Below, one piece after another: positions 1-54,894 of a stretch of DNA of 54,894 bases. A model generated the notes under the pieces. It had not been told where the DNA came from. It searched no databases and worked only from the letters and a program-made list of their open reading frames with translations. The position numbers and the translations under genes are program-made. Origin of the DNA: Nitrososphaerota archaeon (GTDB taxonomy: Archaea > Thermoproteota > Nitrososphaeria > Nitrososphaerales > Nitrosopumilaceae); the NCBI GenBank assembly GCA_021325615.1, contig JAJPGU010000016.1, forward strand, positions 1-54,894, given 5' to 3'. The first letter of the stretch is position 1; each line of letters starts with the position of its first letter.

Positions 1-168
1 GTGCTTGCCACGGCGCCTGCCCTGTCTGGTGCCGCAACCATGGACGTGGGCCAGTTTGACTTTCCAATCGCAGCCGGGATAAGGGCATATGACTCGTCAA
101 ACGACACCGTTGCCACAACGGCGGGGACGCAGCAGGTTTACGGCGGGGATGTCTATGCTGTACCGTAG
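1..168 (+). CDS. 3' end of an unidentified gene (partial)
   Basis: Frame 1 is open from the first base of the window to a TAG at 166-168, giving the last 55 residues of a protein that starts outside the window. The fragment is rich in Ala, Thr, Gly, Val and Asp, has no cysteine and ends in YAVP. This composition fits the end of a secreted or surface beta-rich protein, like several others in the window, but no family can be named. It is convergent with the TFB gene that ends at 196. Confidence 0.55.
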   Translation: MLATAPALSGAATMDVGQFDFPIAAGIRAYDSSNDTVATTAGTQQVYGGDVYAVP

Positions 169-195
169 GAGGATCCGTGGCTTGAATGGTTCCAA

Positions 196-1134
196 TTAAT
201 CCCCGTCCGCCTCAATGTCAAACTCCTTTCTCAGGCCCTGAATCCTGTTCCTGATGGTGACGGTGGTTATTCCGGCAGACTTGGCAATGTCAACCTGGGA
301 TTTTTTTTCCCCGTTTAGCACACATGATAGGAAAAGAACCGCCGCCGCCATGCTCATTGGGTTTTTTCCAGCCGATATGCCTATTTCGCTTATCCTTGTT
401 ATCATCTCAAAAGCTCCCCTCTTTGTCTTTTCACTTATTCCAACCTCGTTAGAAATCCTAGTGATGAACTCCGTTGAATCAAACGGCCGAAGCCTGAGGT
501 GGAGGTTCCCTATCAAAACGCGGTAGGTCCGGGAAAGCACCTTTCTCCGTATGTTTCCGGCATCGGCAATGTCGCGTAGGGTCCGCGGGGTGTCGCATTC
601 CCTGCACGCCGCATAAAGGGAGGCGCAGGCCATGGCATTTGAATTCCTCCCTTTTGTGAGTCTTGCAGCAAGGGCCTTCCTGTAGATGTATGCTGCCTCC
701 TCGATTACGGGGTCTGGTATCGAGAGCTTTATCCGAATCGAGTCAAAAATGGTAAGAGCCGGCACCAGGCTCCTGCTTATCCTTCTTGATTTGCTGTGCT
801 GGTCCCATTTGCGCAGCCGGTCAATGGTATTTTTCATGGCTCCCGACAATGGTTTTCCCGCGGCGTCGATGTTCTGGTTTCCTATGTTTGTAAATAACCC
901 CTTGTCGTGCATTGCAAGCGAGAACCCTCCGCCCGTCCTGCTCTTTGCCAAAAATTCCCCCATGCTGTATGATGCGCCCTCTTGTTCGCGGTCCTCGCCC
1001 CTCTCAATCAGGACCAGTCCGCAGCTCTCGCAGGCAACCTCGCCTGAGAAGACGTCTGTAACGAGGGGTCCCTTGTGGCATTTACGCTGGTCGCAGTTCT
1101 TGAAAATGTCTTCGTCGGGGGTTGGGTCTACTAT
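196..1134 (-). CDS. tfb: Transcription initiation factor B (TFB), non-canonical start
   Basis: TFB recruits RNA polymerase to TATA-bound TBP. The two cyclin-like repeats are clear (for example PDPVIEEAAYIYRKAL and SAGKNPMSMAAAVLFLSCV). The first ATG is at 963, which would remove the N-terminal zinc ribbon. However, the same frame continues upstream and encodes an intact ribbon: CDQRKC, then 15 residues, then CESC. No ATG, GTG or TTG occurs in frame before it. The next in-frame ATG (1173) is followed by CGC AAA and two TAA stops (1159-1164). A TATA-like stretch at about 1153-1165 predicts transcription starting near 1133, where in-frame ATA codons lie (1134, 1140). I place the start at ATA 1134 as the best guess, giving about 312 residues, compared with 336 for the second TFB here. 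The annotated start could also be put at 963 (255 aa). The TFB identity is secure; the start is inferred. Confidence 0.85.
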   Translation of the reverse strand: MVDPTPDEDIFKNCDQRKCHKGPLVTDVFSGEVACESCGLVLIERGEDREQEGASYSMGEFLAKSRTGGGFSLAMHDKGLFTNIGNQNIDAAGKPLSGAMKNTIDRLRKWDQHSKSRRISRSLVPALTIFDSIRIKLSIPDPVIEEAAYIYRKALAARLTKGRNSNAMACASLYAACRECDTPRTLRDIADAGNIRRKVLSRTYRVLIGNLHLRLRPFDSTEFITRISNEVGISEKTKRGAFEMITRISEIGISAGKNPMSMAAAVLFLSCVLNGEKKSQVDIAKSAGITTVTIRNRIQGLRKEFDIEADGD

Positions 1135-1245
1135 GTCTATATTTGGCCTTCGTTTTAATTATTATTTGCGCATGATTTCACACAATGGGAGGAGATGCCG
1201 CATGGGTCTTACGTATCAAAACGGCTGCAAAAATACTAAAGGGGC

Positions 1246-2373
1246 ATGACCAGTACAAAGACTAATGGGTTCCATCGCGAGAATGTGGAGTGTGGATATG
1301 GATTGAAAAGCCTTTATGGCATGCTTCCAGCCGAGATCGACGCAGTAGTTGGGGAAATGGGCCAGCCGCGTTACCGCGCAGACCAAATTCTTCACATGCT
1401 GTACAGTGAATTTCCAAGGGATGTGCTTTCTATGCGTCAGGTCCCGCTGGAATTTAGGGAATCACTTTCCGCCTCAGGGTACGGTATAGGGTCTGCAAGC
1501 GAGATACACCGGCTCGTAAGCGAAGACGGCTACACCACCAAGCTCCTGCTCAAACTTTTGGACGGGACGCTTGTGGAGACAGTCCTGATGCAATACAAGC
1601 CAAAGGGAGTGGCTCATCCAAGATCCACTGTCTGCGTATCCACCCAGGTCGGATGTCCAATGGGTTGCACGTTCTGTGCTACCGGCCAGATGGGATTCCA
1701 AAGGAACCTTATGGCAGAGGAGATTGTGGGCCAAGTGCTGCATTTTGCCTCACTCCTGCAAGAAAGGGGTGAACACGTAACAAACCTCGTTTTCATGGGG
1801 ATGGGCGAGCCCCTGGCAAACTATGCTGAGACCATCAGGGCAGTCAGGATACTAACGCATCCAAGAGCATTCGGTATCGGACAGAGGCACATCACGATTT
1901 CCACGGTCGGAGTAATGCAGGGAATAGAGCGGCTTGCGGATGAGGACCTTCAGGTAGGGCTTGCAATATCACTCCACGCACCAAACGACAGCCTCCGCCG
2001 AAGGCTCATTCCGACCGCAGGTGTAAACTCTGTAGGGGAAATAGTTGCGGCAACGCGCAGATACTTCAAAAAGACGGGCAGGCGCGTTACTCTCGAATAT
2101 GCCCTGCTTGAGGAAGTCAACGACTCGCCCGCGGATGCCGAGGAGCTTGCGAACTTGCTGAAGGGGAACGGGGCACACGTCAACCTCATCCCGGTGAACC
2201 CCACCGCAGGAAAATTCAGGCGCCCTTCGTGGAAGCGGGTTACCGCCTTTGAGCGCATACTGAAGGCAGCAGGAATAGGGTGTACCGTCAGGGTTGAAAA
2301 GGGGATTGAAATATCGGCCGCCTGCGGCCAGCTAAGGACGGACTTTACAGGGGGCCTAAAGGCCAAGAACTAG
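1246..2373 (+). CDS. rlmN: 23S rRNA/tRNA adenine C2-methyltransferase, RlmN family
   Basis: A radical-SAM methyltransferase of the RlmN/Cfr family, which methylates C2 of A2503 in 23S rRNA (and A37 of some tRNAs in bacteria). All hallmark residues are present: CPMGCTFC with cluster cysteines C137, C141 and C144, an upstream cysteine C130 in TVCVSTQVGC, and the C-terminal methyl-carrying cysteine C360 in SAACGQL. GMGEP (SAM binding) follows the cluster. The length, 375 aa, is normal for RlmN. It is divergent from the TFB gene, and a weak purine-rich AAAGGGG precedes the ATG. RlmN is mainly bacterial, so a transfer origin is possible. Cfr (C8) activity is less likely given the overall RlmN-like spacing. 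Confidence 0.93.
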   Translation: MTSTKTNGFHRENVECGYGLKSLYGMLPAEIDAVVGEMGQPRYRADQILHMLYSEFPRDVLSMRQVPLEFRESLSASGYGIGSASEIHRLVSEDGYTTKLLLKLLDGTLVETVLMQYKPKGVAHPRSTVCVSTQVGCPMGCTFCATGQMGFQRNLMAEEIVGQVLHFASLLQERGEHVTNLVFMGMGEPLANYAETIRAVRILTHPRAFGIGQRHITISTVGVMQGIERLADEDLQVGLAISLHAPNDSLRRRLIPTAGVNSVGEIVAATRRYFKKTGRRVTLEYALLEEVNDSPADAEELANLLKGNGAHVNLIPVNPTAGKFRRPSWKRVTAFERILKAAGIGCTVRVEKGIEISAACGQLRTDFTGGLKAKN

Positions 2374-2405
2374 ATTTTACATGGGAATTTATTCATCCCT
2401 CGCAT

Positions 2406-2663
2406 ATGCCGTATATGCATAAGGAGAGGGGTGCCTGCAAGGGAGTGTGCAGGGAGTTCAAGGTAAGGAAGCCCAGGGACGGCACGAGCCGATATCTTTC
2501 AGACCAGGTTCGGTGCCAGATCTGCGGAATTTTCATGAGCAAAGAAGGCTGCCATGACTGGGAGGGAAGGCCGGCAACGCCTGAAACCGTGGGCCTCTAC
2601 TGCAACTGCTGCAACTGCATGGTGCGCTCAAAGCCAAGGAACAAGGCACGCAACAAAATTTGA
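2406..2663 (+). CDS. Small cysteine-rich (zinc-binding) protein
   Basis: An 85-residue basic protein with nine cysteines: C11, C15, C37/C40 (CQIC), C49, and the cluster C66, C68, C69, C71. The spacing suggests one or two structural zinc sites. No signal peptide or membrane segment is seen, and the many Lys/Arg residues would suit nucleic-acid binding, though that is inference. A TATA-like AATTTATT lies about 17-20 bases before the ATG, which suits a leaderless mRNA. It follows rlmN after 32 bases with its own promoter. No named family recognised. Confidence 0.75.
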   Translation: MPYMHKERGACKGVCREFKVRKPRDGTSRYLSDQVRCQICGIFMSKEGCHDWEGRPATPETVGLYCNCCNCMVRSKPRNKARNKI

Positions 2664-2713
2664 AGATAGGCGGGGAAATGGGCCAAACACGCACGTGTTG
2701 GCACGCCTTACTG

Positions 2714-3112
2714 CTAGCCATGTATGTCAAGTTGAAGCCCGGTGACCCGTGTCAGTCCGGGGTTTACTGTAATATGGGCCATTCCGATGAATGGGACGGT
2801 TGAATTTCCTAGCTCGAATGACGCCGTGATTTCCTCAAGATGGGCTGAACATCTGGAAAGGTCGTTGTCCCAGGTAAATTTCGTATTGAGCCAATATAGG
2901 AGGTATTTCTGGTGCAGTGACTCAAACGCGGTGGTGTTGTCCTCTATAAAATGGATTATTCTCGGCGAGCCCACCGCGTATTCCACCTGCTCCTCTAGCT
3001 CGGTTATCCTGGCACCGCATGTGTCTGCATGCATATTCTGGGCTCCCTGAAGCTGCGCGGGAAGGATTGCGGCAGCCAGGCCCACGGCATAGAGCAAACC
3101 AAGGGCAGTCAT
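2714..3112 (-). CDS. Secreted hypothetical protein
   Basis: 132 residues with an N-terminal hydrophobic segment (residues 3-20, LGLLYAVGLAAAILPA) that reads as a signal peptide or membrane anchor. The rest is polar with two cysteines (C32 and one near residue 87) that could form a disulfide, and N-glycosylation-type sequons (DNT, GNS). A TATA-like ACTAAATAG stands about 20-27 bases before the ATG. The opposite-strand reading frame here lacks such features. Function unknown; the product is probably extracytoplasmic. Confidence 0.65.
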   Translation of the reverse strand: MTALGLLYAVGLAAAILPAQLQGAQNMHADTCGARITELEEQVEYAVGSPRIIHFIEDNTTAFESLHQKYLLYWLNTKFTWDNDLSRCSAHLEEITASFELGNSTVPFIGMAHITVNPGLTRVTGLQLDIHG

Positions 3113-3341
3113 GCCATTAATGGCGTTTTTTTCTATTTAGTAATTGGGAAGGTTCCGCATGATCTGATCTTCTGTAATCTCCCTCTATTTTTCAGGCGGT
3201 CCTGTGGATGCGGCCGGTCTGGGGTAAGGTGGCGCCCTTGCCTCGGTAGGCATAGTTCCCCCTGCATTGAAACGGGTCCGAGGATCTGCCCGTTCCTGTG
3301 GATTCTCATCGTTTAAAAAAGGGATGCCTAGAGAGGCGAAT

Positions 3342-4082
3342 GTGAAAAAAGTACTTTATCTCCTAATTGCCCTTAGTTTTGTCGCAGGCCTTACAATTGG
3401 CTCGTCACATGTCTCAGCACAGCAGACTTCGATCCCAAATTGGGTAAGAAACACTGCGCTCTGGTGGGGCCAGGGGCAGGTAAGCGATGCCGACTTTATA
3501 GGGGCCATCCAGTGGCTTATCGATAACGGGATTATCCACATGCCCAGTGTGGGTACGGGACAGCCCCAGCTGCCGCAAACCCCATCCATCTTGTTTGCCC
3601 CGTGCCCTGAGGTTAACCTGAAAACCCCGTCAACCTGCCTCGGACAGTATCTGCCGTCACCATCCGAGATAGGATCCCAATGGTCCACACAAAATGGCGT
3701 AGGGATACCGCGCGGGGTAAATTCCCCGGTGCTTGCGCAGCTCGTCCGGGAGGATTATGAGAATCTGAACGCAAATCCCCTTGAACTGTTTGACGTATGG
3801 ATTGAGGAATACCAACCTCCGGCAAAGGGTCATGAGGTCTTCAAGGTGGACGAACAGGAAATGCAAGGGGGGGCCACCAAGTTCATCGGTGACGCCAAGT
3901 CCAATGACACGAGCTTTATCTGCATCTGTTCTGACGGTGTAGGGGGCACAAGCTACCACTCCGAATTCGTTGTCGGGTCTGTCGTGGTAAAGGTGGACGG
4001 TATCGGAAACGCAAAGGACGTAATAACCGACATGAGCAGCATTAACAAGTCAATCCTGGACAAGATGACGCAGGCCAACTAG
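3342..4082 (+). CDS. Secreted protein with the thaumarchaeal IPxWVxNxAxWW motif
   Basis: The signal peptide begins VKKVLYLLIALSFVAGL and ends near HVSA, and is followed by SIPNWVRNTALWWGQG and ADFIGAIQWLIDNGII. This tryptophan-rich motif of about 35 residues recurs, often in tandem, in exported thaumarchaeal proteins. The remaining roughly 170 residues contain paired cysteines (CPEV...CLGQ, CICS) and are not assigned. The start is taken as GTG 3342 because a TATA box (GTTTAAAAAAG, centre about 3315) lies 27 bases upstream and GAGAGG stands just before it. ATG 3324 or the frame start at 3267 would put extra charged residues before the signal peptide. Mature function unknown. Confidence 0.75.
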   Translation: MKKVLYLLIALSFVAGLTIGSSHVSAQQTSIPNWVRNTALWWGQGQVSDADFIGAIQWLIDNGIIHMPSVGTGQPQLPQTPSILFAPCPEVNLKTPSTCLGQYLPSPSEIGSQWSTQNGVGIPRGVNSPVLAQLVREDYENLNANPLELFDVWIEEYQPPAKGHEVFKVDEQEMQGGATKFIGDAKSNDTSFICICSDGVGGTSYHSEFVVGSVVVKVDGIGNAKDVITDMSSINKSILDKMTQAN

Positions 4083-4152
4083 GACGCGCGGGGCAAGACG
4101 GCAGATGGTACAATCTGCGTTCCGACTGCCTTGCCTGCTAGTCTGAAACCAT

Positions 4153-5073
4153 CTATCGCAGGTCGCTTGCACCGTGAAGCTCCCGCTCTATTGCCATCAG
4201 GCGCTTTATCCTTTCGTCTATGGGCGGGTGGGTTGAGAAGAATTTGGCTAGGGACTGTCCTGATATGGCGGGTATGATGAAAAAGGCATTCATGCCTTCC
4301 ATCTTTTGTGCCTGCTGCACGGGCGCCACCTTGACCCTGCCCTCTATCTTCATCAGGGCCCTTGCCAGGTTCATGGGGTGCCCCGTAAGGTACGCGCCGC
4401 CGCGGTCGGCGGCAAACTCCCTGTACCTCGATATCGCCCGGATTATGAGGAAACTCAACACCCACACAATTGCGGCAACAATTAGCACTAGGAAGAGGCC
4501 TCCGCCCTGCTGCTGCCTGCCGCCGTTTCCATAGCCGTACCCGTATCCACCACCCCACATGGAGCCCCACATGGAGGATTGCATCAGATACCACGCAATG
4601 GTGGAAAACAGGCTGGCAAGGGTGATTATTGTCACATCCCTGTGCCTGATATGGGTGAGCTCATGCGAGAGAACGCCTTCGAGCTCGTCCCTTGAAAGGA
4701 TCCTGGTTATCCCGGATGAAACGACTACGATTGAGCTTCTCGGGGTCTTGCCGGTGGCAAAGGCGTTTGGTACGTCGCTTGGCATGACCCCTATCCTTGG
4801 CTTCGGGATTCCAGCCTTTGAGGAAAGCTCCTCCACAATCTCGTGCAACATGGGCTGCTCCGCCTTTGTAACAATCCTGGTACCCGTACTCCACATCACT
4901 ATCCTGTCGGAGAAAAACCACTGTGCCCCGATCATCAAGACGGCTATAAACGCTATCGGCAAAATCCCAAGCCCGAAGTATAATGCGATAAAGGAAAGAA
5001 AAGCCAAGTAGATTAGGGTCAGGACAAAAAAACTAACCGCCATGCGAAACGTAAGCTGCCAATCCCTTCCCAT
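4153..5073 (-). CDS. htpX: HtpX-like M48 zinc metalloprotease
   Basis: A membrane-integrated zinc protease of the HtpX/M48 family, which degrades misfolded membrane proteins. With the ATG at 5073 the protein has 306 residues: two N-terminal membrane segments (about 10-55), the zinc motif HELTH (H137, E138, H141) followed by IRHRD, then further hydrophobic segments, and the third-ligand region REFAADRGGAYL. Between them lies an unusual Gly/Tyr/Trp/Gln-rich loop (MWGGGYGYGYGNGG). The frame stays open to 5286, but a TATA-like TTTTAAATTA about 25 bases before 5073 and the usual HtpX N-terminus support the shorter form. It stands alone. Confidence 0.92.
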   Translation of the reverse strand: MGRDWQLTFRMAVSFFVLTLIYLAFLSFIALYFGLGILPIAFIAVLMIGAQWFFSDRIVMWSTGTRIVTKAEQPMLHEIVEELSSKAGIPKPRIGVMPSDVPNAFATGKTPRSSIVVVSSGITRILSRDELEGVLSHELTHIRHRDVTIITLASLFSTIAWYLMQSSMWGSMWGGGYGYGYGNGGRQQQGGGLFLVLIVAAIVWVLSFLIIRAISRYREFAADRGGAYLTGHPMNLARALMKIEGRVKVAPVQQAQKMEGMNAFFIIPAISGQSLAKFFSTHPPIDERIKRLMAIERELHGASDLR

Positions 5074-5258
5074 GCTGCATATCCGACAGTTTCTTAATTT
5101 AAAACTTGGTCCACATCCAGCACATGTTTCCGGCATTGTCGCCCTGAGAACTGGATGGCGCGGGTGGTAGGAAAGTCCAAAAAAGGAAAAGTGTTCTATT
5201 AAATGATTTCTTATAAAAGAATAGCGGCCCCTATATATTCTTGTGACGGAACAAACTT

Positions 5259-6782
5259 GTGCCACGGAACTATGTTTACATGGCAATCGCGGCAGTGGCC
5301 CTTCTCATGGTATCTGCTGGGGTCTATGGCATATTCAATGTCCATCTTATACAGGCTAATCCCGAGACTGCAAAGGTCCCGGATTATTCCGGGAAGCTTG
5401 ATTCCTTGACCAACCAGGTAAGCTCGATGAATTCCGAGGTGGACTCTCTCAAGTCACAAGTAAGTGCGATCAGCCTCCAGGTCAACTCGATAAACAACAA
5501 CCTCACCTCGCTTGGGCTGATGAAGACAAGTCTTGCGGACATTCATGAAAGGCTAGCCGACCTCGGAACTTTGGATTCTTCCATGGCGGACATACAAAAG
5601 AAACTGGAAACAATCGGCAATTCCACTAATCTGGCACAGGGCCAGGGCTCAGGGCAGATCCTGCTGTCACTTGACAGGTCCACGTATTCCCCCGGGGACA
5701 CAGTCCACATCACGGCGATGGGGGCCCCTCCGTTAAAGGCGGTACAGGTCCAGCTTGTTGACGACACGGGCTTTGCCCTTCTTGGCCAGACGACATGGGC
5801 CGATTCCACCGGAAGCGTGATGTATAGCATGCAGCTTTCAACCGCGATAATCCCGGGACAATACGTGGTAAAGATTTCCTCAGGCCAGGAGGCGGCCTCC
5901 GAACCGATATCAGTTTCTACAGGTGCAACCTCAGGGACCGCTACCTTTACCGCACAGACCGATAAGGGCATCTATCAAGGAGGGGACATCGTGCAGGTAA
6001 CAGGCACGGCAGTGCCAAGCAGCAGCGTGACTGCGGTAATGGAAAACGCGGCGGGAACCACATACAACTCTGGTACCACCTCGAACCCCGACGGCTCGTA
6101 TACTGTGGTCTTTTCTACGTCGCCGTCGTACCTGTCGGGTACGTGGACCATAACAGTAACAAACCTTTCACAGACAAAAACGCTCACCATTTACCTCCAA
6201 TCCAGCGGATCCTCCTCGCCCTCATCAGGGTTTACCGCGCAGACTGACAAGTCGTCCTACCAGCTGGGAGATGTGGTACAAGTTACAGGCACTGCAGTCC
6301 CAAGCAGCACCGTTACATCCGTCATGACAAATCCGTCACAGAACACCTACTCATCGTCTACAACGGTAAATTCCGACGGCTCTTATACCATAATCTTTGC
6401 GACCTCTTCCTCATACGAAACAGGCAGCTGGAGCGTGAGTGTAAGCAACCTGGGACAGTCTAGGATGCTGTATTTCACACTTGGGGCAAGCACCGGTACA
6501 TCCAGCTCGTCTGCCTTTACCGCGCAGACTGACAAGCCCTCCTACCAGCCCGGGGATCTGGTGCAGATAGCTGGCACCGCCCAATCAGGATCTACTGTTG
6601 ATGCCGTCCTTGTAAGCCCCTCGGGTAATACGTATGACACATCCGCGACGGCAAACTCTAATGGGGATTACGTCCTGTTTTTCTCCACGACGGGATCGTA
6701 CCCAGTGGGAAGCTGGTATGCGGAGGTAACCAATCAGGGCCAGACAAAAATACTGTCTTTCACACTGCAGAGTTCTGCATAA
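5259..6782 (+). CDS. Membrane-anchored coiled-coil protein with Ig-like repeats
   Basis: 507 residues: an N-terminal membrane anchor (about 8-28), a coiled-coil stalk (about 43-120, with VSSMNSEVDSLKSQV heptads), then four domains of about 95 residues. These begin near 134, 229, 324 and 419, each with the pattern TDKxxYxxGDxVxVxGxA typical of Ig-like/MG2 beta-sandwich domains. The last three are close copies (FTAQTDK...). The start is taken as GTG 5259, 22-27 bases after TATA-like CTATATATTC; ATG 5280 is the alternative. The domains resemble those of the large secreted protein at 43834-47322. A surface stalk or adhesin role is inferred. Confidence 0.8.
   Translation: MPRNYVYMAIAAVALLMVSAGVYGIFNVHLIQANPETAKVPDYSGKLDSLTNQVSSMNSEVDSLKSQVSAISLQVNSINNNLTSLGLMKTSLADIHERLADLGTLDSSMADIQKKLETIGNSTNLAQGQGSGQILLSLDRSTYSPGDTVHITAMGAPPLKAVQVQLVDDTGFALLGQTTWADSTGSVMYSMQLSTAIIPGQYVVKISSGQEAASEPISVSTGATSGTATFTAQTDKGIYQGGDIVQVTGTAVPSSSVTAVMENAAGTTYNSGTTSNPDGSYTVVFSTSPSYLSGTWTITVTNLSQTKTLTIYLQSSGSSSPSSGFTAQTDKSSYQLGDVVQVTGTAVPSSTVTSVMTNPSQNTYSSSTTVNSDGSYTIIFATSSSYETGSWSVSVSNLGQSRMLYFTLGASTGTSSSSAFTAQTDKPSYQPGDLVQIAGTAQSGSTVDAVLVSPSGNTYDTSATANSNGDYVLFFSTTGSYPVGSWYAEVTNQGQTKILSFTLQSSA
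5943..6780 (+). repeat. Three tandem Ig-like domain repeats within the gene
   Basis: Three units of about 285 bases begin near 5943, 6229 and 6514. Each starts with a near-identical stretch encoding FTAQTDK and continues with YQxGDxVQVxGTA. The DNA is similar enough between the second and third units (TTTACCGCGCAGACTGACAA in both) to indicate recent duplication. Confidence 0.75.
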
Positions 6783-6804
6783 CTCATGCCAACAAATAAA
6801 GAAG

Positions 6805-7287
6805 CTACTGAGGGGTCCTGCACCTAGAGAGGACCACCACAAACAAGGTCGAGCCCATGAGGGCTACCGGGGTGACTATCTCGGCAAACTCCGGGACCGG
6901 GCTGGGGTTGAGTTCGGGATCACACCATTGAGGGGGAAGGGTGGCATTGAAAATGGTCGTATTTCCAACGCGCGTGGCATTGTACCCATCCTCATGCTCG
7001 TGGATGAATTCCGCGATGGGACAGTAACCAATGGTTGGATTAAGGGTTGTGGCATGAGGTCGGTAGACTGTAAACACGCCAACGTTCTGCTTGAGCCTGC
7101 TGAAATTGTCAGGGCCCAGGGTCGCATTTTGTACCTCTGAGCCATCCGGCATGATGAGGTCAAACTGCGTGTTCATGAGGCTATATGCAAGAATTCCAAT
7201 CAGGGCAGCCGCTACCGATCCTGAAATTACTGCTACGTGGACTTTTCTCAATCCTGCCATCTCCGCTCTTGGGCTAACATGTGCCAT
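6805..7287 (-). CDS. Secreted protein with PEF-CTERM sorting tail
   Basis: 160 residues. Hydrophobic residues 17-38 form a signal peptide or anchor. The C-terminus carries PVPEFAEIVTPVALMGST followed by a hydrophobic stretch and basic end (SRCR), the pattern of PEF/PEFG-CTERM proteins processed by an archaeosortase. The core (about 40-125) has several N-glycosylation-type sequons and two cysteines. The TATA-like GAATTTAG about 30 bases upstream supports ATG 7287. The function of the exposed domain is unknown. Confidence 0.78.
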   Translation of the reverse strand: MAHVSPRAEMAGLRKVHVAVISGSVAAALIGILAYSLMNTQFDLIMPDGSEVQNATLGPDNFSRLKQNVGVFTVYRPHATTLNPTIGYCPIAEFIHEHEDGYNATRVGNTTIFNATLPPQWCDPELNPSPVPEFAEIVTPVALMGSTLFVVVLSRCRTPQ

Positions 7288-7393
7288 TGTTTAAGAAGCC
7301 ACACTATGATTCTTCTAAATTCGGTAAACCGGGATGGTTGCTACATAACGTGCCTACATTTTTTTCACCCGGCTTGATCTGACATGCAAATCC

Positions 7394-7409
7394 TGCGCAA
7401 AATTAATCT
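7394..7409 (+). promoter_or_regulatory. Shared promoter element TGCGCAAAATTAATCT
   Basis: The 16-base element matches 15 of 16 bases with the element at 36275-36290 (minus strand). It ends 24 bases before the ATG of the 64-residue gene at 7434, compared with 22 bases at the other locus. The AT-rich half sits where a TATA box is expected for a leaderless mRNA, and TGCGCAA sits in the BRE position. Confidence 0.7.
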
Positions 7410-7433
7410 TGTATCATTTTTCAGTGAAAAAAG

Positions 7434-7628
7434 ATGTCTACCTTCAACTGCGGGGAACGGGTCCGGATATCGAAACAAAACAGGTTATCTGGAAAAGTTT
7501 ACCTCATCAAGGGGATGCGAAGATGCAAAAGCGGGGGGACGCTGTACCTTCTCAAGTCCCTTGAAGAAGAACCCATACTAAGACTCCATTATGAGAATAG
7601 GGATCCCATTCTGGAAAGGATCTACTAG
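7434..7628 (+). CDS. Small 64-residue protein, paralog of 36061-36252
   Basis: A compact basic protein. It aligns end to end with the 63-residue protein at 36061-36252. Shared positions include MxxFxxGxxVRI, GKxYxIK, GGxLYLLKSLE, LRLxYE and a final ILERI/VLEKI. The glycines and alternating hydrophobic residues suggest a small SH3-like beta barrel, which is inference. No cysteine pattern is conserved (C6, C31 here). The ATG is 24 bases downstream of a promoter element shared with the paralog. Its stop lies 1 base from that of the convergent gene. No known function. Confidence 0.78.
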   Translation: MSTFNCGERVRISKQNRLSGKVYLIKGMRRCKSGGTLYLLKSLEEEPILRLHYENRDPILERIY

Positions 7629-7629
7629 A

Positions 7630-9276
7630 TCATCTTCCAGAAAAAATCGACCTGCGATTACCTATGCTGCCAAACGCAGCCAAGAGGGACAGGCCAGCCA
7701 GCAGGATGGGAAGGGAGAATGGAAACTCGGGCGCACTTACGTATGCAGTGCTGCCAATAAGGGTAGACCATGGCGACGGACTGGAGGCGGTATTTGAGTG
7801 AACCTCGCCTGCAAAAAACACGTTTGTGGTATTTGCAGGATCCCTTGCCGCACTGAAATAATCTCCATATCTCCCGCTTGTGTCAGGTGCAGAGCCTGCC
7901 GCAAAGACCTCTAGGGAACCTAGGGAGTCCCTCGTATCCGATGGCGCCTGGGTCCCGACCATCAAGCCCGGGAAAGAGGAACTAGATGAGTAGCCAAAAA
8001 TGACGTCTACGTCACCCCTGCCGTCGATGGTCAGGGCGGGGTAGAAATAGTACGTACCGGCCGTCCCAACGTCGAAATCTTGGATCACCTTCGAAGAGTT
8101 GGTGTCAACCTCCACCAGCCTCACGCATGAGCGTGCCTGGGTGTCTCCTACGGGGGTGCAGCTATCTGTCAGAGTAAGCCATAGATTTCCTGCATACCAC
8201 GCGGCATCCAGAACCCTGTCGTCGTTCGTCTCAAGGGGTGTGCCAGTCCCCTTTTGGGAGGCTCCAGGCGGTATGTTTACCGTGCGTATTGGAAAGTCGT
8301 CGGTATGAACACTCGGGTTTGCAGCTTGTCCAGAAATTGAGTAGAGCCTCAACGTGCTTGTGTTGGTGTCAATGGTAACCATGTACATGGTTGAGGTAGG
8401 GCCAAGTGACTTGGCTGGCATGATGGAAAACTCTGTCATGTCTGGCCCAAATGGCTTCATGGTGGGGTTTTGGATCCCAGCGACCATCTGGGTCTTGTTC
8501 AGTACAAAGTATTGTGCCCCGAGAAGGGTCGGAGATGTGAGGCAGTTTGAAAAGTCATTTGCACTGACTATGAGAATGCCGTTGCTGGCGGCGATCGAAG
8601 GCTGGTCGGGGCAGTTTGCACCGAATGAAACATTGTATATGCTCCAGCTCTTTGTGGGGTCGCTGGAGCCTGATACTGCTAGCTTTACGCTATTTGTTGA
8701 AGCGTCCAGGATTGACGAGAACCACCTGTCAGTTGAAGGATCAAAAAATACTCGCGGATCACTCAGAAAATCACTCTGTGAAACTGAATAAAATGTATAC
8801 AAGGAAACCGTGGTTACGTGCAGCCCGTCCTTCTGCCATATCTCTTCCGATGTATTGACCATCTCCACGACATTGTCAGGACCCACCGCAACTTGTACGT
8901 CTGGGGGGCTGCAACCACATTGGTTTTCATCGAGTCCGGTGAATTGGGAAATCGTCTGCACAGCCTTGAAACTGGACACATCGGGCATCATCGCGATTTC
9001 AGCAGGCTTGTTCCTCGAATTGTTTAGGTTGATTGATTTTGGCTTGCTCTTTGCCTGTGTGAAGGCTGCCTGGTTTTTTGGAAGAAAAGGCATGGTAAAG
9101 TGGTGGGGCTGGCTCTTCATCTTGGGCAGTTCGGATACATCCACTTTCCCAACATATGACACCGTTCCCTGGCCGCCGTCTGCCGAAGCGGCGGGAAAAT
9201 TGGAGGCAAATGTAAAAAAAAGAAGTACCGTTCCCAGCATGCTTGAAAGCAGAACCCTATTCATGCGCCCGCTCAT
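7630..9276 (-). CDS. Large secreted protein with PEF-type sorting tail
   Basis: About 548 residues. An N-terminal signal peptide (MNRVLLSSMLGTVLLFF... ending near SADG) leads into a Ser/Thr-rich, aromatic-rich beta protein. Motifs such as SDPRVFFDPSTDRWF and DGRGDVDVIFGYSS look like blades of a beta-propeller. It ends APEFPFSLPILLAGLS...GNRR, a PEF-type membrane sorting tail. Possible starts are 9276 (MSGRMNRV), 9264 (MNRV) and the frame start at 9315; I use 9276, about 27 bases after a weak TATA-like GGTATTACC. Several cysteines (CGC, C-P-D) may form disulfides. Probably a surface protein; ligand unknown. Confidence 0.75.
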   Translation of the reverse strand: MSGRMNRVLLSSMLGTVLLFFTFASNFPAASADGGQGTVSYVGKVDVSELPKMKSQPHHFTMPFLPKNQAAFTQAKSKPKSINLNNSRNKPAEIAMMPDVSSFKAVQTISQFTGLDENQCGCSPPDVQVAVGPDNVVEMVNTSEEIWQKDGLHVTTVSLYTFYSVSQSDFLSDPRVFFDPSTDRWFSSILDASTNSVKLAVSGSSDPTKSWSIYNVSFGANCPDQPSIAASNGILIVSANDFSNCLTSPTLLGAQYFVLNKTQMVAGIQNPTMKPFGPDMTEFSIMPAKSLGPTSTMYMVTIDTNTSTLRLYSISGQAANPSVHTDDFPIRTVNIPPGASQKGTGTPLETNDDRVLDAAWYAGNLWLTLTDSCTPVGDTQARSCVRLVEVDTNSSKVIQDFDVGTAGTYYFYPALTIDGRGDVDVIFGYSSSSSFPGLMVGTQAPSDTRDSLGSLEVFAAGSAPDTSGRYGDYFSAARDPANTTNVFFAGEVHSNTASSPSPWSTLIGSTAYVSAPEFPFSLPILLAGLSLLAAFGSIGNRRSIFSGR

Positions 9277-9396
9277 TAAGGAAGGACTGGCATTGTACGG
9301 TAATACCATTGACAATTCAGGTTCAGGATGGCTAATAGGATTTACGTATGATTCAACTGTAGGAATCTTATCTTAATTTGTTTCTGTGTACTGTAC

Positions 9397-9789
9397 CTAG
9401 AGCTCGATTAGGGACACCCTGCTTTGGAACTTGCCTATTGTCCCGACAATCTTTTTTGCCAGTGTTATGGGGCTTATGTTCTTGTTGCAAACTACAAGTA
9501 TGACATCGCCATCGGCTGGAAAGCTGAGAAGGGTAAGGCCGGCCCTTTCTGATACGTGATAGCTGATGGGGCCATAATACTCGTCAAAATCCCTTCCCAT
9601 GGAAATCTGGAGCACGCACTGCATGAGGAAATGCTCGTTTAGGTGTTCTGGAAACCTCGTGGCAAAATCGGGTCTCGATGTCTCCTCGACAAGCCTGCCC
9701 ATCTTGTTTATCACCGAAACTGATTGTATGTTTTTGTTTAGGAGCAGTATCTCGTTGCAAAGAAGGTCAAGCGACGAATAAGCCAACAT
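9397..9789 (-). CDS. DUF6659-like protein (roadblock/profilin-like fold)
   Basis: 130 residues. LDLLCNEILLLNKNIQSVSV followed by INKMGRL, a middle FLMQCVLQISMGRDFDEYYG and the end FPADGDVILVVCNKN match the layout of the thaumarchaeal DUF6659 family, many copies of which occur per genome. The layout also recalls roadblock/LC7-type sensors. A regulatory or signalling role is only a guess. ATG 9789 faces a TATA-bearing divergent promoter region (9790-9830). Confidence 0.7.
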   Translation of the reverse strand: MLAYSSLDLLCNEILLLNKNIQSVSVINKMGRLVEETSRPDFATRFPEHLNEHFLMQCVLQISMGRDFDEYYGPISYHVSERAGLTLLSFPADGDVILVVCNKNISPITLAKKIVGTIGKFQSRVSLIEL

Positions 9790-9829
9790 CCTCCACTTCG
9801 TATCTTAATATCCTTCATTGCTAAAAAAT

Positions 9830-9928
9830 ATGGCGATCTTTCCCAGTCTTCCAAGCAGCACGGGCTTGAGTGAGGACGACTGGTCAGGTACAATGCCATT
9901 CAGAATTGTCCCTAGGAAAAGCCAGTAA
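9830..9928 (+). CDS. Possible 32-residue microprotein
   Basis: An ATG 23-27 bases after a TATA-like TATCTTAATA (9801-9810) opens a frame of 32 codons (MAIFPSLPSSTGLSEDDW...) ending TAA at 9926-9928. The spacing is what leaderless genes in this window show. No homology is known to me, and the frame could be chance in a 240-base intergenic region. The opposite strand also lacks a stop across part of this stretch. Confidence 0.3.
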   Translation: MAIFPSLPSSTGLSEDDWSGTMPFRIVPRKSQ

Positions 9929-10029
9929 TTACGGAAGGACTGTGCGGTAAAAGGCCCACCTACGCAGGTTACGGATACATCAATTCTTATAGGTGGATTG
10001 GGTAATTGAGAGGTAACAAGGGAGGTGCA

Positions 10030-10314
10030 ATGATGAGTAACAACGAAGGAGGTTTTGGCCAGTCGAGAGGCTATGGCGGCGGAAGAAGATTCGGCGGCAG
10101 CAGGCAGTTTGATGACAGGCCAAAGCCAGTAGAGGTCGGGAAGGAATACGACGTATCTATTACAGAGATCAGCCGAAAGGGCGACGGTATCGCAAGAGTC
10201 GAAGGTTTTGTGGTATTTGTCAAGAACGGCAAAACTGGTCAAAACGCAAAAGTAAAGATAATAGAAGTAAGTCAGCGATTTGCTACTGCAGAGATAGTGG
10301 AACCGGCATCCTAG
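10030..10314 (+). CDS. TRAM-domain RNA-binding protein
   Basis: 94 residues: a Gly/Arg-rich N-terminal tail (about 1-35, SRGYGGGRRFGGSRQF), then a complete TRAM domain (KEYDVSITEISRKGDGIARV, VVFVKNGKTGQNAKVKI). Small archaeal TRAM proteins bind RNA and act as cold-shock-like RNA chaperones. The start is ATG 10030, preceded by the Shine-Dalgarno-like GGAGGTG at 10021-10027. TATA-like TTCTTATA lies near 9985, leaving a leader of roughly 15-20 bases. A T-rich stretch follows the gene. Confidence 0.9.
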   Translation: MMSNNEGGFGQSRGYGGGRRFGGSRQFDDRPKPVEVGKEYDVSITEISRKGDGIARVEGFVVFVKNGKTGQNAKVKIIEVSQRFATAEIVEPAS

Positions 10315-10341
10315 ACAGGCGTAGCCTACAAAGATCCAAGA

Positions 10342-10361
10342 TTTTCATATTTTGTTTTTAT
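10342..10361 (+). terminator. T-rich terminator after the TRAM gene
   Basis: About 28 bases after the stop codon the sequence is ATTTTCATATTTTGTTTTTA, with three T runs and no strong hairpin. This is the form of intrinsic archaeal terminators. The remaining stretch to 10562 holds a TATA-like TGTTTTAAAATTTTT (10459-10473) with no convincing gene after it, and a second TATA at 10531-10540 for the next gene. Confidence 0.5.
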
Positions 10362-10562
10362 TAATCCAGCCATTAATCAGGCATGGGGCATCCAAGGGCA
10401 TTCAGGCTTCACTGCCGTCATGCGGACTCTTGATCGGAGGCCTTGATAGGCTAGAATGTTTTAAAATTTTTGGTACAATCCTCTATCAAACTCCTCCCAT
10501 GGGGAAAATTTCAGTTAACAAGGTTCGTCATTTCATAAATACCTCAGACAGGAAATAAGTAC

Positions 10563-11111
10563 ATGCTGAACGCGGTCAATGGATCAAAAAAGACATCCAC
10601 GATAACCTTCAGGCTCGATGACGGCACAATAAACCGCCTCCGTGACCTGTCCAAGGTTCAGGAGGTAAGCACCAACACCCTCGTAAACCAAGCACTCAGA
10701 AAATTCATTGACTGGGACGTCTTTCTCCCAAAGTCAGGGCTGGTAATACTGACAAAACCCGTCCTGAAGAAAATATTTGAGGAGCTTGACGAAAAATTCG
10801 TCATGGAACTTGCCTCAAAAATGGGCAAGGAAGAAATTGAAGACATTGCTCTCTTCATGCGCGGCAAGATAGACCTCAGGTCTTTCCTGTCATGGTATGA
10901 GACAATGATGCTAAACTCGTCCGTTCAGACAAGCCACCTCATAGACGGGGGAATACACAACATGGTCCTAAAACACGACCTTGGAAGGAACTGGGCGCTG
11001 TACCAAAAGACGATACTCGAACTGGTATTCAAGGAAATCCTCCACAAGAACGTAGAATTGGAGTACGACAATAACATGATTCGAGTGGTATTTACAGAAG
11101 ACGAGGCATAG
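10563..11111 (+). CDS. Ribbon-helix-helix-type transcription regulator (putative)
   Basis: 182 residues. Residues 10-50 (STITFRLDDGTINRLRDLSK, then VSTNTLVNQALRKFI) match the strand-helix-helix pattern of ribbon-helix-helix/MetJ-Arc DNA-binding proteins. The remaining roughly 130 residues are helical with no recognised domain and may be an effector or dimerisation part. TATA-like TTCATAAATACC lies 25-30 bases before the ATG, so the mRNA is probably leaderless. It is alone in its transcription unit. The target is unknown. Confidence 0.7.
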   Translation: MLNAVNGSKKTSTITFRLDDGTINRLRDLSKVQEVSTNTLVNQALRKFIDWDVFLPKSGLVILTKPVLKKIFEELDEKFVMELASKMGKEEIEDIALFMRGKIDLRSFLSWYETMMLNSSVQTSHLIDGGIHNMVLKHDLGRNWALYQKTILELVFKEILHKNVELEYDNNMIRVVFTEDEA

Positions 11112-11208
11112 GTTCAAGCCCATTACCTCGCGAATCTTCTTTCAGAAGCCGTGCCCTAAAAACCCACAATTCTTGGCGTTAAAATATGACCGCCACCTAA
11201 GCCAGTTT

Positions 11209-11598
11209 ATGAGCGATTCCGAATCATGGTACAGACAGGGCAACGAATTCATGATGAAGGAAAAAAATGAGGAGGCCCTCGCCGCATACGACCGGGCTAC
11301 GGAGATTGACCCAAACCATGTCAGTGCTTGGAACAACAAGGGGATAGCGCTCTTCAGATTGAAGAGGTATCAGGATGCAATTGACTGCTATGACAAGGCG
11401 CTCTCACTAAATCCGGAACACGCCAATGCGTGGTACAACAAGGCGAAAGCCTTGCGGGGGCTTGGCCAAACCTTGCTTGAAAAGGCAAATGAGGACAGGG
11501 TTTCGGCCGCCAAAATTATTAACCAGTCGCTTGCCATATTCAACTCGGCCGACGAGTGCTATGGCAAAGGCGAGTCGCTCTCTACCAAATCCTCATGA
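11209..11598 (+). CDS. Tetratricopeptide repeat protein
   Basis: About 129 residues, with two clear TPR units (WYRQGNEFMMKEKNEEALAA..EIDPN and AWNNKGIALFRLKRYQDAID..SLNPE) and a third partial one (AWYNKAKALRGLGQ). TPRs form protein-binding superhelices; the partner is unknown. The frame is open from TTG 11173, but TAAAATATG (centre about 11182) is the TATA box and lies 27 bases before ATG 11209, so the shorter form is chosen. Confidence 0.85.
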   Translation: MSDSESWYRQGNEFMMKEKNEEALAAYDRATEIDPNHVSAWNNKGIALFRLKRYQDAIDCYDKALSLNPEHANAWYNKAKALRGLGQTLLEKANEDRVSAAKIINQSLAIFNSADECYGKGESLSTKSS

Positions 11599-11604
11599 TG
11601 AAAT

Positions 11605-11919
11605 CTACTGACCAAGTGCACCGATTATCGCGCCTCTTATATCGGAGGTCTTCTGCAGGATGGTCTTGGCTATCTCGTCCACTTCCCCACCGCTTGGCTT
11701 TTTGCCCGAATGGGCAACAAAATAATATGTCTCAAACTTGCCGATTATGGACCCATGTGTGTACCCATAAACGTATTCCGACTCGTCCTTAATCTGGAAT
11801 ATCCCGCTGAATTCTGGAAGGCGTAGGTTCCTCACGATCCCGGGAATCTTGGCAATCTCCTCATCAATCATAGTTTTTAGTACGTTCCTGTCCTTTTCCT
11901 TTAATGCCACGAAACCCAA
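11605..11919 (-). CDS. Conserved-looking hypothetical protein
   Basis: Up to 104 residues, soluble, mixed alpha/beta, with a C-terminal helix rich in small residues (IRGAIIGALGQ). No ATG starts the frame. TTG 11919 or GTG 11910 are the candidates, and TTTTATTT at about 11933-11940 favours a start near 11910-11919. It is convergent with the TPR gene (6-base gap). No family recognised. Confidence 0.6.
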   Translation of the reverse strand: MGFVALKEKDRNVLKTMIDEEIAKIPGIVRNLRLPEFSGIFQIKDESEYVYGYTHGSIIGKFETYYFVAHSGKKPSGGEVDEIAKTILQKTSDIRGAIIGALGQ

Positions 11920-11999
11920 CCATCAGGGCCAAATAAAAGCATGCCATAGGGGCAAAACGCATCAACTTTTAAAATACCTTGATACATCAGAACAGCATA

Positions 12000-12617
12000 A
12001 TGGAGTCCGTAATTCTTGGCTTCCTCGGTTCTGTGGCCCTGCAGATCCCAGGTATAGGGCAGAACCAGCTTGGCAGCCTCAACCCATGGGTGAAGGGACT
12101 AGTACCATCGGCATTAGGCATAGTGGGAATTGCAATCATGCTCAACCTTTTCAGTGCCGGAATAAGAAAAAAAATGGTTGACCAGGACAAATTGAAAAGA
12201 TTGATGAAGGAAACTAGGGCTTGGCAGAAAGAAAGGATGGCAGCTTTCAAGTCGAAGGATCAGGAGAGGATAGATCAGTTGAACAAAAAGTCTGCATACA
12301 TGAACAAGCTTAACATGGAGATAATGCAACTAAACATGAGGCCAATGGCCCTTACATTTGTCCCATTTCTTCTGATATTCTACTTTTTGTTGCCGCACAT
12401 GTTTTCGTATACAGTCGCAGAGGCGCCGATACCCCTCAACGTATTCCCTGGCAACTTTTTTCACCTGACCTGCTCTGCTGACGATGTGAAAAATACTGCA
12501 AAAACACACTGCATGCATGAGAACGACATGTACTTCTGGGGGTGGTACTTCCTTTCGTCGATATCAGTAAGCGGCATAATAATGCGCGCCACAAAGACAT
12601 CTACGAACATAGACTAG
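12000..12617 (+). CDS. DUF106 membrane insertase-like protein (YidC/Oxa1 superfamily)
   Basis: 205 residues. It has an N-terminal hydrophobic segment, a charged cytosolic coiled hairpin (about 60-110, DKLKRLMKETRAWQKERMAA), then membrane segments around 115-140 and 175-200 separated by an exposed loop with two cysteines. This is the layout of archaeal DUF106/EMC3-TMCO1 proteins, which help insert membrane proteins. ATG 12000 follows a textbook TATA (CTTTTAAAATACC, 11967-11979) by about 28 bases. The frame start at 11979 (TTG) would lie on top of the promoter. Confidence 0.88.
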   Translation: MESVILGFLGSVALQIPGIGQNQLGSLNPWVKGLVPSALGIVGIAIMLNLFSAGIRKKMVDQDKLKRLMKETRAWQKERMAAFKSKDQERIDQLNKKSAYMNKLNMEIMQLNMRPMALTFVPFLLIFYFLLPHMFSYTVAEAPIPLNVFPGNFFHLTCSADDVKNTAKTHCMHENDMYFWGWYFLSSISVSGIIMRATKTSTNID

Positions 12618-12704
12618 CCATAGCCATGGAAAATCAGCTTGGTTGCTGAAATGTAATAACAAAAGCTGATGAACCTCTATTATCACCCCGCTGTGAAGCC
12701 GAGT

Positions 12705-12842
12705 ATGGAAAAACAGAAATCAAATCCCGGGGAAGCCTTTGCAAGGCGGATTCTTATCCCCTACTGGTTTGAGATTGTATCGGGGATAGTAGTGGGCCTG
12801 AGCATGGTCCTAATTTTTGTCAGAAAGGTACCAGTTACATGA
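12705..12842 (+). CDS. 45-residue single-span membrane protein
   Basis: The frame from ATG 12705 encodes a polar N-terminus (MEKQKSNPGEAFARR), one hydrophobic segment (IVSGIVVGLSMVLIFV) and a short basic end (RKVPVT). The span follows WFE, a common membrane-interface pattern. TATA-like CTCTATTAT lies about 25 bases upstream. It sits between the DUF106 gene and the DUF2299-like gene on the same strand, each with its own promoter signal. Function unknown. Confidence 0.6.
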   Translation: MEKQKSNPGEAFARRILIPYWFEIVSGIVVGLSMVLIFVRKVPVT

Positions 12843-12899
12843 GGGCGGTAATGACCTGCACGGAATCTGTTAAATGCCAGAGCCGACCACCAACCTTCA

Positions 12900-13415
12900 T
12901 TGGTTCCCAACCTGCTAAAAACCAAGATAAAGGCATGGCTTGAAAACGAAGATTATGCAGTCTCGGAAAGGGAGGAGCCGATATCCGAGTTCCATCTTGT
13001 CATTTCAAATTTCCACGGAAAGGGGACCTTTGCGGACATTGTGAAGCTTCCCAACAAGGAATTTGTAATCCTGGGAAGCGCCTTGCAAAACCCGCCCGAA
13101 TTCATGAAGATGCTCTCCACCGTACCTGAACAGGAACGGTCTGATTTTTTCAACCAAGTGCAGAGGGACCTGCTGAAATTCAAGGTGGATCACGAATTTC
13201 ATCCCAACAAGCTGCTGCCTGAACGCATGATAATCCGTGATGTCGTGTACGAGGAGGATATCTCTAGGACCGGATTCATGGAACATCTCAAACGGGTAAA
13301 ATTCGCCTCACTCTTTCTGCTGTGGTCAATCGGTCACAGGTTCTCAATCGATTCTACGCAGTCATCGACACCTAACCACCTGTCCACTTCGAATTCGCGC
13401 CCCCCATACGGCTAG
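12900..13415 (+). CDS. DUF2299-like protein
   Basis: 171 residues. The N-terminal part (KTKIKAWLENEDYAVSE, HLVISNFHGKGTFADIV) and the middle FFNQVQRDLLKFKVDHEF resemble archaeal DUF2299 proteins of unknown function. The first codon is TTG 12900, about 29 bases after TATA-like TGTTAAATGCC; no ATG is available. The last roughly 30 residues (STQSSTPNHLSTSNSRPPYG) are low in structure and may be an extension unique to this organism or the product of an altered 3' end. Confidence 0.65.
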   Translation: MVPNLLKTKIKAWLENEDYAVSEREEPISEFHLVISNFHGKGTFADIVKLPNKEFVILGSALQNPPEFMKMLSTVPEQERSDFFNQVQRDLLKFKVDHEFHPNKLLPERMIIRDVVYEEDISRTGFMEHLKRVKFASLFLLWSIGHRFSIDSTQSSTPNHLSTSNSRPPYG

Positions 13416-13418
13416 CCG

Positions 13419-13700
13419 CTAACTGTTGCCGCAGTCATATCCTACATACTTTCCCTGCATTCCAGACGCCCTTGTGACATTGGTGGACGATGAATCATTC
13501 TGAATTATCAAATGACAGCCAAAATTCCTTTCTGGGTATCCTTTGTCGAGCTTGTTGGTAAGAGCGACGGCCGCGTTAACGGATGAGCTGGCAGGATGAG
13601 GCTTGTCGAAGAGTGAGTGGCCGACAATTTCTGGTACTAGGATTAGGAGGACTATCAAAACCGCAAACTTGTTTATTGTCCTCTTCTTTTTCTGATCCAA
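13419..13700 (-). CDS. Small secreted/anchored protein, paralog of 18075-18350
   Basis: 93 residues from TTG 13700: QKKKR, one hydrophobic segment (FAVLIVLLILVPEIVGH), then an extracytoplasmic part of about 65 residues with two cysteines, probably a disulfide (GCHLII and GYDCGN), and sequons (NDSS, NVTR). It aligns throughout with the protein at 18075-18350, sharing VPEIxGH, CHLxxxNDxSS, NVxRAxGxQGxY and a C-terminal cysteine. TTG 13700 is preferred over TTG 13709 because the paralog starts at the equivalent TTG-GAT, and TTAATATA lies about 30 bases upstream. Function unknown. Confidence 0.72.
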   Translation of the reverse strand: MDQKKKRTINKFAVLIVLLILVPEIVGHSLFDKPHPASSSVNAAVALTNKLDKGYPERNFGCHLIIQNDSSSTNVTRASGMQGKYVGYDCGNS

Positions 13701-13738
13701 GATGAACAATGGCCGCTCTGATCATATATTAACCAAAA

Positions 13739-14098
13739 TCACGATTCTCGTTCCCTGACAATCTCTTTCTTTTCAGCCTGCTCGAGGCATCGATCGTATC
13801 TCTTACTTGCATCGCGGTATGATTCCTCCAAAGACTTTACGGCGGAGTCAATCTGGACCTTGCTTGACGCGGCCTCGCGAAGTTCCGAAAACCCCTCTTG
13901 GTCCATGTCCCCCAATGTGTTCAGTATTTCGGCCGCTCCGGCGCCAGTGAGGCTGACAAGCCCGCTGGCTATGAGGTGGTTCTGGGAACTTGCCAGCGCG
14001 TTTGAAAACGCAAAATCGGAATTTTCTTGCTGGTAATAAAGTTCATGCAGCCTTTCGGTAAGCCTGGTAAGCTCGTTGTACTCCTCCTCACACTCCAT
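13739..14098 (-). CDS. Hypothetical helical protein
   Basis: 119 residues, acidic and mostly helical. Charged heptad-like segments lie at both ends (EEEYNELTRLTERLHELYYQ and SLEESYRDASKRYDRCLEQA) around a small-residue centre (LVSLTGAGAAEILNTLG). Two cysteines (3 and about 106) lie near the ends. No signal peptide. The layout suggests a helical hairpin or coiled-coil dimer. It is followed downstream, with no shared promoter, by the small secreted paralog at 13419. No family recognised. Confidence 0.55.
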   Translation of the reverse strand: MECEEEYNELTRLTERLHELYYQQENSDFAFSNALASSQNHLIASGLVSLTGAGAAEILNTLGDMDQEGFSELREAASSKVQIDSAVKSLEESYRDASKRYDRCLEQAEKKEIVRERES

Positions 14099-14236
14099 GC
14101 CTCTCTGATGTCAAACCGTTTCTTATCCTTTGGCTGACTGGCCTTAAAGTCTGGGGAGAAACTTACTTTTTTTGACTCCCTGAATACTTTTTGCCAATTT
14201 TGAGCTTAAATATTAAAATCGGAATTAATCGTGGAA

Positions 14237-14323
14237 ATGCCATATGAAGAAATCTACTTTCAGCGTCTGAAAGATGAAAACCCTGAAGAGTATGCAACGG
14301 TGGCGAGGAAGCAGCACCGCTGA
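14237..14323 (+). CDS. Possible 28-residue microprotein
   Basis: ATG 14237 opens MPYEEIYFQRLKDENPEEYA and eight more codons to TGA at 14321-14323. It is preceded at about 14203-14216 by CTTAAATATTAAAA, one of the best TATA boxes in the window, at the spacing seen for leaderless genes. The charged, amphipathic composition looks protein-like. It is otherwise the only candidate for what this promoter drives, since the next gene is on the opposite strand. Confidence 0.5.
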   Translation: MPYEEIYFQRLKDENPEEYATVARKQHR

Positions 14324-14347
14324 TTGGGTGCCACTGATCGAGTCTTT

Positions 14348-15394
14348 TTACATTATATTTCTAATGCGGGTCGAAACCACTAGCAGCGACATGGCGATGA
14401 CTAGTGCAAGGGAGGAGACTGGGCCAAACTCCGGTACCGCGCTTCCTTTCGAAGCCCCACTGGCAGAAATTGAAAATTCTTGGATGGACGGGTTGTCATA
14501 CGAGGCATCGCTAACGTAGACATTTCCGGAAGAATCGACTGCAATTCCTGAGGGGGATTCAAACTTCCCGTTGCCAGTGCCATGCTGACCTATTTGTGTG
14601 ATAAACTGCCCAGTGCTCGTAAACTTTTCAACCCTGCCATTCTCCGTATCTGAAACATATACGTCGCCATGGGAATCGACCGCTATTCCCTGGGGGCTGT
14701 TAAACTGCCCGCCTCCGGTTCCCTCCTCGCCCCACTTGGCAAGGAACATGCCATCCCCCGTGAATTCCTCTATGCGGTTGTTCCCAGTGTCCACCACATA
14801 GACGTTTCCTGACGAGTCCACCGCAATCCCGGACGGGGAATCAAACTGCCCCTCGCCGGTCCCAAGGGTGCCCCATTTTGCAAGGGACTGCCCGGTTGGC
14901 GAAAACTTCACCACGAGGCTTTTTGTGGGATCTGAGAAGTATATGTCACCCGTGGAATCCAGCGCAATCCTTGAAGGATAATACTGCCCAAGGTCAAACT
15001 CCCTTATGTATGCGCCCGACTCGTTGAATTCTTCTATCCTGTTGTTTGACTGGTCTGCTACATAGACAGTACCGCCGCTGTCGACAGCTATGCTTGTGGG
15101 CAGGTTGAACTGGCCGTTACCCCTGCCATAGGTTCCCCACTTGGCAAGAAACTTGCCCTCACCCGAAAACTTTTCGATGCGGTTATTGTTCGTATCCGTC
15201 ACATACAAGTTACCTGACCCGTCAATTGCAATGCTGGCAGGAACATTCAGCATGCCGTCATAGTTGCCAAGGGTACCCCACCTTGTCACAAAAGAGTACA
15301 CCTCGTCTGCAAACGCAAACGGCAGCATGTCGTTTATTGCCAAAACCGAAAGGATGCTAAAAATACAGAAAACCAGAATTGTTTTCCTTGCCAA
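14348..15394 (-). CDS. NHL-repeat beta-propeller surface protein with PEFG tail
   Basis: 348 residues: signal peptide (1-30, ending AFA), six NHL repeats of about 47 residues, and the C-terminal sorting tail AVPEFGPVSSLALVIAMS...RIR. The repeats share the pattern P(S/Q)GIAVDSxGNVYVxDTxNNRIExF; six such units give one closed six-bladed propeller. The tail predicts export, archaeosortase processing and anchoring at the cell surface. NHL propellers usually bind proteins or ligands. No catalytic signature is seen. Confidence 0.88.
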   Translation of the reverse strand: MARKTILVFCIFSILSVLAINDMLPFAFADEVYSFVTRWGTLGNYDGMLNVPASIAIDGSGNLYVTDTNNNRIEKFSGEGKFLAKWGTYGRGNGQFNLPTSIAVDSGGTVYVADQSNNRIEEFNESGAYIREFDLGQYYPSRIALDSTGDIYFSDPTKSLVVKFSPTGQSLAKWGTLGTGEGQFDSPSGIAVDSSGNVYVVDTGNNRIEEFTGDGMFLAKWGEEGTGGGQFNSPQGIAVDSHGDVYVSDTENGRVEKFTSTGQFITQIGQHGTGNGKFESPSGIAVDSSGNVYVSDASYDNPSIQEFSISASGASKGSAVPEFGPVSSLALVIAMSLLVVSTRIRNIM

Positions 15395-15454
15395 ATTCCA
15401 AGGTGTGTCCTCCTGTCTCCCTATTTAAATCACCTAGTGGACAAAAAAGTTCGA

Positions 15455-15940
15455 CTATCCTATTTTACAGCGGCCGCCGATTCCCCGTACCGCCACAAAA
15501 TAGGTATACCCAAGAACAGCGATAGAGACAAGACGCAACGGAATCTCGTACTGGGTTAGGAAGGCAGTGGCGGTGCCTCCTATGGATCCTGCTGCAGACG
15601 CTGCTGCAAACCCGATGGAGGTGCAACTGCAGGCGCCGGCGCCCGCACCTATTATGGTGCCCAAGAAGCCACCAGTTGACTTTTTCATACTTTCACCAAA
15701 CCACAATATCCTGTAAACACTAAGGCTTGTAACGACACCCGATAGGACTGAAACGGCCACTATGAGGGAGAAATTCAGGTAACCTTCATCGGGGACATAG
15801 AACGTGAACTGTGGCTGGAAGAAGATGAACTGGGACATGTAGGAAAGGAGGATGAAAAGCCCCCAAAAAATGCTAATTGCTAATGCTGCATACCTGCCCT
15901 TCGAGAATACTAGGGACAAAGCCTGTCTCTGCACTAGCAT
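15455..15940 (-). CDS. Hypothetical integral membrane protein
   Basis: 161 residues with four likely membrane segments (about 18-40, 55-80, 92-128 and 132-155). The third contains a conspicuous run of glycine, alanine and two cysteines (GAGAGACSCTSIGFAAASAA), which might bind a cofactor or metal. It is divergent from the gene at 16073. No family recognised. Confidence 0.65.
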   Translation of the reverse strand: MLVQRQALSLVFSKGRYAALAISIFWGLFILLSYMSQFIFFQPQFTFYVPDEGYLNFSLIVAVSVLSGVVTSLSVYRILWFGESMKKSTGGFLGTIIGAGAGACSCTSIGFAAASAAGSIGGTATAFLTQYEIPLRLVSIAVLGYTYFVAVRGIGGRCKIG

Positions 15941-16072
15941 GAGATCGGCTAGGAATTATTTAATTTCAACCGTTGACCGGAAAACTCGGGGGTTGACGCG
16001 CCGTCCAGTGGCGCTGCCTACTTTGGAAGTGGGTTAAAATAAGGAACCGGCGCATAGCGACCAGAGGTACAG

Positions 16073-16654
16073 ATGGCCAAGAAAATAAAGGACGGAGAGA
16101 AAAAGGCTGCCTCAGAAACGCCCTCGAAAACAAAGAACAGGCTCATAGCAATAGGAATTATTGCGGCAATAGTGGCGGGAGCGGCATACTTTCTGGTCAA
16201 ATCGGACAGCACCGTGGACAATACATTTGCTGCAATAGACGGAATCCCGTGCGAAACAAGGGAATATGGCGTTTTTCACATCCACGCCCACCTCGATGTC
16301 TTTGTAAACGGGCAACCGCTCACTGTGCCACAATTCATAGGAATCATGACGGGCGGCCCGCAAAGCCAACAGGTTTCATGCCTTTACTGGTTGCATACCC
16401 ATGATGACAGCGGCGTTATCCACATCGAGGCACCCGAGGAAAAGAACTTCACACTCGGTCAGTTCCTGGATATCTGGAGGGCAACCAGCACCGGAGCGCC
16501 ACCAAGCGGAGAGCCGACGATATTTGTGAACGGGCAGGAGGTTTCCACCAGCCTTTCGAGCACGGAACTCAACGCCCATGACGAGATAACCATAGTGTAC
16601 GGACAGACGCCTCCCAACATTAGATCGTTCTACCAGTTTGCAGAAGGGCTATAG
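16073..16654 (+). CDS. Membrane-anchored histidine-rich protein
   Basis: 193 residues: a Lys-rich cytosolic start, one membrane segment (about 22-42), then an external domain. The domain has clustered histidines (FHIHAHLDVFVNG, YWLHTHDDSGVIHIEAP), two cysteines, and the repeated element FVNGQxV/L. The histidine arrangement suggests metal binding on the outer face. Similar domains occur in other thaumarchaea and in actinobacteria without a known function. ATG 16073 follows TTAAAATAAGG by about 35 bases. Confidence 0.72.
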   Translation: MAKKIKDGEKKAASETPSKTKNRLIAIGIIAAIVAGAAYFLVKSDSTVDNTFAAIDGIPCETREYGVFHIHAHLDVFVNGQPLTVPQFIGIMTGGPQSQQVSCLYWLHTHDDSGVIHIEAPEEKNFTLGQFLDIWRATSTGAPPSGEPTIFVNGQEVSTSLSSTELNAHDEITIVYGQTPPNIRSFYQFAEGL

Positions 16655-16695
16655 CCAGTCCGCCTGGCTGCCACAGTGGGCTGTACCTGAAGTGC

Positions 16696-16791
16696 CTATT
16701 TGCGGACTGCCTTTTCGTATCCGCATCTGGTGCACACGAACTTCTTTCCAATGTCAAAAAGCTGGCCGTTGCATTTGGAACATTTTTTCAT
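16696..16791 (-). CDS. 31-residue zinc-ribbon microprotein
   Basis: The frame encodes MKKCSKCNGQLFDIGKKFVC followed by TRCGYEKAVRK. Two CxxC knuckles (C4/C7 and C20/C23) make a minimal zinc ribbon like those of ribosomal L37ae/L44e or TFS-type proteins. The Shine-Dalgarno-like GAGGTAAGG directly precedes the ATG, and TATA-like CTTTTTATTTTG lies about 25-30 bases upstream. Confidence 0.75.
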   Translation of the reverse strand: MKKCSKCNGQLFDIGKKFVCTRCGYEKAVRK

Positions 16792-16877
16792 TCCTTACCT
16801 CTAGGGACCCAAAATAAAAAGTATCGAGTGGGCGGCCCATGACTTGCTCTTTTAGTTAAACGACTGTACGGGGGATG

Positions 16878-17807
16878 TCATGTCTTTCTTGCCCTGCGCT
16901 TCCTTTTCTTGTTCTTGTAATGCCACAGAAATATTAGAAAGCCTATTACACTTGAAACTATTGTCCCAACACCCACCACGGGTGCTATGAAAAACTGTCC
17001 CACCCATATGCCGTTGGCATCCCCGATTTCGAAAAGGCCCCTGTGCCTCACAAAGACGTTGAAGGAATTGTCCAAGGAGTAGGATTTGCCGTCGTCTCCA
17101 GAATATGTCCCGTTTACATGAACCACTGCACTGATGGGGTCGCCTATGTCCTTCTGGGTAGAGACTAGGAATTCGAAATCCGTGGATTTGCCCGGCTCCA
17201 AATCGGTGATGGAAAGTGACTTCATTCCTGACAGCCGTACCTCGGAAGAGTATGCAGAAAGTAGTAGATCATGCATTTCGGAACCCTTGTTGGCTATGGT
17301 TCCCTTGATGGAAAATGGCTCGCCTGAAAACACGTCGCTTGGGGCCTGCAAGTCCAGAGCAAGCAAAGGCTTGGAGGCTACCTCAAACTGGGCAGTTTGC
17401 ATTACCGAATGCCTTACAGGCTGGGAATCGAACAGCCCCTTGACATAGTATTCGAGATCTATGTTGGCTACAAAGGTGCCATCAGGTACGCCGTTTCTTA
17501 CGGTCGCGTTGAAATTGTTTCCAAACGTCGAGTCCTTTGCGAGCTTGTCAATGTGAAAACCGCCCTGTTGTATCTGTAGGTCGGGGCAGGAAACCGTAAC
17601 TGTAATGTTTGATATCTGGTCCACATTGGCCTTTACCACGGATGAGATCACGAACTCTGTTCCCTGGCTCAAGATATCGGGATAATCCATTGTTAGCGAC
17701 AGGTTAGGATCAGAAATGGCATTTTGGAGGGCAAGGGAGGACGGAAAGGAGGTGACAGAAACCACTAGCAAGACCCAAAATGTTACGGATTTCATGCGGT
17801 GACTCAT
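16878..17807 (-). CDS. Type I membrane protein with Ig-like domains
   Basis: 309 residues: a signal peptide (about 5-27), two beta-sandwich-like domains (about 30-145 and 150-260, the second with LDLQAPSDVFSGEPFSIKGT and LEPGKSTDFEFLVS as in CARDB/COG1361-type domains), and one C-terminal membrane segment (about 275-298). A short basic cytosolic tail (KNKKRKRRARKT) follows. This is the classical layout of an S-layer-associated or scaffolding protein anchored by its C-terminus. The start is M1 (17807) or M5 (17795). The ligand is unknown. Confidence 0.75.
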   Translation of the reverse strand: MSHRMKSVTFWVLLVVSVTSFPSSLALQNAISDPNLSLTMDYPDILSQGTEFVISSVVKANVDQISNITVTVSCPDLQIQQGGFHIDKLAKDSTFGNNFNATVRNGVPDGTFVANIDLEYYVKGLFDSQPVRHSVMQTAQFEVASKPLLALDLQAPSDVFSGEPFSIKGTIANKGSEMHDLLLSAYSSEVRLSGMKSLSITDLEPGKSTDFEFLVSTQKDIGDPISAVVHVNGTYSGDDGKSYSLDNSFNVFVRHRGLFEIGDANGIWVGQFFIAPVVGVGTIVSSVIGFLIFLWHYKNKKRKRRARKT

Positions 17808-17922
17808 GGCTCTGATATGATTTGTGCCACATATTCAAAATTGCTATGTGGGAATATCTATGCGCGGAGGTCACAGCCTCCAGGTTTTGTATGTTTATCT
17901 ACCTATGGATGACAAATATGTC

Positions 17923-18054
17923 ATGAAAGCAAAGTTCAAGACAACATGTTCAGAATGCCGGGCAGAGATTAGCGTCGGAGCCGAAATCATCAAAACGTCA
18001 TCTGGAAAGTGGGTCCACAAGCACTGCGCCCCAGAATCGGCCGATCTTCCATGA
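17923..18054 (+). CDS. 43-residue zinc-finger microprotein
   Basis: MKAKFKTTCSECRAEISVGA begins the protein, and C9, C12, H32 and C35 form a CxxC...HxxC site with the typical filler I...G..I....GKWVHKHC. The frame is open from 17824, but TATA-like TGTTTATCT (about 17890-17898) lies 27 bases before ATG 17923, which also removes a non-conserved N-terminus. ATG 17905 is the alternative. Related single-zinc proteins occur widely; function unknown. Confidence 0.7.
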   Translation: MKAKFKTTCSECRAEISVGAEIIKTSSGKWVHKHCAPESADLP

Positions 18055-18074
18055 TCTGAGAAGGTCGAATGAGC

Positions 18075-18350
18075 CTAGGTGCAGGAATATACCGCATATT
18101 GCCCCTGAATCCCAGCGGCCCGGCTCACGTTGGACGAGGTATCGTTTTTCAGGACAAGGTGACATCTCGCATCCCCGTTCACATACATGCTATGCTGCCG
18201 GTCGGTAAGCGAGAGTGCGGTGTCAACCGAGGAGGTAATGGGGTGTTTCTGCGTATCAAAATAAAAATGGCCGATAATCTCGGGGACTGCTATCATTAGC
18301 ACCACCATGATGGCAAACATGTTTACACGCTTTTTCTTTTGTAAATCCAA
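18075..18350 (-). CDS. Small secreted/anchored protein, paralog of 13419-13700
   Basis: 91 residues from TTG 18350: LQKKKR, one hydrophobic segment (MFAIMVVLMIAVPEIIGH), then an external region with two cysteines (ARCHLVLKND and YSCT) and sequons (NDTS, NVSR). It matches the protein at 13419 along its length, including VPEIIGH, the TSSVDTALSLT stretch and the C-terminal cysteine. The promoter also resembles that of the paralog (GTTAATATAC about 30 bases before TTG). No ATG is available at the N-terminus. Function unknown. Confidence 0.72.
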   Translation of the reverse strand: MDLQKKKRVNMFAIMVVLMIAVPEIIGHFYFDTQKHPITSSVDTALSLTDRQHSMYVNGDARCHLVLKNDTSSNVSRAAGIQGQYAVYSCT

Positions 18351-18500
18351 ACGGTCTTCTCCTCATCCTTTACAGTATATTAACATACGATACAATTCGC
18401 ATCGAAAAGAGGGATCCCAGCGCCTTGGGCTTTGAAACGCACATAAGGCATCTTAAGCTGGGTTTCTTATTTGTAAGCTATGTTGTTGAAAAGAGGTGAT

Positions 18501-18641
18501 ATGAACGGTACACGAACGCATGTCATGAGAATAGAATGTACCTGCTGCGGTTCGCAAAGGGCAATGGTGCACTATGTGTCAAAATATCGAGGCCTCAGAG
18601 GTACCTGCCCCGAATGCGGCGCAGACTGGCCCGAGTCGTAA
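18501..18641 (+). CDS. 46-residue zinc-ribbon microprotein
   Basis: Two zinc knuckles, C13-TC-C16 and C36-PE-C39, stand in a small basic protein ending GADWPES. AGAGGTG at 18492-18498 is a good ribosome site for ATG 18501; ATG 18480 in the same frame is the alternative. TATA-like TTTCTTATTTG lies near 18463-18473. It ends 1 base before the convergent Rpo7 stop. Confidence 0.7.
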   Translation: MNGTRTHVMRIECTCCGSQRAMVHYVSKYRGLRGTCPECGADWPES

Positions 18642-18642
18642 C

Positions 18643-19164
18643 CTAGGGGTTCCAGTCTTCCGGGCCAAGTGTAGGCTCCGAGCAGGTAAGGCCAATCTTT
18701 ATCGAACTGTCTTTTGACATTGAGACCGCGCTTATGCGAGACCTTACCCTTGAGCCAATCCTGAGGGTGGATTTGCCTCCACCGATGCGGATAGTCCCCG
18801 CCTTAACATCGACACTGGCGCCATGGGAAATCTGGGACAAGTGTAAAACTGCATCTGTGGACCCTATCCTTACAAAGGCTCCAAAATCCGCCATTTCTAT
18901 GATCTCGCCCCTGACAATTTCATGCGCCTTGGGATGGAATACAAGTGCGTCGAATTGTACTTTATGGACTGTGGTGCCGTTTGACGAGACAAGGCCGCTG
19001 CCATCCACCTTGATTGAAAATGTCATCACAACATGGCCCAACCGGGGGTCGATCTTGCTGTTGTATCTCTCCTGGAGTATGGAATAAACAGATTTCGCAA
19101 GGGGTTTTCCAAACATTTTGGGGGGAATTCTTACTGTATCCTCAAGCGTGTAAATGAAAAACAC
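18643..19164 (-). CDS. rpo7: RNA polymerase subunit Rpo7 (RpoE1)
   Basis: 173 residues with the two-domain layout of archaeal Rpo7: an N-terminal RNP-like domain (MFFIYTLEDTVRIPPKMFGK, VVMTFSIKV) and a C-terminal S1 domain from about residue 83 (GEIIEMADFGAFVRIG, VLHLSQI). Rpo7 forms the polymerase stalk with Rpo4, helps open the promoter and binds the emerging RNA. It stands alone here, without the spt4, rpoE2 or ribosomal neighbours common in archaea, so it could be a second, variant copy; that cannot be settled from this window. ATG 19164 follows ATAAGTTAAT by about 27 bases. Confidence 0.9.
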   Translation of the reverse strand: MFFIYTLEDTVRIPPKMFGKPLAKSVYSILQERYNSKIDPRLGHVVMTFSIKVDGSGLVSSNGTTVHKVQFDALVFHPKAHEIVRGEIIEMADFGAFVRIGSTDAVLHLSQISHGASVDVKAGTIRIGGGKSTLRIGSRVRSRISAVSMSKDSSIKIGLTCSEPTLGPEDWNP

Positions 19165-19187
19165 GAAAATTCGGGAGCTGGATTAAC

Positions 19188-19922
19188 TTATGAACCTTGG
19201 GCTCCCTTATGGCCTTCAAACTCGTCCCAGATGCAATCTATCCTGTCTCTAAGTTGCTTTACGTCTCTCCTTTCCATGAATTCCCTTTCCACCCGGTATC
19301 CCGTAACCTCGTTTTCACTGTAGGATGGATCCAAGATCCTGTCTTTTACGTGGGGGATGGACCCTTTTTTCCAGTCGGTCATCTCAAAAATCCAAACAAA
19401 ATCGTTGAGGTTGCGAAAATCAATGTCATCATGTCCTATGAAAAGAATGTGGCATTTGGGAAGGTTTTCGTATATCTTTTCATAGGCAAGCATCTGTGCA
19501 CTGGAAAGAAGAATCCTGTCATCATGGAAAATCTTGAGCTCAAAAATCATAAAACCCCCGTTGTGTTCGATGAGCCAGTCAATGTCGGTGCCGCCGGACG
19601 CCCTCATTCGTTTCGAGATAAGATTGCCAAGAACTTCTCTGGACTTTGCAAACAACATGGGGTTTGCAATCCTGTGCTTGGGCTCATCCATCTTATCCAT
19701 GGCGTGCTCCGCCCTGGCGGGAGTCCTAGGGGGAGGGCTCTTTTGGCCGAATATAATGTCGGCAAGATCGGGCGGTGTTCCGGACGACAACAATGGGTTT
19801 TGCACACCTCGTGCATATAGATACCAAAAATCAAATTTCTGAAACAAAGAGCTGGTATGTGATGAGGCCGGGACCGATTCCTGGCCCAAAACCGTTGATG
19901 TGTTGCAGTGTATACTTATCAA
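19188..19922 (-). CDS. Putative PD-(D/E)xK-type nuclease
   Basis: Up to 244 residues. The segment ASGGTDIDWLIEHNGGFMIF followed by ELKIF has the D...ExK core of the restriction-endonuclease-like fold (Asp of TDID, Glu and Lys of ELK), preceded by a helix (VLGNLISKRMR). The rest is helical with no second domain. The start is unclear: the frame opens at TTG 19922, but the first ATGs lie at residues 75 and 78, and no promoter fits perfectly. Substrate unknown; a repair or defence role would be a guess. Confidence 0.6.
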   Translation of the reverse strand: MISIHCNTSTVLGQESVPASSHTSSLFQKFDFWYLYARGVQNPLLSSGTPPDLADIIFGQKSPPPRTPARAEHAMDKMDEPKHRIANPMLFAKSREVLGNLISKRMRASGGTDIDWLIEHNGGFMIFELKIFHDDRILLSSAQMLAYEKIYENLPKCHILFIGHDDIDFRNLNDFVWIFEMTDWKKGSIPHVKDRILDPSYSENEVTGYRVEREFMERRDVKQLRDRIDCIWDEFEGHKGAQGS

Positions 19923-19951
19923 GATTTATGCTAAAAGCTCCACATTTAGCC

Positions 19952-20407
19952 GTGGTCAAAATCAAGGTAAGGATTAGGATAGACGCGCCAAGGGAAAGAA
20001 TATGGGAGTTTTTGGGCGATTCAAACAACGATCCATATTTCTGGAGGGGGATCACCTCGGTCAGGAACCTATCAAGGAATGGAAACGTCCTAATCCGTGA
20101 GGTCATTCTCGGGGATGACAACACGTGCACCCAGGCGGTGACCGTATGGCCCCCTGAAAAAATCCAGACACGCTGGGTGGGGGGCGTCATCGAAGGAACA
20201 CGGGAAATACTGCTAATATCGGTTGGAGCGTCCACCCTGCTCGAGATACACATCAATTATGAATTTCCAGGCCTAGGGCAGTCGGACTCTAAACTTCTTG
20301 CAAAGCTCTTCCAAAACGAGGCGGAGTTTGCAGCCGATCTCATAAAAAGGAAGGCTGAGGAATTCTACTCCGACTCGCAGCTGGAAAGGAAACTATGGGT
20401 GAACTGA
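19952..20407 (+). CDS. START/SRPBCC-domain protein, paralog of 38542-38958
   Basis: 151 residues with a START-like lipid- or ligand-binding fold: KIKVRIRIDAPRERIWEFLGD, NDPYFWRGITSVRNLSRNGN, VTVWPPEKIQTRW. It aligns along most of its length with the protein at 38542-38958. GTG 19952 gives an N-terminus exactly as long as that of the paralog (13 residues to DAP/NAP) and lies 27 bases after TATA-like AGATTTATG. The upstream ATGs would add residues unlike any START protein. Its stop overlaps the following TFB gene, so the two may be cotranscribed. Ligand unknown. Confidence 0.82.
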   Translation: MVKIKVRIRIDAPRERIWEFLGDSNNDPYFWRGITSVRNLSRNGNVLIREVILGDDNTCTQAVTVWPPEKIQTRWVGGVIEGTREILLISVGASTLLEIHINYEFPGLGQSDSKLLAKLFQNEAEFAADLIKRKAEEFYSDSQLERKLWVN

Positions 20408-21405
20408 TGGCCAAATCAAACAAGACCAAGCAAATGATGTACGGAGGACAAGGGGAGTATCCAAAATCCAAGAAATTGGATCCCTTTGACTCGGCGTCAC
20501 CAAAGTGTCCGAATGCCGGCTGCGAAGGAGCGCCCATAATTACGGATTCTTCTTCGGGAGAGATAATCTGTGGGTCGTGTGGCTACGTAATGGTGGAGAG
20601 GTCGGTCGACCCAAGTCCAGAACACGCCTCCGATGCCACCGAATTCATTACAAAAACAAGAAACGGCCCGGAGCAATCGCTTACAATGTATGATATGGGC
20701 ATGATGACGGTAATCTCCGACAAGGACGCGATGGGCCGTTCCCTTTCAAGTGACATGAAGAGCACTTTTGGCAGGCTTAAAGTGCTCAACAGCAGGAGCA
20801 GGATGGCATCATCAAACCGTACCCTGCGAGCTGCATTGTTTCTCCTCTATTCTCTAAAGACGAAGCTTGGCCTGCCAGATTCGGTGGCTGAAAATGCCGC
20901 CTACTTCTATCGAAAGGCGATGCAGAAAAAGATCACGATAGGGCGAAGTGCTAAAGGGATAATGTCAGCCTCCGTCTACCTTGCATGTAGGCAGACGGAC
21001 ATACCGCGCTCACTTGTAGACATATCAATCGCAGCAAGTGTAAGCAGAAAGGAGGTTAGCCGGGCCTACAGGAATCTGATCGAGAAACTCGAAATTTCGC
21101 TTGAACCCTGCAACCCGTCAGAATTTGTGACCAAGATTGCACACGAGGCGAAGATAAGCGAGAAAGCACAGAGGGACGCCTTGAAGATCCTGACCAATCT
21201 TGCAGAACAGGGAACATCTGCTGGAAAAAATCCAATGGCACTTGCCGCCGCCACCCTGTATCTCTCATGCGTGCTAAATGGTGAAAAAAAGACCCAGTCC
21301 GAGATAGCCAAGGCGTCCGGCATCACATCTGTGACTATTAGGAACAGGTGTGCGGCCCTGAAAAAAGAAATCAATTTCAAGCAGGCCCGCGACCAAAAGC
21401 CCTGA
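20395..21405 (+). CDS. tfb: Transcription initiation factor B (second TFB)
   Basis: 336 residues: a zinc ribbon (C38, C43, C59, C62; CPNAGC...CGSC), a B-finger/linker region (MYDMGMMTVISDKDAMGRSL), then two cyclin repeats (about 140-225 and 235-325; PDSVAENAAYFYRKAM and SAGKNPMALAAATLYLSC). It ends with the TITSVTIRNR helix-turn-helix that contacts BRE. It is clearly related to the TFB at 196-1134. The start is ATG 20395, overlapping the START gene by 13 bases, or ATG 20407, which forms a TGATG stop/start overlap. Two TFBs within 21 kb fit the expansion of these factors in this lineage. Confidence 0.93.
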   Translation: MGELMAKSNKTKQMMYGGQGEYPKSKKLDPFDSASPKCPNAGCEGAPIITDSSSGEIICGSCGYVMVERSVDPSPEHASDATEFITKTRNGPEQSLTMYDMGMMTVISDKDAMGRSLSSDMKSTFGRLKVLNSRSRMASSNRTLRAALFLLYSLKTKLGLPDSVAENAAYFYRKAMQKKITIGRSAKGIMSASVYLACRQTDIPRSLVDISIAASVSRKEVSRAYRNLIEKLEISLEPCNPSEFVTKIAHEAKISEKAQRDALKILTNLAEQGTSAGKNPMALAAATLYLSCVLNGEKKTQSEIAKASGITSVTIRNRCAALKKEINFKQARDQKP

Positions 21406-21599
21406 CTGCATAAAATAGCCGATCATTAAAACGGGGATGGTGTAGTAGATGGCGGGCATCCGTGAAGAAGATTGCAAATTTTCATCCAGTCATGGAACCT
21501 GATAAGGTACCATTCCGTTCCAACTCTGTTAGGGCATGTTCCTTTGATTGGTTCGGGCTTTTGCACTGTCCCATCTGAGAAGCGCAAGGGTTAAAATGG

Positions 21600-21611
21600 T
21601 TAGGGACCTAA
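21600..21611. promoter_or_regulatory. Inverted repeat in the MarR promoter (candidate operator)
   Basis: TTAGG-GA-CCTAA is a perfect 5-base inverted repeat between TATA-like GTTAAAATGG (21589-21598) and the MarR start codon at 21631. Its position would block initiation, the usual arrangement for autoregulating MarR proteins. Confidence 0.45.
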
Positions 21612-21630
21612 TTATTTGTAATCGAAGTAA

Positions 21631-22107
21631 ATGGCTAAATATGACTTTGAAACAAGTGTAGGATTTGTCGTTAACAGTACCGCAAAGGGTTTTCAGAAGG
21701 CGCTGGACGCGGAACTTCGCAGGCGGGTTAGGGTAACGATATACCAATGGCGCGTGGTGGTAACACTCATCCAGTATCCGGGCCTTACGCAGACTGAAAT
21801 CGCAGAAAAGGTTGGAGTTGAGGGATCGACACTAGTGCCTGTGATAGACAAAATGGAAAATGAGGGGCTTTTGAAGAGAAAGCAAGATTCCAAAGACAGG
21901 AGGGTAAACAGAATCTACCTAACCCCCAAGGCAGATTCCTTGTGGAACTCGATGCTCCAGTGTGCCATGCAGATAAGAAAAGTTTCGGCAAAGGGAATAC
22001 CGGATGAAGACCTGGATACAACGATTAGAACTTTGAAGCGGATTTCAAAAAACCTTGCAGACTATCTGGAACCTGAAACGGTAGCATCGGTGGAAAAAAC
22101 AGGATGA
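21631..22107 (+). CDS. MarR-family transcription regulator
   Basis: 158 residues with the MarR winged helix: VTIYQWRVVVTLIQYPGLTQ, TEIAEKVGVEGSTLVPVIDK as helix-turn-helix, then the wing RKQDSKDRRVNRIYLT. MarR proteins usually repress a neighbouring efflux or detoxification gene until a phenolic or drug-like ligand binds. It lies 9 bases before the MFS transporter in the same direction, so it is the probable regulator of that pair. The candidate operator at 21600-21611 supports autoregulation. Confidence 0.92.
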   Translation: MAKYDFETSVGFVVNSTAKGFQKALDAELRRRVRVTIYQWRVVVTLIQYPGLTQTEIAEKVGVEGSTLVPVIDKMENEGLLKRKQDSKDRRVNRIYLTPKADSLWNSMLQCAMQIRKVSAKGIPDEDLDTTIRTLKRISKNLADYLEPETVASVEKTG

Positions 22108-22116
22108 GAAGGTAAA

Positions 22117-23592
22117 ATGACAAAAGATCCTAAAGGCATGAAATCCGACGCGATTTCTCCGTTGGCTTGGAAGACCCTTGCAATACTCAGCCTGCTTGCT
22201 ACTATGGTCATGTATGCGGAAACGATGCTGGTGCCGGCAATCCCGGATCTGATAAAGGACTTTCACATATCGTATAGCGTCTCCTCGTGGATTCTGACAA
22301 CATATCTCCTATCTGGAGCCATTATGACGCCAATTACTGGAAAGCTTTCCGACATGTACGGAAAGAAACGGGTCCTCCTTTCAGTCATAATGATCTATGC
22401 GGTGGGCGTGTCCGTGGGTGGGTTTGTTACGAACATCTCTGAAATGCTGGCAGTGAGGGTCATGCAGGGTATAGGCATGTCCATGTTTCCAATTGCCTTC
22501 GGCATAATTAGGGAGCAGTTTCCGATAAGAAAGCTTGCGATAGGTCAGGGCGTGATCTCATCCATGTTTGCAGCAGGGGCGGTGATAGGCCTGCTTGCAG
22601 GCGGTCACCTAATCCAAAACTTCGGGTGGCAGGCAACATTCTTCTCCATAATACCTATTGTTATTTCCCTTATCGTGATTGTCAGGAAATTCATCCATGT
22701 AGAGGAGGCGCGCAATGAGGAGAACCAGATCAAGGAAGTTCGTACTGGCAGTTTAAGATACGACATAGACTTCCAGGGTGCCATCACCCTGGCAATATCC
22801 GTCACCGCCTTTCTGATGGCCCTTACGTTTGTCGAATCGGGGGACCAGGTGGGCCAATTCACGGTGGGAGGCCTACTTGCAATAGGAACCGTTTACCTTA
22901 CCCTGTTTGTGATTATAGAAAGGCGGTCGAAATCCCCGCTGGTGGACCTGAAGGTACTTCTTAACAAGACCATACTGCCGTCAAATATCTTGATAATGAT
23001 AGTGGGAATGTCAATGTTCATGGTATTCCAGACAATACCAGTCTTGATACGAAGCCCGCAACCCCTGGGATTTGGCGAAGACCCCGTGGCCACCGCAAAC
23101 GTCCAGCTGCCATTTGCACTGGTACTGCTGATTTTCGGCCCTACGTCGGGCTTCATTATCTCAAAAATGGGGTCGACAAAGCCAATCATCGCCGGCAGCG
23201 TCATAGGATCCCTGGGTTTTGCCACCCTGCTCCTGTATCACTCGACGGAGTTTATGATCTCGGCAAGCTTGGCCGTGCTGTCAACTGGTCTTTCTCTTAT
23301 CAATGTGGGATCAATGAACGTGATCATGATTGCAACGCCTAGAAAAAACGTCGGGGTGTCCCTTGGCATGTCCACGCTCATAAGGATAATCGGAGCGTCG
23401 GTGGGCCCTGCCATGGCAGGAATGTTCATGCAGACACACAAGGCATCCCTTCCGGGTATTCCGGGATCCTTTCCCACGCCGGATTCTTACAACCTTATCT
23501 TCCTATGCGCAACCGCCGTTGCGATTGCGTCGGTGGGCCTTGCGGTATTCCTGAGACGGATCGTTTCCAAGACACTCGTTCACACTAGCTGA
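22117..23592 (+). CDS. MFS drug efflux transporter (DHA2/EmrB-QacA type)
   Basis: 491 residues with about 14 membrane segments, the number typical of the DHA2 family of drug:proton antiporters. Motif A follows helix 2 (GKLSDMYGKKRVLL), motif B-like RVMQGIGMSMFPIAFG follows, and motif C-like sequence is in helix 5 (VISSMFAAGAVIGLLAGG). It is cotranscribed with the MarR regulator. The family and neighbour together suggest export of toxic hydrophobic compounds. Such pairs are often exchanged with bacteria, but codon use was not measured here. Confidence 0.93.
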   Translation: MTKDPKGMKSDAISPLAWKTLAILSLLATMVMYAETMLVPAIPDLIKDFHISYSVSSWILTTYLLSGAIMTPITGKLSDMYGKKRVLLSVIMIYAVGVSVGGFVTNISEMLAVRVMQGIGMSMFPIAFGIIREQFPIRKLAIGQGVISSMFAAGAVIGLLAGGHLIQNFGWQATFFSIIPIVISLIVIVRKFIHVEEARNEENQIKEVRTGSLRYDIDFQGAITLAISVTAFLMALTFVESGDQVGQFTVGGLLAIGTVYLTLFVIIERRSKSPLVDLKVLLNKTILPSNILIMIVGMSMFMVFQTIPVLIRSPQPLGFGEDPVATANVQLPFALVLLIFGPTSGFIISKMGSTKPIIAGSVIGSLGFATLLLYHSTEFMISASLAVLSTGLSLINVGSMNVIMIATPRKNVGVSLGMSTLIRIIGASVGPAMAGMFMQTHKASLPGIPGSFPTPDSYNLIFLCATAVAIASVGLAVFLRRIVSKTLVHTS

Positions 23593-23603
23593 CACTAGAG
23601 TCT

Positions 23604-24422
23604 TCAGGCGGAAGGACCATCTTCACTGGCTTGCCGGAGCCTGATTATCTCGGTTTTTGCAGCCTCATGCTCCTCCCTAGTGCGTGCAAGCGCGGCCTTT
23701 ACGATCTCGAGTTCTTTTTTTACCGCCTCATACTTTGCGTTGAGGGCAGCAGTTACTGCTCCAGCAGCCTCTACTATTTTTTTGGTGTCGTCCTTTTTCC
23801 CAACGGAGGCAAGCTCTTTTTCTATGAACTCAAGTTCATTTTTGACTATGGTTATTTCTTTTTTCTTGAGCTCCTGCTGTGAGGTAAGGGACTCCAACTC
23901 CATCCGCGCCTTCTTGACGGCGGCGTCCATCTCGCCGAGTTCCTTCCTGCGGTCCGCCATCTCGGCTTCTAGGGCCTCGATCTCCCTTAGTTTGTCATCC
24001 CTTCTGGCCTCGATTGAGGACAATTCGTCCTTGGTGCGCTGGATTGCCAGCATTGCTTCGTCGGCTTCGCCCTTCGAGTAATGGGATCTCACCATTTCAA
24101 GCTCGGACCTTGCGGATTGAATCTGCGCCAGTGCGGATTCCCGCTCTTTCTTAATTGCTTTGATTTCCTCCGTCAGGGAGGCAAACTCATTCCTTGCACC
24201 TTCCACCTGTTTGGTGGCTGCCTCTATCTCGGACTTGATTCCTCCAAGTTCCCTTGTATAGGAATCAAGCATGAGGGCACTTTCCTGGATCTCACTCTTG
24301 ATGTCATCAAGTTCTCTCTGGCGCTCTAGTCTCTGGTCCGCCTCTGAGGGCGCTTCTTCAGATCCTTGTTTTACGGATTCTATCTTGCCCGGTTCCTTTT
24401 TTGAGCGGCCAAAGAGTCCCAT
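23604..24422 (-). CDS. Long coiled-coil protein
   Basis: 272 residues, nearly all coiled coil (about 30-260) with Glu/Lys-rich heptads such as RRKELGEMDAAVKKARMELE. No signal peptide or membrane segment; the N-terminus (MGLFGRSKKEPGK) is short and basic. The layout resembles SMC-like or structural coiled-coil proteins without the ATPase heads. It follows the elp3-lysS-small membrane protein group on the same strand after 57 bases and may have its own promoter. Function unknown. Confidence 0.75.
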   Translation of the reverse strand: MGLFGRSKKEPGKIESVKQGSEEAPSEADQRLERQRELDDIKSEIQESALMLDSYTRELGGIKSEIEAATKQVEGARNEFASLTEEIKAIKKERESALAQIQSARSELEMVRSHYSKGEADEAMLAIQRTKDELSSIEARRDDKLREIEALEAEMADRRKELGEMDAAVKKARMELESLTSQQELKKKEITIVKNELEFIEKELASVGKKDDTKKIVEAAGAVTAALNAKYEAVKKELEIVKAALARTREEHEAAKTEIIRLRQASEDGPSA

Positions 24423-24479
24423 TAGTAGACCCTGCCTTGGATGGTAAGAAAAGGATTCCTTTTTTCAAATTGCAAGAAA

Positions 24480-24674
24480 TCACTTTTTGTCCTTCTTTCT
24501 TACGAAGCTAATGTAAAAGCCGAGGCCGCCTATCGCAAAACCAAAGATGATTATGGCCATGCCTCCAGCTAGGTCGTGTTTGAAGTAGTCTGGCGCAAAA
24601 ACAAAGATCAGGATCCCTATGGCAATCATGACCATGCCAGTCCCCTTGGGTCGGTTGTGTTCGCTATGAGCCAT
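24480..24674 (-). CDS. Small two-span membrane protein
   Basis: 64 residues: a polar N-terminus (MAHSEHNRPKGTG), two hydrophobic segments (about 14-28 and 38-57) and a basic end (RKKDKK). It starts 2 bases after the lysS stop codon on the same strand, so it is almost certainly cotranscribed with elp3 and lysS. No family recognised. Confidence 0.75.
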   Translation of the reverse strand: MAHSEHNRPKGTGMVMIAIGILIFVFAPDYFKHDLAGGMAIIIFGFAIGGLGFYISFVRKKDKK

Positions 24675-24676
24675 GC

Positions 24677-26263
24677 CTAAAGGTATTCTGATACGGAAAC
24701 GGCTACCTTTTTTCGACCGATGTCTAGTATGAACGGGCCTAGTTTGGGGCCCCTCTCGGAAGCAAGTATTATCTGATACAAAATCCTAAAGAAGTCCTTT
24801 GGCTGCACTCCGTTTGCCTTTGCTATCTGGTAAATTTCGTTTTGGAGGTCAACCGGTTCCTCCTCCTGTGACAAAAGCTTGACCAGGTCAGACAGAGCTT
24901 TCTTTGCCGTGCCCTCTACCTGCAATTCTATCTTGGAGGGCCGATCAAAGTCGTCGGCATAGTTGCCCGCCAGCAAGATCAGCTCGTCTACATCGCTTGA
25001 TGGTTCCTTTATCGTTCCATATTCTATGAGCTTTTTCGTAACCATTGCAACCCTGTCTTCCCTGAAAATTTTGCATAGCTGAATGAGGAGCCTGTAGTTC
25101 ACGTAATGGGGCTGGGTCTTTGGGGGGTTGAGGAGGTTCACATATTCGTACAACCCCCTCATCTTGGTTGTTTTTGCCTCATTCTCCATCTTTATTTTCC
25201 CAAAGTAGACGTTCTCAATCTCATGGTATTCCTCCATCAGTGCCGGTATGTCGTCAAAACCCACCTCCCGCGTGCCTGTGATCCTTTTGTAAAGGAGCAA
25301 AAGAATGGATTTGGGTGAGCCATACCGCAGCCAGGCCTGTGAAGTCACCACATTGCCGAGCGACTTGGATATTTTTTTGCCACCCTTGTCAAGGAACATC
25401 TCGTATTTCACATGCGTGGGGTGCTGGAATCCAAGTATCTCGTCCGCTACCCAGTCGTTGACCTTGACCGAGTCCATGATGTCCTTGCCGTAGGCCTCAA
25501 AGCGTATGTCGAACGCCTGCCACCTTGCTGCAAACTCTACCTTCCATGCAAGCTTCCCCAAATCCCGCGTAATGTCAGCTACGCCGTCATGGCCGCATCC
25601 TTCGAGAACCCTTGATCCTATTGTGGCGCTACCGCACCTGTACTTGACCTTTTTCTCATCCGGCAGGTATTCATATGCAACGGCGGTGTACAATCTCCCG
25701 CAGTTTGCACAGACTGGAAAATATGGCAGCGCCTCCTGGTATTTCTCCTGACCCACAAGATCTGCAATCTTTTCGCCAATCCTTTTGCTATTGGTGAGTA
25801 TGGTGTGAATCTGATCCTTCAAGAGTCCGTTCCTGTATGTATCCACGCCACGCTGGAACTTGTATCTGATTCCTAGCTTGTCTAGGCCTTCAAGGAGCAG
25901 GCTGCTCATGTGCAGTCCGTAGGAATCGTGGCATCCAAATGGATCTGGGATGAATGAAACGGGTTTTGCAATGTGTTCTTTGAGCCAGTCGGGCAGGCCC
26001 TCTGGTATCTTTCTCAGGCCGTCAAGGTCATCAGAATATGCGACAAGTTCTGACTTGAAGCCAAGGTTTTCCAGAGCCATCTTTACCCCGTATGCCCTTA
26101 CTGCGTCCCCTAGGCTCCCTATGTGGGGTATGCCTGATGCCCCAAGACCGCTCTCTACCCTGATAATGCCGGTGTCTCTTCCCAAGGATTTTTCTCTCTG
26201 GAGCAGCTCATCGGCTAGTTTGTCAATCCAAGTGCCTCTTCCGATTATCTTTGCCTCTTCCAT
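24677..26263 (-). CDS. lysS: Lysyl-tRNA synthetase, class I
   Basis: 528 residues. Class I LysRS, found mainly in archaea, charges tRNA-Lys. Visible are the HIGH-equivalent PHIGSL (residues 46-51) near the N-terminus, a cysteine-containing zinc region (CANCG, then C..C between about 175 and 225), and the KMSKS-equivalent KKISKSLGN (about 290). The C-terminal helical anticodon-binding part is present (RVAMVTKKLIEYGTI, VQPKDFFRILYQIILASERG). Its ATG overlaps the elp3 stop (TAATG), so the two are translationally coupled. Full length for the family. Confidence 0.96.
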   Translation of the reverse strand: MEEAKIIGRGTWIDKLADELLQREKSLGRDTGIIRVESGLGASGIPHIGSLGDAVRAYGVKMALENLGFKSELVAYSDDLDGLRKIPEGLPDWLKEHIAKPVSFIPDPFGCHDSYGLHMSSLLLEGLDKLGIRYKFQRGVDTYRNGLLKDQIHTILTNSKRIGEKIADLVGQEKYQEALPYFPVCANCGRLYTAVAYEYLPDEKKVKYRCGSATIGSRVLEGCGHDGVADITRDLGKLAWKVEFAARWQAFDIRFEAYGKDIMDSVKVNDWVADEILGFQHPTHVKYEMFLDKGGKKISKSLGNVVTSQAWLRYGSPKSILLLLYKRITGTREVGFDDIPALMEEYHEIENVYFGKIKMENEAKTTKMRGLYEYVNLLNPPKTQPHYVNYRLLIQLCKIFREDRVAMVTKKLIEYGTIKEPSSDVDELILLAGNYADDFDRPSKIELQVEGTAKKALSDLVKLLSQEEEPVDLQNEIYQIAKANGVQPKDFFRILYQIILASERGPKLGPFILDIGRKKVAVSVSEYL

Positions 26264-27849
26264 TATACCAAGTCCTTTGACATGTACGGGCCATTTAGGT
26301 GGTACCCAAGTTTCCTATAGTACTGCCTTGTGCCCGCGGCACTTATGACCAGGAGGTTTCTTGCATCGTATTCCTCCCGTGATACCCTCTCCGCCTCGCC
26401 CATCAATGCCTTGCCAAGCCCAAGGTGTTGGATGCTGTCAGCCTCCCGGGCTCCTATCTTGAGGGACTTGCCATAAACATGAAGTTCCCTCACGATGCAT
26501 GTGTTTTCCTTGACCTCGCTCCTGTGAGCCTTCTGGCTTGGCTTCCTGAGCCTCACGAACCCAAATATTCTGTCCTTTGAATCATCGTAGGACATGAAGA
26601 CCTCCTCTCCTCCTGACGATTCGTAGGTCTCCATGTTCAACTTGATGTCCTCTAATCTTACAGGCTCCTCGGACAGGCCGGCTTCCCGGCACCTTATGCA
26701 CCTGCAGGAAAGGTTTTGCTTCTTCAGGTTCTGCTGAACCATTTGGCGAAGGTTGCCTAGGTTGGGTCCTGCCACGATCTGGTCGGAGGAGATCTCTCTT
26801 TGAACCCTCATTATCCTAGACCACCTGGGTATGGACTTTTTAATCTCTGTAAGGACTCGTATCATCTCATCTTGAGAATATGGAGTGAATCCGTCCTTCA
26901 TGTAGGACTGATACAGGGGCGTATCCTCGAGAACCAGCGTCGGGTAAATCTTCAGCATATCCGGCTTGAAGGCAGGATCAGAAAACAACCTTTTGAAGTC
27001 CAAAATGTCCTCGTCCGGTGTCATGGTGGGAAGACCGGGCATCATGTGTGCGACTATCTTGTATCCTGCATCCTTTGATATCTGAAATGACTCTACAACA
27101 TCATTGAACGTGTGCCCCCTGTTTACAATTCTATATACATTCTCATGAAGGCTCTGCACCCCTATCTCCACCCGCGTAATGCCATACTCTAACATCCAAT
27201 CCACATGCTGGGCCTTGCAGTAGTCGGGTTTTGTTTCCACGGTAAAACCGACGTTTCGGACTCCTGCACCCTCATTATTTCTCTTGGCTGACTCCAAATC
27301 CTCCGAATCAAACCCATTCAGTGCATCAAAACAGGATTTGATGAACCATTCCTGATACTGCCGAGGCATGAAAAGGAAGGTCCCACCCACAATAACCAAT
27401 TCAAGCTTTGCAATGTCGTGACCATATCCGATGAGGTGTTCAATCTTGTCAGCGATTTGTTTTTTTGGATCGTAATTGTTTGATATCGCATTTTGTGTCG
27501 ACGGCTCCCTGCCCGTGTAGCTGTTGGGCGTGTTAAACTCAAGCCCGCCCGGGCAGTAGGTGCACCGGCCGTGAGGACATGCGTATGGTTTCGGCATTAG
27601 CGCAATAACTGCAACGCCCGAGGCAGTCTTCACAGGCTTGCGTATGAGGGCGCTCTGGAGCCTGTCAAAATCCTTGCCGCTCACGGAGGATAATATCTCA
27701 TAATTTCTTGGAATCCTGTCAAGCGAGTATTTGACGCAGATTCGTTTTACCTCCCGTTTTACGTCCCTGGACGTGGGATGGGGCAAGGAAAGGAGGCTGG
27801 AAGAGATTTCCCTGCAGGCGTCCTCAAAGCTTATTCCTGTTTGCTGCAC
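26263..27849 (-). CDS. elp3: Elp3: tRNA U34 carboxymethyltransferase (radical SAM + GNAT)
   Basis: 528 residues. Elp3 uses acetyl-CoA and SAM chemistry to place a carboxymethyl group on wobble uridine U34 of tRNAs. In order: an N-terminal tRNA-binding region, radical-SAM cluster CPHGRCTYC (C91, C96, C99), the core (ELVIVGGTF, VGFTVETKPDYC, GVQSLHENVYRIVNRGHTF), a cysteine-rich zinc segment (CRCIRCRE) and a C-terminal GNAT domain (about 455-528; LGLGKALMGEAER). It starts at GTG 27849 and overlaps lysS by one base, linking wobble-uridine modification to the lysine-charging enzyme. Confidence 0.96.
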   Translation of the reverse strand: MQQTGISFEDACREISSSLLSLPHPTSRDVKREVKRICVKYSLDRIPRNYEILSSVSGKDFDRLQSALIRKPVKTASGVAVIALMPKPYACPHGRCTYCPGGLEFNTPNSYTGREPSTQNAISNNYDPKKQIADKIEHLIGYGHDIAKLELVIVGGTFLFMPRQYQEWFIKSCFDALNGFDSEDLESAKRNNEGAGVRNVGFTVETKPDYCKAQHVDWMLEYGITRVEIGVQSLHENVYRIVNRGHTFNDVVESFQISKDAGYKIVAHMMPGLPTMTPDEDILDFKRLFSDPAFKPDMLKIYPTLVLEDTPLYQSYMKDGFTPYSQDEMIRVLTEIKKSIPRWSRIMRVQREISSDQIVAGPNLGNLRQMVQQNLKKQNLSCRCIRCREAGLSEEPVRLEDIKLNMETYESSGGEEVFMSYDDSKDRIFGFVRLRKPSQKAHRSEVKENTCIVRELHVYGKSLKIGAREADSIQHLGLGKALMGEAERVSREEYDARNLLVISAAGTRQYYRKLGYHLNGPYMSKDLV

Positions 27850-27944
27850 GGATTGGTTGGATAGCCCTCGATATTAAATCCTAATCTGGTGCAAACAAAA
27901 CCCTTTTTGCCCATGATACATTCCTAACTCTTGGGCGTGGTCAA

Positions 27945-28169
27945 ATGTCTTTAGGTTATGTTGCCATCCATTGCGATACAGGACGGGAGGTACAAACATA
28001 CGAGAAGATTCTTGCAACACCAAACGTAAAGGAGGCCAGCATCGTAATGGGGCTCTATGACATTGTGTGCAAGATTGAGGCTACCACCACGAAGGATCTA
28101 GAAAAAGCCGTATTGCAGATACGGAAAATTCCCCATGTGCAGACAACAATGACGCTGCTTGTTTTGTGA
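27945..28169 (+). CDS. Stand-alone Lrp/AsnC ligand-binding (RAM) domain protein
   Basis: 74 residues forming only the beta-alpha-beta effector domain of Lrp/AsnC regulators (YVAIHCDTGREVQTYEKILA, VMGLYDIVCKIEATT, PHVQTTMTLLVL), with no helix-turn-helix. Stand-alone RAM proteins oligomerise and may sense amino acids or co-assemble with full Lrp proteins. It is the first of two such genes here (see 29758-29991) and is convergent with purM (1-base gap). Confidence 0.85.
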   Translation: MSLGYVAIHCDTGREVQTYEKILATPNVKEASIVMGLYDIVCKIEATTTKDLEKAVLQIRKIPHVQTTMTLLVL

Positions 28170-28170
28170 G

Positions 28171-29193
28171 TCACGCGATCCGCAACGAGTCTACAAAGAC
28201 TCCATTTCTTTCCACTACGCGTCCTATCTGGCTGCTGCGGAAACCGTGCTTCCTGAAAACTTTACCCACGCGTTCCTTCTCCTCTTCCGGAACGATAATG
28301 CAAAATCCTATCCCCATGTTGAATGTCTTGTACATCTCCTCTCTCTCAACTCCACGGTTTTCTATGATCTGGAATATTTCGGGGGGCTCAGGCAAACTGT
28401 CTAGCAAATAACCGGTTTTTTTGAGGCGTAATAACTTGGTAAACGAGCCGCCGGTGATGTGAGCAAGCCCGTGAACATCGCACTCTGCAATCGTTTCAAG
28501 GACAGGCTGGACGTAAATTTCAGTGGGGGACAAAAGAGCATCCCCCAAAGTGCCGACTCCCCGGATTCTGTCGTGTAGTGAATATCTTGAAAGTAAGACC
28601 TTTCTTGCAAGCGAATAGCCATTGGAGTGCAACCCGCTGCTCCTTACGCCTATGATTATGTCACCCGATTTTATGGCGTCCCCAAGTATCATGTCCTGCT
28701 TGTTCAGGATGCCTGTAACCATTCCTGCCAAGTCAAACGCAAAGTTCTTTCCAGAGATGAGATCGGGAAGTATGGCGGTCTCACCCCCGACGATTGCGAC
28801 TCTTGCTATTTTTGCCCCCCTTACCAGACCTTTTACTATTGCATTGAATATCTTCTCGTCATTCCTGTTTGCCGCAATGTAATCTACAAAGGAAATTGGG
28901 GTAGCACCAGTGCATATTATGTCGTTTACATTCATCGCGATACAGTCAATGCCTACGGTATCGTATTTTTTCATCATCTGTGCTATGATTACCTTGGTGC
29001 CAACGCCGTCGGTATGAGTGGCCAGCAATTTACCTCCAGGCATTTCCACTATCCCAGCGTAATGTCCAAAACCAGACATGGTCTTTATTCCCTTTCGTAG
29101 GCTATGGGTGGACGAAATGAGCCTTCCGATGCTGGCTTGGCTGCGCTTTATCTTGGCAATGTCAATTCCCGCGTCCCTGTATTTTACTACCAA
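28171..29193 (-). CDS. purM: Phosphoribosylformylglycinamidine cyclo-ligase (PurM)
   Basis: 340 residues. PurM closes the imidazole ring of AIR in purine synthesis using ATP. Hallmarks are the N-terminal YRDAGIDIAKI, the ATP-binding GKLLATHTDGVGTKVIIAQM, the core NDIICTGATPISFVDYIA, IVGGETAILPDL and SSGLHSNGYSLAR. The start is TTG 29193, as no ATG is available. It stands alone on this strand, flanked by two stand-alone RAM-domain genes and a winged-helix gene, which may make it a target of that regulation (inference). Confidence 0.95.
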   Translation of the reverse strand: MVVKYRDAGIDIAKIKRSQASIGRLISSTHSLRKGIKTMSGFGHYAGIVEMPGGKLLATHTDGVGTKVIIAQMMKKYDTVGIDCIAMNVNDIICTGATPISFVDYIAANRNDEKIFNAIVKGLVRGAKIARVAIVGGETAILPDLISGKNFAFDLAGMVTGILNKQDMILGDAIKSGDIIIGVRSSGLHSNGYSLARKVLLSRYSLHDRIRGVGTLGDALLSPTEIYVQPVLETIAECDVHGLAHITGGSFTKLLRLKKTGYLLDSLPEPPEIFQIIENRGVEREEMYKTFNMGIGFCIIVPEEEKERVGKVFRKHGFRSSQIGRVVERNGVFVDSLRIA

Positions 29194-29251
29194 TGAGTCT
29201 GCTCCTTATGCTTGGGATAAAAGACTTGTGCGTTAAACACGTTGGAGAGTA

Positions 29252-29593
29252 CTATGTTTTTTGAGTGAACAAATCCAACATGGTCCTTCCCTTATCCGTA
29301 ATGAAATACATCATGTTTGCACCCAGTGGCTCCTTTCTTATGAAATTGTAGGTCATGCAAAGATCAAGGTAGTTCAGAAATGAGCGTTTCATGCGTATGT
29401 TGGATTTCAGGTAGAGATCAGAGAATGTCATGGGCCCGTATCTCAACTGGTAAAGCAACTTTAGGATGGAGATCGTGCTAAAATCCCTAGCCCTTGTCTT
29501 TACAGAATCCAGCACCTGCTCGTCCCTTTTTATGATGAAATCCGAGAACTGATCGGCAATTTCCACTGGGAGGTAGGTCATTCGAGTCTTCAA
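29252..29593 (-). CDS. Winged-helix DNA-binding protein (putative)
   Basis: 113 residues. STISILKLLYQLRYGPMTFS, DLYLKSNIRMKRSFLNYLDL and ITDKGRTMLDLF form the helix-helix-wing pattern of small archaeal winged-helix proteins that read out a methionine-, leucine- and tyrosine-rich core. The start is TTG 29593 or ATG 29578. The promoter holds GGTA repeats (29596-29620), a likely autoregulatory site. It lies next to purM on the same strand. Confidence 0.72.
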   Translation of the reverse strand: MKTRMTYLPVEIADQFSDFIIKRDEQVLDSVKTRARDFSTISILKLLYQLRYGPMTFSDLYLKSNIRMKRSFLNYLDLCMTYNFIRKEPLGANMMYFITDKGRTMLDLFTQKT

Positions 29594-29595
29594 TT

Positions 29596-29620
29596 TACGG
29601 TATTCGTACGGTAATATACC
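29596..29620. promoter_or_regulatory. Repeated GGTA sites upstream of the winged-helix gene
   Basis: TACGGTA occurs at 29596-29602 and again at 29607-29613, 11 bases apart, that is one helical turn. The second copy runs into the partial palindrome GGTAATATACC (29610-29620). TATA-like ATTAATAAG of the minus-strand gene lies at about 29619-29627, so bound protein would sit next to the start site. Confidence 0.45.
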
Positions 29621-29671
29621 TTATTAATCTAGCTGGTTAATTTTTTGAGCTCTTAAATAGATTTATTGAAC

Positions 29672-29713
29672 AACCGAGCCCTTCGCGCTCAAGGGCGCCG
29701 GGAGTCGGTTTTT
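29672..29713 (+). other. Compound hairpin followed by T run
   Basis: An outer stem AACCGA/TCGGTT (29672-29677 with 29705-29710) encloses an inner stem GCCCTT/AAGGGC (29678-29683 with 29691-29696, 7-base loop) plus an 8-base bulge, and is followed by TTT. It lies between TATA-like TCTTAAATAG (29651-29660) and the promoter of the RAM-domain gene. It may be a small RNA, a terminator or a leader structure. Confidence 0.45.
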
Positions 29714-29714
29714 G

Positions 29715-29729
29715 ACAAATTCAATTTGT
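29715..29729. promoter_or_regulatory. Palindrome ACAAAT-TCA-ATTTGT at the RAM-gene promoter
   Basis: A perfect 6-base inverted repeat with a 3-base centre directly precedes and overlaps the TATA-like TTTGTTTTTATCC (29726-29737) of the gene at 29758. The position fits an operator or an unusual BRE context. Confidence 0.45.
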
Positions 29730-29757
29730 TTTTATCCAAGATGTGAAGAAACCTCAC

Positions 29758-29991
29758 ATGCACAGCGCATTTGTCCTGATGAATGCAGAACTGGGAAAGG
29801 AAAACCAGATTGTAGGCGAGATTAAAAAAATTGCCACCGTGAAGGAAGTCTATCCGGTTTATGGTGTTTATGATGTCTTGATGGTGATAGAATCTGACTC
29901 GATGGAGTCCCTGCGCGAAACAATAACCTCTAAAATCAGGAAATTGGACGGCATAAAATCCACGCTGACAATGATAATCGTAAAAGATTGA
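29758..29991 (+). CDS. Stand-alone Lrp/AsnC ligand-binding (RAM) domain protein
   Basis: 77 residues with only the RAM fold (MHSAFVLMNAELGKENQIVG, VYGVYDVLMVIESDSMESLR, GIKSTLTMIIVKD) and no DNA-binding part. It shares with the protein at 27945 the (V/G)YDxx and (K/V)xTxTxxxV elements, but the two are clearly diverged. ATG 29758 is preferred over GTG 29743, because TATA-like TTTTTATCC lies about 27 bases before the ATG. The adjacent palindrome may allow autoregulation through a partner with a helix-turn-helix. Confidence 0.83.
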   Translation: MHSAFVLMNAELGKENQIVGEIKKIATVKEVYPVYGVYDVLMVIESDSMESLRETITSKIRKLDGIKSTLTMIIVKD

Positions 29992-30040
29992 ACAAAAAAT
30001 TTCCACCGTTTAATAAAAGCTAAAACCAGATGTTGTTAAG

Positions 30041-31045
30041 TTGACCAATGGGATTTTGCCGCTCTTGGGATGGCTAGCCGAGCTGCTTGTTGCAAGCTGG
30101 CTCCTTTCTGAGGGTGCGGAACACCTTTCCGAGCGGTGGGGAGGTAGGTTTGTCGGACGTACCATGCTTAGCGTGGCAACAACTCTTCCAGAGATAGGAA
30201 TCGTGGTCGCGGCTGCAAAGGGAGGTGACTACGGGGCAGCATTGGGTTCCGCCCTTGGCAGCAACCTGTTTATGATGACTCTGGGACTTTCCGTGATGCT
30301 TATCATTTCCACTACGCGCCTGTCCAAGTCTCCACAGAAATTCATTGATGTGAAAGACTTTGGTCTTGACAAGGTTCTTCTCGTGGTGACCGCGGTTGTC
30401 AGCGCCATTACCTTCCTAAATGGATATGGTTTTATGGAAGGCTTGATATTTTCCGGACTTTTCGGCACATATCTGTATCTGGCATACCGGGAGATGAAAA
30501 AGGAGAAAAAGCAAGAACGCCTCGAGTCCCAATTACATGTCGGAGGAGTGAGGGCAGGAAGGAAGCACTGGGCCCGCTCAGTTATCTTCTTTGTGGTGGG
30601 TGCCACGGGTATTTTTCTTGGGGCGGAGCCTTTTGTAGAGTCGTTACAAGGAGTAGCGACCGACCTCGGGGTGTCGGTGGTGATGCTTGCGATAATAGTG
30701 AGTCCAATCGCGGGAGAAATGCCTGAGAAAATATCAATGATACTTCTTGCGAGAAAGGGCAGCCAAGGATCCTCCATAGCAGTAGCCAACGTGCTGGGTT
30801 CTAAGATAGTCAACAACACCATGTTGCTTGCTGTTGCGATTTTTACGGCTATGGCATACAAGGGGTTTGGGACCGTCATTTCAAATACGCCACTGTTGGA
30901 AAACCAAATGATCCTTGTAACAGCCATAACAATAATTGCCCTGATCCCGATGTTTAGGAACAAGCTTGACCTGAAATCGGGAATCTTTCTACTATGCCTT
31001 TATGCTGTTGGAATAGGAGTCCAATTTGTTATTCCGGGACACTAA
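30041..31045 (+). CDS. Ca2+/cation:proton or sodium antiporter (CaCA family)
   Basis: 334 residues with ten to eleven membrane segments in two homologous halves. The alpha-repeat motifs are visible in each half: RTMLSVATTLPEIGIVVAAA with GSALGSNLF, and VVMLAIIVSPIAGEMPEKIS with NVLGSKIVNNTML. These conserved Glu/Ser/Asn residues bind cations in YrbG/NCX-type exchangers. A charged loop (about 150-180, KEKKQERLE) separates the halves. The start is TTG 30041, 27 bases after TATA-like GTTTAATAAAAG. It is convergent and overlaps the pmbA-like gene by 4 bases. Confidence 0.9.
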   Translation: MTNGILPLLGWLAELLVASWLLSEGAEHLSERWGGRFVGRTMLSVATTLPEIGIVVAAAKGGDYGAALGSALGSNLFMMTLGLSVMLIISTTRLSKSPQKFIDVKDFGLDKVLLVVTAVVSAITFLNGYGFMEGLIFSGLFGTYLYLAYREMKKEKKQERLESQLHVGGVRAGRKHWARSVIFFVVGATGIFLGAEPFVESLQGVATDLGVSVVMLAIIVSPIAGEMPEKISMILLARKGSQGSSIAVANVLGSKIVNNTMLLAVAIFTAMAYKGFGTVISNTPLLENQMILVTAITIIALIPMFRNKLDLKSGIFLLCLYAVGIGVQFVIPGH

Positions 31046-32397
31046 ATTGGCAAGGCCCTGATTCCGTTTACCTTTACCGAGGGGGTGATAGATGGCAGCG
31101 CGCTCCAGGGAAGGATGTTTCTGGAATCTTTACCTACACAGTCTATGTTCTGAAGAAGGAGGGGGAGGTTATGCACAATCCTAACCGGCCTCCCGGGGCT
31201 TGTTATTTTTCCATTTTCTATCATCCTTATGCCGCTCCTGGCAGTGCATGAAAAATCACCCCGCTCGGGGTTGACAGAGTATGTGTACCAGAGTCTTCCA
31301 ACCAACAACCCTCTTTTTGTCTCGCCCACCATCTCCTCCAAGGAGGCCTGGCCGTTTTTTATCACTAGGTTGTGGGGGGCGGGTACTGGGATTGGGTCTG
31401 CAGTCCTGCCCATGGGGTTTCCCATCCTAGAGGCATTCCCTGTTGGTTCCTGTCCCTCCCTAAAGGCATGAAACGAGTCCGAATAGGTACTGGAAAAAAT
31501 ACCGGAATCTATCAGGTTTAACTTGCTGGTGGGGACGCCCTCGTCATCAAAAGACTTGCTTCCAACGCCGTCAGGGTAATGGGGGTCGTCAACGAGAGAA
31601 AAATCATCTGCGGCAATTTTCATGCCAAGCCTATCTGAAAAGCAGCTTCTCCTCTCGCTGTATGTTTTGAGGCTGAAATTACTGGAGAATACAAAGGCTA
31701 GCATCTCACCCATCGCATAGGGCTCGAAAATTACGGAATACGTCCCAGGCTCGCACCTTTCGGGATTTATGGAATCAAGGCACATCTCCTTGGCATCCCT
31801 CCCAATTCTGGAAGGCGAAAACGAGTCGGAGGTCCTGCAAGCCATTGTTCCGAAGCCGCTTACGGGGTTGGTACCAAACTCGGATTCCGTGTTGATGGTT
31901 CCTGAGATGTACGTTGCCCTGTCGGAACGCTCAAGCCCAGAACTGTTCTTGATTTCAAAATCCTCAGTTACAAGATTCAAGGAGCCTGAAATCCTTGATA
32001 TCCTGTGGTGGGATGCGGAATCGATCATGGCCCTTGCCAAATCTGCTACCCCCTCCGAAGAGATCGAGCCCAATTTTTTGTCATATGTTTTCTCAACCTT
32101 TGGGCTGATTTTTGCAGATGGTAGCGACCTCCAAAATTCCCGAGGTTGAAGGATTGTCCTGCATTGCAGGGCTCGCTCGACAATTCCAAGGTCGTCCGGA
32201 TCGGTGGAAACTGCCGAGAGAATCTTTTTCTCCTGAATTAACCTTATCCCAAGCATATCTTCAAAATTCTGTTTTAACTCTGCGATTTCGGAGTCTGTTA
32301 TCCTTGCCGTGATTATGCGCCTTCTAACATGAATGGCCTCGCACTCGTCCACGTGCAACCCTGCCGCCTTGCGAAGAACGGTTTCGCAGTGAGCCAC
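31042..32397 (-). CDS. TldD/PmbA-family protein, PmbA (TldE)-like
   Basis: 451 residues. The sequence follows the TldD/PmbA fold: an N-terminal alpha/beta part (AIHVRRRIITARITDSEIAE), a central YSVIFEPYAMGEMLAFVFSS, the DDPHYPDGVGSKSFDDEGVP signature and the C-terminal TYSVNPERGDFSCTARSG. No HExxxH metal motif of the catalytic TldD subunit is present, so this is the PmbA/TldE-type partner. The family forms TldD/TldE proteases that trim peptides. It starts 6 bases after cofH in the cofG-cofH operon. A TldD partner is not in the window. Confidence 0.9.
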   Translation of the reverse strand: MAHCETVLRKAAGLHVDECEAIHVRRRIITARITDSEIAELKQNFEDMLGIRLIQEKKILSAVSTDPDDLGIVERALQCRTILQPREFWRSLPSAKISPKVEKTYDKKLGSISSEGVADLARAMIDSASHHRISRISGSLNLVTEDFEIKNSSGLERSDRATYISGTINTESEFGTNPVSGFGTMACRTSDSFSPSRIGRDAKEMCLDSINPERCEPGTYSVIFEPYAMGEMLAFVFSSNFSLKTYSERRSCFSDRLGMKIAADDFSLVDDPHYPDGVGSKSFDDEGVPTSKLNLIDSGIFSSTYSDSFHAFREGQEPTGNASRMGNPMGRTADPIPVPAPHNLVIKNGQASLEEMVGETKRGLLVGRLWYTYSVNPERGDFSCTARSGIRMIENGKITSPGRPVRIVHNLPLLLQNIDCVGKDSRNILPWSALPSITPSVKVNGIRALPI

Positions 32398-32403
32398 TTT
32401 GTT

Positions 32404-33663
32404 TCACCTGGAGTTCTTGAACCTGTATCTGTCCATCTTTATGAGTTCTTGGTAAGAACCAAACGAAGCGGTGTCATCGAGCATGTCTAACCTATCCAGA
32501 CCGCCCTCTGATTCGTAGGTCTTGATTATTTCGTATTTGGTAGTCCTCTGGGCTGGAATCCTGCCTATCTCCCTGGCAAGGGCTCTGATCCTGCTTGGCT
32601 TGATGATCTGGCCGTGCGTAGCTCCTGCCGCAGTCGAGATGCTTTCATTGATAAGTGTGCCACCGAAATCATTCGCGCCACAAGCAAGCAACAACTGCGA
32701 CATGCTCGTCCCTTCCTTTACCCAAGAAGTCTGTATGTTGTCTATGTAGTTGTTCAGCATGATTCGTGAAACGGCATGTGTCAGGACGGCATCCCTGCCG
32801 TCTGCTCCACCCTTTAGTCCGTCATGCATCTTCTCCTTGAACATGGGGGCCTCCGAAGGGATGAAATTGAGCGGCACAAATTCAGTAAACCCCCTGGTTT
32901 CCTTTTGGATTTCTCGCAGAAGGCTGAGGTGCCTTGCCCTGTCCTCGGAGGTTTCTAGGTGGCCAAACATCATGGTGGAAGTGGAAGGAATCCCTAGTCT
33001 GTGTGCCGTCTTTATGACCTCGACCCACTTTTTTACGGTGATCCTGCCGGGGGATATCTTATCCCGTAGAGGCTGGTCTAGAATCTCGGCCGCCGTTCCG
33101 GGGAGCGTGTCGACACCAGCATCCTTCAGCCTAGCAAGGTATTCGGCTATGGAAAGGTCCGATCTGGTTGCCCCGTACAGTACCTCCTCAGGCGAGAACC
33201 CGTGAATGTGAATTTCACCTGCCTCTTTTTTGATAGCCCTGCATATGTTCTCGTAGGTGTTTCCATCCATGTCAGGCGGCAGACCTGCCTGTACACAAAC
33301 CTCGGTCGCACCAAGGGCACGGGCCTCCTTTGCCCTCCTCACGATCTCTTCGGTTGGAAGGAAATATCCTTCATCTTCGCGGAAATCTCTGCTAAATGCG
33401 CAAAAGCCACATTGTTTTATGCAAACATTCGTGAAATTGATGTTTCGATTAACAACATATGTAACAATGTCGCCCACACGCCTTCTACGGAGTTCGTCCG
33501 CCACCATGGCAACAAGGTGAAAATCAAGTCCTTTGGCGGAAAACAGGCGAGTTCCCTCCTCTACCGTAATCTCCTTCTCAGATAGGGCCCTGTCAAGCGT
33601 TTCTGAAACAAGCGGGTCTGCATTTTTCAGACACGCGTCGATAAATGGGGCGCCTGCCTTCAT
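32404..33663 (-). CDS. cofH: FO synthase subunit CofH
   Basis: 419 residues. CofH, a radical-SAM enzyme, joins tyrosine-derived imine to 5-amino-6-ribitylaminouracil in the synthesis of FO, the chromophore of coenzyme F420. The cluster motif is in NINFTNVCIKQCGFCAFSRD (CxxxCxxC). Other family signatures are EICVQAGLPPD-like EVCVQAGLPPDMDGNTYENI, HGFSPEEVLYG, PGTAAEILDQPLRDKISPG and LNFIPSEAPM. It overlaps cofG by 4 bases (ATGA). Length is normal. Confidence 0.96.
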   Translation of the reverse strand: MKAGAPFIDACLKNADPLVSETLDRALSEKEITVEEGTRLFSAKGLDFHLVAMVADELRRRRVGDIVTYVVNRNINFTNVCIKQCGFCAFSRDFREDEGYFLPTEEIVRRAKEARALGATEVCVQAGLPPDMDGNTYENICRAIKKEAGEIHIHGFSPEEVLYGATRSDLSIAEYLARLKDAGVDTLPGTAAEILDQPLRDKISPGRITVKKWVEVIKTAHRLGIPSTSTMMFGHLETSEDRARHLSLLREIQKETRGFTEFVPLNFIPSEAPMFKEKMHDGLKGGADGRDAVLTHAVSRIMLNNYIDNIQTSWVKEGTSMSQLLLACGANDFGGTLINESISTAAGATHGQIIKPSRIRALAREIGRIPAQRTTKYEIIKTYESEGGLDRLDMLDDTASFGSYQELIKMDRYRFKNSR

Positions 33664-34829
33664 GGTGACCGCTCCAAATCGACCAGACCTAGGCTGTCTG
33701 CCCTTTCCTTGATTCTGCTCCTCAGCGCAGGATCAACCATGTGGAAATACTCAGGATAAACTGGAAAACGCGCCCTTAGAACAAAGCCGGAATCGCGGCA
33801 CCTTTGCCTGACTGTTTCGATGGATGGCCAGGAGAATTCCGGGTTTACGTAGTCCGGCGTTATTGGGGAAATCCCGCCCCAGTCATTGATTCCGGTCTGT
33901 AGGAAGGATGGATAGGATTCGGGGGAAAGGTTTGGGGGAATCTGGATGTTCATTTCAGGCATGATCAATCTCGTCAAAGACACTAGATTCATGAAATATC
34001 TTTCTTCCGGCCTAGGCATGTCTTGCATCCTCGTACGGGGCTTGGGTTGGAAGTTTTGTAGTATGACCTCTTGTATGTTGCCATACTTCATGTGAAGGGA
34101 TTTTATCGTGAATATGGAATCTATCATCTCGGTAGGGGTCTCACCTATTCCTACTAGGAGCCCCGTAGTGACGGGTATGGACAAATCCCCAGCATTCTCT
34201 AAGACCCGTATTCTTGCCCGGGGGTTTTTGCTTGGCGCATTTTCATGCGGCATTTTGCTTTCTGACATTCGCTCGCTTGCATTTTCTAACATGAGGCCAA
34301 GACTCACGTTGGTCTTTTTCAGCTGGTTCATCTCCGACTTTGTGAGGTTTCCGGCATTGGTGTGAGGGAACAGCCCGCTTTCAAGGGCTATCTCGCCAGC
34401 GTGGGCTAGGTACTCCACGGTGCTTCCAAACCCGTTGGCCGCTAGCCATTGTCTTGCCTCTGGATATTTTTGCTCAGGCCGTTCGCCGGTCACAAAGAGG
34501 GCCTCCGTACATCCATGGACCCTTCCAATCTTTGCAAGTGATGTGATGTCTTCCCTTGACATCATGGAGACTCCAGAATCTCCAGGCTCCGCCTTGTACG
34601 TGCAATAGGAGCAGGTATCCCTACACAGGTTTATCATGTTGAAAAACACTTTTCTTGAATAGGTTACAATTTTGCCCTTGTTCTGGTTCCGCATTGCCTG
34701 GGCTGCTCGGTAAAGCTCATCAGGGTTTTTTTCCGCCTCTTCATAAATCCGGTTGGCGTCATTGCGTGAAATGTCCTTCCTATCAAAAGCTTTGTTTAAT
34801 AATTCGGATTTTAGGATTATTTCATTCAA
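33660..34829 (-). CDS. cofG: FO synthase subunit CofG
   Basis: 389 residues. CofG, a radical-SAM enzyme, completes the deazaflavin ring of FO after CofH. Signatures are NMINLCRDTCSYCTYKAEPG (CxxxCxxC), EALFVTGERPE, LFPHTNAGNL, TTGLLVGIGET and GINDWGGISPITPDYVNPE, all typical of CofG. The start is TTG 34829, about 27 bases after TATA-like ATAAATAC, which suits a leaderless transcript. It is the first gene of cofG-cofH-pmbA-like. Together with cofD and cofC near 52-53.5 kb it shows that the organism makes F420. Confidence 0.96.
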   Translation of the reverse strand: MNEIILKSELLNKAFDRKDISRNDANRIYEEAEKNPDELYRAAQAMRNQNKGKIVTYSRKVFFNMINLCRDTCSYCTYKAEPGDSGVSMMSREDITSLAKIGRVHGCTEALFVTGERPEQKYPEARQWLAANGFGSTVEYLAHAGEIALESGLFPHTNAGNLTKSEMNQLKKTNVSLGLMLENASERMSESKMPHENAPSKNPRARIRVLENAGDLSIPVTTGLLVGIGETPTEMIDSIFTIKSLHMKYGNIQEVILQNFQPKPRTRMQDMPRPEERYFMNLVSLTRLIMPEMNIQIPPNLSPESYPSFLQTGINDWGGISPITPDYVNPEFSWPSIETVRQRCRDSGFVLRARFPVYPEYFHMVDPALRSRIKERADSLGLVDLERSP

Positions 34830-34867
34830 CTATTTTTGTAGCTCAAGCAGTTGTATTTATGCTTGTA

Positions 34868-35995
34868 CTAGAACTGGCTGGGCCTCTGTTGGAGTGTAAG
34901 CGGCACCTTGATGGTCTTGCCATCTCGAATAATTGTTAGAACCATGTTGTCGCCCACGGATTTTTTGTCTTGAAGGTAGTTTAACAGGTCGCTAATTTTG
35001 TTTATCGGATGGCCGTCTGCAGCGATTATGATGTCTCCTCCTACCTTGTACTGCGTTCCATTGATCGTCTTGGTTTCCTTGTAGCCCTGCAGCCCAGCTT
35101 CTGCGGCAGAGCTTTTTGGAACCACCGTTTCTATCATAAAGCCAAAGGGAACTGGTAAGTTTAGGGTACTAGACAAATCCTGATCAATACTTATGCCAGT
35201 AATGCCAAGCCACGGATGGTTGTAATGGCCTGTCTCTATGAGGACAGGGATGATTCGCTTCATGGTGTTTGATGGTATGGCAAATCCTACCCCTGAAAAC
35301 TCCCCTGTCTCGGATTGGATGGCCGTGTTTATGCCCACCACGTTGCCTTGCATGTCTAACAAAGGTCCGCCAGAGTTGCCGGGATTTATGGGGGTGTCGG
35401 TCTGTATGACATCTGGAATAGAGAATGAGCTGTTGGGAGGGTCAAGCAATCTTCCGAGCTGGCTAACTATGCCTGATGTGATTGAGCCTGAGAGTCCGAA
35501 GGGATTGCCAATTGCCGCAACCTGGTCTCCTATCCTGAGAGCGGAGGAATCTCCAAGTGTCAACGGGTGCAACAGGTAGGAATCTGGCTGGATTTTGACA
35601 ACTGCAAGGTCAGCATAAGGGTCCGTGCCGACAACTTGGGCGGGAAATGATTCGCCGTCATGAAATACAACGCGTATTTTATCTCCGTCTTGCACCACGT
35701 GATTGTTTGTTATGATGTGACCCGAAGCGTCATATACTATCCCTGAGCCAATCACTTTATCAATAGAGGAATCGTTCGCCTTGCTCACTACTATTTGTAC
35801 TACTCCGTCGTCAGACTTTGCAAAAAGGTCTGCAAAACTAAGCTGGGTGCCCTTCAAGAAAGTCTGGTCAAACGGATTTGCCTGTGATATCTGGTATGGA
35901 GGGTCGAGTTTTCCCGATGCAAAGAAAAAAACCGAGACCAAAACAATTACTACGGCACAGTAAATCGCGCCTAATGCAACACTGGTCTTATCCAA
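34868..35995 (-). CDS. HtrA/DegP-type serine protease with PDZ domain
   Basis: 375 residues: one N-terminal membrane anchor (about 6-27), a trypsin-like domain with the catalytic triad H99 (ITNNHVV), D129 (DPYADLAVVKI) and S208 (INPGNSGGPLLD), and a PDZ domain (about 270-365, LNLPVPFGFMIETVVPKSSA, GGDIIIAADGHPI). Such proteases degrade or refold damaged proteins outside the membrane. The start is TTG 35995, about 30 bases after TATA-like AATATTATATG. It stands alone. Confidence 0.94.
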   Translation of the reverse strand: MDKTSVALGAIYCAVVIVLVSVFFFASGKLDPPYQISQANPFDQTFLKGTQLSFADLFAKSDDGVVQIVVSKANDSSIDKVIGSGIVYDASGHIITNNHVVQDGDKIRVVFHDGESFPAQVVGTDPYADLAVVKIQPDSYLLHPLTLGDSSALRIGDQVAAIGNPFGLSGSITSGIVSQLGRLLDPPNSSFSIPDVIQTDTPINPGNSGGPLLDMQGNVVGINTAIQSETGEFSGVGFAIPSNTMKRIIPVLIETGHYNHPWLGITGISIDQDLSSTLNLPVPFGFMIETVVPKSSAAEAGLQGYKETKTINGTQYKVGGDIIIAADGHPINKISDLLNYLQDKKSVGDNMVLTIIRDGKTIKVPLTLQQRPSQF

Positions 35996-36060
35996 GGATG
36001 AATGTTATAGATGTTAGTCATATAATATTTTGTTTGGACGGGTATGGCGTGAAACCATTG

Positions 36061-36252
36061 CTATGCGATTTTCTCAAGGACTGATTCCTCATGTTCATAA
36101 TACAGGCGTAAGGAGTCGTCCTCGAGAGATTTCAACAGGTAGAGGTTTCCCCCCTTCCTGATTTTTTTTATTTCCTTAATCATGTATATCTTGCCAAAAT
36201 CCTTCTCTCCTTCTGCTATTCGGACCATGTCTCCCGAATGGAACACATTCAT
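36061..36252 (-). CDS. Small 63-residue protein, paralog of 7434-7628
   Basis: From ATG 36252 the protein begins MNVFHSGDMVRIAEGEKDFG and ends VLEKIA. It aligns end to end with the 64-residue protein at 7434, including FxxGxxVRI, GKIYMIK, KGGNLYLLKSLE and LRLYYE. The frame is open to 36291, but that stretch is the shared promoter element rather than protein: at the other locus the same bases lie in a different frame. Function unknown. Confidence 0.78.
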   Translation of the reverse strand: MNVFHSGDMVRIAEGEKDFGKIYMIKEIKKIRKGGNLYLLKSLEDDSLRLYYEHEESVLEKIA

Positions 36253-36274
36253 AATTAAGACAAAGCCGGAATGT

Positions 36275-36290
36275 AGATTAATCTTGCGCA
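36275..36290 (-). promoter_or_regulatory. Shared promoter element TGCGCAAGATTAATCT
   Basis: Differs in one base from the element at 7394-7409. It ends 22 bases before ATG 36252. The conservation is at the DNA level, since the reading frames differ between the two loci. Confidence 0.7.
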
Positions 36291-36338
36291 TAAATCAGTA
36301 GATCGTTCGGTCGCATGCCTGTATTGAGCATGGCACTA

Positions 36339-37244
36339 TCATGGGATTTTCTCCATGGCGTGGCCCTCCCTGGTCACAAGATAAATTCCCGTCAACATGA
36401 GGGCGATCGCGGCAACCTGGTACCATCCCGGCTTTTCATGAAGGAACATGAAGGCAAACAGGAGTCCAAAAACGGTGCCTGTAGAATAAATCAGCATTGT
36501 TCGTACCGTTCCGATCCTGCTCAGACTGTGCAAAAACAGGTAGAGGGCTATGCCAAAACCCACTAGCCCAACCAACAACAGGTTGGGAATCTCGATTGGC
36601 GTAATCCCTATTGGGATCTTGAGGATGAGTGCAAAAATTAGGAGCGTAGCACCCCCTATGAGGCCCTTGAGCTGCACCAACCTTGAAATGTCAATCCTCT
36701 GAGAAGCGATTTTGCTTATGTTGTTGTCAAGAGCCCATAGTGCCATGGACAAGATAATCAATACGTTGCCCTCCTTTTTGATGTCGAAAAGGAAACCCGA
36801 AAACTGCAGGTTGGTCGTGACTATGACTACGCCTGTCAGGACCAGCAGAGTGGCAAGATATCCCCTAGCCCTTAATTTTTCTTTGAAGAAAAGCAGCGCA
36901 AATAGGACAGTGAAAATGGTTTCGGAATTTGACAATATGGCCGTGTCCGACGCGGTTGTTTTCTCAAGCCCTGTGAAAAAAAGACTAGGTGCAAGAATCG
37001 AACCTGAAACCGTGATTGCCAGTACTAGCGGCCAATCCCCCCGCCTGACTTGGAGGCCTCGGACTTTGTACGAAAGCGGCACTGATGATAGGGCGGCAAG
37101 CAGGTAGACCAGAGCCCCATACATCAAGGGGTTGGTGTTAACAAGGACAGGCTTCGAGGCAGTAGATATTGATCCGACTAAAACTGCACAAAGGGTGGCT
37201 GATGCATATCCTATCCTAGCTGATCTACTGTCCAATTTGACCAA
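36339..37244 (-). CDS. EamA/DMT-family permease
   Basis: 301 residues with ten membrane segments in two EamA halves (about 12-140 and 160-290). Typical elements are PLVYLLAALSSVPLSYK-like region near residue 50, ILAPSLFFTGLEKTTASDTA, AILSNSETIFTVLFALLFFK with EKLRARGY, and in the second half STGTVFGLLFAFMFLHEKPG followed by QVAAIALMLTGIYLVTR. EamA proteins export amino acids or other metabolites; the substrate cannot be told. The start is a non-ATG codon (TTG) at 37244. Confidence 0.9.
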   Translation of the reverse strand: MVKLDSRSARIGYASATLCAVLVGSISTASKPVLVNTNPLMYGALVYLLAALSSVPLSYKVRGLQVRRGDWPLVLAITVSGSILAPSLFFTGLEKTTASDTAILSNSETIFTVLFALLFFKEKLRARGYLATLLVLTGVVIVTTNLQFSGFLFDIKKEGNVLIILSMALWALDNNISKIASQRIDISRLVQLKGLIGGATLLIFALILKIPIGITPIEIPNLLLVGLVGFGIALYLFLHSLSRIGTVRTMLIYSTGTVFGLLFAFMFLHEKPGWYQVAAIALMLTGIYLVTREGHAMEKIP

Positions 37245-37327
37245 GATGATTTTCTCCCATGGATGCCATCTAAACCTCTTTCTAATATTGAGGATTGGGG
37301 AACGTTATGTGGCTTGCAATTATTGCT

Positions 37328-38536
37328 TCACAAGCTTATGGAATCCTGAACGGTATCAGCGACAGAGTATGTCCTTCCCCGCCATGTTACTGCATTGCTG
37401 CTTTTTGCTTTCAATATGCCGCTTGCAAACCCACCGATAATTATCGCGCTACCTATCGGAGCCAATGGAACGTATCTTGCCCCTAGCCCTAGGCCTTTCA
37501 CTGCATCTAGGAGGGTGGCAAGATAAATTAGTCCCGAGGCAAGCAGGGAGGAGGCAAAAAGAAATGAGAATGAAAATGAAACCCCATAAAAAAATCCAGC
37601 ATAGGCTACTACTGGAAATGGCATGAATAACAAAAACAAAACCGCTACAAACACGCCTGATGCCGCCTTGCCAGATTGGAGATAAAGCGGCGTCATCAGG
37701 CGCTTCAATGCATGCCATAGGGTCCCCAAATCCCTTGCCCATACAGCCTCCACGAGGTGTTCACCCCTGACCATTTTCAGTTTGAATCCAGCTTCCTTCA
37801 CCTTCTTTCCAAGGGCACCGTCTTCAACAAGCTCAGATTTAACGCCCTCGTGAGTGCCGATACTGGAATAAACTTTCCGCCTGATGATGAAGAAACTCCC
37901 AAAAAAATATCCGGTTTTTTTAGATGCGTCGTTAACCCGGAGCGCAGAAAACCGCGTGTGTAAAAACGTGGAAAGTACCGGGAGGGTTATTTTTGTCCAG
38001 GCATCAAGACAGAGCATCTTGGGGATGACCGTCAGGGCATCCAATTCTTCACTTAAAAGGTGGGAAACCGAGAGCGAAATGGTGTTCCTAGAGTGGACCG
38101 TGTCGGCGTCCGTGAATAGGAGCAAATCCCCGCCTGCCTTTCGAAATCCCTCGACACAGGCCCAGTTTTTCCCCATCCATTTTTCAGGCTTTGGCCCGGC
38201 TAGTACGTATTTGACCTTGGGATTCTGGCTTGCCATCTTTTTTATTATCTCGCCAGTCCTGTCATCCGATCTGTCATCAATTGCGATAATCTCGTAATTT
38301 TCATAATCTTGGTCAATCAATGACGAAAGGCACTTTTCAATAAAACCCTCCTCGTTTCTTGCGGGGAGGATGACAGAAACCATGGGTTTGCCATGGGGCT
38401 TGTCCTCAAACCGGTCCAGGAAGGGGGAATCGCGAAAGGTAATCCACATGGAACGGATAAGGAGAATCCAGGTGAGGGACACCCCGGCCAGGATTGCAGC
38501 TAAGAAATAATTTAACACGTCCAATGAAATGCTCAT
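37328..38536 (-). CDS. Membrane glycosyltransferase, family 2 type
   Basis: 402 residues: one N-terminal membrane segment (about 8-28), a GT-A domain (about 50-280; VSVILPARNEEGFIEKCLSS, IDDRSDDRTGEI, the DxD metal motif in LLLFTDADTV, and the ELVEDGALGKKV acceptor-site Asp) and three to four C-terminal membrane segments. It resembles enzymes that glycosylate lipids, including carotenoid or hopanoid types. ATG 38536 is chosen over the frame start at 38782, which overlaps the preceding gene. Only 5 bases separate it from the START-domain gene, so the two are cotranscribed. Confidence 0.9.
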   Translation of the reverse strand: MSISLDVLNYFLAAILAGVSLTWILLIRSMWITFRDSPFLDRFEDKPHGKPMVSVILPARNEEGFIEKCLSSLIDQDYENYEIIAIDDRSDDRTGEIIKKMASQNPKVKYVLAGPKPEKWMGKNWACVEGFRKAGGDLLLFTDADTVHSRNTISLSVSHLLSEELDALTVIPKMLCLDAWTKITLPVLSTFLHTRFSALRVNDASKKTGYFFGSFFIIRRKVYSSIGTHEGVKSELVEDGALGKKVKEAGFKLKMVRGEHLVEAVWARDLGTLWHALKRLMTPLYLQSGKAASGVFVAVLFLLFMPFPVVAYAGFFYGVSFSFSFLFASSLLASGLIYLATLLDAVKGLGLGARYVPLAPIGSAIIIGGFASGILKAKSSNAVTWRGRTYSVADTVQDSISL

Positions 38537-38541
38537 TTTTC

Positions 38542-38958
38542 CTATCTCTCGGCTTCTTCCTTGATGGCTTGAAGGGCCTGCTCGGTACCGCTTTGGATGT
38601 GTTTCTTTATCATGCCGGTAAACATGCCCATCATGCCTGTCAGCTTGATATCCCATTCCGCCTCGACCTTGGTTTTCTCTCCAACAGGCGTTATTGTTAC
38701 TGTTTTTGTGCCATCGATGACACCTTTGGTAAACTGCGCATGTACCTTTTCCTTTGGGTAGACGGTGACTGTCTGCATGCACTTTGAATCCTTAAAGGCA
38801 ATGGTTACCTCGCGCTGTATGGTATTACCTTCCTTTGAAATATTTCGCACCGCTTTGGTTCCCTTCCAAAATTTTGGCTCTGAATCAATGTCTGAGACGA
38901 TGTTCCACACCTTGTCCAAGGGGGCGTTGATCTCTACCGAAGCCTGAATGAGGGCCAT
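38542..38958 (-). CDS. START/SRPBCC-domain protein
   Basis: 138 residues with a START-like fold that forms a hydrophobic ligand cavity: MALIQASVEINAPLDKVWNI, EPKFWKGTKAVRNISKEGNT, VTVYPKEKVHAQF, and a long C-terminal helix. It is a paralog of the protein at 19952-20407. It is the first gene of a two-gene operon with a membrane glycosyltransferase, so it might carry the lipid acceptor or product (inference). TATA-like AAAATAAATAG lies about 27 bases before ATG 38958. Confidence 0.88.
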   Translation of the reverse strand: MALIQASVEINAPLDKVWNIVSDIDSEPKFWKGTKAVRNISKEGNTIQREVTIAFKDSKCMQTVTVYPKEKVHAQFTKGVIDGTKTVTITPVGEKTKVEAEWDIKLTGMMGMFTGMIKKHIQSGTEQALQAIKEEAER

Positions 38959-39079
38959 TATTTAAGGAACTTTCAATCCTATTTATTTTGTGGGCTGGTA
39001 GGAGAACCGGTAAAGGTGCATGTGTCATGGGTCAAAAAGTGTTCGAAATCAATTTTAATGAGACGAGAAAAGGTTTCCT

Positions 39080-39406
39080 GTGGCAATCATAACTTATGAC
39101 GACTTTGCTAAACTCGAAATACGGGTGGCAAAAATAATTGAGGTTGAAAGGATCCCGGGTAAGACCAAGGTAATAAAGGGATTGATTGACCTGGGTGACG
39201 AAAAAAGGCAGGTGATAATAGGCGGGGCAGATTATTACCAGCCTGAGGAACTTGTCAACAGAAAGGTGATAGTGCTGACTAACCTTGAGCCGAGAAAAAT
39301 TGCCGGTGTTGAATCCAACGCCATGCTTCTTGCTGCAGACCTCAATGACAAGCCCTTCTGGCTTACTGTGAACGAGGATGTTCCTCTTGGAACAAAAATA
39401 AAGTGA
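39080..39406 (+). CDS. tRNA-binding OB-fold protein (CsaA / MetRS beta-like)
   Basis: 108 residues forming one EMAP/CsaA-type tRNA-binding OB fold: FAKLEIRVAKIIEVERIPG, KVIKGLIDLGDEKRQVIIGG, VNRKVIVLTNLEPRKIAGVE, SNAMLLAA. In archaea such a domain can work as the separate beta subunit of methionyl-tRNA synthetase or as a CsaA-like chaperone. It starts at GTG 39080, 26 bases after TATA-like AATTTTAATG. Confidence 0.93.
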   Translation: MAIITYDDFAKLEIRVAKIIEVERIPGKTKVIKGLIDLGDEKRQVIIGGADYYQPEELVNRKVIVLTNLEPRKIAGVESNAMLLAADLNDKPFWLTVNEDVPLGTKIK

Positions 39407-39420
39407 GACAAACTTCGCCT

Positions 39421-40845
39421 TTAACGGATCCTCGTGATTATCTTATCTGGGTTGAGGGCGTAGGCAGGATCGAATAACTCCTTTACATGTTTGAAAACAG
39501 AATAGGTGTCGCCACCGTACTGTAGTTTCACAAATCCAGTCCTTGAAAGACCGTCGCCATGCTCGCCCGTGATGGTGCCGCCCATGCTGATGACGCCGTG
39601 GAAAAACTCCGCCGCGATTTGCCGCATGATGGCACTCTGGCCTTTCTTCAAGATTGGCCGTATGTGGAGGTTTCCGTTCCCCGCATGTCCGTAAATGATC
39701 ACCCGCATCCGGTATCTGGACTTCAAGTGTTCAACCAGGTCAAGTAGTAGTGGGAGCCTATGGACTGGAACCGCCGCATCCTCAATTGATGGTAATATGA
39801 CTTCGTCTTTTGAAATGCTCCGAAGGCTGTACGATAAAGCGGTGTTTCTGTAGGACCACCACTGTCTTATCTTGCCTGCATTTGTTGTAAACCTGGCATT
39901 TCTGGTACCTGTGATTCTGCGAACCTTCGATCTCTTTTTTGAAATGTCGTCGTCTAACTCTATGTAGAGCAGAACCTTGCCCTTTGGCCATTCTTTGCCC
40001 ATGTGGGCAACAATATTGTCATCAATTACCTCCAGTGCAGAAGGCCCCACCTTGAGTATCCTTGGAACTTCCCCCAGGGCCTCCCGAAGGGTCCTGTATG
40101 ATGCCACAACCAATGCCATTTTCCTAGGAATTGGAATTGTTTTCAACTTGGCAGAAACAACAACTCCAAGGGTCCCTTCGGAACCTGCAATTATCTTCTG
40201 GACTTGTGATGTAGTTGGGACTCGGTCTATCCTGTATCCGCAGGAATTTTTAGAGACCTTGGGAAATTTCCCTAGTACGCGCGGATCTAGCACCCTGAAA
40301 AGTTTTTTTGCAACGCTTACATTACATGGCAAGTTTACCGCCTTTCCGCTTGAAGTTATAATCCTCACTGAAATTAAACTGTCAATCGTACTGCCATACT
40401 TTAGAGATCTGCTGCCGCTGGCATTGGTCCCTACCATGCCACCTATCGTACAATGGGGCCCAATGGAAGGGTTTGGTGCGAGAAACCTTCCATGCCTTGT
40501 TAGTTCCTTGTCGGCCTCTCCCTTGAAGACGCCTGCTCCCGCCTCGATAAAATTCCGGCCAATCCTAATCTTGTTGAAATTCCTCATGTCCAAAATAATT
40601 CCCCTCCCCAAGGCCCCTCCTACCAGGCCAGTACCGCCCCCTCTAGGAGTTACAGGTATCTTGTGTCTGGACGCAAATCTCAGTATTTTGATAATTTCTT
40701 TCTCACTTTTTGGGAACGTGATGGCCGCAGGTCTTAGGGTGTATTGACTCGCATCGCGTGAGTAGAAATCCCTCGTATTCTTATCCCAGGCAACGCTACA
40801 GGAGGTAATCTTGGCAAGCCTTGGCCCTATTTCCCGCGGGTGCAC
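39421..40845 (-). CDS. FAD-linked oxidase, GlcD / D-lactate dehydrogenase type
   Basis: 474 residues. The N-terminal FAD-binding domain (PCMH type) has PVTPRGGGTGLVGGALGRGI, GPHCTIGGMVGTNASGSRSL and IIAGSEGTLGVVVSAKLKTI. The C-terminal domain has VIIYGHAGNGNLHIRPIL and GGTITGEHGDGLSRTGFV, the substrate- and flavin-contacting signatures of glycolate oxidase GlcD and D-lactate dehydrogenases. The electron acceptor and exact 2-hydroxy acid cannot be told. There are no Fe-S (GlcF-type) motifs in it or next to it. The start is GTG 40845, behind TATA-like GTTTTTAAC. Confidence 0.92.
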   Translation of the reverse strand: MHPREIGPRLAKITSCSVAWDKNTRDFYSRDASQYTLRPAAITFPKSEKEIIKILRFASRHKIPVTPRGGGTGLVGGALGRGIILDMRNFNKIRIGRNFIEAGAGVFKGEADKELTRHGRFLAPNPSIGPHCTIGGMVGTNASGSRSLKYGSTIDSLISVRIITSSGKAVNLPCNVSVAKKLFRVLDPRVLGKFPKVSKNSCGYRIDRVPTTSQVQKIIAGSEGTLGVVVSAKLKTIPIPRKMALVVASYRTLREALGEVPRILKVGPSALEVIDDNIVAHMGKEWPKGKVLLYIELDDDISKKRSKVRRITGTRNARFTTNAGKIRQWWSYRNTALSYSLRSISKDEVILPSIEDAAVPVHRLPLLLDLVEHLKSRYRMRVIIYGHAGNGNLHIRPILKKGQSAIMRQIAAEFFHGVISMGGTITGEHGDGLSRTGFVKLQYGGDTYSVFKHVKELFDPAYALNPDKIITRIR

Positions 40846-40925
40846 ACTGATTTTTGTAGCACAGGGTTAAAAACAATTTATTTTCCTACAAAGATTTAAT
40901 TTGGTTTGGGGATGCTTTTTCAACG

Positions 40926-42047
40926 TTGGATTTTCTCGGTATGAATCTGGACAAGCTTCTCAACTCTAATGATAATTCTAATCCACTCATGTGGCTTGTT
41001 TGGATAGTGCCAATTTTTGTCTTCATGCTATACGGGCAGAAAATACAGCTGCAGGTGACATCTTCCGAAATTAACAAATCTCTTGAAAAACTGAAGACCT
41101 ATCGCGACTATGCCAAGAGGGAGCTGACGGATTACATCAAGACGACAATGAAGCCGGGTTGGGACGTCCCATCACGACTCGAAAGATACTTTGAGTATTT
41201 CACCATAATGCCAGTGGACATGGATCCTAACGGGATCGTACCAAAAATAAGGCACATAATGAGGAGCAGGGAAGAATTCACAAAGGCGCAGGTAAAATCA
41301 TTTGGCCCCGACCTTACCCCTATGGAAACAAGCAAGATTGTAAACATCTTGGAAGTTGCGACTACGATACACCTGCTATACAAAAGCGTGAGACACCTGT
41401 TTCTTACTGCTAAAAAGCAAAACAATTTCCCTCTTATCCTGCCGCTACAGATGATGATTCCCTTCATAATGGAGGAAGCGGAGGCCCTAAAGACTGCGGT
41501 AAATGCCTTCAAGTTGGGGCAGCCTATAGGAGATGGAATCGGCCCAATGGTAGTGGGGAAGATGATGCTTGATACGGAAAAAAGGGAGGCCGCAGAAGAA
41601 ACGGTGTGGGGCGAGAAGGACTTTGAAGGGCGAAGGCTGCTGCTACTCAAGGCTAAAGGCCCCGCAGGGACCGTCGGTAGGCCTGGTGAGGCGGTGGAAA
41701 ACATTTTGTCAACAAAAAAACCCGACCTTATCATAATGGTGGATGCGGCACTAAAGCTTGAAGGGGAAGAAACTGGCTCAATAGCACATGGATTTGGAGC
41801 GGCAATCGGAGGTATCGGTACAGAACGGTTCCAGATAGAGGAAATTGCGACCAAACACAACATCCCAATTTATGCCATAGTGGTAAAACAATCGATTAAG
41901 GAGGCCATCACCCTCATGAAAAGAGAAATTTCTGAGGCTGCGGAAAAAACGATGCAGCAAATTTACGAACTGATAAAGGAAAACACTAGAGAGGGCCAAT
42001 CTGCACTGGTAATCGGAGTGGGTAATACGATAGGCGTGTCGCAATGA
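40926..42047 (+). CDS. DUF1512 protein, membrane-anchored
   Basis: 373 residues: an N-terminal membrane segment (about 20-38, LMWLVWIVPIFVFMLYG), a long helical middle (about 45-230), and a C-terminal alpha/beta domain (about 235-370; RRLLLLKAKGPAGTVGRPGE, KPDLIIMVDAALKLEGEETG, FGAAIGGIGTERFQIEE, SALVIGVGNTIGVSQ). This matches the archaeal DUF1512 family, whose function is unknown. The start is TTG 40926, about 30 bases after TATA-like GATTTAATTTG, or ATG 40941. It overlaps the next gene by 4 bases (ATGA), suggesting coupled translation. Confidence 0.88.
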   Translation: MDFLGMNLDKLLNSNDNSNPLMWLVWIVPIFVFMLYGQKIQLQVTSSEINKSLEKLKTYRDYAKRELTDYIKTTMKPGWDVPSRLERYFEYFTIMPVDMDPNGIVPKIRHIMRSREEFTKAQVKSFGPDLTPMETSKIVNILEVATTIHLLYKSVRHLFLTAKKQNNFPLILPLQMMIPFIMEEAEALKTAVNAFKLGQPIGDGIGPMVVGKMMLDTEKREAAEETVWGEKDFEGRRLLLLKAKGPAGTVGRPGEAVENILSTKKPDLIIMVDAALKLEGEETGSIAHGFGAAIGGIGTERFQIEEIATKHNIPIYAIVVKQSIKEAITLMKREISEAAEKTMQQIYELIKENTREGQSALVIGVGNTIGVSQ

Positions 42048-42229
42048 TTTTCTCAAGGAAAAAGGAGGAGTTGCTGGAACCATATAGTACTGAGCAGTGC
42101 GGCTTGTGCAACACCACGAAGAGGCGAAATTTCATTCAGGGCGACTTTGTCTTCAAACTTACCGGAAAATGCACCTCGTGCAACCAAGGTCAAATGATGA
42201 TTACAAAAATCTACGGCGTAGTCAAATAG
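42044..42229 (+). CDS. Small zinc-ribbon protein coupled to DUF1512
   Basis: 61 residues with two CxxC knuckles, C19-GL-C22 and C43-TS-C46, 20 residues apart, forming a zinc ribbon in a mostly basic protein. The stop/start overlap with the DUF1512 gene (ATGA) shows that the two are translated together, and a shared role is likely. It is convergent with the MetAP gene (8-base overlap at the stops). Function unknown. Confidence 0.82.
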   Translation: MIFSRKKEELLEPYSTEQCGLCNTTKRRNFIQGDFVFKLTGKCTSCNQGQMMITKIYGVVK

Positions 42230-43112
42230 TGGTTACGATGACCCCGTTCTCTTGGGGTATGAAGGTATGTTCCGCCTGAGCAACCCTTTGTTCGTTTGCT
42301 TCCACAAGAATTGGGTATGACCTTACAATCTTATTCTGGACCAGACCGTTTAAGAGGTTTCTTGCAGTCTTCTCATCCCACTCTGGTATTAGCCACCTTG
42401 ATGCAAATGGTAACATGTTGAACCTCTTCCAGATGAAATCAATCATCCTGTTAGATTCCTCGTCTTTTGCCCGCTTTCGGGTGGCAAGGGAAAAAATATT
42501 CCTCGTCCTTCCCTCCCTGACAAATCCTGACCCCTCTGGGGTCGTGACAAACGGCTCGCATGCATAGGCTTCCGTAGGTTGGAAGGAAAACGATCCTATG
42601 GACCAGATGTTTGGAACGGATTTTCCAGCATGAATCGTATACTGCTCAAGAGAATGGCCGCTGAGGTTTGCTATGGGTATGCCACCCATCTGTTTTACGG
42701 TATTCTCGATAGTTTTTCCGACGTCGCTTGATTTTGTGCCTGCATGCATGATGGAAATTGCTTCCCTCAAGGCAGATTCTGCAGCCTGCACAAGATAATC
42801 GTAACTTGGGTCGTAGCAAACGGTAACAGCAGTGTCTGCAATGTAGCCGTTTATCTGCACCCCTAAATCTATCTTCAAAAGATCCGTTTCCTTTACTACG
42901 GTTGCATCATTTGGCTCCGCGGTGTAATGGGCGGCAATTTCATTGAGGCTTGTATTTACCGGGAAGGCGCACTTTCCGCCCCTCCTTTCTATTTCCTTCT
43001 CAATGGATTCGCAGATTTCTAGAAGCGTAGAACCAACATGATATTTTTTTCTGGCAAGCTCTCGCACCTCCGATGCGATTTTGCCTGCGTTGATGTAGTC
43101 CTGAATCTGCAT
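42222..43112 (-). CDS. map: Methionine aminopeptidase, type II
   Basis: 296 residues. The enzyme removes the initiator methionine from new proteins. Metal ligands are visible: D82 and D93 (KIDLGVQINGYIADTAVTV), the catalytic histidine H62 (AAHYTA), the ligand histidine in LSGHSLEQYTIHAGKSVPN, the glutamate in FVTTPEGSGFVREG and the last glutamate in FIPQENG. The insertion after residue 200 (about 70 residues) identifies type II, as in archaea and eukaryotes. TATA-like TTTTAAATA lies about 27 bases upstream, with AAGGA before the ATG. Confidence 0.96.
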   Translation of the reverse strand: MQIQDYINAGKIASEVRELARKKYHVGSTLLEICESIEKEIERRGGKCAFPVNTSLNEIAAHYTAEPNDATVVKETDLLKIDLGVQINGYIADTAVTVCYDPSYDYLVQAAESALREAISIMHAGTKSSDVGKTIENTVKQMGGIPIANLSGHSLEQYTIHAGKSVPNIWSIGSFSFQPTEAYACEPFVTTPEGSGFVREGRTRNIFSLATRKRAKDEESNRMIDFIWKRFNMLPFASRWLIPEWDEKTARNLLNGLVQNKIVRSYPILVEANEQRVAQAEHTFIPQENGVIVTTI

Positions 43113-43196
43113 TCCTTATGCTTGATTATGTTTGTTATTTAAAATCATCATAATATGACAAGCTTAAATTGGGGACTTTTTGGTGCATTGAACATC

Positions 43197-43270
43197 GGGA
43201 TCGTGGTCTAGCTTGGCATGATTCGGGTTTTGGGTACCTGAGGTCGTCGGTTCAAATCCGGCCGATCCCA
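43197..43270 (+). tRNA. tRNA-Pro, anticodon UGG
   Basis: 74 bases fold into a complete cloverleaf: acceptor GGGATCG/CGATCCC with discriminator A; D arm GTC...GAT with GG in the loop; anticodon stem CGGGT/ACCTG with loop TTTGGGT (anticodon TGG at loop positions 3-5); a 5-base variable region; T arm GTCGG-TTCAAAT-CCGGC. No intron, and CCA is not encoded. TATA-like AGCTTAAATTGG lies about 30 bases upstream, and T-rich CCTTTATG follows. Confidence 0.96.
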
Positions 43271-43447
43271 TCCTTTATGCTTAAGCAAGCAAATTCCTAT
43301 TTCCATTGGTTATTATCTTACTTTGATGAATGCTGATAAGCCAGGCGATGAAGAAGAGTTAGAGACATGATCAAAGGATGATTGTTAATTCAGTGACTCT
43401 GAGTACTGGCATACCTATTTATTGAAATTTTTCGACCATAGAGGGTC

Positions 43448-43705
43448 ATGGGATTTGAAAAGCGCGAAGTCTTGCTGATTGTGGGAGTAATTTTCTTGAT
43501 GGTCGGCATGATCCCGTTTGTGGCACCGGTCTATGCAATGTTGGTTGCGGCCGCGGTATACCTTGGAATGAGGTTGTTTGTAAAGAAAAGAAAGCAGCAA
43601 ATTCAGAAGGATATTGGGGAAGGGGTATGCGCAGTTTGCGGCTCCAAAATATCACAAAAGCAATGTCCTCTATGCGACAAACCAGAGCCAGAAAAGGGCG
43701 CCTGA
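43448..43705 (+). CDS. Small membrane protein with C-terminal zinc ribbon
   Basis: 85 residues: two hydrophobic segments (about 7-25 and 27-46) separated by a Pro/Ala turn, a basic linker (KKRKQQIQ), and a cytosolic zinc ribbon with CAVCGSK and CPLCDKP. The combination of a membrane hairpin and a zinc ribbon recurs in archaea and may serve protein contact at the membrane; no specific function is known. TATA-like CTATTTATTGAA lies about 30 bases upstream of ATG 43448. Confidence 0.78.
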   Translation: MGFEKREVLLIVGVIFLMVGMIPFVAPVYAMLVAAAVYLGMRLFVKKRKQQIQKDIGEGVCAVCGSKISQKQCPLCDKPEPEKGA

Positions 43706-43833
43706 CGAATCATGCGCACTGCTTATAACGAATCTTGGCAAAATCTTGTCATGCAAAAGGCGGCATATTGGGCATTAACAACTAGCTCAACTTTTCCACA
43801 ATCAACACCTAAATTTGTTATCCAAGCGATGAA

Positions 43834-46800
43834 ATGGTAGCACAGATGAGATATTTGCGACCCTACATTATTGTCTTCTCAATAATTCTAGTTTTAATTG
43901 GACACACTCTCGCCGCAAACGGCCAGACATATCCGGTGGCAAACCATGTTGTAATAAACGAGGCGGAAATCAACCCTGCAGGAGACGACTCCATCTACCC
44001 TATTGACTGGGTGGAACTATACAATCCAACCAGCTCCTCCGTCAACATAGGAGGGTGGACAGTGGGGGCTACGACTGGCATTAAGCAGATCTATACAATC
44101 CCAGCCAATACCGTTCTCCAAAGCAAGCAGTTCCTTGTAATTACATACGGACCGATGTGGTTCCCCCACGCGGGAGCCGTAATACAGCTAAAGGACGGCA
44201 GCGGGAATGTAATTGACCAGACCCCGCCCCTGTCAGATTTTCAGGGAGATGCCAACTCTTGGCAGAGGATTTATGACGGGTACTCAACGGGCTCTGCCAG
44301 CGACTGGGTCTTTAAGATCGGAACACCGGGTTCATCCAACGGCCAGCCCCCGTCCACTGCTGCCTCCTCCGTATCCGAATTGACCGTTGCCACCGACAAG
44401 ACCAGCTATATTTTCGGGGATACCGTGACGATAAGCGGGAAGGTTTCGCAGTCCATGACCAGTACGTCGCTTGGAACCCAACTTCCAATCTCGCTTGCTG
44501 TATCGGGGCCTGGCGGATTCCAAAAAGTGTTCACCGTCTATCCTGACGTCAACCTTCAGTACGGTACCACGATGAAGACAAGCCAAGTAACAGGATTTCC
44601 CGAGGGGAATTACACAGTAACAGCATCATACGGGAACCTCACATCCACCGCAAGTTTCATGCTGGGCTCCACACCCTTTGTCCCTCCGACTGCCGCGGCT
44701 CCAGTAACACTTTCAATCTCCACCGACCAAGCCACCTACGCAATTTCCCAGCCCATAACGCTGCTTGGCAATGTATCCCAGGTGATTCCGCTCACACCCG
44801 TAGTATACAAGGTATACGACCCAACCGGGAACATGGTTTACCAAGGCAACCTGTTTCCTGACTCGTCAGGCCACTTTACTACATACAACCCCTACCAGTC
44901 GCACTCCAGCGCGTCCGGGATTATGATAGACAGCATAAACCCGACCTATGGCAAATTTGTCATTGCTGCCACATATGGGACGACAAAGGCATCCACCTCA
45001 TTTACCTTGGTAGCACAACAGGCGCAGACGGAACCGCTAGTTGTAACCGCGGACAAACCTGCATATGGCCTTGGGGATACCGTCCACATACGGGGAACCA
45101 CGAGCTTGGCCGGTTTGCAGAACTCGGGCCTCTCCCCAACCTTGGAAATCATCCAGTCGTCTGCAGCTGGGGCATCTCGTGGAACTGTCCCGCAAACACT
45201 GGACATCAAGACTTTTGTAAACGTGGACTCTTCAAACGCGTTCTCCTATGACTTTACAATACCCAGCGATCCGCTCAGGCTTGGCAACTATAGGGCAATC
45301 GTGTCCACCGCATCTGACAAGGCCGAGGCAGACTTTGTGGTAGTTCAAAACCCAAGTTCCTATCAGCCATCTAACCAGACAGGACCCTTCACATTGACAA
45401 CGGACAAAACCCGTTATGCTTTTGGAGACCCCATAGTTATCTCGGGGCAGGTTCAGGCAAATATGATAATTACAGGAGTACAAGTTCAAATCTCTGTCTT
45501 TAATTCTACGGGAGGACAGCTGTATTCCCAGACATCGTTTGTCAGCGGCGCTGCAATCAGCAAGTCGACTCCGCTTTCGTTTGGCGCATTCCCCGACAGC
45601 AGTGGGAACTATGTAATCAAGCAGTCCCTGACCCCGGGACTTTTCACCGAAGGTACATACACGCTCAGAGCATCATATGGTGACTTGGGGGCGTCTACCA
45701 CCTTTTCCGTGTACAACCCCCTCAACACGGGCGGGCAAGGGAACGTAGTGGCATCCCTCGACAAGCAGGTATACGGAGTCGGGGACACCGTTCATTTGAC
45801 TGGGAAACTTTCCAGTTCTGCCGGCACCACTTCCTATGTCCTGACACTACTCAAGCCGGACGGCGGGATAATAACGACCCCGCTCTCGGTTAACAAGGGG
45901 CTCTTCTCATGGGACTGGACAGTGCCAAGCGCGGCCACCTTTAACACCGCCTCCACCTTTACCACCAACCTGTCTTCGTCCTTCAACGCCACCTCGCAGA
46001 CAAACCTTTATGGCATTTACACCATTACGATAAATTCCGATTACGGGAACACCCAGCTGTTTTTCCAGGTTTCACAAAACCCGAAGAACCAGACAGCGAT
46101 TTCGCCCTTTACAGTAGAGACTGACCAGCCCACCTACAAAAATAGCGACGTGGTGACCATATCAGGCCAAGTAATGCCGCAATCAAACCTCGCAGCCCAG
46201 TACTCTAACAACCAAGTCCAGATCTCGATTTATACCCAAACGGGCCAGGAGGCGTACCGTTATGGTGCAACCCTGAATCAGGGGGGGCAGTTCCATGTTA
46301 CAGTCCCATTGCAGCCCGGAGTCTGGGGGGCAGGGACGTACAAGGTATATGCCCAGTATCTAACATACGGCACTACCACGACGTTCCAAGTGACAAATCC
46401 GTATGCCATAAGCTCAGGCCCGCTCCATCTCTTCATGACCACAGACCGTGAAAAGTACCTTCCTGGCCAGACGGTAATGGTTACAGGCAGGACAAGCTAT
46501 ATCATTGCAGTGGATAACGCATATCTTTCGTTCGGGCTTGCAAACGATACGATAGTCAGCGAGGGCCAAGTCGTATCACAGAAAGGCAACACTTTGCAGC
46601 ACGCGACTGCAAAGTTTGATTCCTTCGGCTCATTTAGCTATGACTACAAGATTCCGCAGACTGCCGCACCAGGTAACTATACCGTAGTTGCACAGGTGCC
46701 ATTTGGAAACTTCAACGCCTATTACCTTGTGGTTAGCCATCTTCCACCACTGACATCGCCCAGTATGATTAATGCTACCCAGGCAACCAACGAGACGCAA

Positions 46801-47322
46801 GCGGTGTCACCGCCTACAAACGCAACCCATGCTGTCCAAGAACCCAGCACTGTTCCAACAAGCATAGGCCCCATCCAAAGGAGTCAGGCATCCAACATGA
46901 TTGTATCAAAGGAAGGGATGATTCCTGATTCCGCAATCGCGATTGACCTGACCCAAAAGCCAGTTGGAAACCAGACTTTCTTCCCAAGGGAATTGGACGG
47001 GCTTTTGCGAGTAAATCCTGGAGATGAAAATTCCGTGGGTATGAAGGTGATCATGCCTGATGGAACATGCGTTATAGGCTCGGCGCCAGACTGCAAGGTC
47101 ACGTCACCTACCTCAAACGGCAACTCGCTCTACCAGGACATCAACGTGGGAAACCAAACAATGCTGGTAGGCTATTCTGGCGCAGGACAACGGGTCCAGC
47201 AGTTTAGCATACTTCCGGCCAACGCTGGCGATTCCCTTGCCTCCGGCCAATGGCACGTCCAAATAATCAAGGGCAGCCAGGTCTCTCGGTTCTATTATCA
47301 GGTGGCATCAGTTTCAAAATAG
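43834..47322 (+). CDS. Giant secreted protein: lamin-tail domain plus Ig-like domains
   Basis: 1162 residues. Residues 1-30 form a signal peptide. Residues 35-165 are a lamin-tail domain (VVINEAEINPAGDD, DWVELYNPTSSSVNIGGWTV). Seven Ig/MG2-like domains follow, starting near 181, 291, 400, 518, 637, 758 and 864, each with TDKxxYxxGDxVxIxG. A Thr/Pro/Asn-rich linker (about 975-1025) and a C-terminal domain of about 140 residues complete it. There is no C-terminal membrane anchor. Many NxS/T sequons suggest heavy glycosylation. Lamin-tail and MG2 domains together point to a cell-surface or matrix fibre. The start is ATG 43834 or ATG 43846. TATA-like CCTAAATTTG lies about 25 bases before 43834. 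Confidence 0.85.
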   Translation: MVAQMRYLRPYIIVFSIILVLIGHTLAANGQTYPVANHVVINEAEINPAGDDSIYPIDWVELYNPTSSSVNIGGWTVGATTGIKQIYTIPANTVLQSKQFLVITYGPMWFPHAGAVIQLKDGSGNVIDQTPPLSDFQGDANSWQRIYDGYSTGSASDWVFKIGTPGSSNGQPPSTAASSVSELTVATDKTSYIFGDTVTISGKVSQSMTSTSLGTQLPISLAVSGPGGFQKVFTVYPDVNLQYGTTMKTSQVTGFPEGNYTVTASYGNLTSTASFMLGSTPFVPPTAAAPVTLSISTDQATYAISQPITLLGNVSQVIPLTPVVYKVYDPTGNMVYQGNLFPDSSGHFTTYNPYQSHSSASGIMIDSINPTYGKFVIAATYGTTKASTSFTLVAQQAQTEPLVVTADKPAYGLGDTVHIRGTTSLAGLQNSGLSPTLEIIQSSAAGASRGTVPQTLDIKTFVNVDSSNAFSYDFTIPSDPLRLGNYRAIVSTASDKAEADFVVVQNPSSYQPSNQTGPFTLTTDKTRYAFGDPIVISGQVQANMIITGVQVQISVFNSTGGQLYSQTSFVSGAAISKSTPLSFGAFPDSSGNYVIKQSLTPGLFTEGTYTLRASYGDLGASTTFSVYNPLNTGGQGNVVASLDKQVYGVGDTVHLTGKLSSSAGTTSYVLTLLKPDGGIITTPLSVNKGLFSWDWTVPSAATFNTASTFTTNLSSSFNATSQTNLYGIYTITINSDYGNTQLFFQVSQNPKNQTAISPFTVETDQPTYKNSDVVTISGQVMPQSNLAAQYSNNQVQISIYTQTGQEAYRYGATLNQGGQFHVTVPLQPGVWGAGTYKVYAQYLTYGTTTTFQVTNPYAISSGPLHLFMTTDREKYLPGQTVMVTGRTSYIIAVDNAYLSFGLANDTIVSEGQVVSQKGNTLQHATAKFDSFGSFSYDYKIPQTAAPGNYTVVAQVPFGNFNAYYLVVSHLPPLTSPSMINATQATNETQAVSPPTNATHAVQEPSTVPTSIGPIQRSQASNMIVSKEGMIPDSAIAIDLTQKPVGNQTFFPRELDGLLRVNPGDENSVGMKVIMPDGTCVIGSAPDCKVTSPTSNGNSLYQDINVGNQTMLVGYSGAGQRVQQFSILPANAGDSLASGQWHVQIIKGSQVSRFYYQVASVSK

Positions 47323-47379
47323 GTCCTGTCTGCTGGTAAAATAGCATGTAATTTATTCGGGAACCCGCCGAGAGGGAGG

Positions 47380-47886
47380 GTGGAAATTGAGGTCTATATG
47401 CTCCGGCAGGACGACCCTGCAAAATGCACGGCGGCAAAACTGGTAAAATTCGGCCTGGCGAAGCAGGTCAGGAAAACTTCGCCGTCAACCCTAGTTCTTG
47501 ACCCATTTGCTAATGACACCATACTCAAGGATGACCGTGATTCGGCCGATTCAATCACGGCAATAGACTGCTCGTGGGAGCTTGCAAGGGGCGAATTCAA
47601 AAAGAAATTTTCAGGGCACCCAAGGAAGCTGCCTCCGCTGCTTGCTGGGAACCCCGTGAACTTCGCCAAGATAGGCAAACTTACGACAGCGGAATCGATT
47701 GCGGCAGCCCTTTACATCATGGGCTTTGACGATATGGGTCATGCTGTCCTTGACAAGTTCAAATGGGGGCATACCTTCTTTGATCTGAACCGCGATCTTT
47801 TGGACGACTATTCCAGGGCGCATAGCGAGAAAGAGGTACGGGAGATAACAAGCCAGTATGGCCTGGCACCTGCAGCTCTTGGGTGA
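47380..47886 (+). CDS. tsr3: Tsr3, 16S/18S rRNA aminocarboxypropyltransferase
   Basis: 168 residues, close to the archaeal Tsr3 length. The enzyme moves the 3-amino-3-carboxypropyl group of SAM onto a hypermodified uridine of small-subunit rRNA. Signatures are DDPAKCTAAKLVKFGLAKQV, LVLDPFAND, ITAIDCSWE, RKLPPLLAGNPVNFAKIGKL and the TAESIAAALYIMGF helix. The start is GTG 47380, about 28 bases after TATA-like GTAATTTATTCG. It stands alone. Confidence 0.94.
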   Translation: MEIEVYMLRQDDPAKCTAAKLVKFGLAKQVRKTSPSTLVLDPFANDTILKDDRDSADSITAIDCSWELARGEFKKKFSGHPRKLPPLLAGNPVNFAKIGKLTTAESIAAALYIMGFDDMGHAVLDKFKWGHTFFDLNRDLLDDYSRAHSEKEVREITSQYGLAPAALG

Positions 47887-48007
47887 GCCTAGGAATCCTC
47901 ATGATGCATCCTGGACTTGGAAGGGCCGGTATCTGCACTGGATGAAGGAATGGCCTATGTACGGGTAGAGATTTATGCAAGCTTTTTTTCCACACGGATA
48001 GGTTAAC

Positions 48008-50338
48008 ATGGCATCTGAACAACCGGGCTTGGTCCGAAGTCTTTCCCTTCTTGACATAACAATGATAGGCATTGCGGCAATGATAGGAGGCGCGATTTTC
48101 AACCTTGTGGGCCCGGCGATGAATGAGTCTGGGCCTTCCCTTGTCATAGTTTTTGCCATAAGCGGCATCGTGAGTCTCTTTACGGCCCTTACCTATGCAG
48201 AACTAGGCTCGGCGTTCCCCGAGGCAGGAGGCGGGTACAGGTGGGTCAAAGAAGGCCTCCCAAGGCCAAACGCGTTTATCAGCGGATGGATTGCGTGGTT
48301 TGCCCACATGATTGCCGGTAGCCTTTATGCGGTTTCTATAGGGGACTTTGTGGGGAGCCTTCTGACAAGCCTTGGAATGGCGCCTGAATATGGAGGGATA
48401 CCGCTTGGGAAGATAATCGCAATAATCTCAATTATCATTTTCACATACGTCAACTACCGGGGAGTATCGCTCACCGGAAGGGTTGGCAACGGCCTTACAC
48501 TTGCACAGCTTGCGATAATAGTGGTGCTTATTTCCTCTGGATTGTTTGCGCTTGCGTTTGTAAACCACAACTGGGCAGAAAACTTTCATAACTTCGTACC
48601 AAAGGGATTCACCGGCTTTGTAATCGCAATGGGGATAACCTACATCGCCTTTGAAGGATATGAAATAATTGTACAGGCAGGCGAGGAGGTGAAAAACCCA
48701 AAGAAGAACATCCCAAAGGCGATTTTCATAGCACTTGGCGTGGTGACCGCGCTTTACATCCTGTTCACGTTTGTTTTCATCGCAGGACTCAACCCATCGA
48801 CATTGGGGGAGGAGGTTTGGAAGTACATTGGCGGATATCAGGATCTGGGAATAGGAAAAGCGGCGCAGTATTTCATACCATATGGTTCGGTCCTAGTCTT
48901 TGTTGGAGGCATGGTTTCAAGCATCGCGGCGCTAAGCGCCACAACATTTTCGTCAAGCAGGGTATCGTTTGCCATGGGGAGACAGTATAACCTTCCATAC
49001 ATCTTCAGCTCCGTCCACCCTAAGTTCCATACCCCTCATTTTGCAATAATTGCGTCAGGGTTCATCATGCTAGTGATGGCGTCGTGGTTGCCTCTGGAAC
49101 AGATAGCGCTGGTTGCGGGAGTCATGTTCCTATTTCTCTTCACACAGGTTAACTGGGCGGGAATAAACATTAGGAGGCTTTACGGGCACAAGCTTGACTA
49201 TGGGTTCAAGATCCCCGTCTTTCCGCTCATGCCCCTTATAGGCATCTTTGCCAAGGCTGGTCTTGCGATATTTCTTCTGATATACAACCCCCTCAGCTGG
49301 CTCATCGCCGTTGTCTGGATCCTAATCGGATTCTCAATATACAAGCTGTATATCGCCAAAAAGGAAATCGAACACTATGCCCCGCTTGTTGCCAATATAG
49401 GGCCGCACCACCGGAAGGATTACAGGATAATGGTGGTATTCAACAAGAAAACAATAGAAAAACTCGTTACCATTGCCTCCTCGATTGCAAAGTCCAAGGA
49501 TGGCGAGGTTTCCCTCCTCAATGTTGCCACGATTCCAATCCAGATACCTCTTTCCATGGCACACCGGTTTGCCGAGCCAGTGATGAAATCATTCGAGGAC
49601 CTAAAAGTAAAGCCCGGGTTTTCCGACTATAGGTACCTGGTAAGGCTTTCGCACGATACCACTGAGGCAATTCTTGCAACCGCGGAGGAGCAGGGCATTA
49701 ATCTTCTAGTGATGGATTTCTATGATCTCAAAAATAACAGGAAGCTGCTTTCCCTTACAACCTGCGACATAATCGGCGTCAACATAAAAAAGGAATTTGA
49801 GAAGGAAATTTCAAAAATAGTGGTGGCGTATGACAAGGGCAGGCACTCTGACCTGGGGCTTGAAATCGCCCATTCCTTTTCAAACTCGATGGACAGCAAG
49901 ATAAGAATAGTGAGGGGAGTCGTGGAATCGCCTGAAGAGGAGAGAGACATACTTAGCAGGATAAACGAAAAGATGTTCGACCTTGACCTCAAGAAGGTAC
50001 CGGTGGAGAGGATATACCCTACCAGTGTTGACGTCACAAAGGACTTGCTCCAGAACCTAAACCAGGATCCTGAGGTGGTCATAGTGGGGGCGGGAAACCA
50101 GCCTGAGCAGGCATTCAGCCCAAAGACAATGGAGATTGTTGAAAAGTCAAACTACAGTGTCTTTGTCGTGCGGGACTCTAGGTTTTCCAGCATAAGGGCG
50201 CGGTATTTCTGGAGCGTTATAGCGCCTAGGCTGAGGGAGAACCGGCTTGTTTACAGGGTATACCGCATGTTGTACGGCCTTGTCAAGTCGAGGAAGGAAG
50301 CAATGCCGCACGAAGATTATTTCGAGCCAGAGATGTAG
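48008..50338 (+). CDS. APC amino-acid permease fused to a cytosolic USP-like tail
   Basis: 776 residues. Residues 1-460 form about 12 membrane segments of an APC-family transporter, with the unwound-helix signature IGIAAMIGGAIFNLVGPAM and EVKNPKKNIPKAIFIALGVV (motif in the helix 6-7 region). Residues 470-776 form a cytosolic tail with two universal-stress-protein-like halves: YRIMVVFNKKTIEKLVTIAS and KIVVAYDKGRHSDLGLEIA, ending in VVIVGAGNQP...SVFVVRD. In such fusions the tail is thought to sense nucleotides or control transport. The substrate is unknown. TATA-like AGATTTATGC lies about 33 bases before ATG 48008. Confidence 0.92.
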   Translation: MASEQPGLVRSLSLLDITMIGIAAMIGGAIFNLVGPAMNESGPSLVIVFAISGIVSLFTALTYAELGSAFPEAGGGYRWVKEGLPRPNAFISGWIAWFAHMIAGSLYAVSIGDFVGSLLTSLGMAPEYGGIPLGKIIAIISIIIFTYVNYRGVSLTGRVGNGLTLAQLAIIVVLISSGLFALAFVNHNWAENFHNFVPKGFTGFVIAMGITYIAFEGYEIIVQAGEEVKNPKKNIPKAIFIALGVVTALYILFTFVFIAGLNPSTLGEEVWKYIGGYQDLGIGKAAQYFIPYGSVLVFVGGMVSSIAALSATTFSSSRVSFAMGRQYNLPYIFSSVHPKFHTPHFAIIASGFIMLVMASWLPLEQIALVAGVMFLFLFTQVNWAGINIRRLYGHKLDYGFKIPVFPLMPLIGIFAKAGLAIFLLIYNPLSWLIAVVWILIGFSIYKLYIAKKEIEHYAPLVANIGPHHRKDYRIMVVFNKKTIEKLVTIASSIAKSKDGEVSLLNVATIPIQIPLSMAHRFAEPVMKSFEDLKVKPGFSDYRYLVRLSHDTTEAILATAEEQGINLLVMDFYDLKNNRKLLSLTTCDIIGVNIKKEFEKEISKIVVAYDKGRHSDLGLEIAHSFSNSMDSKIRIVRGVVESPEEERDILSRINEKMFDLDLKKVPVERIYPTSVDVTKDLLQNLNQDPEVVIVGAGNQPEQAFSPKTMEIVEKSNYSVFVVRDSRFSSIRARYFWSVIAPRLRENRLVYRVYRMLYGLVKSRKEAMPHEDYFEPEM

Positions 50339-50378
50339 GGTGCCAAATGCTAAAATGGCAGGCTCTCCGACTAGGTCT

Positions 50379-50661
50379 AGTGCGAGCCGGTGAATGAGGC
50401 GCTGCCACGGCAGAGGAAACTCCTCCCTCCATGCAGCAAATGTGACCCGGCGACGGGTAGCCAGAGATGGCTGCGAGCAGAACAGAAACCAATCCAACCT
50501 GGCACACGGTGATGGCAATGCCTGAGGATCCCAGCACGGAATGAAAAGTCTGCACCACATGGAGAAAGGCCAAATCAAACAATAAGCGCTGCACTTTGTT
50601 TAGGTAGGCCGCAAAGCGAAATCTCGTAAAACAGAAGGAGGGTTACGGCCGGCGCGCACTT
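50379..50661 (+). ncRNA. rnpB: RNase P RNA (archaeal type A-like)
   Basis: The catalytic RNA that cuts the 5' leader off pre-tRNAs. Helix P1 pairs 50380-50390 with 50649-50659 (11 positions, one A-G mismatch). P4 pairs CCCTCC (50425-50430) with GGAGGG (50637-50642). P5 pairs TGCAGC (50432-50437) with GCTGCA (50588-50593). Conserved region I is GAGGAAACTCC (50413-50423), regions II/III include AACAGAAACC (50480-50489), and region V is ACAGAAGGAGGGTTAC. Two hairpins, CCCG-GCGA-CGGG and AGCC-AGAGA-TGGCT, match P8 and P9. A hairpin CTTTG/CAAAG carries GGT in its loop, as in the tRNA-CCA-binding L15. TATA-like GCTAAAATGG at 50349-50358 predicts a start near 50380, and T-rich CTTTATTTC follows. About 280 bases, normal for type A. 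The S domain looks short. Confidence 0.93.
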
Positions 50662-50666
50662 TATTT

Positions 50667-51881
50667 CTATATGGCAGACCTTCGCGGCTTGTCGTCGGGA
50701 CTGGAAGGCTCTGCTTCAGAGCTTGCTGGAGCACTTGGTTCCCCGTCAAACTTGTCCGCCCAGTGGGTTCTCGTTTCGTACTGGATGGGGCCAGTTTCTA
50801 CCTGAGTGACAACCTCTTTCATCTTCTTGTTGCTCCAGATGAATATTCCGGCTGCAATGACTGCTGCAAAGCCTGCCATTCCGTAAACCATCATTGTCGA
50901 GGTCCCGCCAGCTGTGGCAGTACCGGTGCCGGCTGCGGCTTGGGCGGAGCTTACAAACGTCCATCCTCCCTGTATCTGGTTTGCATTGCCGTGACCTTCG
51001 ACGTTGACCGTTCCTGCATTGGCCTGCTCCTTGGTGGAAATGTGATACTTGACACCGTCGGATCCGGTAAAGTCTTGGTCAATGTTGTTTACCTTCAGAG
51101 TGCCTGAGAAGGCATTGCTGAGTCCGGACGAGTATGTTGTTACTGCTATTTTCTGGCCTTGGTATCCGTATCCTGCCGTCTCGGTAAGGGTATATGCCGG
51201 GTCAAAGAGGCTGTCCCACTTGTTCAACGGCTGTTGGCTGAAAAGGCCTGTGGCATCCATAAGGTTGGGCTGTGCAAAGACGTTGTAGGCATCGGTGCCC
51301 TTCAAAGCGTTAAAGAGGTCGGGAATCTGGCTCTGTATCGCATCAATCGGGTAGTTCACCTCGATTGGCCCGTACTGTTTCGTGTTTATTGTTACCGGCG
51401 CATTGGCGTTGAAGGCCATCCATGAGGCATCAAAGGTCTGCGGTATGTCGCCGCTTTCCTTGTTTATGACATATCCTGTGACGGTGGGGGTGAGAAGTAT
51501 TTTGTAATCAAAAGACGCGTGGTCGGAATAACCGTTGATGAGCAACTGGTAGTTCAAGGTAAGGCTGGTAAGGACAGCCGTGCTGTGTTCATTTGTAACG
51601 ATGTCGGTGTTAATTTGTTGCATGAAAGTCTTCAAAGCGGTATCGTTGTCGCTGCTGTCGGTAAATATGACTGACATGTTCTTGCCCTGGAGCATTGTCT
51701 GGAGTTTGCTTCCCTGTGGGTAGTCCAGATAGAAGCTCTTTTCAAAATCATAGGTCGGGTTGATGGGATTTCCAGCCATTGGCAATGTTGCACTGAAATT
51801 GACTGTTGCAAAACTTGGACTTATCATTCCTGCTAGAAGCAACCCTGTTACCACTGTACCAAAAAACAGCCTCCTAGTCAA
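50667..51881 (-). CDS. Membrane-anchored exported protein
   Basis: 404 residues: a signal peptide (1-25, ending SFA), a large external region of about 300 residues rich in Thr, Asn, Gln and beta propensity, a membrane segment (about 331-352, MMVYGMAGFAAVIAAGIFIW) and a cytosolic tail of about 50 residues. The tail is acidic and Ser/Pro-rich (SAPASSEAEPSSPDD) and could interact or be modified. Such proteins are common in this lineage without a known role. TATA-like sequence precedes 51881 in the 124-base divergent spacer with cofD. Confidence 0.78.
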   Translation of the reverse strand: MTRRLFFGTVVTGLLLAGMISPSFATVNFSATLPMAGNPINPTYDFEKSFYLDYPQGSKLQTMLQGKNMSVIFTDSSDNDTALKTFMQQINTDIVTNEHSTAVLTSLTLNYQLLINGYSDHASFDYKILLTPTVTGYVINKESGDIPQTFDASWMAFNANAPVTINTKQYGPIEVNYPIDAIQSQIPDLFNALKGTDAYNVFAQPNLMDATGLFSQQPLNKWDSLFDPAYTLTETAGYGYQGQKIAVTTYSSGLSNAFSGTLKVNNIDQDFTGSDGVKYHISTKEQANAGTVNVEGHGNANQIQGGWTFVSSAQAAAGTGTATAGGTSTMMVYGMAGFAAVIAAGIFIWSNKKMKEVVTQVETGPIQYETRTHWADKFDGEPSAPASSEAEPSSPDDKPRRSAI

Positions 51882-52005
51882 TGTCCGAGTTAGTCGCAGA
51901 GTCGCTAATAAATCTTAGCATTATTTTTTGGAATTCCAACACCCCGAAATTTTATTGGCAAGAGTAATATGTTTGCCATCCGGTTACTTTTTGGGGATCT
52001 AACAA

Positions 52006-52926
52006 ATGATAACAGTTCTTGCAGGTGGCACAGGTTCTGTAAAACTTGTAAGGGGCATTGCATCACAGACGCGAGATCTCTCCGTAGTCTCAAACGTTGG
52101 AGATAATTACTGGCTATACGGTCTTTATATTTGTCCAGACATTGACACGATGCTTTACGGCCTTGCCGATATTCTGGACACCGAAAAGGGCTGGGGCATA
52201 AAGAAGGACACATTCGGATTCTTGCGGCAGATGGAAATGCTAGGTGAAGAGACTTGGTTCAAGATAGGTGACCGTGATGCAGCAATCCACTTGATGAGAA
52301 CCAACATGCTCAAGAACGGGAAGAACCTTTCCGACATTACGGAATGGATGTGCCAAAAGTTTGCCATTGACACCAAGATTATACCTGTGACTGACAACAG
52401 CGTGGAGACTAGGATTGTGACCAACAAGGGGGACCTTCACCTCCAAGAGTTCTGGGTAAAGTACAAGGGTCAGGACAAGGTGGAGGGAATCAAGTATATC
52501 GGCGCCGACAAGGCAAGGGCAAATCCAGCCGCGGTAAACGCCATACATGACTCAAAACTGGTAGTAATAGCGCCCGGAAATCCACTCACAAGCATAGGGC
52601 CAATCCTCTCCATTAAAGGGATAAGAAAAGAACTGGCCAAATCCAAGAAAAAGGTGGTAGTGGTGAGCCCGTTGGTTGGCAACGCTGCCATAAGCGGTCC
52701 CGCAGCAAAGTACCTGGAGGCGGCCGGCATCGAGGTATCAGTTTACGGGCTTGCCAAGATGTATTCCGAGGTTGCATCCCACATGGTTATTGATTCTGCC
52801 GACAAGCTCTATACGAGGAAGATTGAGAATTTGGATATGAAGGTCTACGAGACCAAGATAAAGATGAGAGAAAAGAAGGATGAGGAGACGCTGGCATCGT
52901 TCATCCTAAAACAAATGCATGTCTAA
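52006..52926 (+). CDS. cofD: CofD, 2-phospho-L-lactate transferase
   Basis: 306 residues. CofD transfers the phospholactyl (or phosphoenolpyruvyl) group from its GDP- or GPP-type carrier to FO, forming F420-0. Signatures are MITVLAGGTGSVKLVRGIAS at the N-terminus, SNVGDNYWLYGLYICPDIDT, GDRDAAIHLMRT, KLVVIAPGNPLTSIGPILSI and SPLVGNAAISGPAAKYL. Length is usual for the family. It overlaps cofC by 8 bases, so the two are cotranscribed. Confidence 0.96.
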   Translation: MITVLAGGTGSVKLVRGIASQTRDLSVVSNVGDNYWLYGLYICPDIDTMLYGLADILDTEKGWGIKKDTFGFLRQMEMLGEETWFKIGDRDAAIHLMRTNMLKNGKNLSDITEWMCQKFAIDTKIIPVTDNSVETRIVTNKGDLHLQEFWVKYKGQDKVEGIKYIGADKARANPAAVNAIHDSKLVVIAPGNPLTSIGPILSIKGIRKELAKSKKKVVVVSPLVGNAAISGPAAKYLEAAGIEVSVYGLAKMYSEVASHMVIDSADKLYTRKIENLDMKVYETKIKMREKKDEETLASFILKQMHV

Positions 52927-53554
52927 CTTACGCGTAGGTGCAATAATTCCGGTAAAAACTTTTTCAAGGGCAAAAAGTCGCCTCACCCTTCCGCCGGAAA
53001 AAAAGGAGACAATCTGCAGGATAATGCTGGAATCTGTACTAGGAACGGTTACGCGGTCGGAAGTGATTGAAAAAACTGTTATTGTAAGCAAGGATGAGGC
53101 AGCCCTTGGCATGGGAAAGAGGTTTGGGGCAACGGGGATTTATGACGGGGAAGAACTCGGGGTTAACCACGCAGTAAGGCTTGCCGACGACCACCTGAAA
53201 GGGGAGGGATTCGACCTGACGATTGTGTTTCCGCAAGATATACCGCTGATCCAAGGGTCTGACATACAATCACTACTGAGTTTCAGGATGCCGGGCAGGT
53301 TTGTCCTTGTGGTACCCTCGAGAAAATTTGACGGGACAAACGCACTTGTCCGAAGGCCAGTCGACGTGATGGAAACACATTATGATGAAGATAGCTACAA
53401 GATACACTTGGAAAATGCGGAGAGGAAAGGCGCCCATTCCGCCCTCATACTAATCCAGAGAGTAATGCTGGACGTCGATGACGAGGCCGACCTGAACATA
53501 ATAAAAGGATACGATCTCCAGGTTTCCAAATCAATAAGGGACGCTCTTGTCTAG
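52919..53554 (+). CDS. cofC: CofC, phospholactate/phosphoenolpyruvate guanylyltransferase
   Basis: 211 residues. CofC activates 2-phospholactate or phosphoenolpyruvate with GTP for CofD. The nucleotidyltransferase signatures are IIPVKTFSRAKSRLTLPPEK (nucleotide-binding loop), VFPQDIPLI (metal-binding Asp) and VLVVPSRKFDGTNALVRRP-like sequence (VVPSRKFDGTNALVRRP). ATG 52919 lies inside the end of cofD. A separate cofE (glutamate ligase) is not seen in this window. Confidence 0.95.
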   Translation: MSNLRVGAIIPVKTFSRAKSRLTLPPEKKETICRIMLESVLGTVTRSEVIEKTVIVSKDEAALGMGKRFGATGIYDGEELGVNHAVRLADDHLKGEGFDLTIVFPQDIPLIQGSDIQSLLSFRMPGRFVLVVPSRKFDGTNALVRRPVDVMETHYDEDSYKIHLENAERKGAHSALILIQRVMLDVDDEADLNIIKGYDLQVSKSIRDALV

Positions 53555-53564
53555 TTCTTGAGTT

Positions 53565-54608
53565 TCAGAGGCTTGTCTGGGATTCCATCCGTTCCCGTCT
53601 TTCCCTCATCCTCATAAGCAACATTATTGCAATGGCAAATCCTCCAGTAACCATTAGCAGTTGTTCAAGCATGTTGGAGAAAGGGTTCAAAATTTCGGAC
53701 GATAGCGGCACCTCGCCTACGGCAGAAATGAAATACAGGTAGGAATATAGAAAATAATTCGTTCCCCAGTGGACAAGTACAGCAGGCCCAAACCCGTATC
53801 TCACATAAACCCACCCTATTATCACCCCTGCAAGGGAGGCCTGGGTGACCTTGCCGGGACTCCAGGGCGTTCCTGAAACTATGTGGGCTGCCCCGAAGAA
53901 AATTCCAACTGTAATAATAATTGCCATTGCCTTGCGGTTGTCTGTCATGTGGAGGTGGACCGCAGGCCTCCAGAGGGACTTTATGAACAGAGTCCAAGAG
54001 GCCCGGTGGGCGTAAATTAGGAAAAGCGGGACCCCGATGAGGAGCACCCTGAAACCAATTTCCTCAGTCAGGGGGGAAACAGCCATCTGGAAAAACTGGA
54101 CCAGACCGTTTTGAATGGGGGGAGGCTGTATCTTTATCCCAAAGCTTCCCTGCAGGAAATCAATGGCAACCGAGGAAAATATCAAAATGGAAAACCAAGT
54201 GATCATCGATACGAGCCCGTTCTCCCTCAGGCCTCGCCAGCCATCTGACATCATGCCAGTAAGGGTCCTTGTCAGGCTGCCGACGGGGCCGACAAACGCA
54301 ACTGAGAACAAGACGACATATGCCGACCAGGCCAGAATGAATGCATCACCTATCTGGAATGAAACTGGCACGTTGTAGCCAATTCCGGCCACAAAAAGGC
54401 CGAGATGGTTCAAGGGATATTGAAAATTTATGTTGTTACCAATGTCTGAATTGAAAACCAGGTAGGCACCTATGGGGAATGAAATTACCATTATGCCGAA
54501 AATTACCGACACGAATGCCGAAAACGGTACTGCGAGAACCCTAATCGTCTTGTCTAGTCGCAACAATCCGAAATCAATGCACTTCGATGCTTGATTCTGG
54601 GAATCCAA
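53565..54608 (-). CDS. CPBP-family intramembrane metalloprotease
   Basis: Up to 347 residues with about eight membrane segments. The active-site motifs of the CPBP (CAAX/Rce1/ABI) family are present: EExxxR (E182, E183, R187 in LTEEIGFRVLL), FFGAAH (about 257-262), and HWGTNY. These proteases cut or process membrane proteins or prenylated or bacteriocin-type peptides. The frame from ATG 54608 overlaps the aIF1 gene by 35 bases; TTG codons at 54566 and 54563 are possible starts. Substrate unknown. Confidence 0.9.
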   Translation of the reverse strand: MDSQNQASKCIDFGLLRLDKTIRVLAVPFSAFVSVIFGIMVISFPIGAYLVFNSDIGNNINFQYPLNHLGLFVAGIGYNVPVSFQIGDAFILAWSAYVVLFSVAFVGPVGSLTRTLTGMMSDGWRGLRENGLVSMITWFSILIFSSVAIDFLQGSFGIKIQPPPIQNGLVQFFQMAVSPLTEEIGFRVLLIGVPLFLIYAHRASWTLFIKSLWRPAVHLHMTDNRKAMAIIITVGIFFGAAHIVSGTPWSPGKVTQASLAGVIIGWVYVRYGFGPAVLVHWGTNYFLYSYLYFISAVGEVPLSSEILNPFSNMLEQLLMVTGGFAIAIMLLMRMRERRERMESQTSL

Positions 54609-54882
54609 GCTTTACAAGCGTCCCCTTGATAGTGTCTCTGTGGTCTCCCTGCAGGAAAATGTACCCGTCTTTAACTGTCCCGCCGCAAGCATATCTTGCT
54701 TTCAGCTCTCTTACAACCTTACCTAGGTCATTCATTTTTGGATTGACCCCCTCGATCATGGTACCCTTTTTCTTAAAACGTCGCTCCTCAATTCGAACTA
54801 CGATTTGAGTTTGATCTTTCTCAAGTTCGCCGCAGGCACATAAATCGTTGGGAAGTCCGCAAGTATTGCAGATTACCGCCAT
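54574..54882 (-). CDS. Translation initiation factor aIF1 (SUI1 domain)
   Basis: 102 residues: an N-terminal zinc-binding-like stretch (ICNTCGLPNDLCACGE), then the SUI1 domain (QIVVRIEERRFKKKGTMIEG, DLGKVVRELKARYACGGTVK, IFLQGDHRDTIKGTLVKLGF). aIF1 helps select the start codon on the 30S subunit. The N-terminal cysteines are as in other archaeal SUI1 proteins. The CPBP gene overlaps its 3' end, so the two are probably cotranscribed. The start is at 54882, 12 bases from the window end. Confidence 0.94.
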   Translation of the reverse strand: MAVICNTCGLPNDLCACGELEKDQTQIVVRIEERRFKKKGTMIEGVNPKMNDLGKVVRELKARYACGGTVKDGYIFLQGDHRDTIKGTLVKLGFPESSIEVH

Positions 54883-54894
54883 TCGAGATAAAAA

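Follow-up and report, generated by a model that had tools for sequence, protein, structure and literature searches.

A TFB gene of a Nitrosotalea-like archaeon with no canonical start codon before its zinc ribbon, and a candidate AUA start on a leaderless mRNA

In the window considered here (the whole stretch of 54,894 nucleotides, whose coordinates are used throughout), an acid-soil archaeon's gene for a general transcription factor of the TFB family raises the question of where translation can begin when no canonical start codon precedes the zinc ribbon of the protein. The open frame occupies positions 196–1158 of the minus strand (320 codons), and its first ATG, GTG or TTG (hereafter NTG) is the ATG at 961–963, i.e., codon 66, with the ribbon lying upstream of it. 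Neither an NTG nor a CTG precedes the ribbon in this frame, and from the TATA-like box to the first cysteine of the ribbon NTG is absent from all frames. An ATG at 1173 is cut off from the gene by two successive TAA stops (1164–1162 and 1161–1159). In both respects, the absence of an in-frame start ahead of the ribbon and the stops behind ATG 1173, the preliminary description of the locus had read the sequence correctly. A run of 65 codons free of NTG has a chance of about 0.02 at the codon frequencies of the genome, which is weak by itself and becomes significant because the lack is conserved in relatives. Thus, the missing canonical start before the TFB ribbon is a real and conserved anomaly.

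The protein and its host

The two TFIIB cyclin repeats (196–780, minus strand, limits approximate) match Pfam PF00382 with an E-value of 1.6e-32, and a phmmer search against the PDB recovers the archaeal TFB core (1ais/1d3u, E 6e-37), with human TFIIB also among the best solved relatives. For the zinc ribbon, CDQRKC...CESC (1021–1095, minus strand), the match to Pfam Zn_Ribbon_TF is weak (E 2.5e-4, below the curated cut-off), and an AlphaFold model (19 sequences) renders it as three strands at low confidence, the cyclin-fold part being predicted with fair to good confidence; all four zinc ligands are present in the pattern CX4C...CX2C. The likeness to archaeal TFB/TFIIB extends to the zinc ribbon, the linker, the two cyclin repeats and the occurrence of multiple paralogues per genome, and the best explanation of these sequence features is that the product is a TFB of full length, ribbon included, and one among several TFB paralogues of a Nitrosotalea-like archaeon. 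It departs from archaeal TFB/TFIIB in having no canonical start codon and in the first half of its ribbon, which is CX4C rather than CX2C, as in most of its own family. In the sister genes L016, L020, L010, L013 and L014, one cysteine of the first ribbon pair has been lost, which suggests that zinc binding may be relaxed in parts of the family. The window also contains another, divergent TFB paralogue (20359–21402, plus strand), which has ATG starts. The genomes of ammonia-oxidizing archaea carry 4–11 TFB copies, the expansion of these paralogues being documented in ammonia oxidizers (PMC7554672).

All close matches of the TFB fall in one genus, represented by 37 genomes and including Ca. Nitrosotalea (N. 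bavarica and N. devanaterra). The genome is therefore Nitrosotalea-like, and the placement in Nitrososphaera that had been proposed earlier was not borne out.

Translation of the ribbon and recurrence of the missing start

The closest orthologue (L007/L036/L151, genome G026) is 80% identical and syntenic: it lies beside the same divergently oriented radical-SAM methyltransferase gene (1240–2373, plus strand, in the window), which is 76% identical and adjacent in L036/L151 and whose name, RlmN-like, is read from its sequence. This orthologue is also without a usable start, and at the position of ATG 963 it has a TTG codon (within YDLGEF). The ATG at 963 is the first canonical start in the TFB frame, and the preliminary description had entertained a TFB that begins there and lacks the ribbon; under such a reading the ribbon codons would be a relic. 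Over the 56 codons from the proposed start to ATG 963, the window and L007 differ at synonymous sites with pS 0.685 and at nonsynonymous sites with pN 0.174 (Fisher P 1.4e-8); the comparison against L008 gives P 7e-8 and that of L016 with L020 gives P 0.01. By this pattern of substitutions, the codons upstream of ATG 963 are under purifying selection as protein, and ATG 963 is therefore not the true start. With the ribbon strongly conserved by selection and the ATG replaced by TTG in the closest orthologue, a start at 963 was excluded as a candidate, and we hold a ribbon-less TFB to be very improbable. The coding sequence, counted from the proposed ATA start, runs from 1134 to 196 on the minus strand (312 codons and a stop), as supported by the open frame, the Pfam TFIIB and PDB TFIIB matches, and purifying selection.

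Across the family, an NTG precedes the ribbon in 80 of the 84 TFB genes surveyed, the exceptions being the window gene, L016, L020 and L043. In two more, L007 and L008, the sole NTG before the ribbon is an in-frame GTG or TTG only 4–7 nt after the TATA-like box, which appears too near the box to fall inside a normal transcript and would lie upstream of the predicted transcript start. There are thus six genes without a start codon at the expected 5' end of the transcript, the other 78 having an NTG ahead of the ribbon. On a tree of the protein sequences, taken from the first cysteine of the ribbon on and with modest support at some deep forks, this state requires at least three changes and occupies at least three branches of the family; L043, which stands beside the ATG-bearing L038, is an independent case. 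The preliminary description had looked to related genomes for an intact in-frame start, and the answer is divided: the closest orthologue and four other genes are likewise without a usable start, whereas the sister clades do carry ATG, GTG or TTG.

This recurrence also bears on the quality of the data. The genome is a draft in 32 contigs, and an assembly or sequencing error might on that account be suspected; however, the missing start is repeated in the separately deposited assemblies JAJPKL01, DAHUYT01, JAGWFS01 and QYQE01 as well as in genome G005. Sequencing error was ruled out as the cause on the strength of these several assemblies with the same lack, and an error in this genome is, in our estimate, extremely improbable.

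A start located elsewhere, with a programmed frameshift or the excision of an mRNA intron joining it to the ribbon, would account for the gap in a different manner. The ATG at 1173 lies upstream of the gene, and thaumarchaea have a splicing endonuclease of the alpha2beta2 type, which occurs in archaea with many unusual tRNA introns (PMC4090602). Against both versions stand the absence of NTG in every frame between the box and the first cysteine in the window, on which ground a frameshift from an out-of-frame start was rejected, and the absence of a conserved upstream ATG in L007, L008, L016, L020 or L043; we consider this class of explanation very improbable.

Promoter spacing and the candidate start codons

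A putative TATA-like promoter element, AAATAATAATTA, lies at 1156–1167 on the minus strand (its AATTA ends at 1156); MAFFT, run unguided, brings it into register with GCAAATnAnTAATTA, which holds the AATTA box in the orthologues. Measured from where this box ends, with the box picked by eye for L038, L043 and L133 and the upstream box used for L014, the canonical starts of the family fall at 20–27 nt: ATG at 21–22 nt in L010, L013 and L014, at 20/23 nt in L038 and at 27 nt in L133, GTG at 26 nt in L015, and TTG at 25–26 nt in nine genes. All six genes without an NTG at this place have an in-frame ATA 20–26 nt after the box. In the window, ATA stands at 21 nt (1132–1134) and is directly followed by GTA at 24 nt (1129–1131), both on the minus strand; L007 has ATA at 22 and 25 nt, L008 has ATC at 22 and ATA at 25 nt, L043 has ATA at 20 and ACG at 23 nt, and L016 and L020 have ATA at 22 and GTA at 25 nt, or at 26 and 29 nt if the upstream of their two overlapping boxes is taken. 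In the unguided alignment, which covers the upstream regions, the ATA codons of the window, L007, L016, L020 and L043 share one column with the ATG codons of L010, L013, L014 and L038; in L008 the aligned column holds ATC, with ATA one codon later.

The spacing expected of a leaderless mRNA, 20–26 nt from the TATA box, is thus found for the ATA at 1134, which is the likeliest start codon. The preliminary description had pointed to ATA 1134 or 1140, and this gains support from the relatives, where ATA occupies the expected transcript start and the sister genes have ATG there. The upstream in-frame ATA (1138–1140, minus strand), at 15 nt, is nearer to the box than any canonical start of the family and appears the less likely of the two. 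In composition-preserving shuffles, an in-frame ATA at 20–26 nt arises in 5–16% of trials per gene, with a product of 4.5e-6 over five genes; since the offsets were bounded only once the data had been seen, and since the window gene and L007 are close kin, this product is to be read as support rather than as a formal probability. ATA is moreover a common codon in these genomes (2.8–3.4%), and an A/T-rich initiator sequence could favor ATA at the promoter for other reasons.

Several features speak against a start at this ATA. The GTG or TTG of L007 and L008 would serve if transcription began further upstream; GTA directly follows ATA in the window and in L016/L020; and the conserved Ile/Met/Val codon four before the first cysteine could itself initiate. 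An alternative has translation of the ribbon beginning at a different near-cognate codon, possibly behind a short leader: GTA 1131, ATA 1140 and an ATT four codons before the first cysteine are all present and in frame, and the last position is conserved as Ile, Met or Val and is ATG in many of the relatives that start with TTG. However, the column of ATA 1134 alone coincides with both the ATG of the sister genes and the usual TATA spacing, and we judge the use of another near-cognate codon to be unlikely, though deserving of some weight.

A further element of these upstream regions is a box, TTAGCTnnnCCTACTSC, which most members of the family (e.g., L007 and L012) carry some 40–45 nt ahead of the TATA-like box. 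The same box precedes a sufB-like gene (read by eye) in six genomes including this one (G000:C31:4790-4806; L282, L285, L287, L288 and L290), with one mismatch in G026, and it also stands before another small gene, in G013 and G032 (L281 and L291). We take it to resemble half of a DtxR/IdeR iron-regulator site, and control by iron or Fe-S status is a possibility for the family. Upstream of the window copy no recognizable instance of the box occurs.

A proposed AUA start on a leaderless mRNA, its precedents and its reach

The best and simplest reading, and probably the right one, is that of a leaderless TFB mRNA whose start has drifted to AUA several times. Under it, the promoter would place the 5' end of the transcript at or beside the in-frame ATA 1134, and the mRNA would therefore be leaderless; the initiator Met-tRNA would decode AUA as the first codon by a C-A mismatch at the third position. 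The ancestral start would have been an NTG at the same place, changed to AUA in several lineages of the family and then kept, presumably either because placement at the very 5' end makes AUA tolerable or because a weak start keeps the output of TFB low and adjustable.

The parallel with the leaderless mRNAs of Saccharolobus and haloarchaea lies in a start about 25 nt from the TATA box, with no room for a leader, and a GUG at the 5' end of a leaderless mRNA has been observed structurally (PMC11698992). The difference is in the codon: the archaeal starts named in reviews are limited to AUG, GUG and UUG, whether the mRNA is leadered or leaderless (PMC7531240), whereas AUA is what we infer for the window TFB. 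In the literature searched, no example of a natural archaeal AUA/ATA start was found, and an ATG-to-ATA start SNP in nadA is mentioned for an engineered Halobacterium strain. Bacterial infC, which encodes IF3, starts with AUU. Rare AUC, AUU and AUA starts are mentioned for bacteria (PMC9094748), and with these and infC the TFB would share a non-NTG start that is conserved in a gene for information processing, possibly with low or regulated initiation. Direct feedback of the infC type is not expected because TFB is not a translation initiation factor; in contrast to infC, the relevant factor would be aIF1, which is reported to discriminate against non-canonical starts (PMC8211752). A non-canonical start would thus be of a known kind, and a conserved AUA on a TFB an unusual variant of it.

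The generality of the phenomenon within the genome was gauged by comparing a 416 kb sample of it with 689 kb of G026, which yielded 224 genes with homologues; starts that have shifted by just a few codons would escape this approach. The TFB is the largest outlier among them, with a homologous stretch of 51 codons before its first NTG, and beside it only an ABC transporter ATPase and apgM stood out. The ATPase (L168:7633-8328(+), on G000:C16) has no NTG before its Walker A region and probably starts at a CTG that overlaps the stop of the upstream permease gene. The phosphoglycerate mutase-like apgM (L173:16546-17829(-), on G000:C21) lacks any NTG over its first 29 codons and has TTT where its relatives (L245–L273) have ATG; within the genus, species differ in having ATG, GTG, TTG, ATA or GTA at the upstream start position, a case that is no more than suggestive because a downstream ATG is usually present. 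A looser listing gave 41 pairs without a shared NTG near the boundary of conservation, most of which, when read by eye, appear to be artefacts of that boundary. AUA starts are thus not shown to be widespread in this genome. Among the tRNA genes typed in it there was no sign of an initiator tRNA that reads AUA. It has a tRNA-Met(CAU) and a tRNA-Ile with anticodon UAU and an apparent intron (L230:1501-1591(+), i.e., G000:C5:10548-10636), and elongation at AUA may therefore not depend on a modified CAU tRNA-Ile.

Whether the start has been retained for a function is a more tentative matter: it is possible, though we would not presume it, that in Nitrosotalea-type archaea a genuine, evolutionarily retained AUA start on a leaderless mRNA sets or regulates how much of one TFB paralogue is made. 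A TFB held at a low, adjustable level would fit with the expansion of TFBs and their condition-dependent use, the latter having been reported in biofilms (PMC12448741). If this holds, it would amount to start-codon-based control of a general transcription factor. Archaeal gene finders accept AUG, GUG and UUG as starts. If the AUA start is real, its recurrence in the gene of a general transcription factor would broaden the rules by which archaea initiate on leaderless mRNAs, and genes would be receiving annotations without their N-terminal domain. It would also make the sister species a natural system for direct tests of the cost and use of a weak start, since they carry AUG, GUG, UUG or AUA at, or next to, a single homologous start site.
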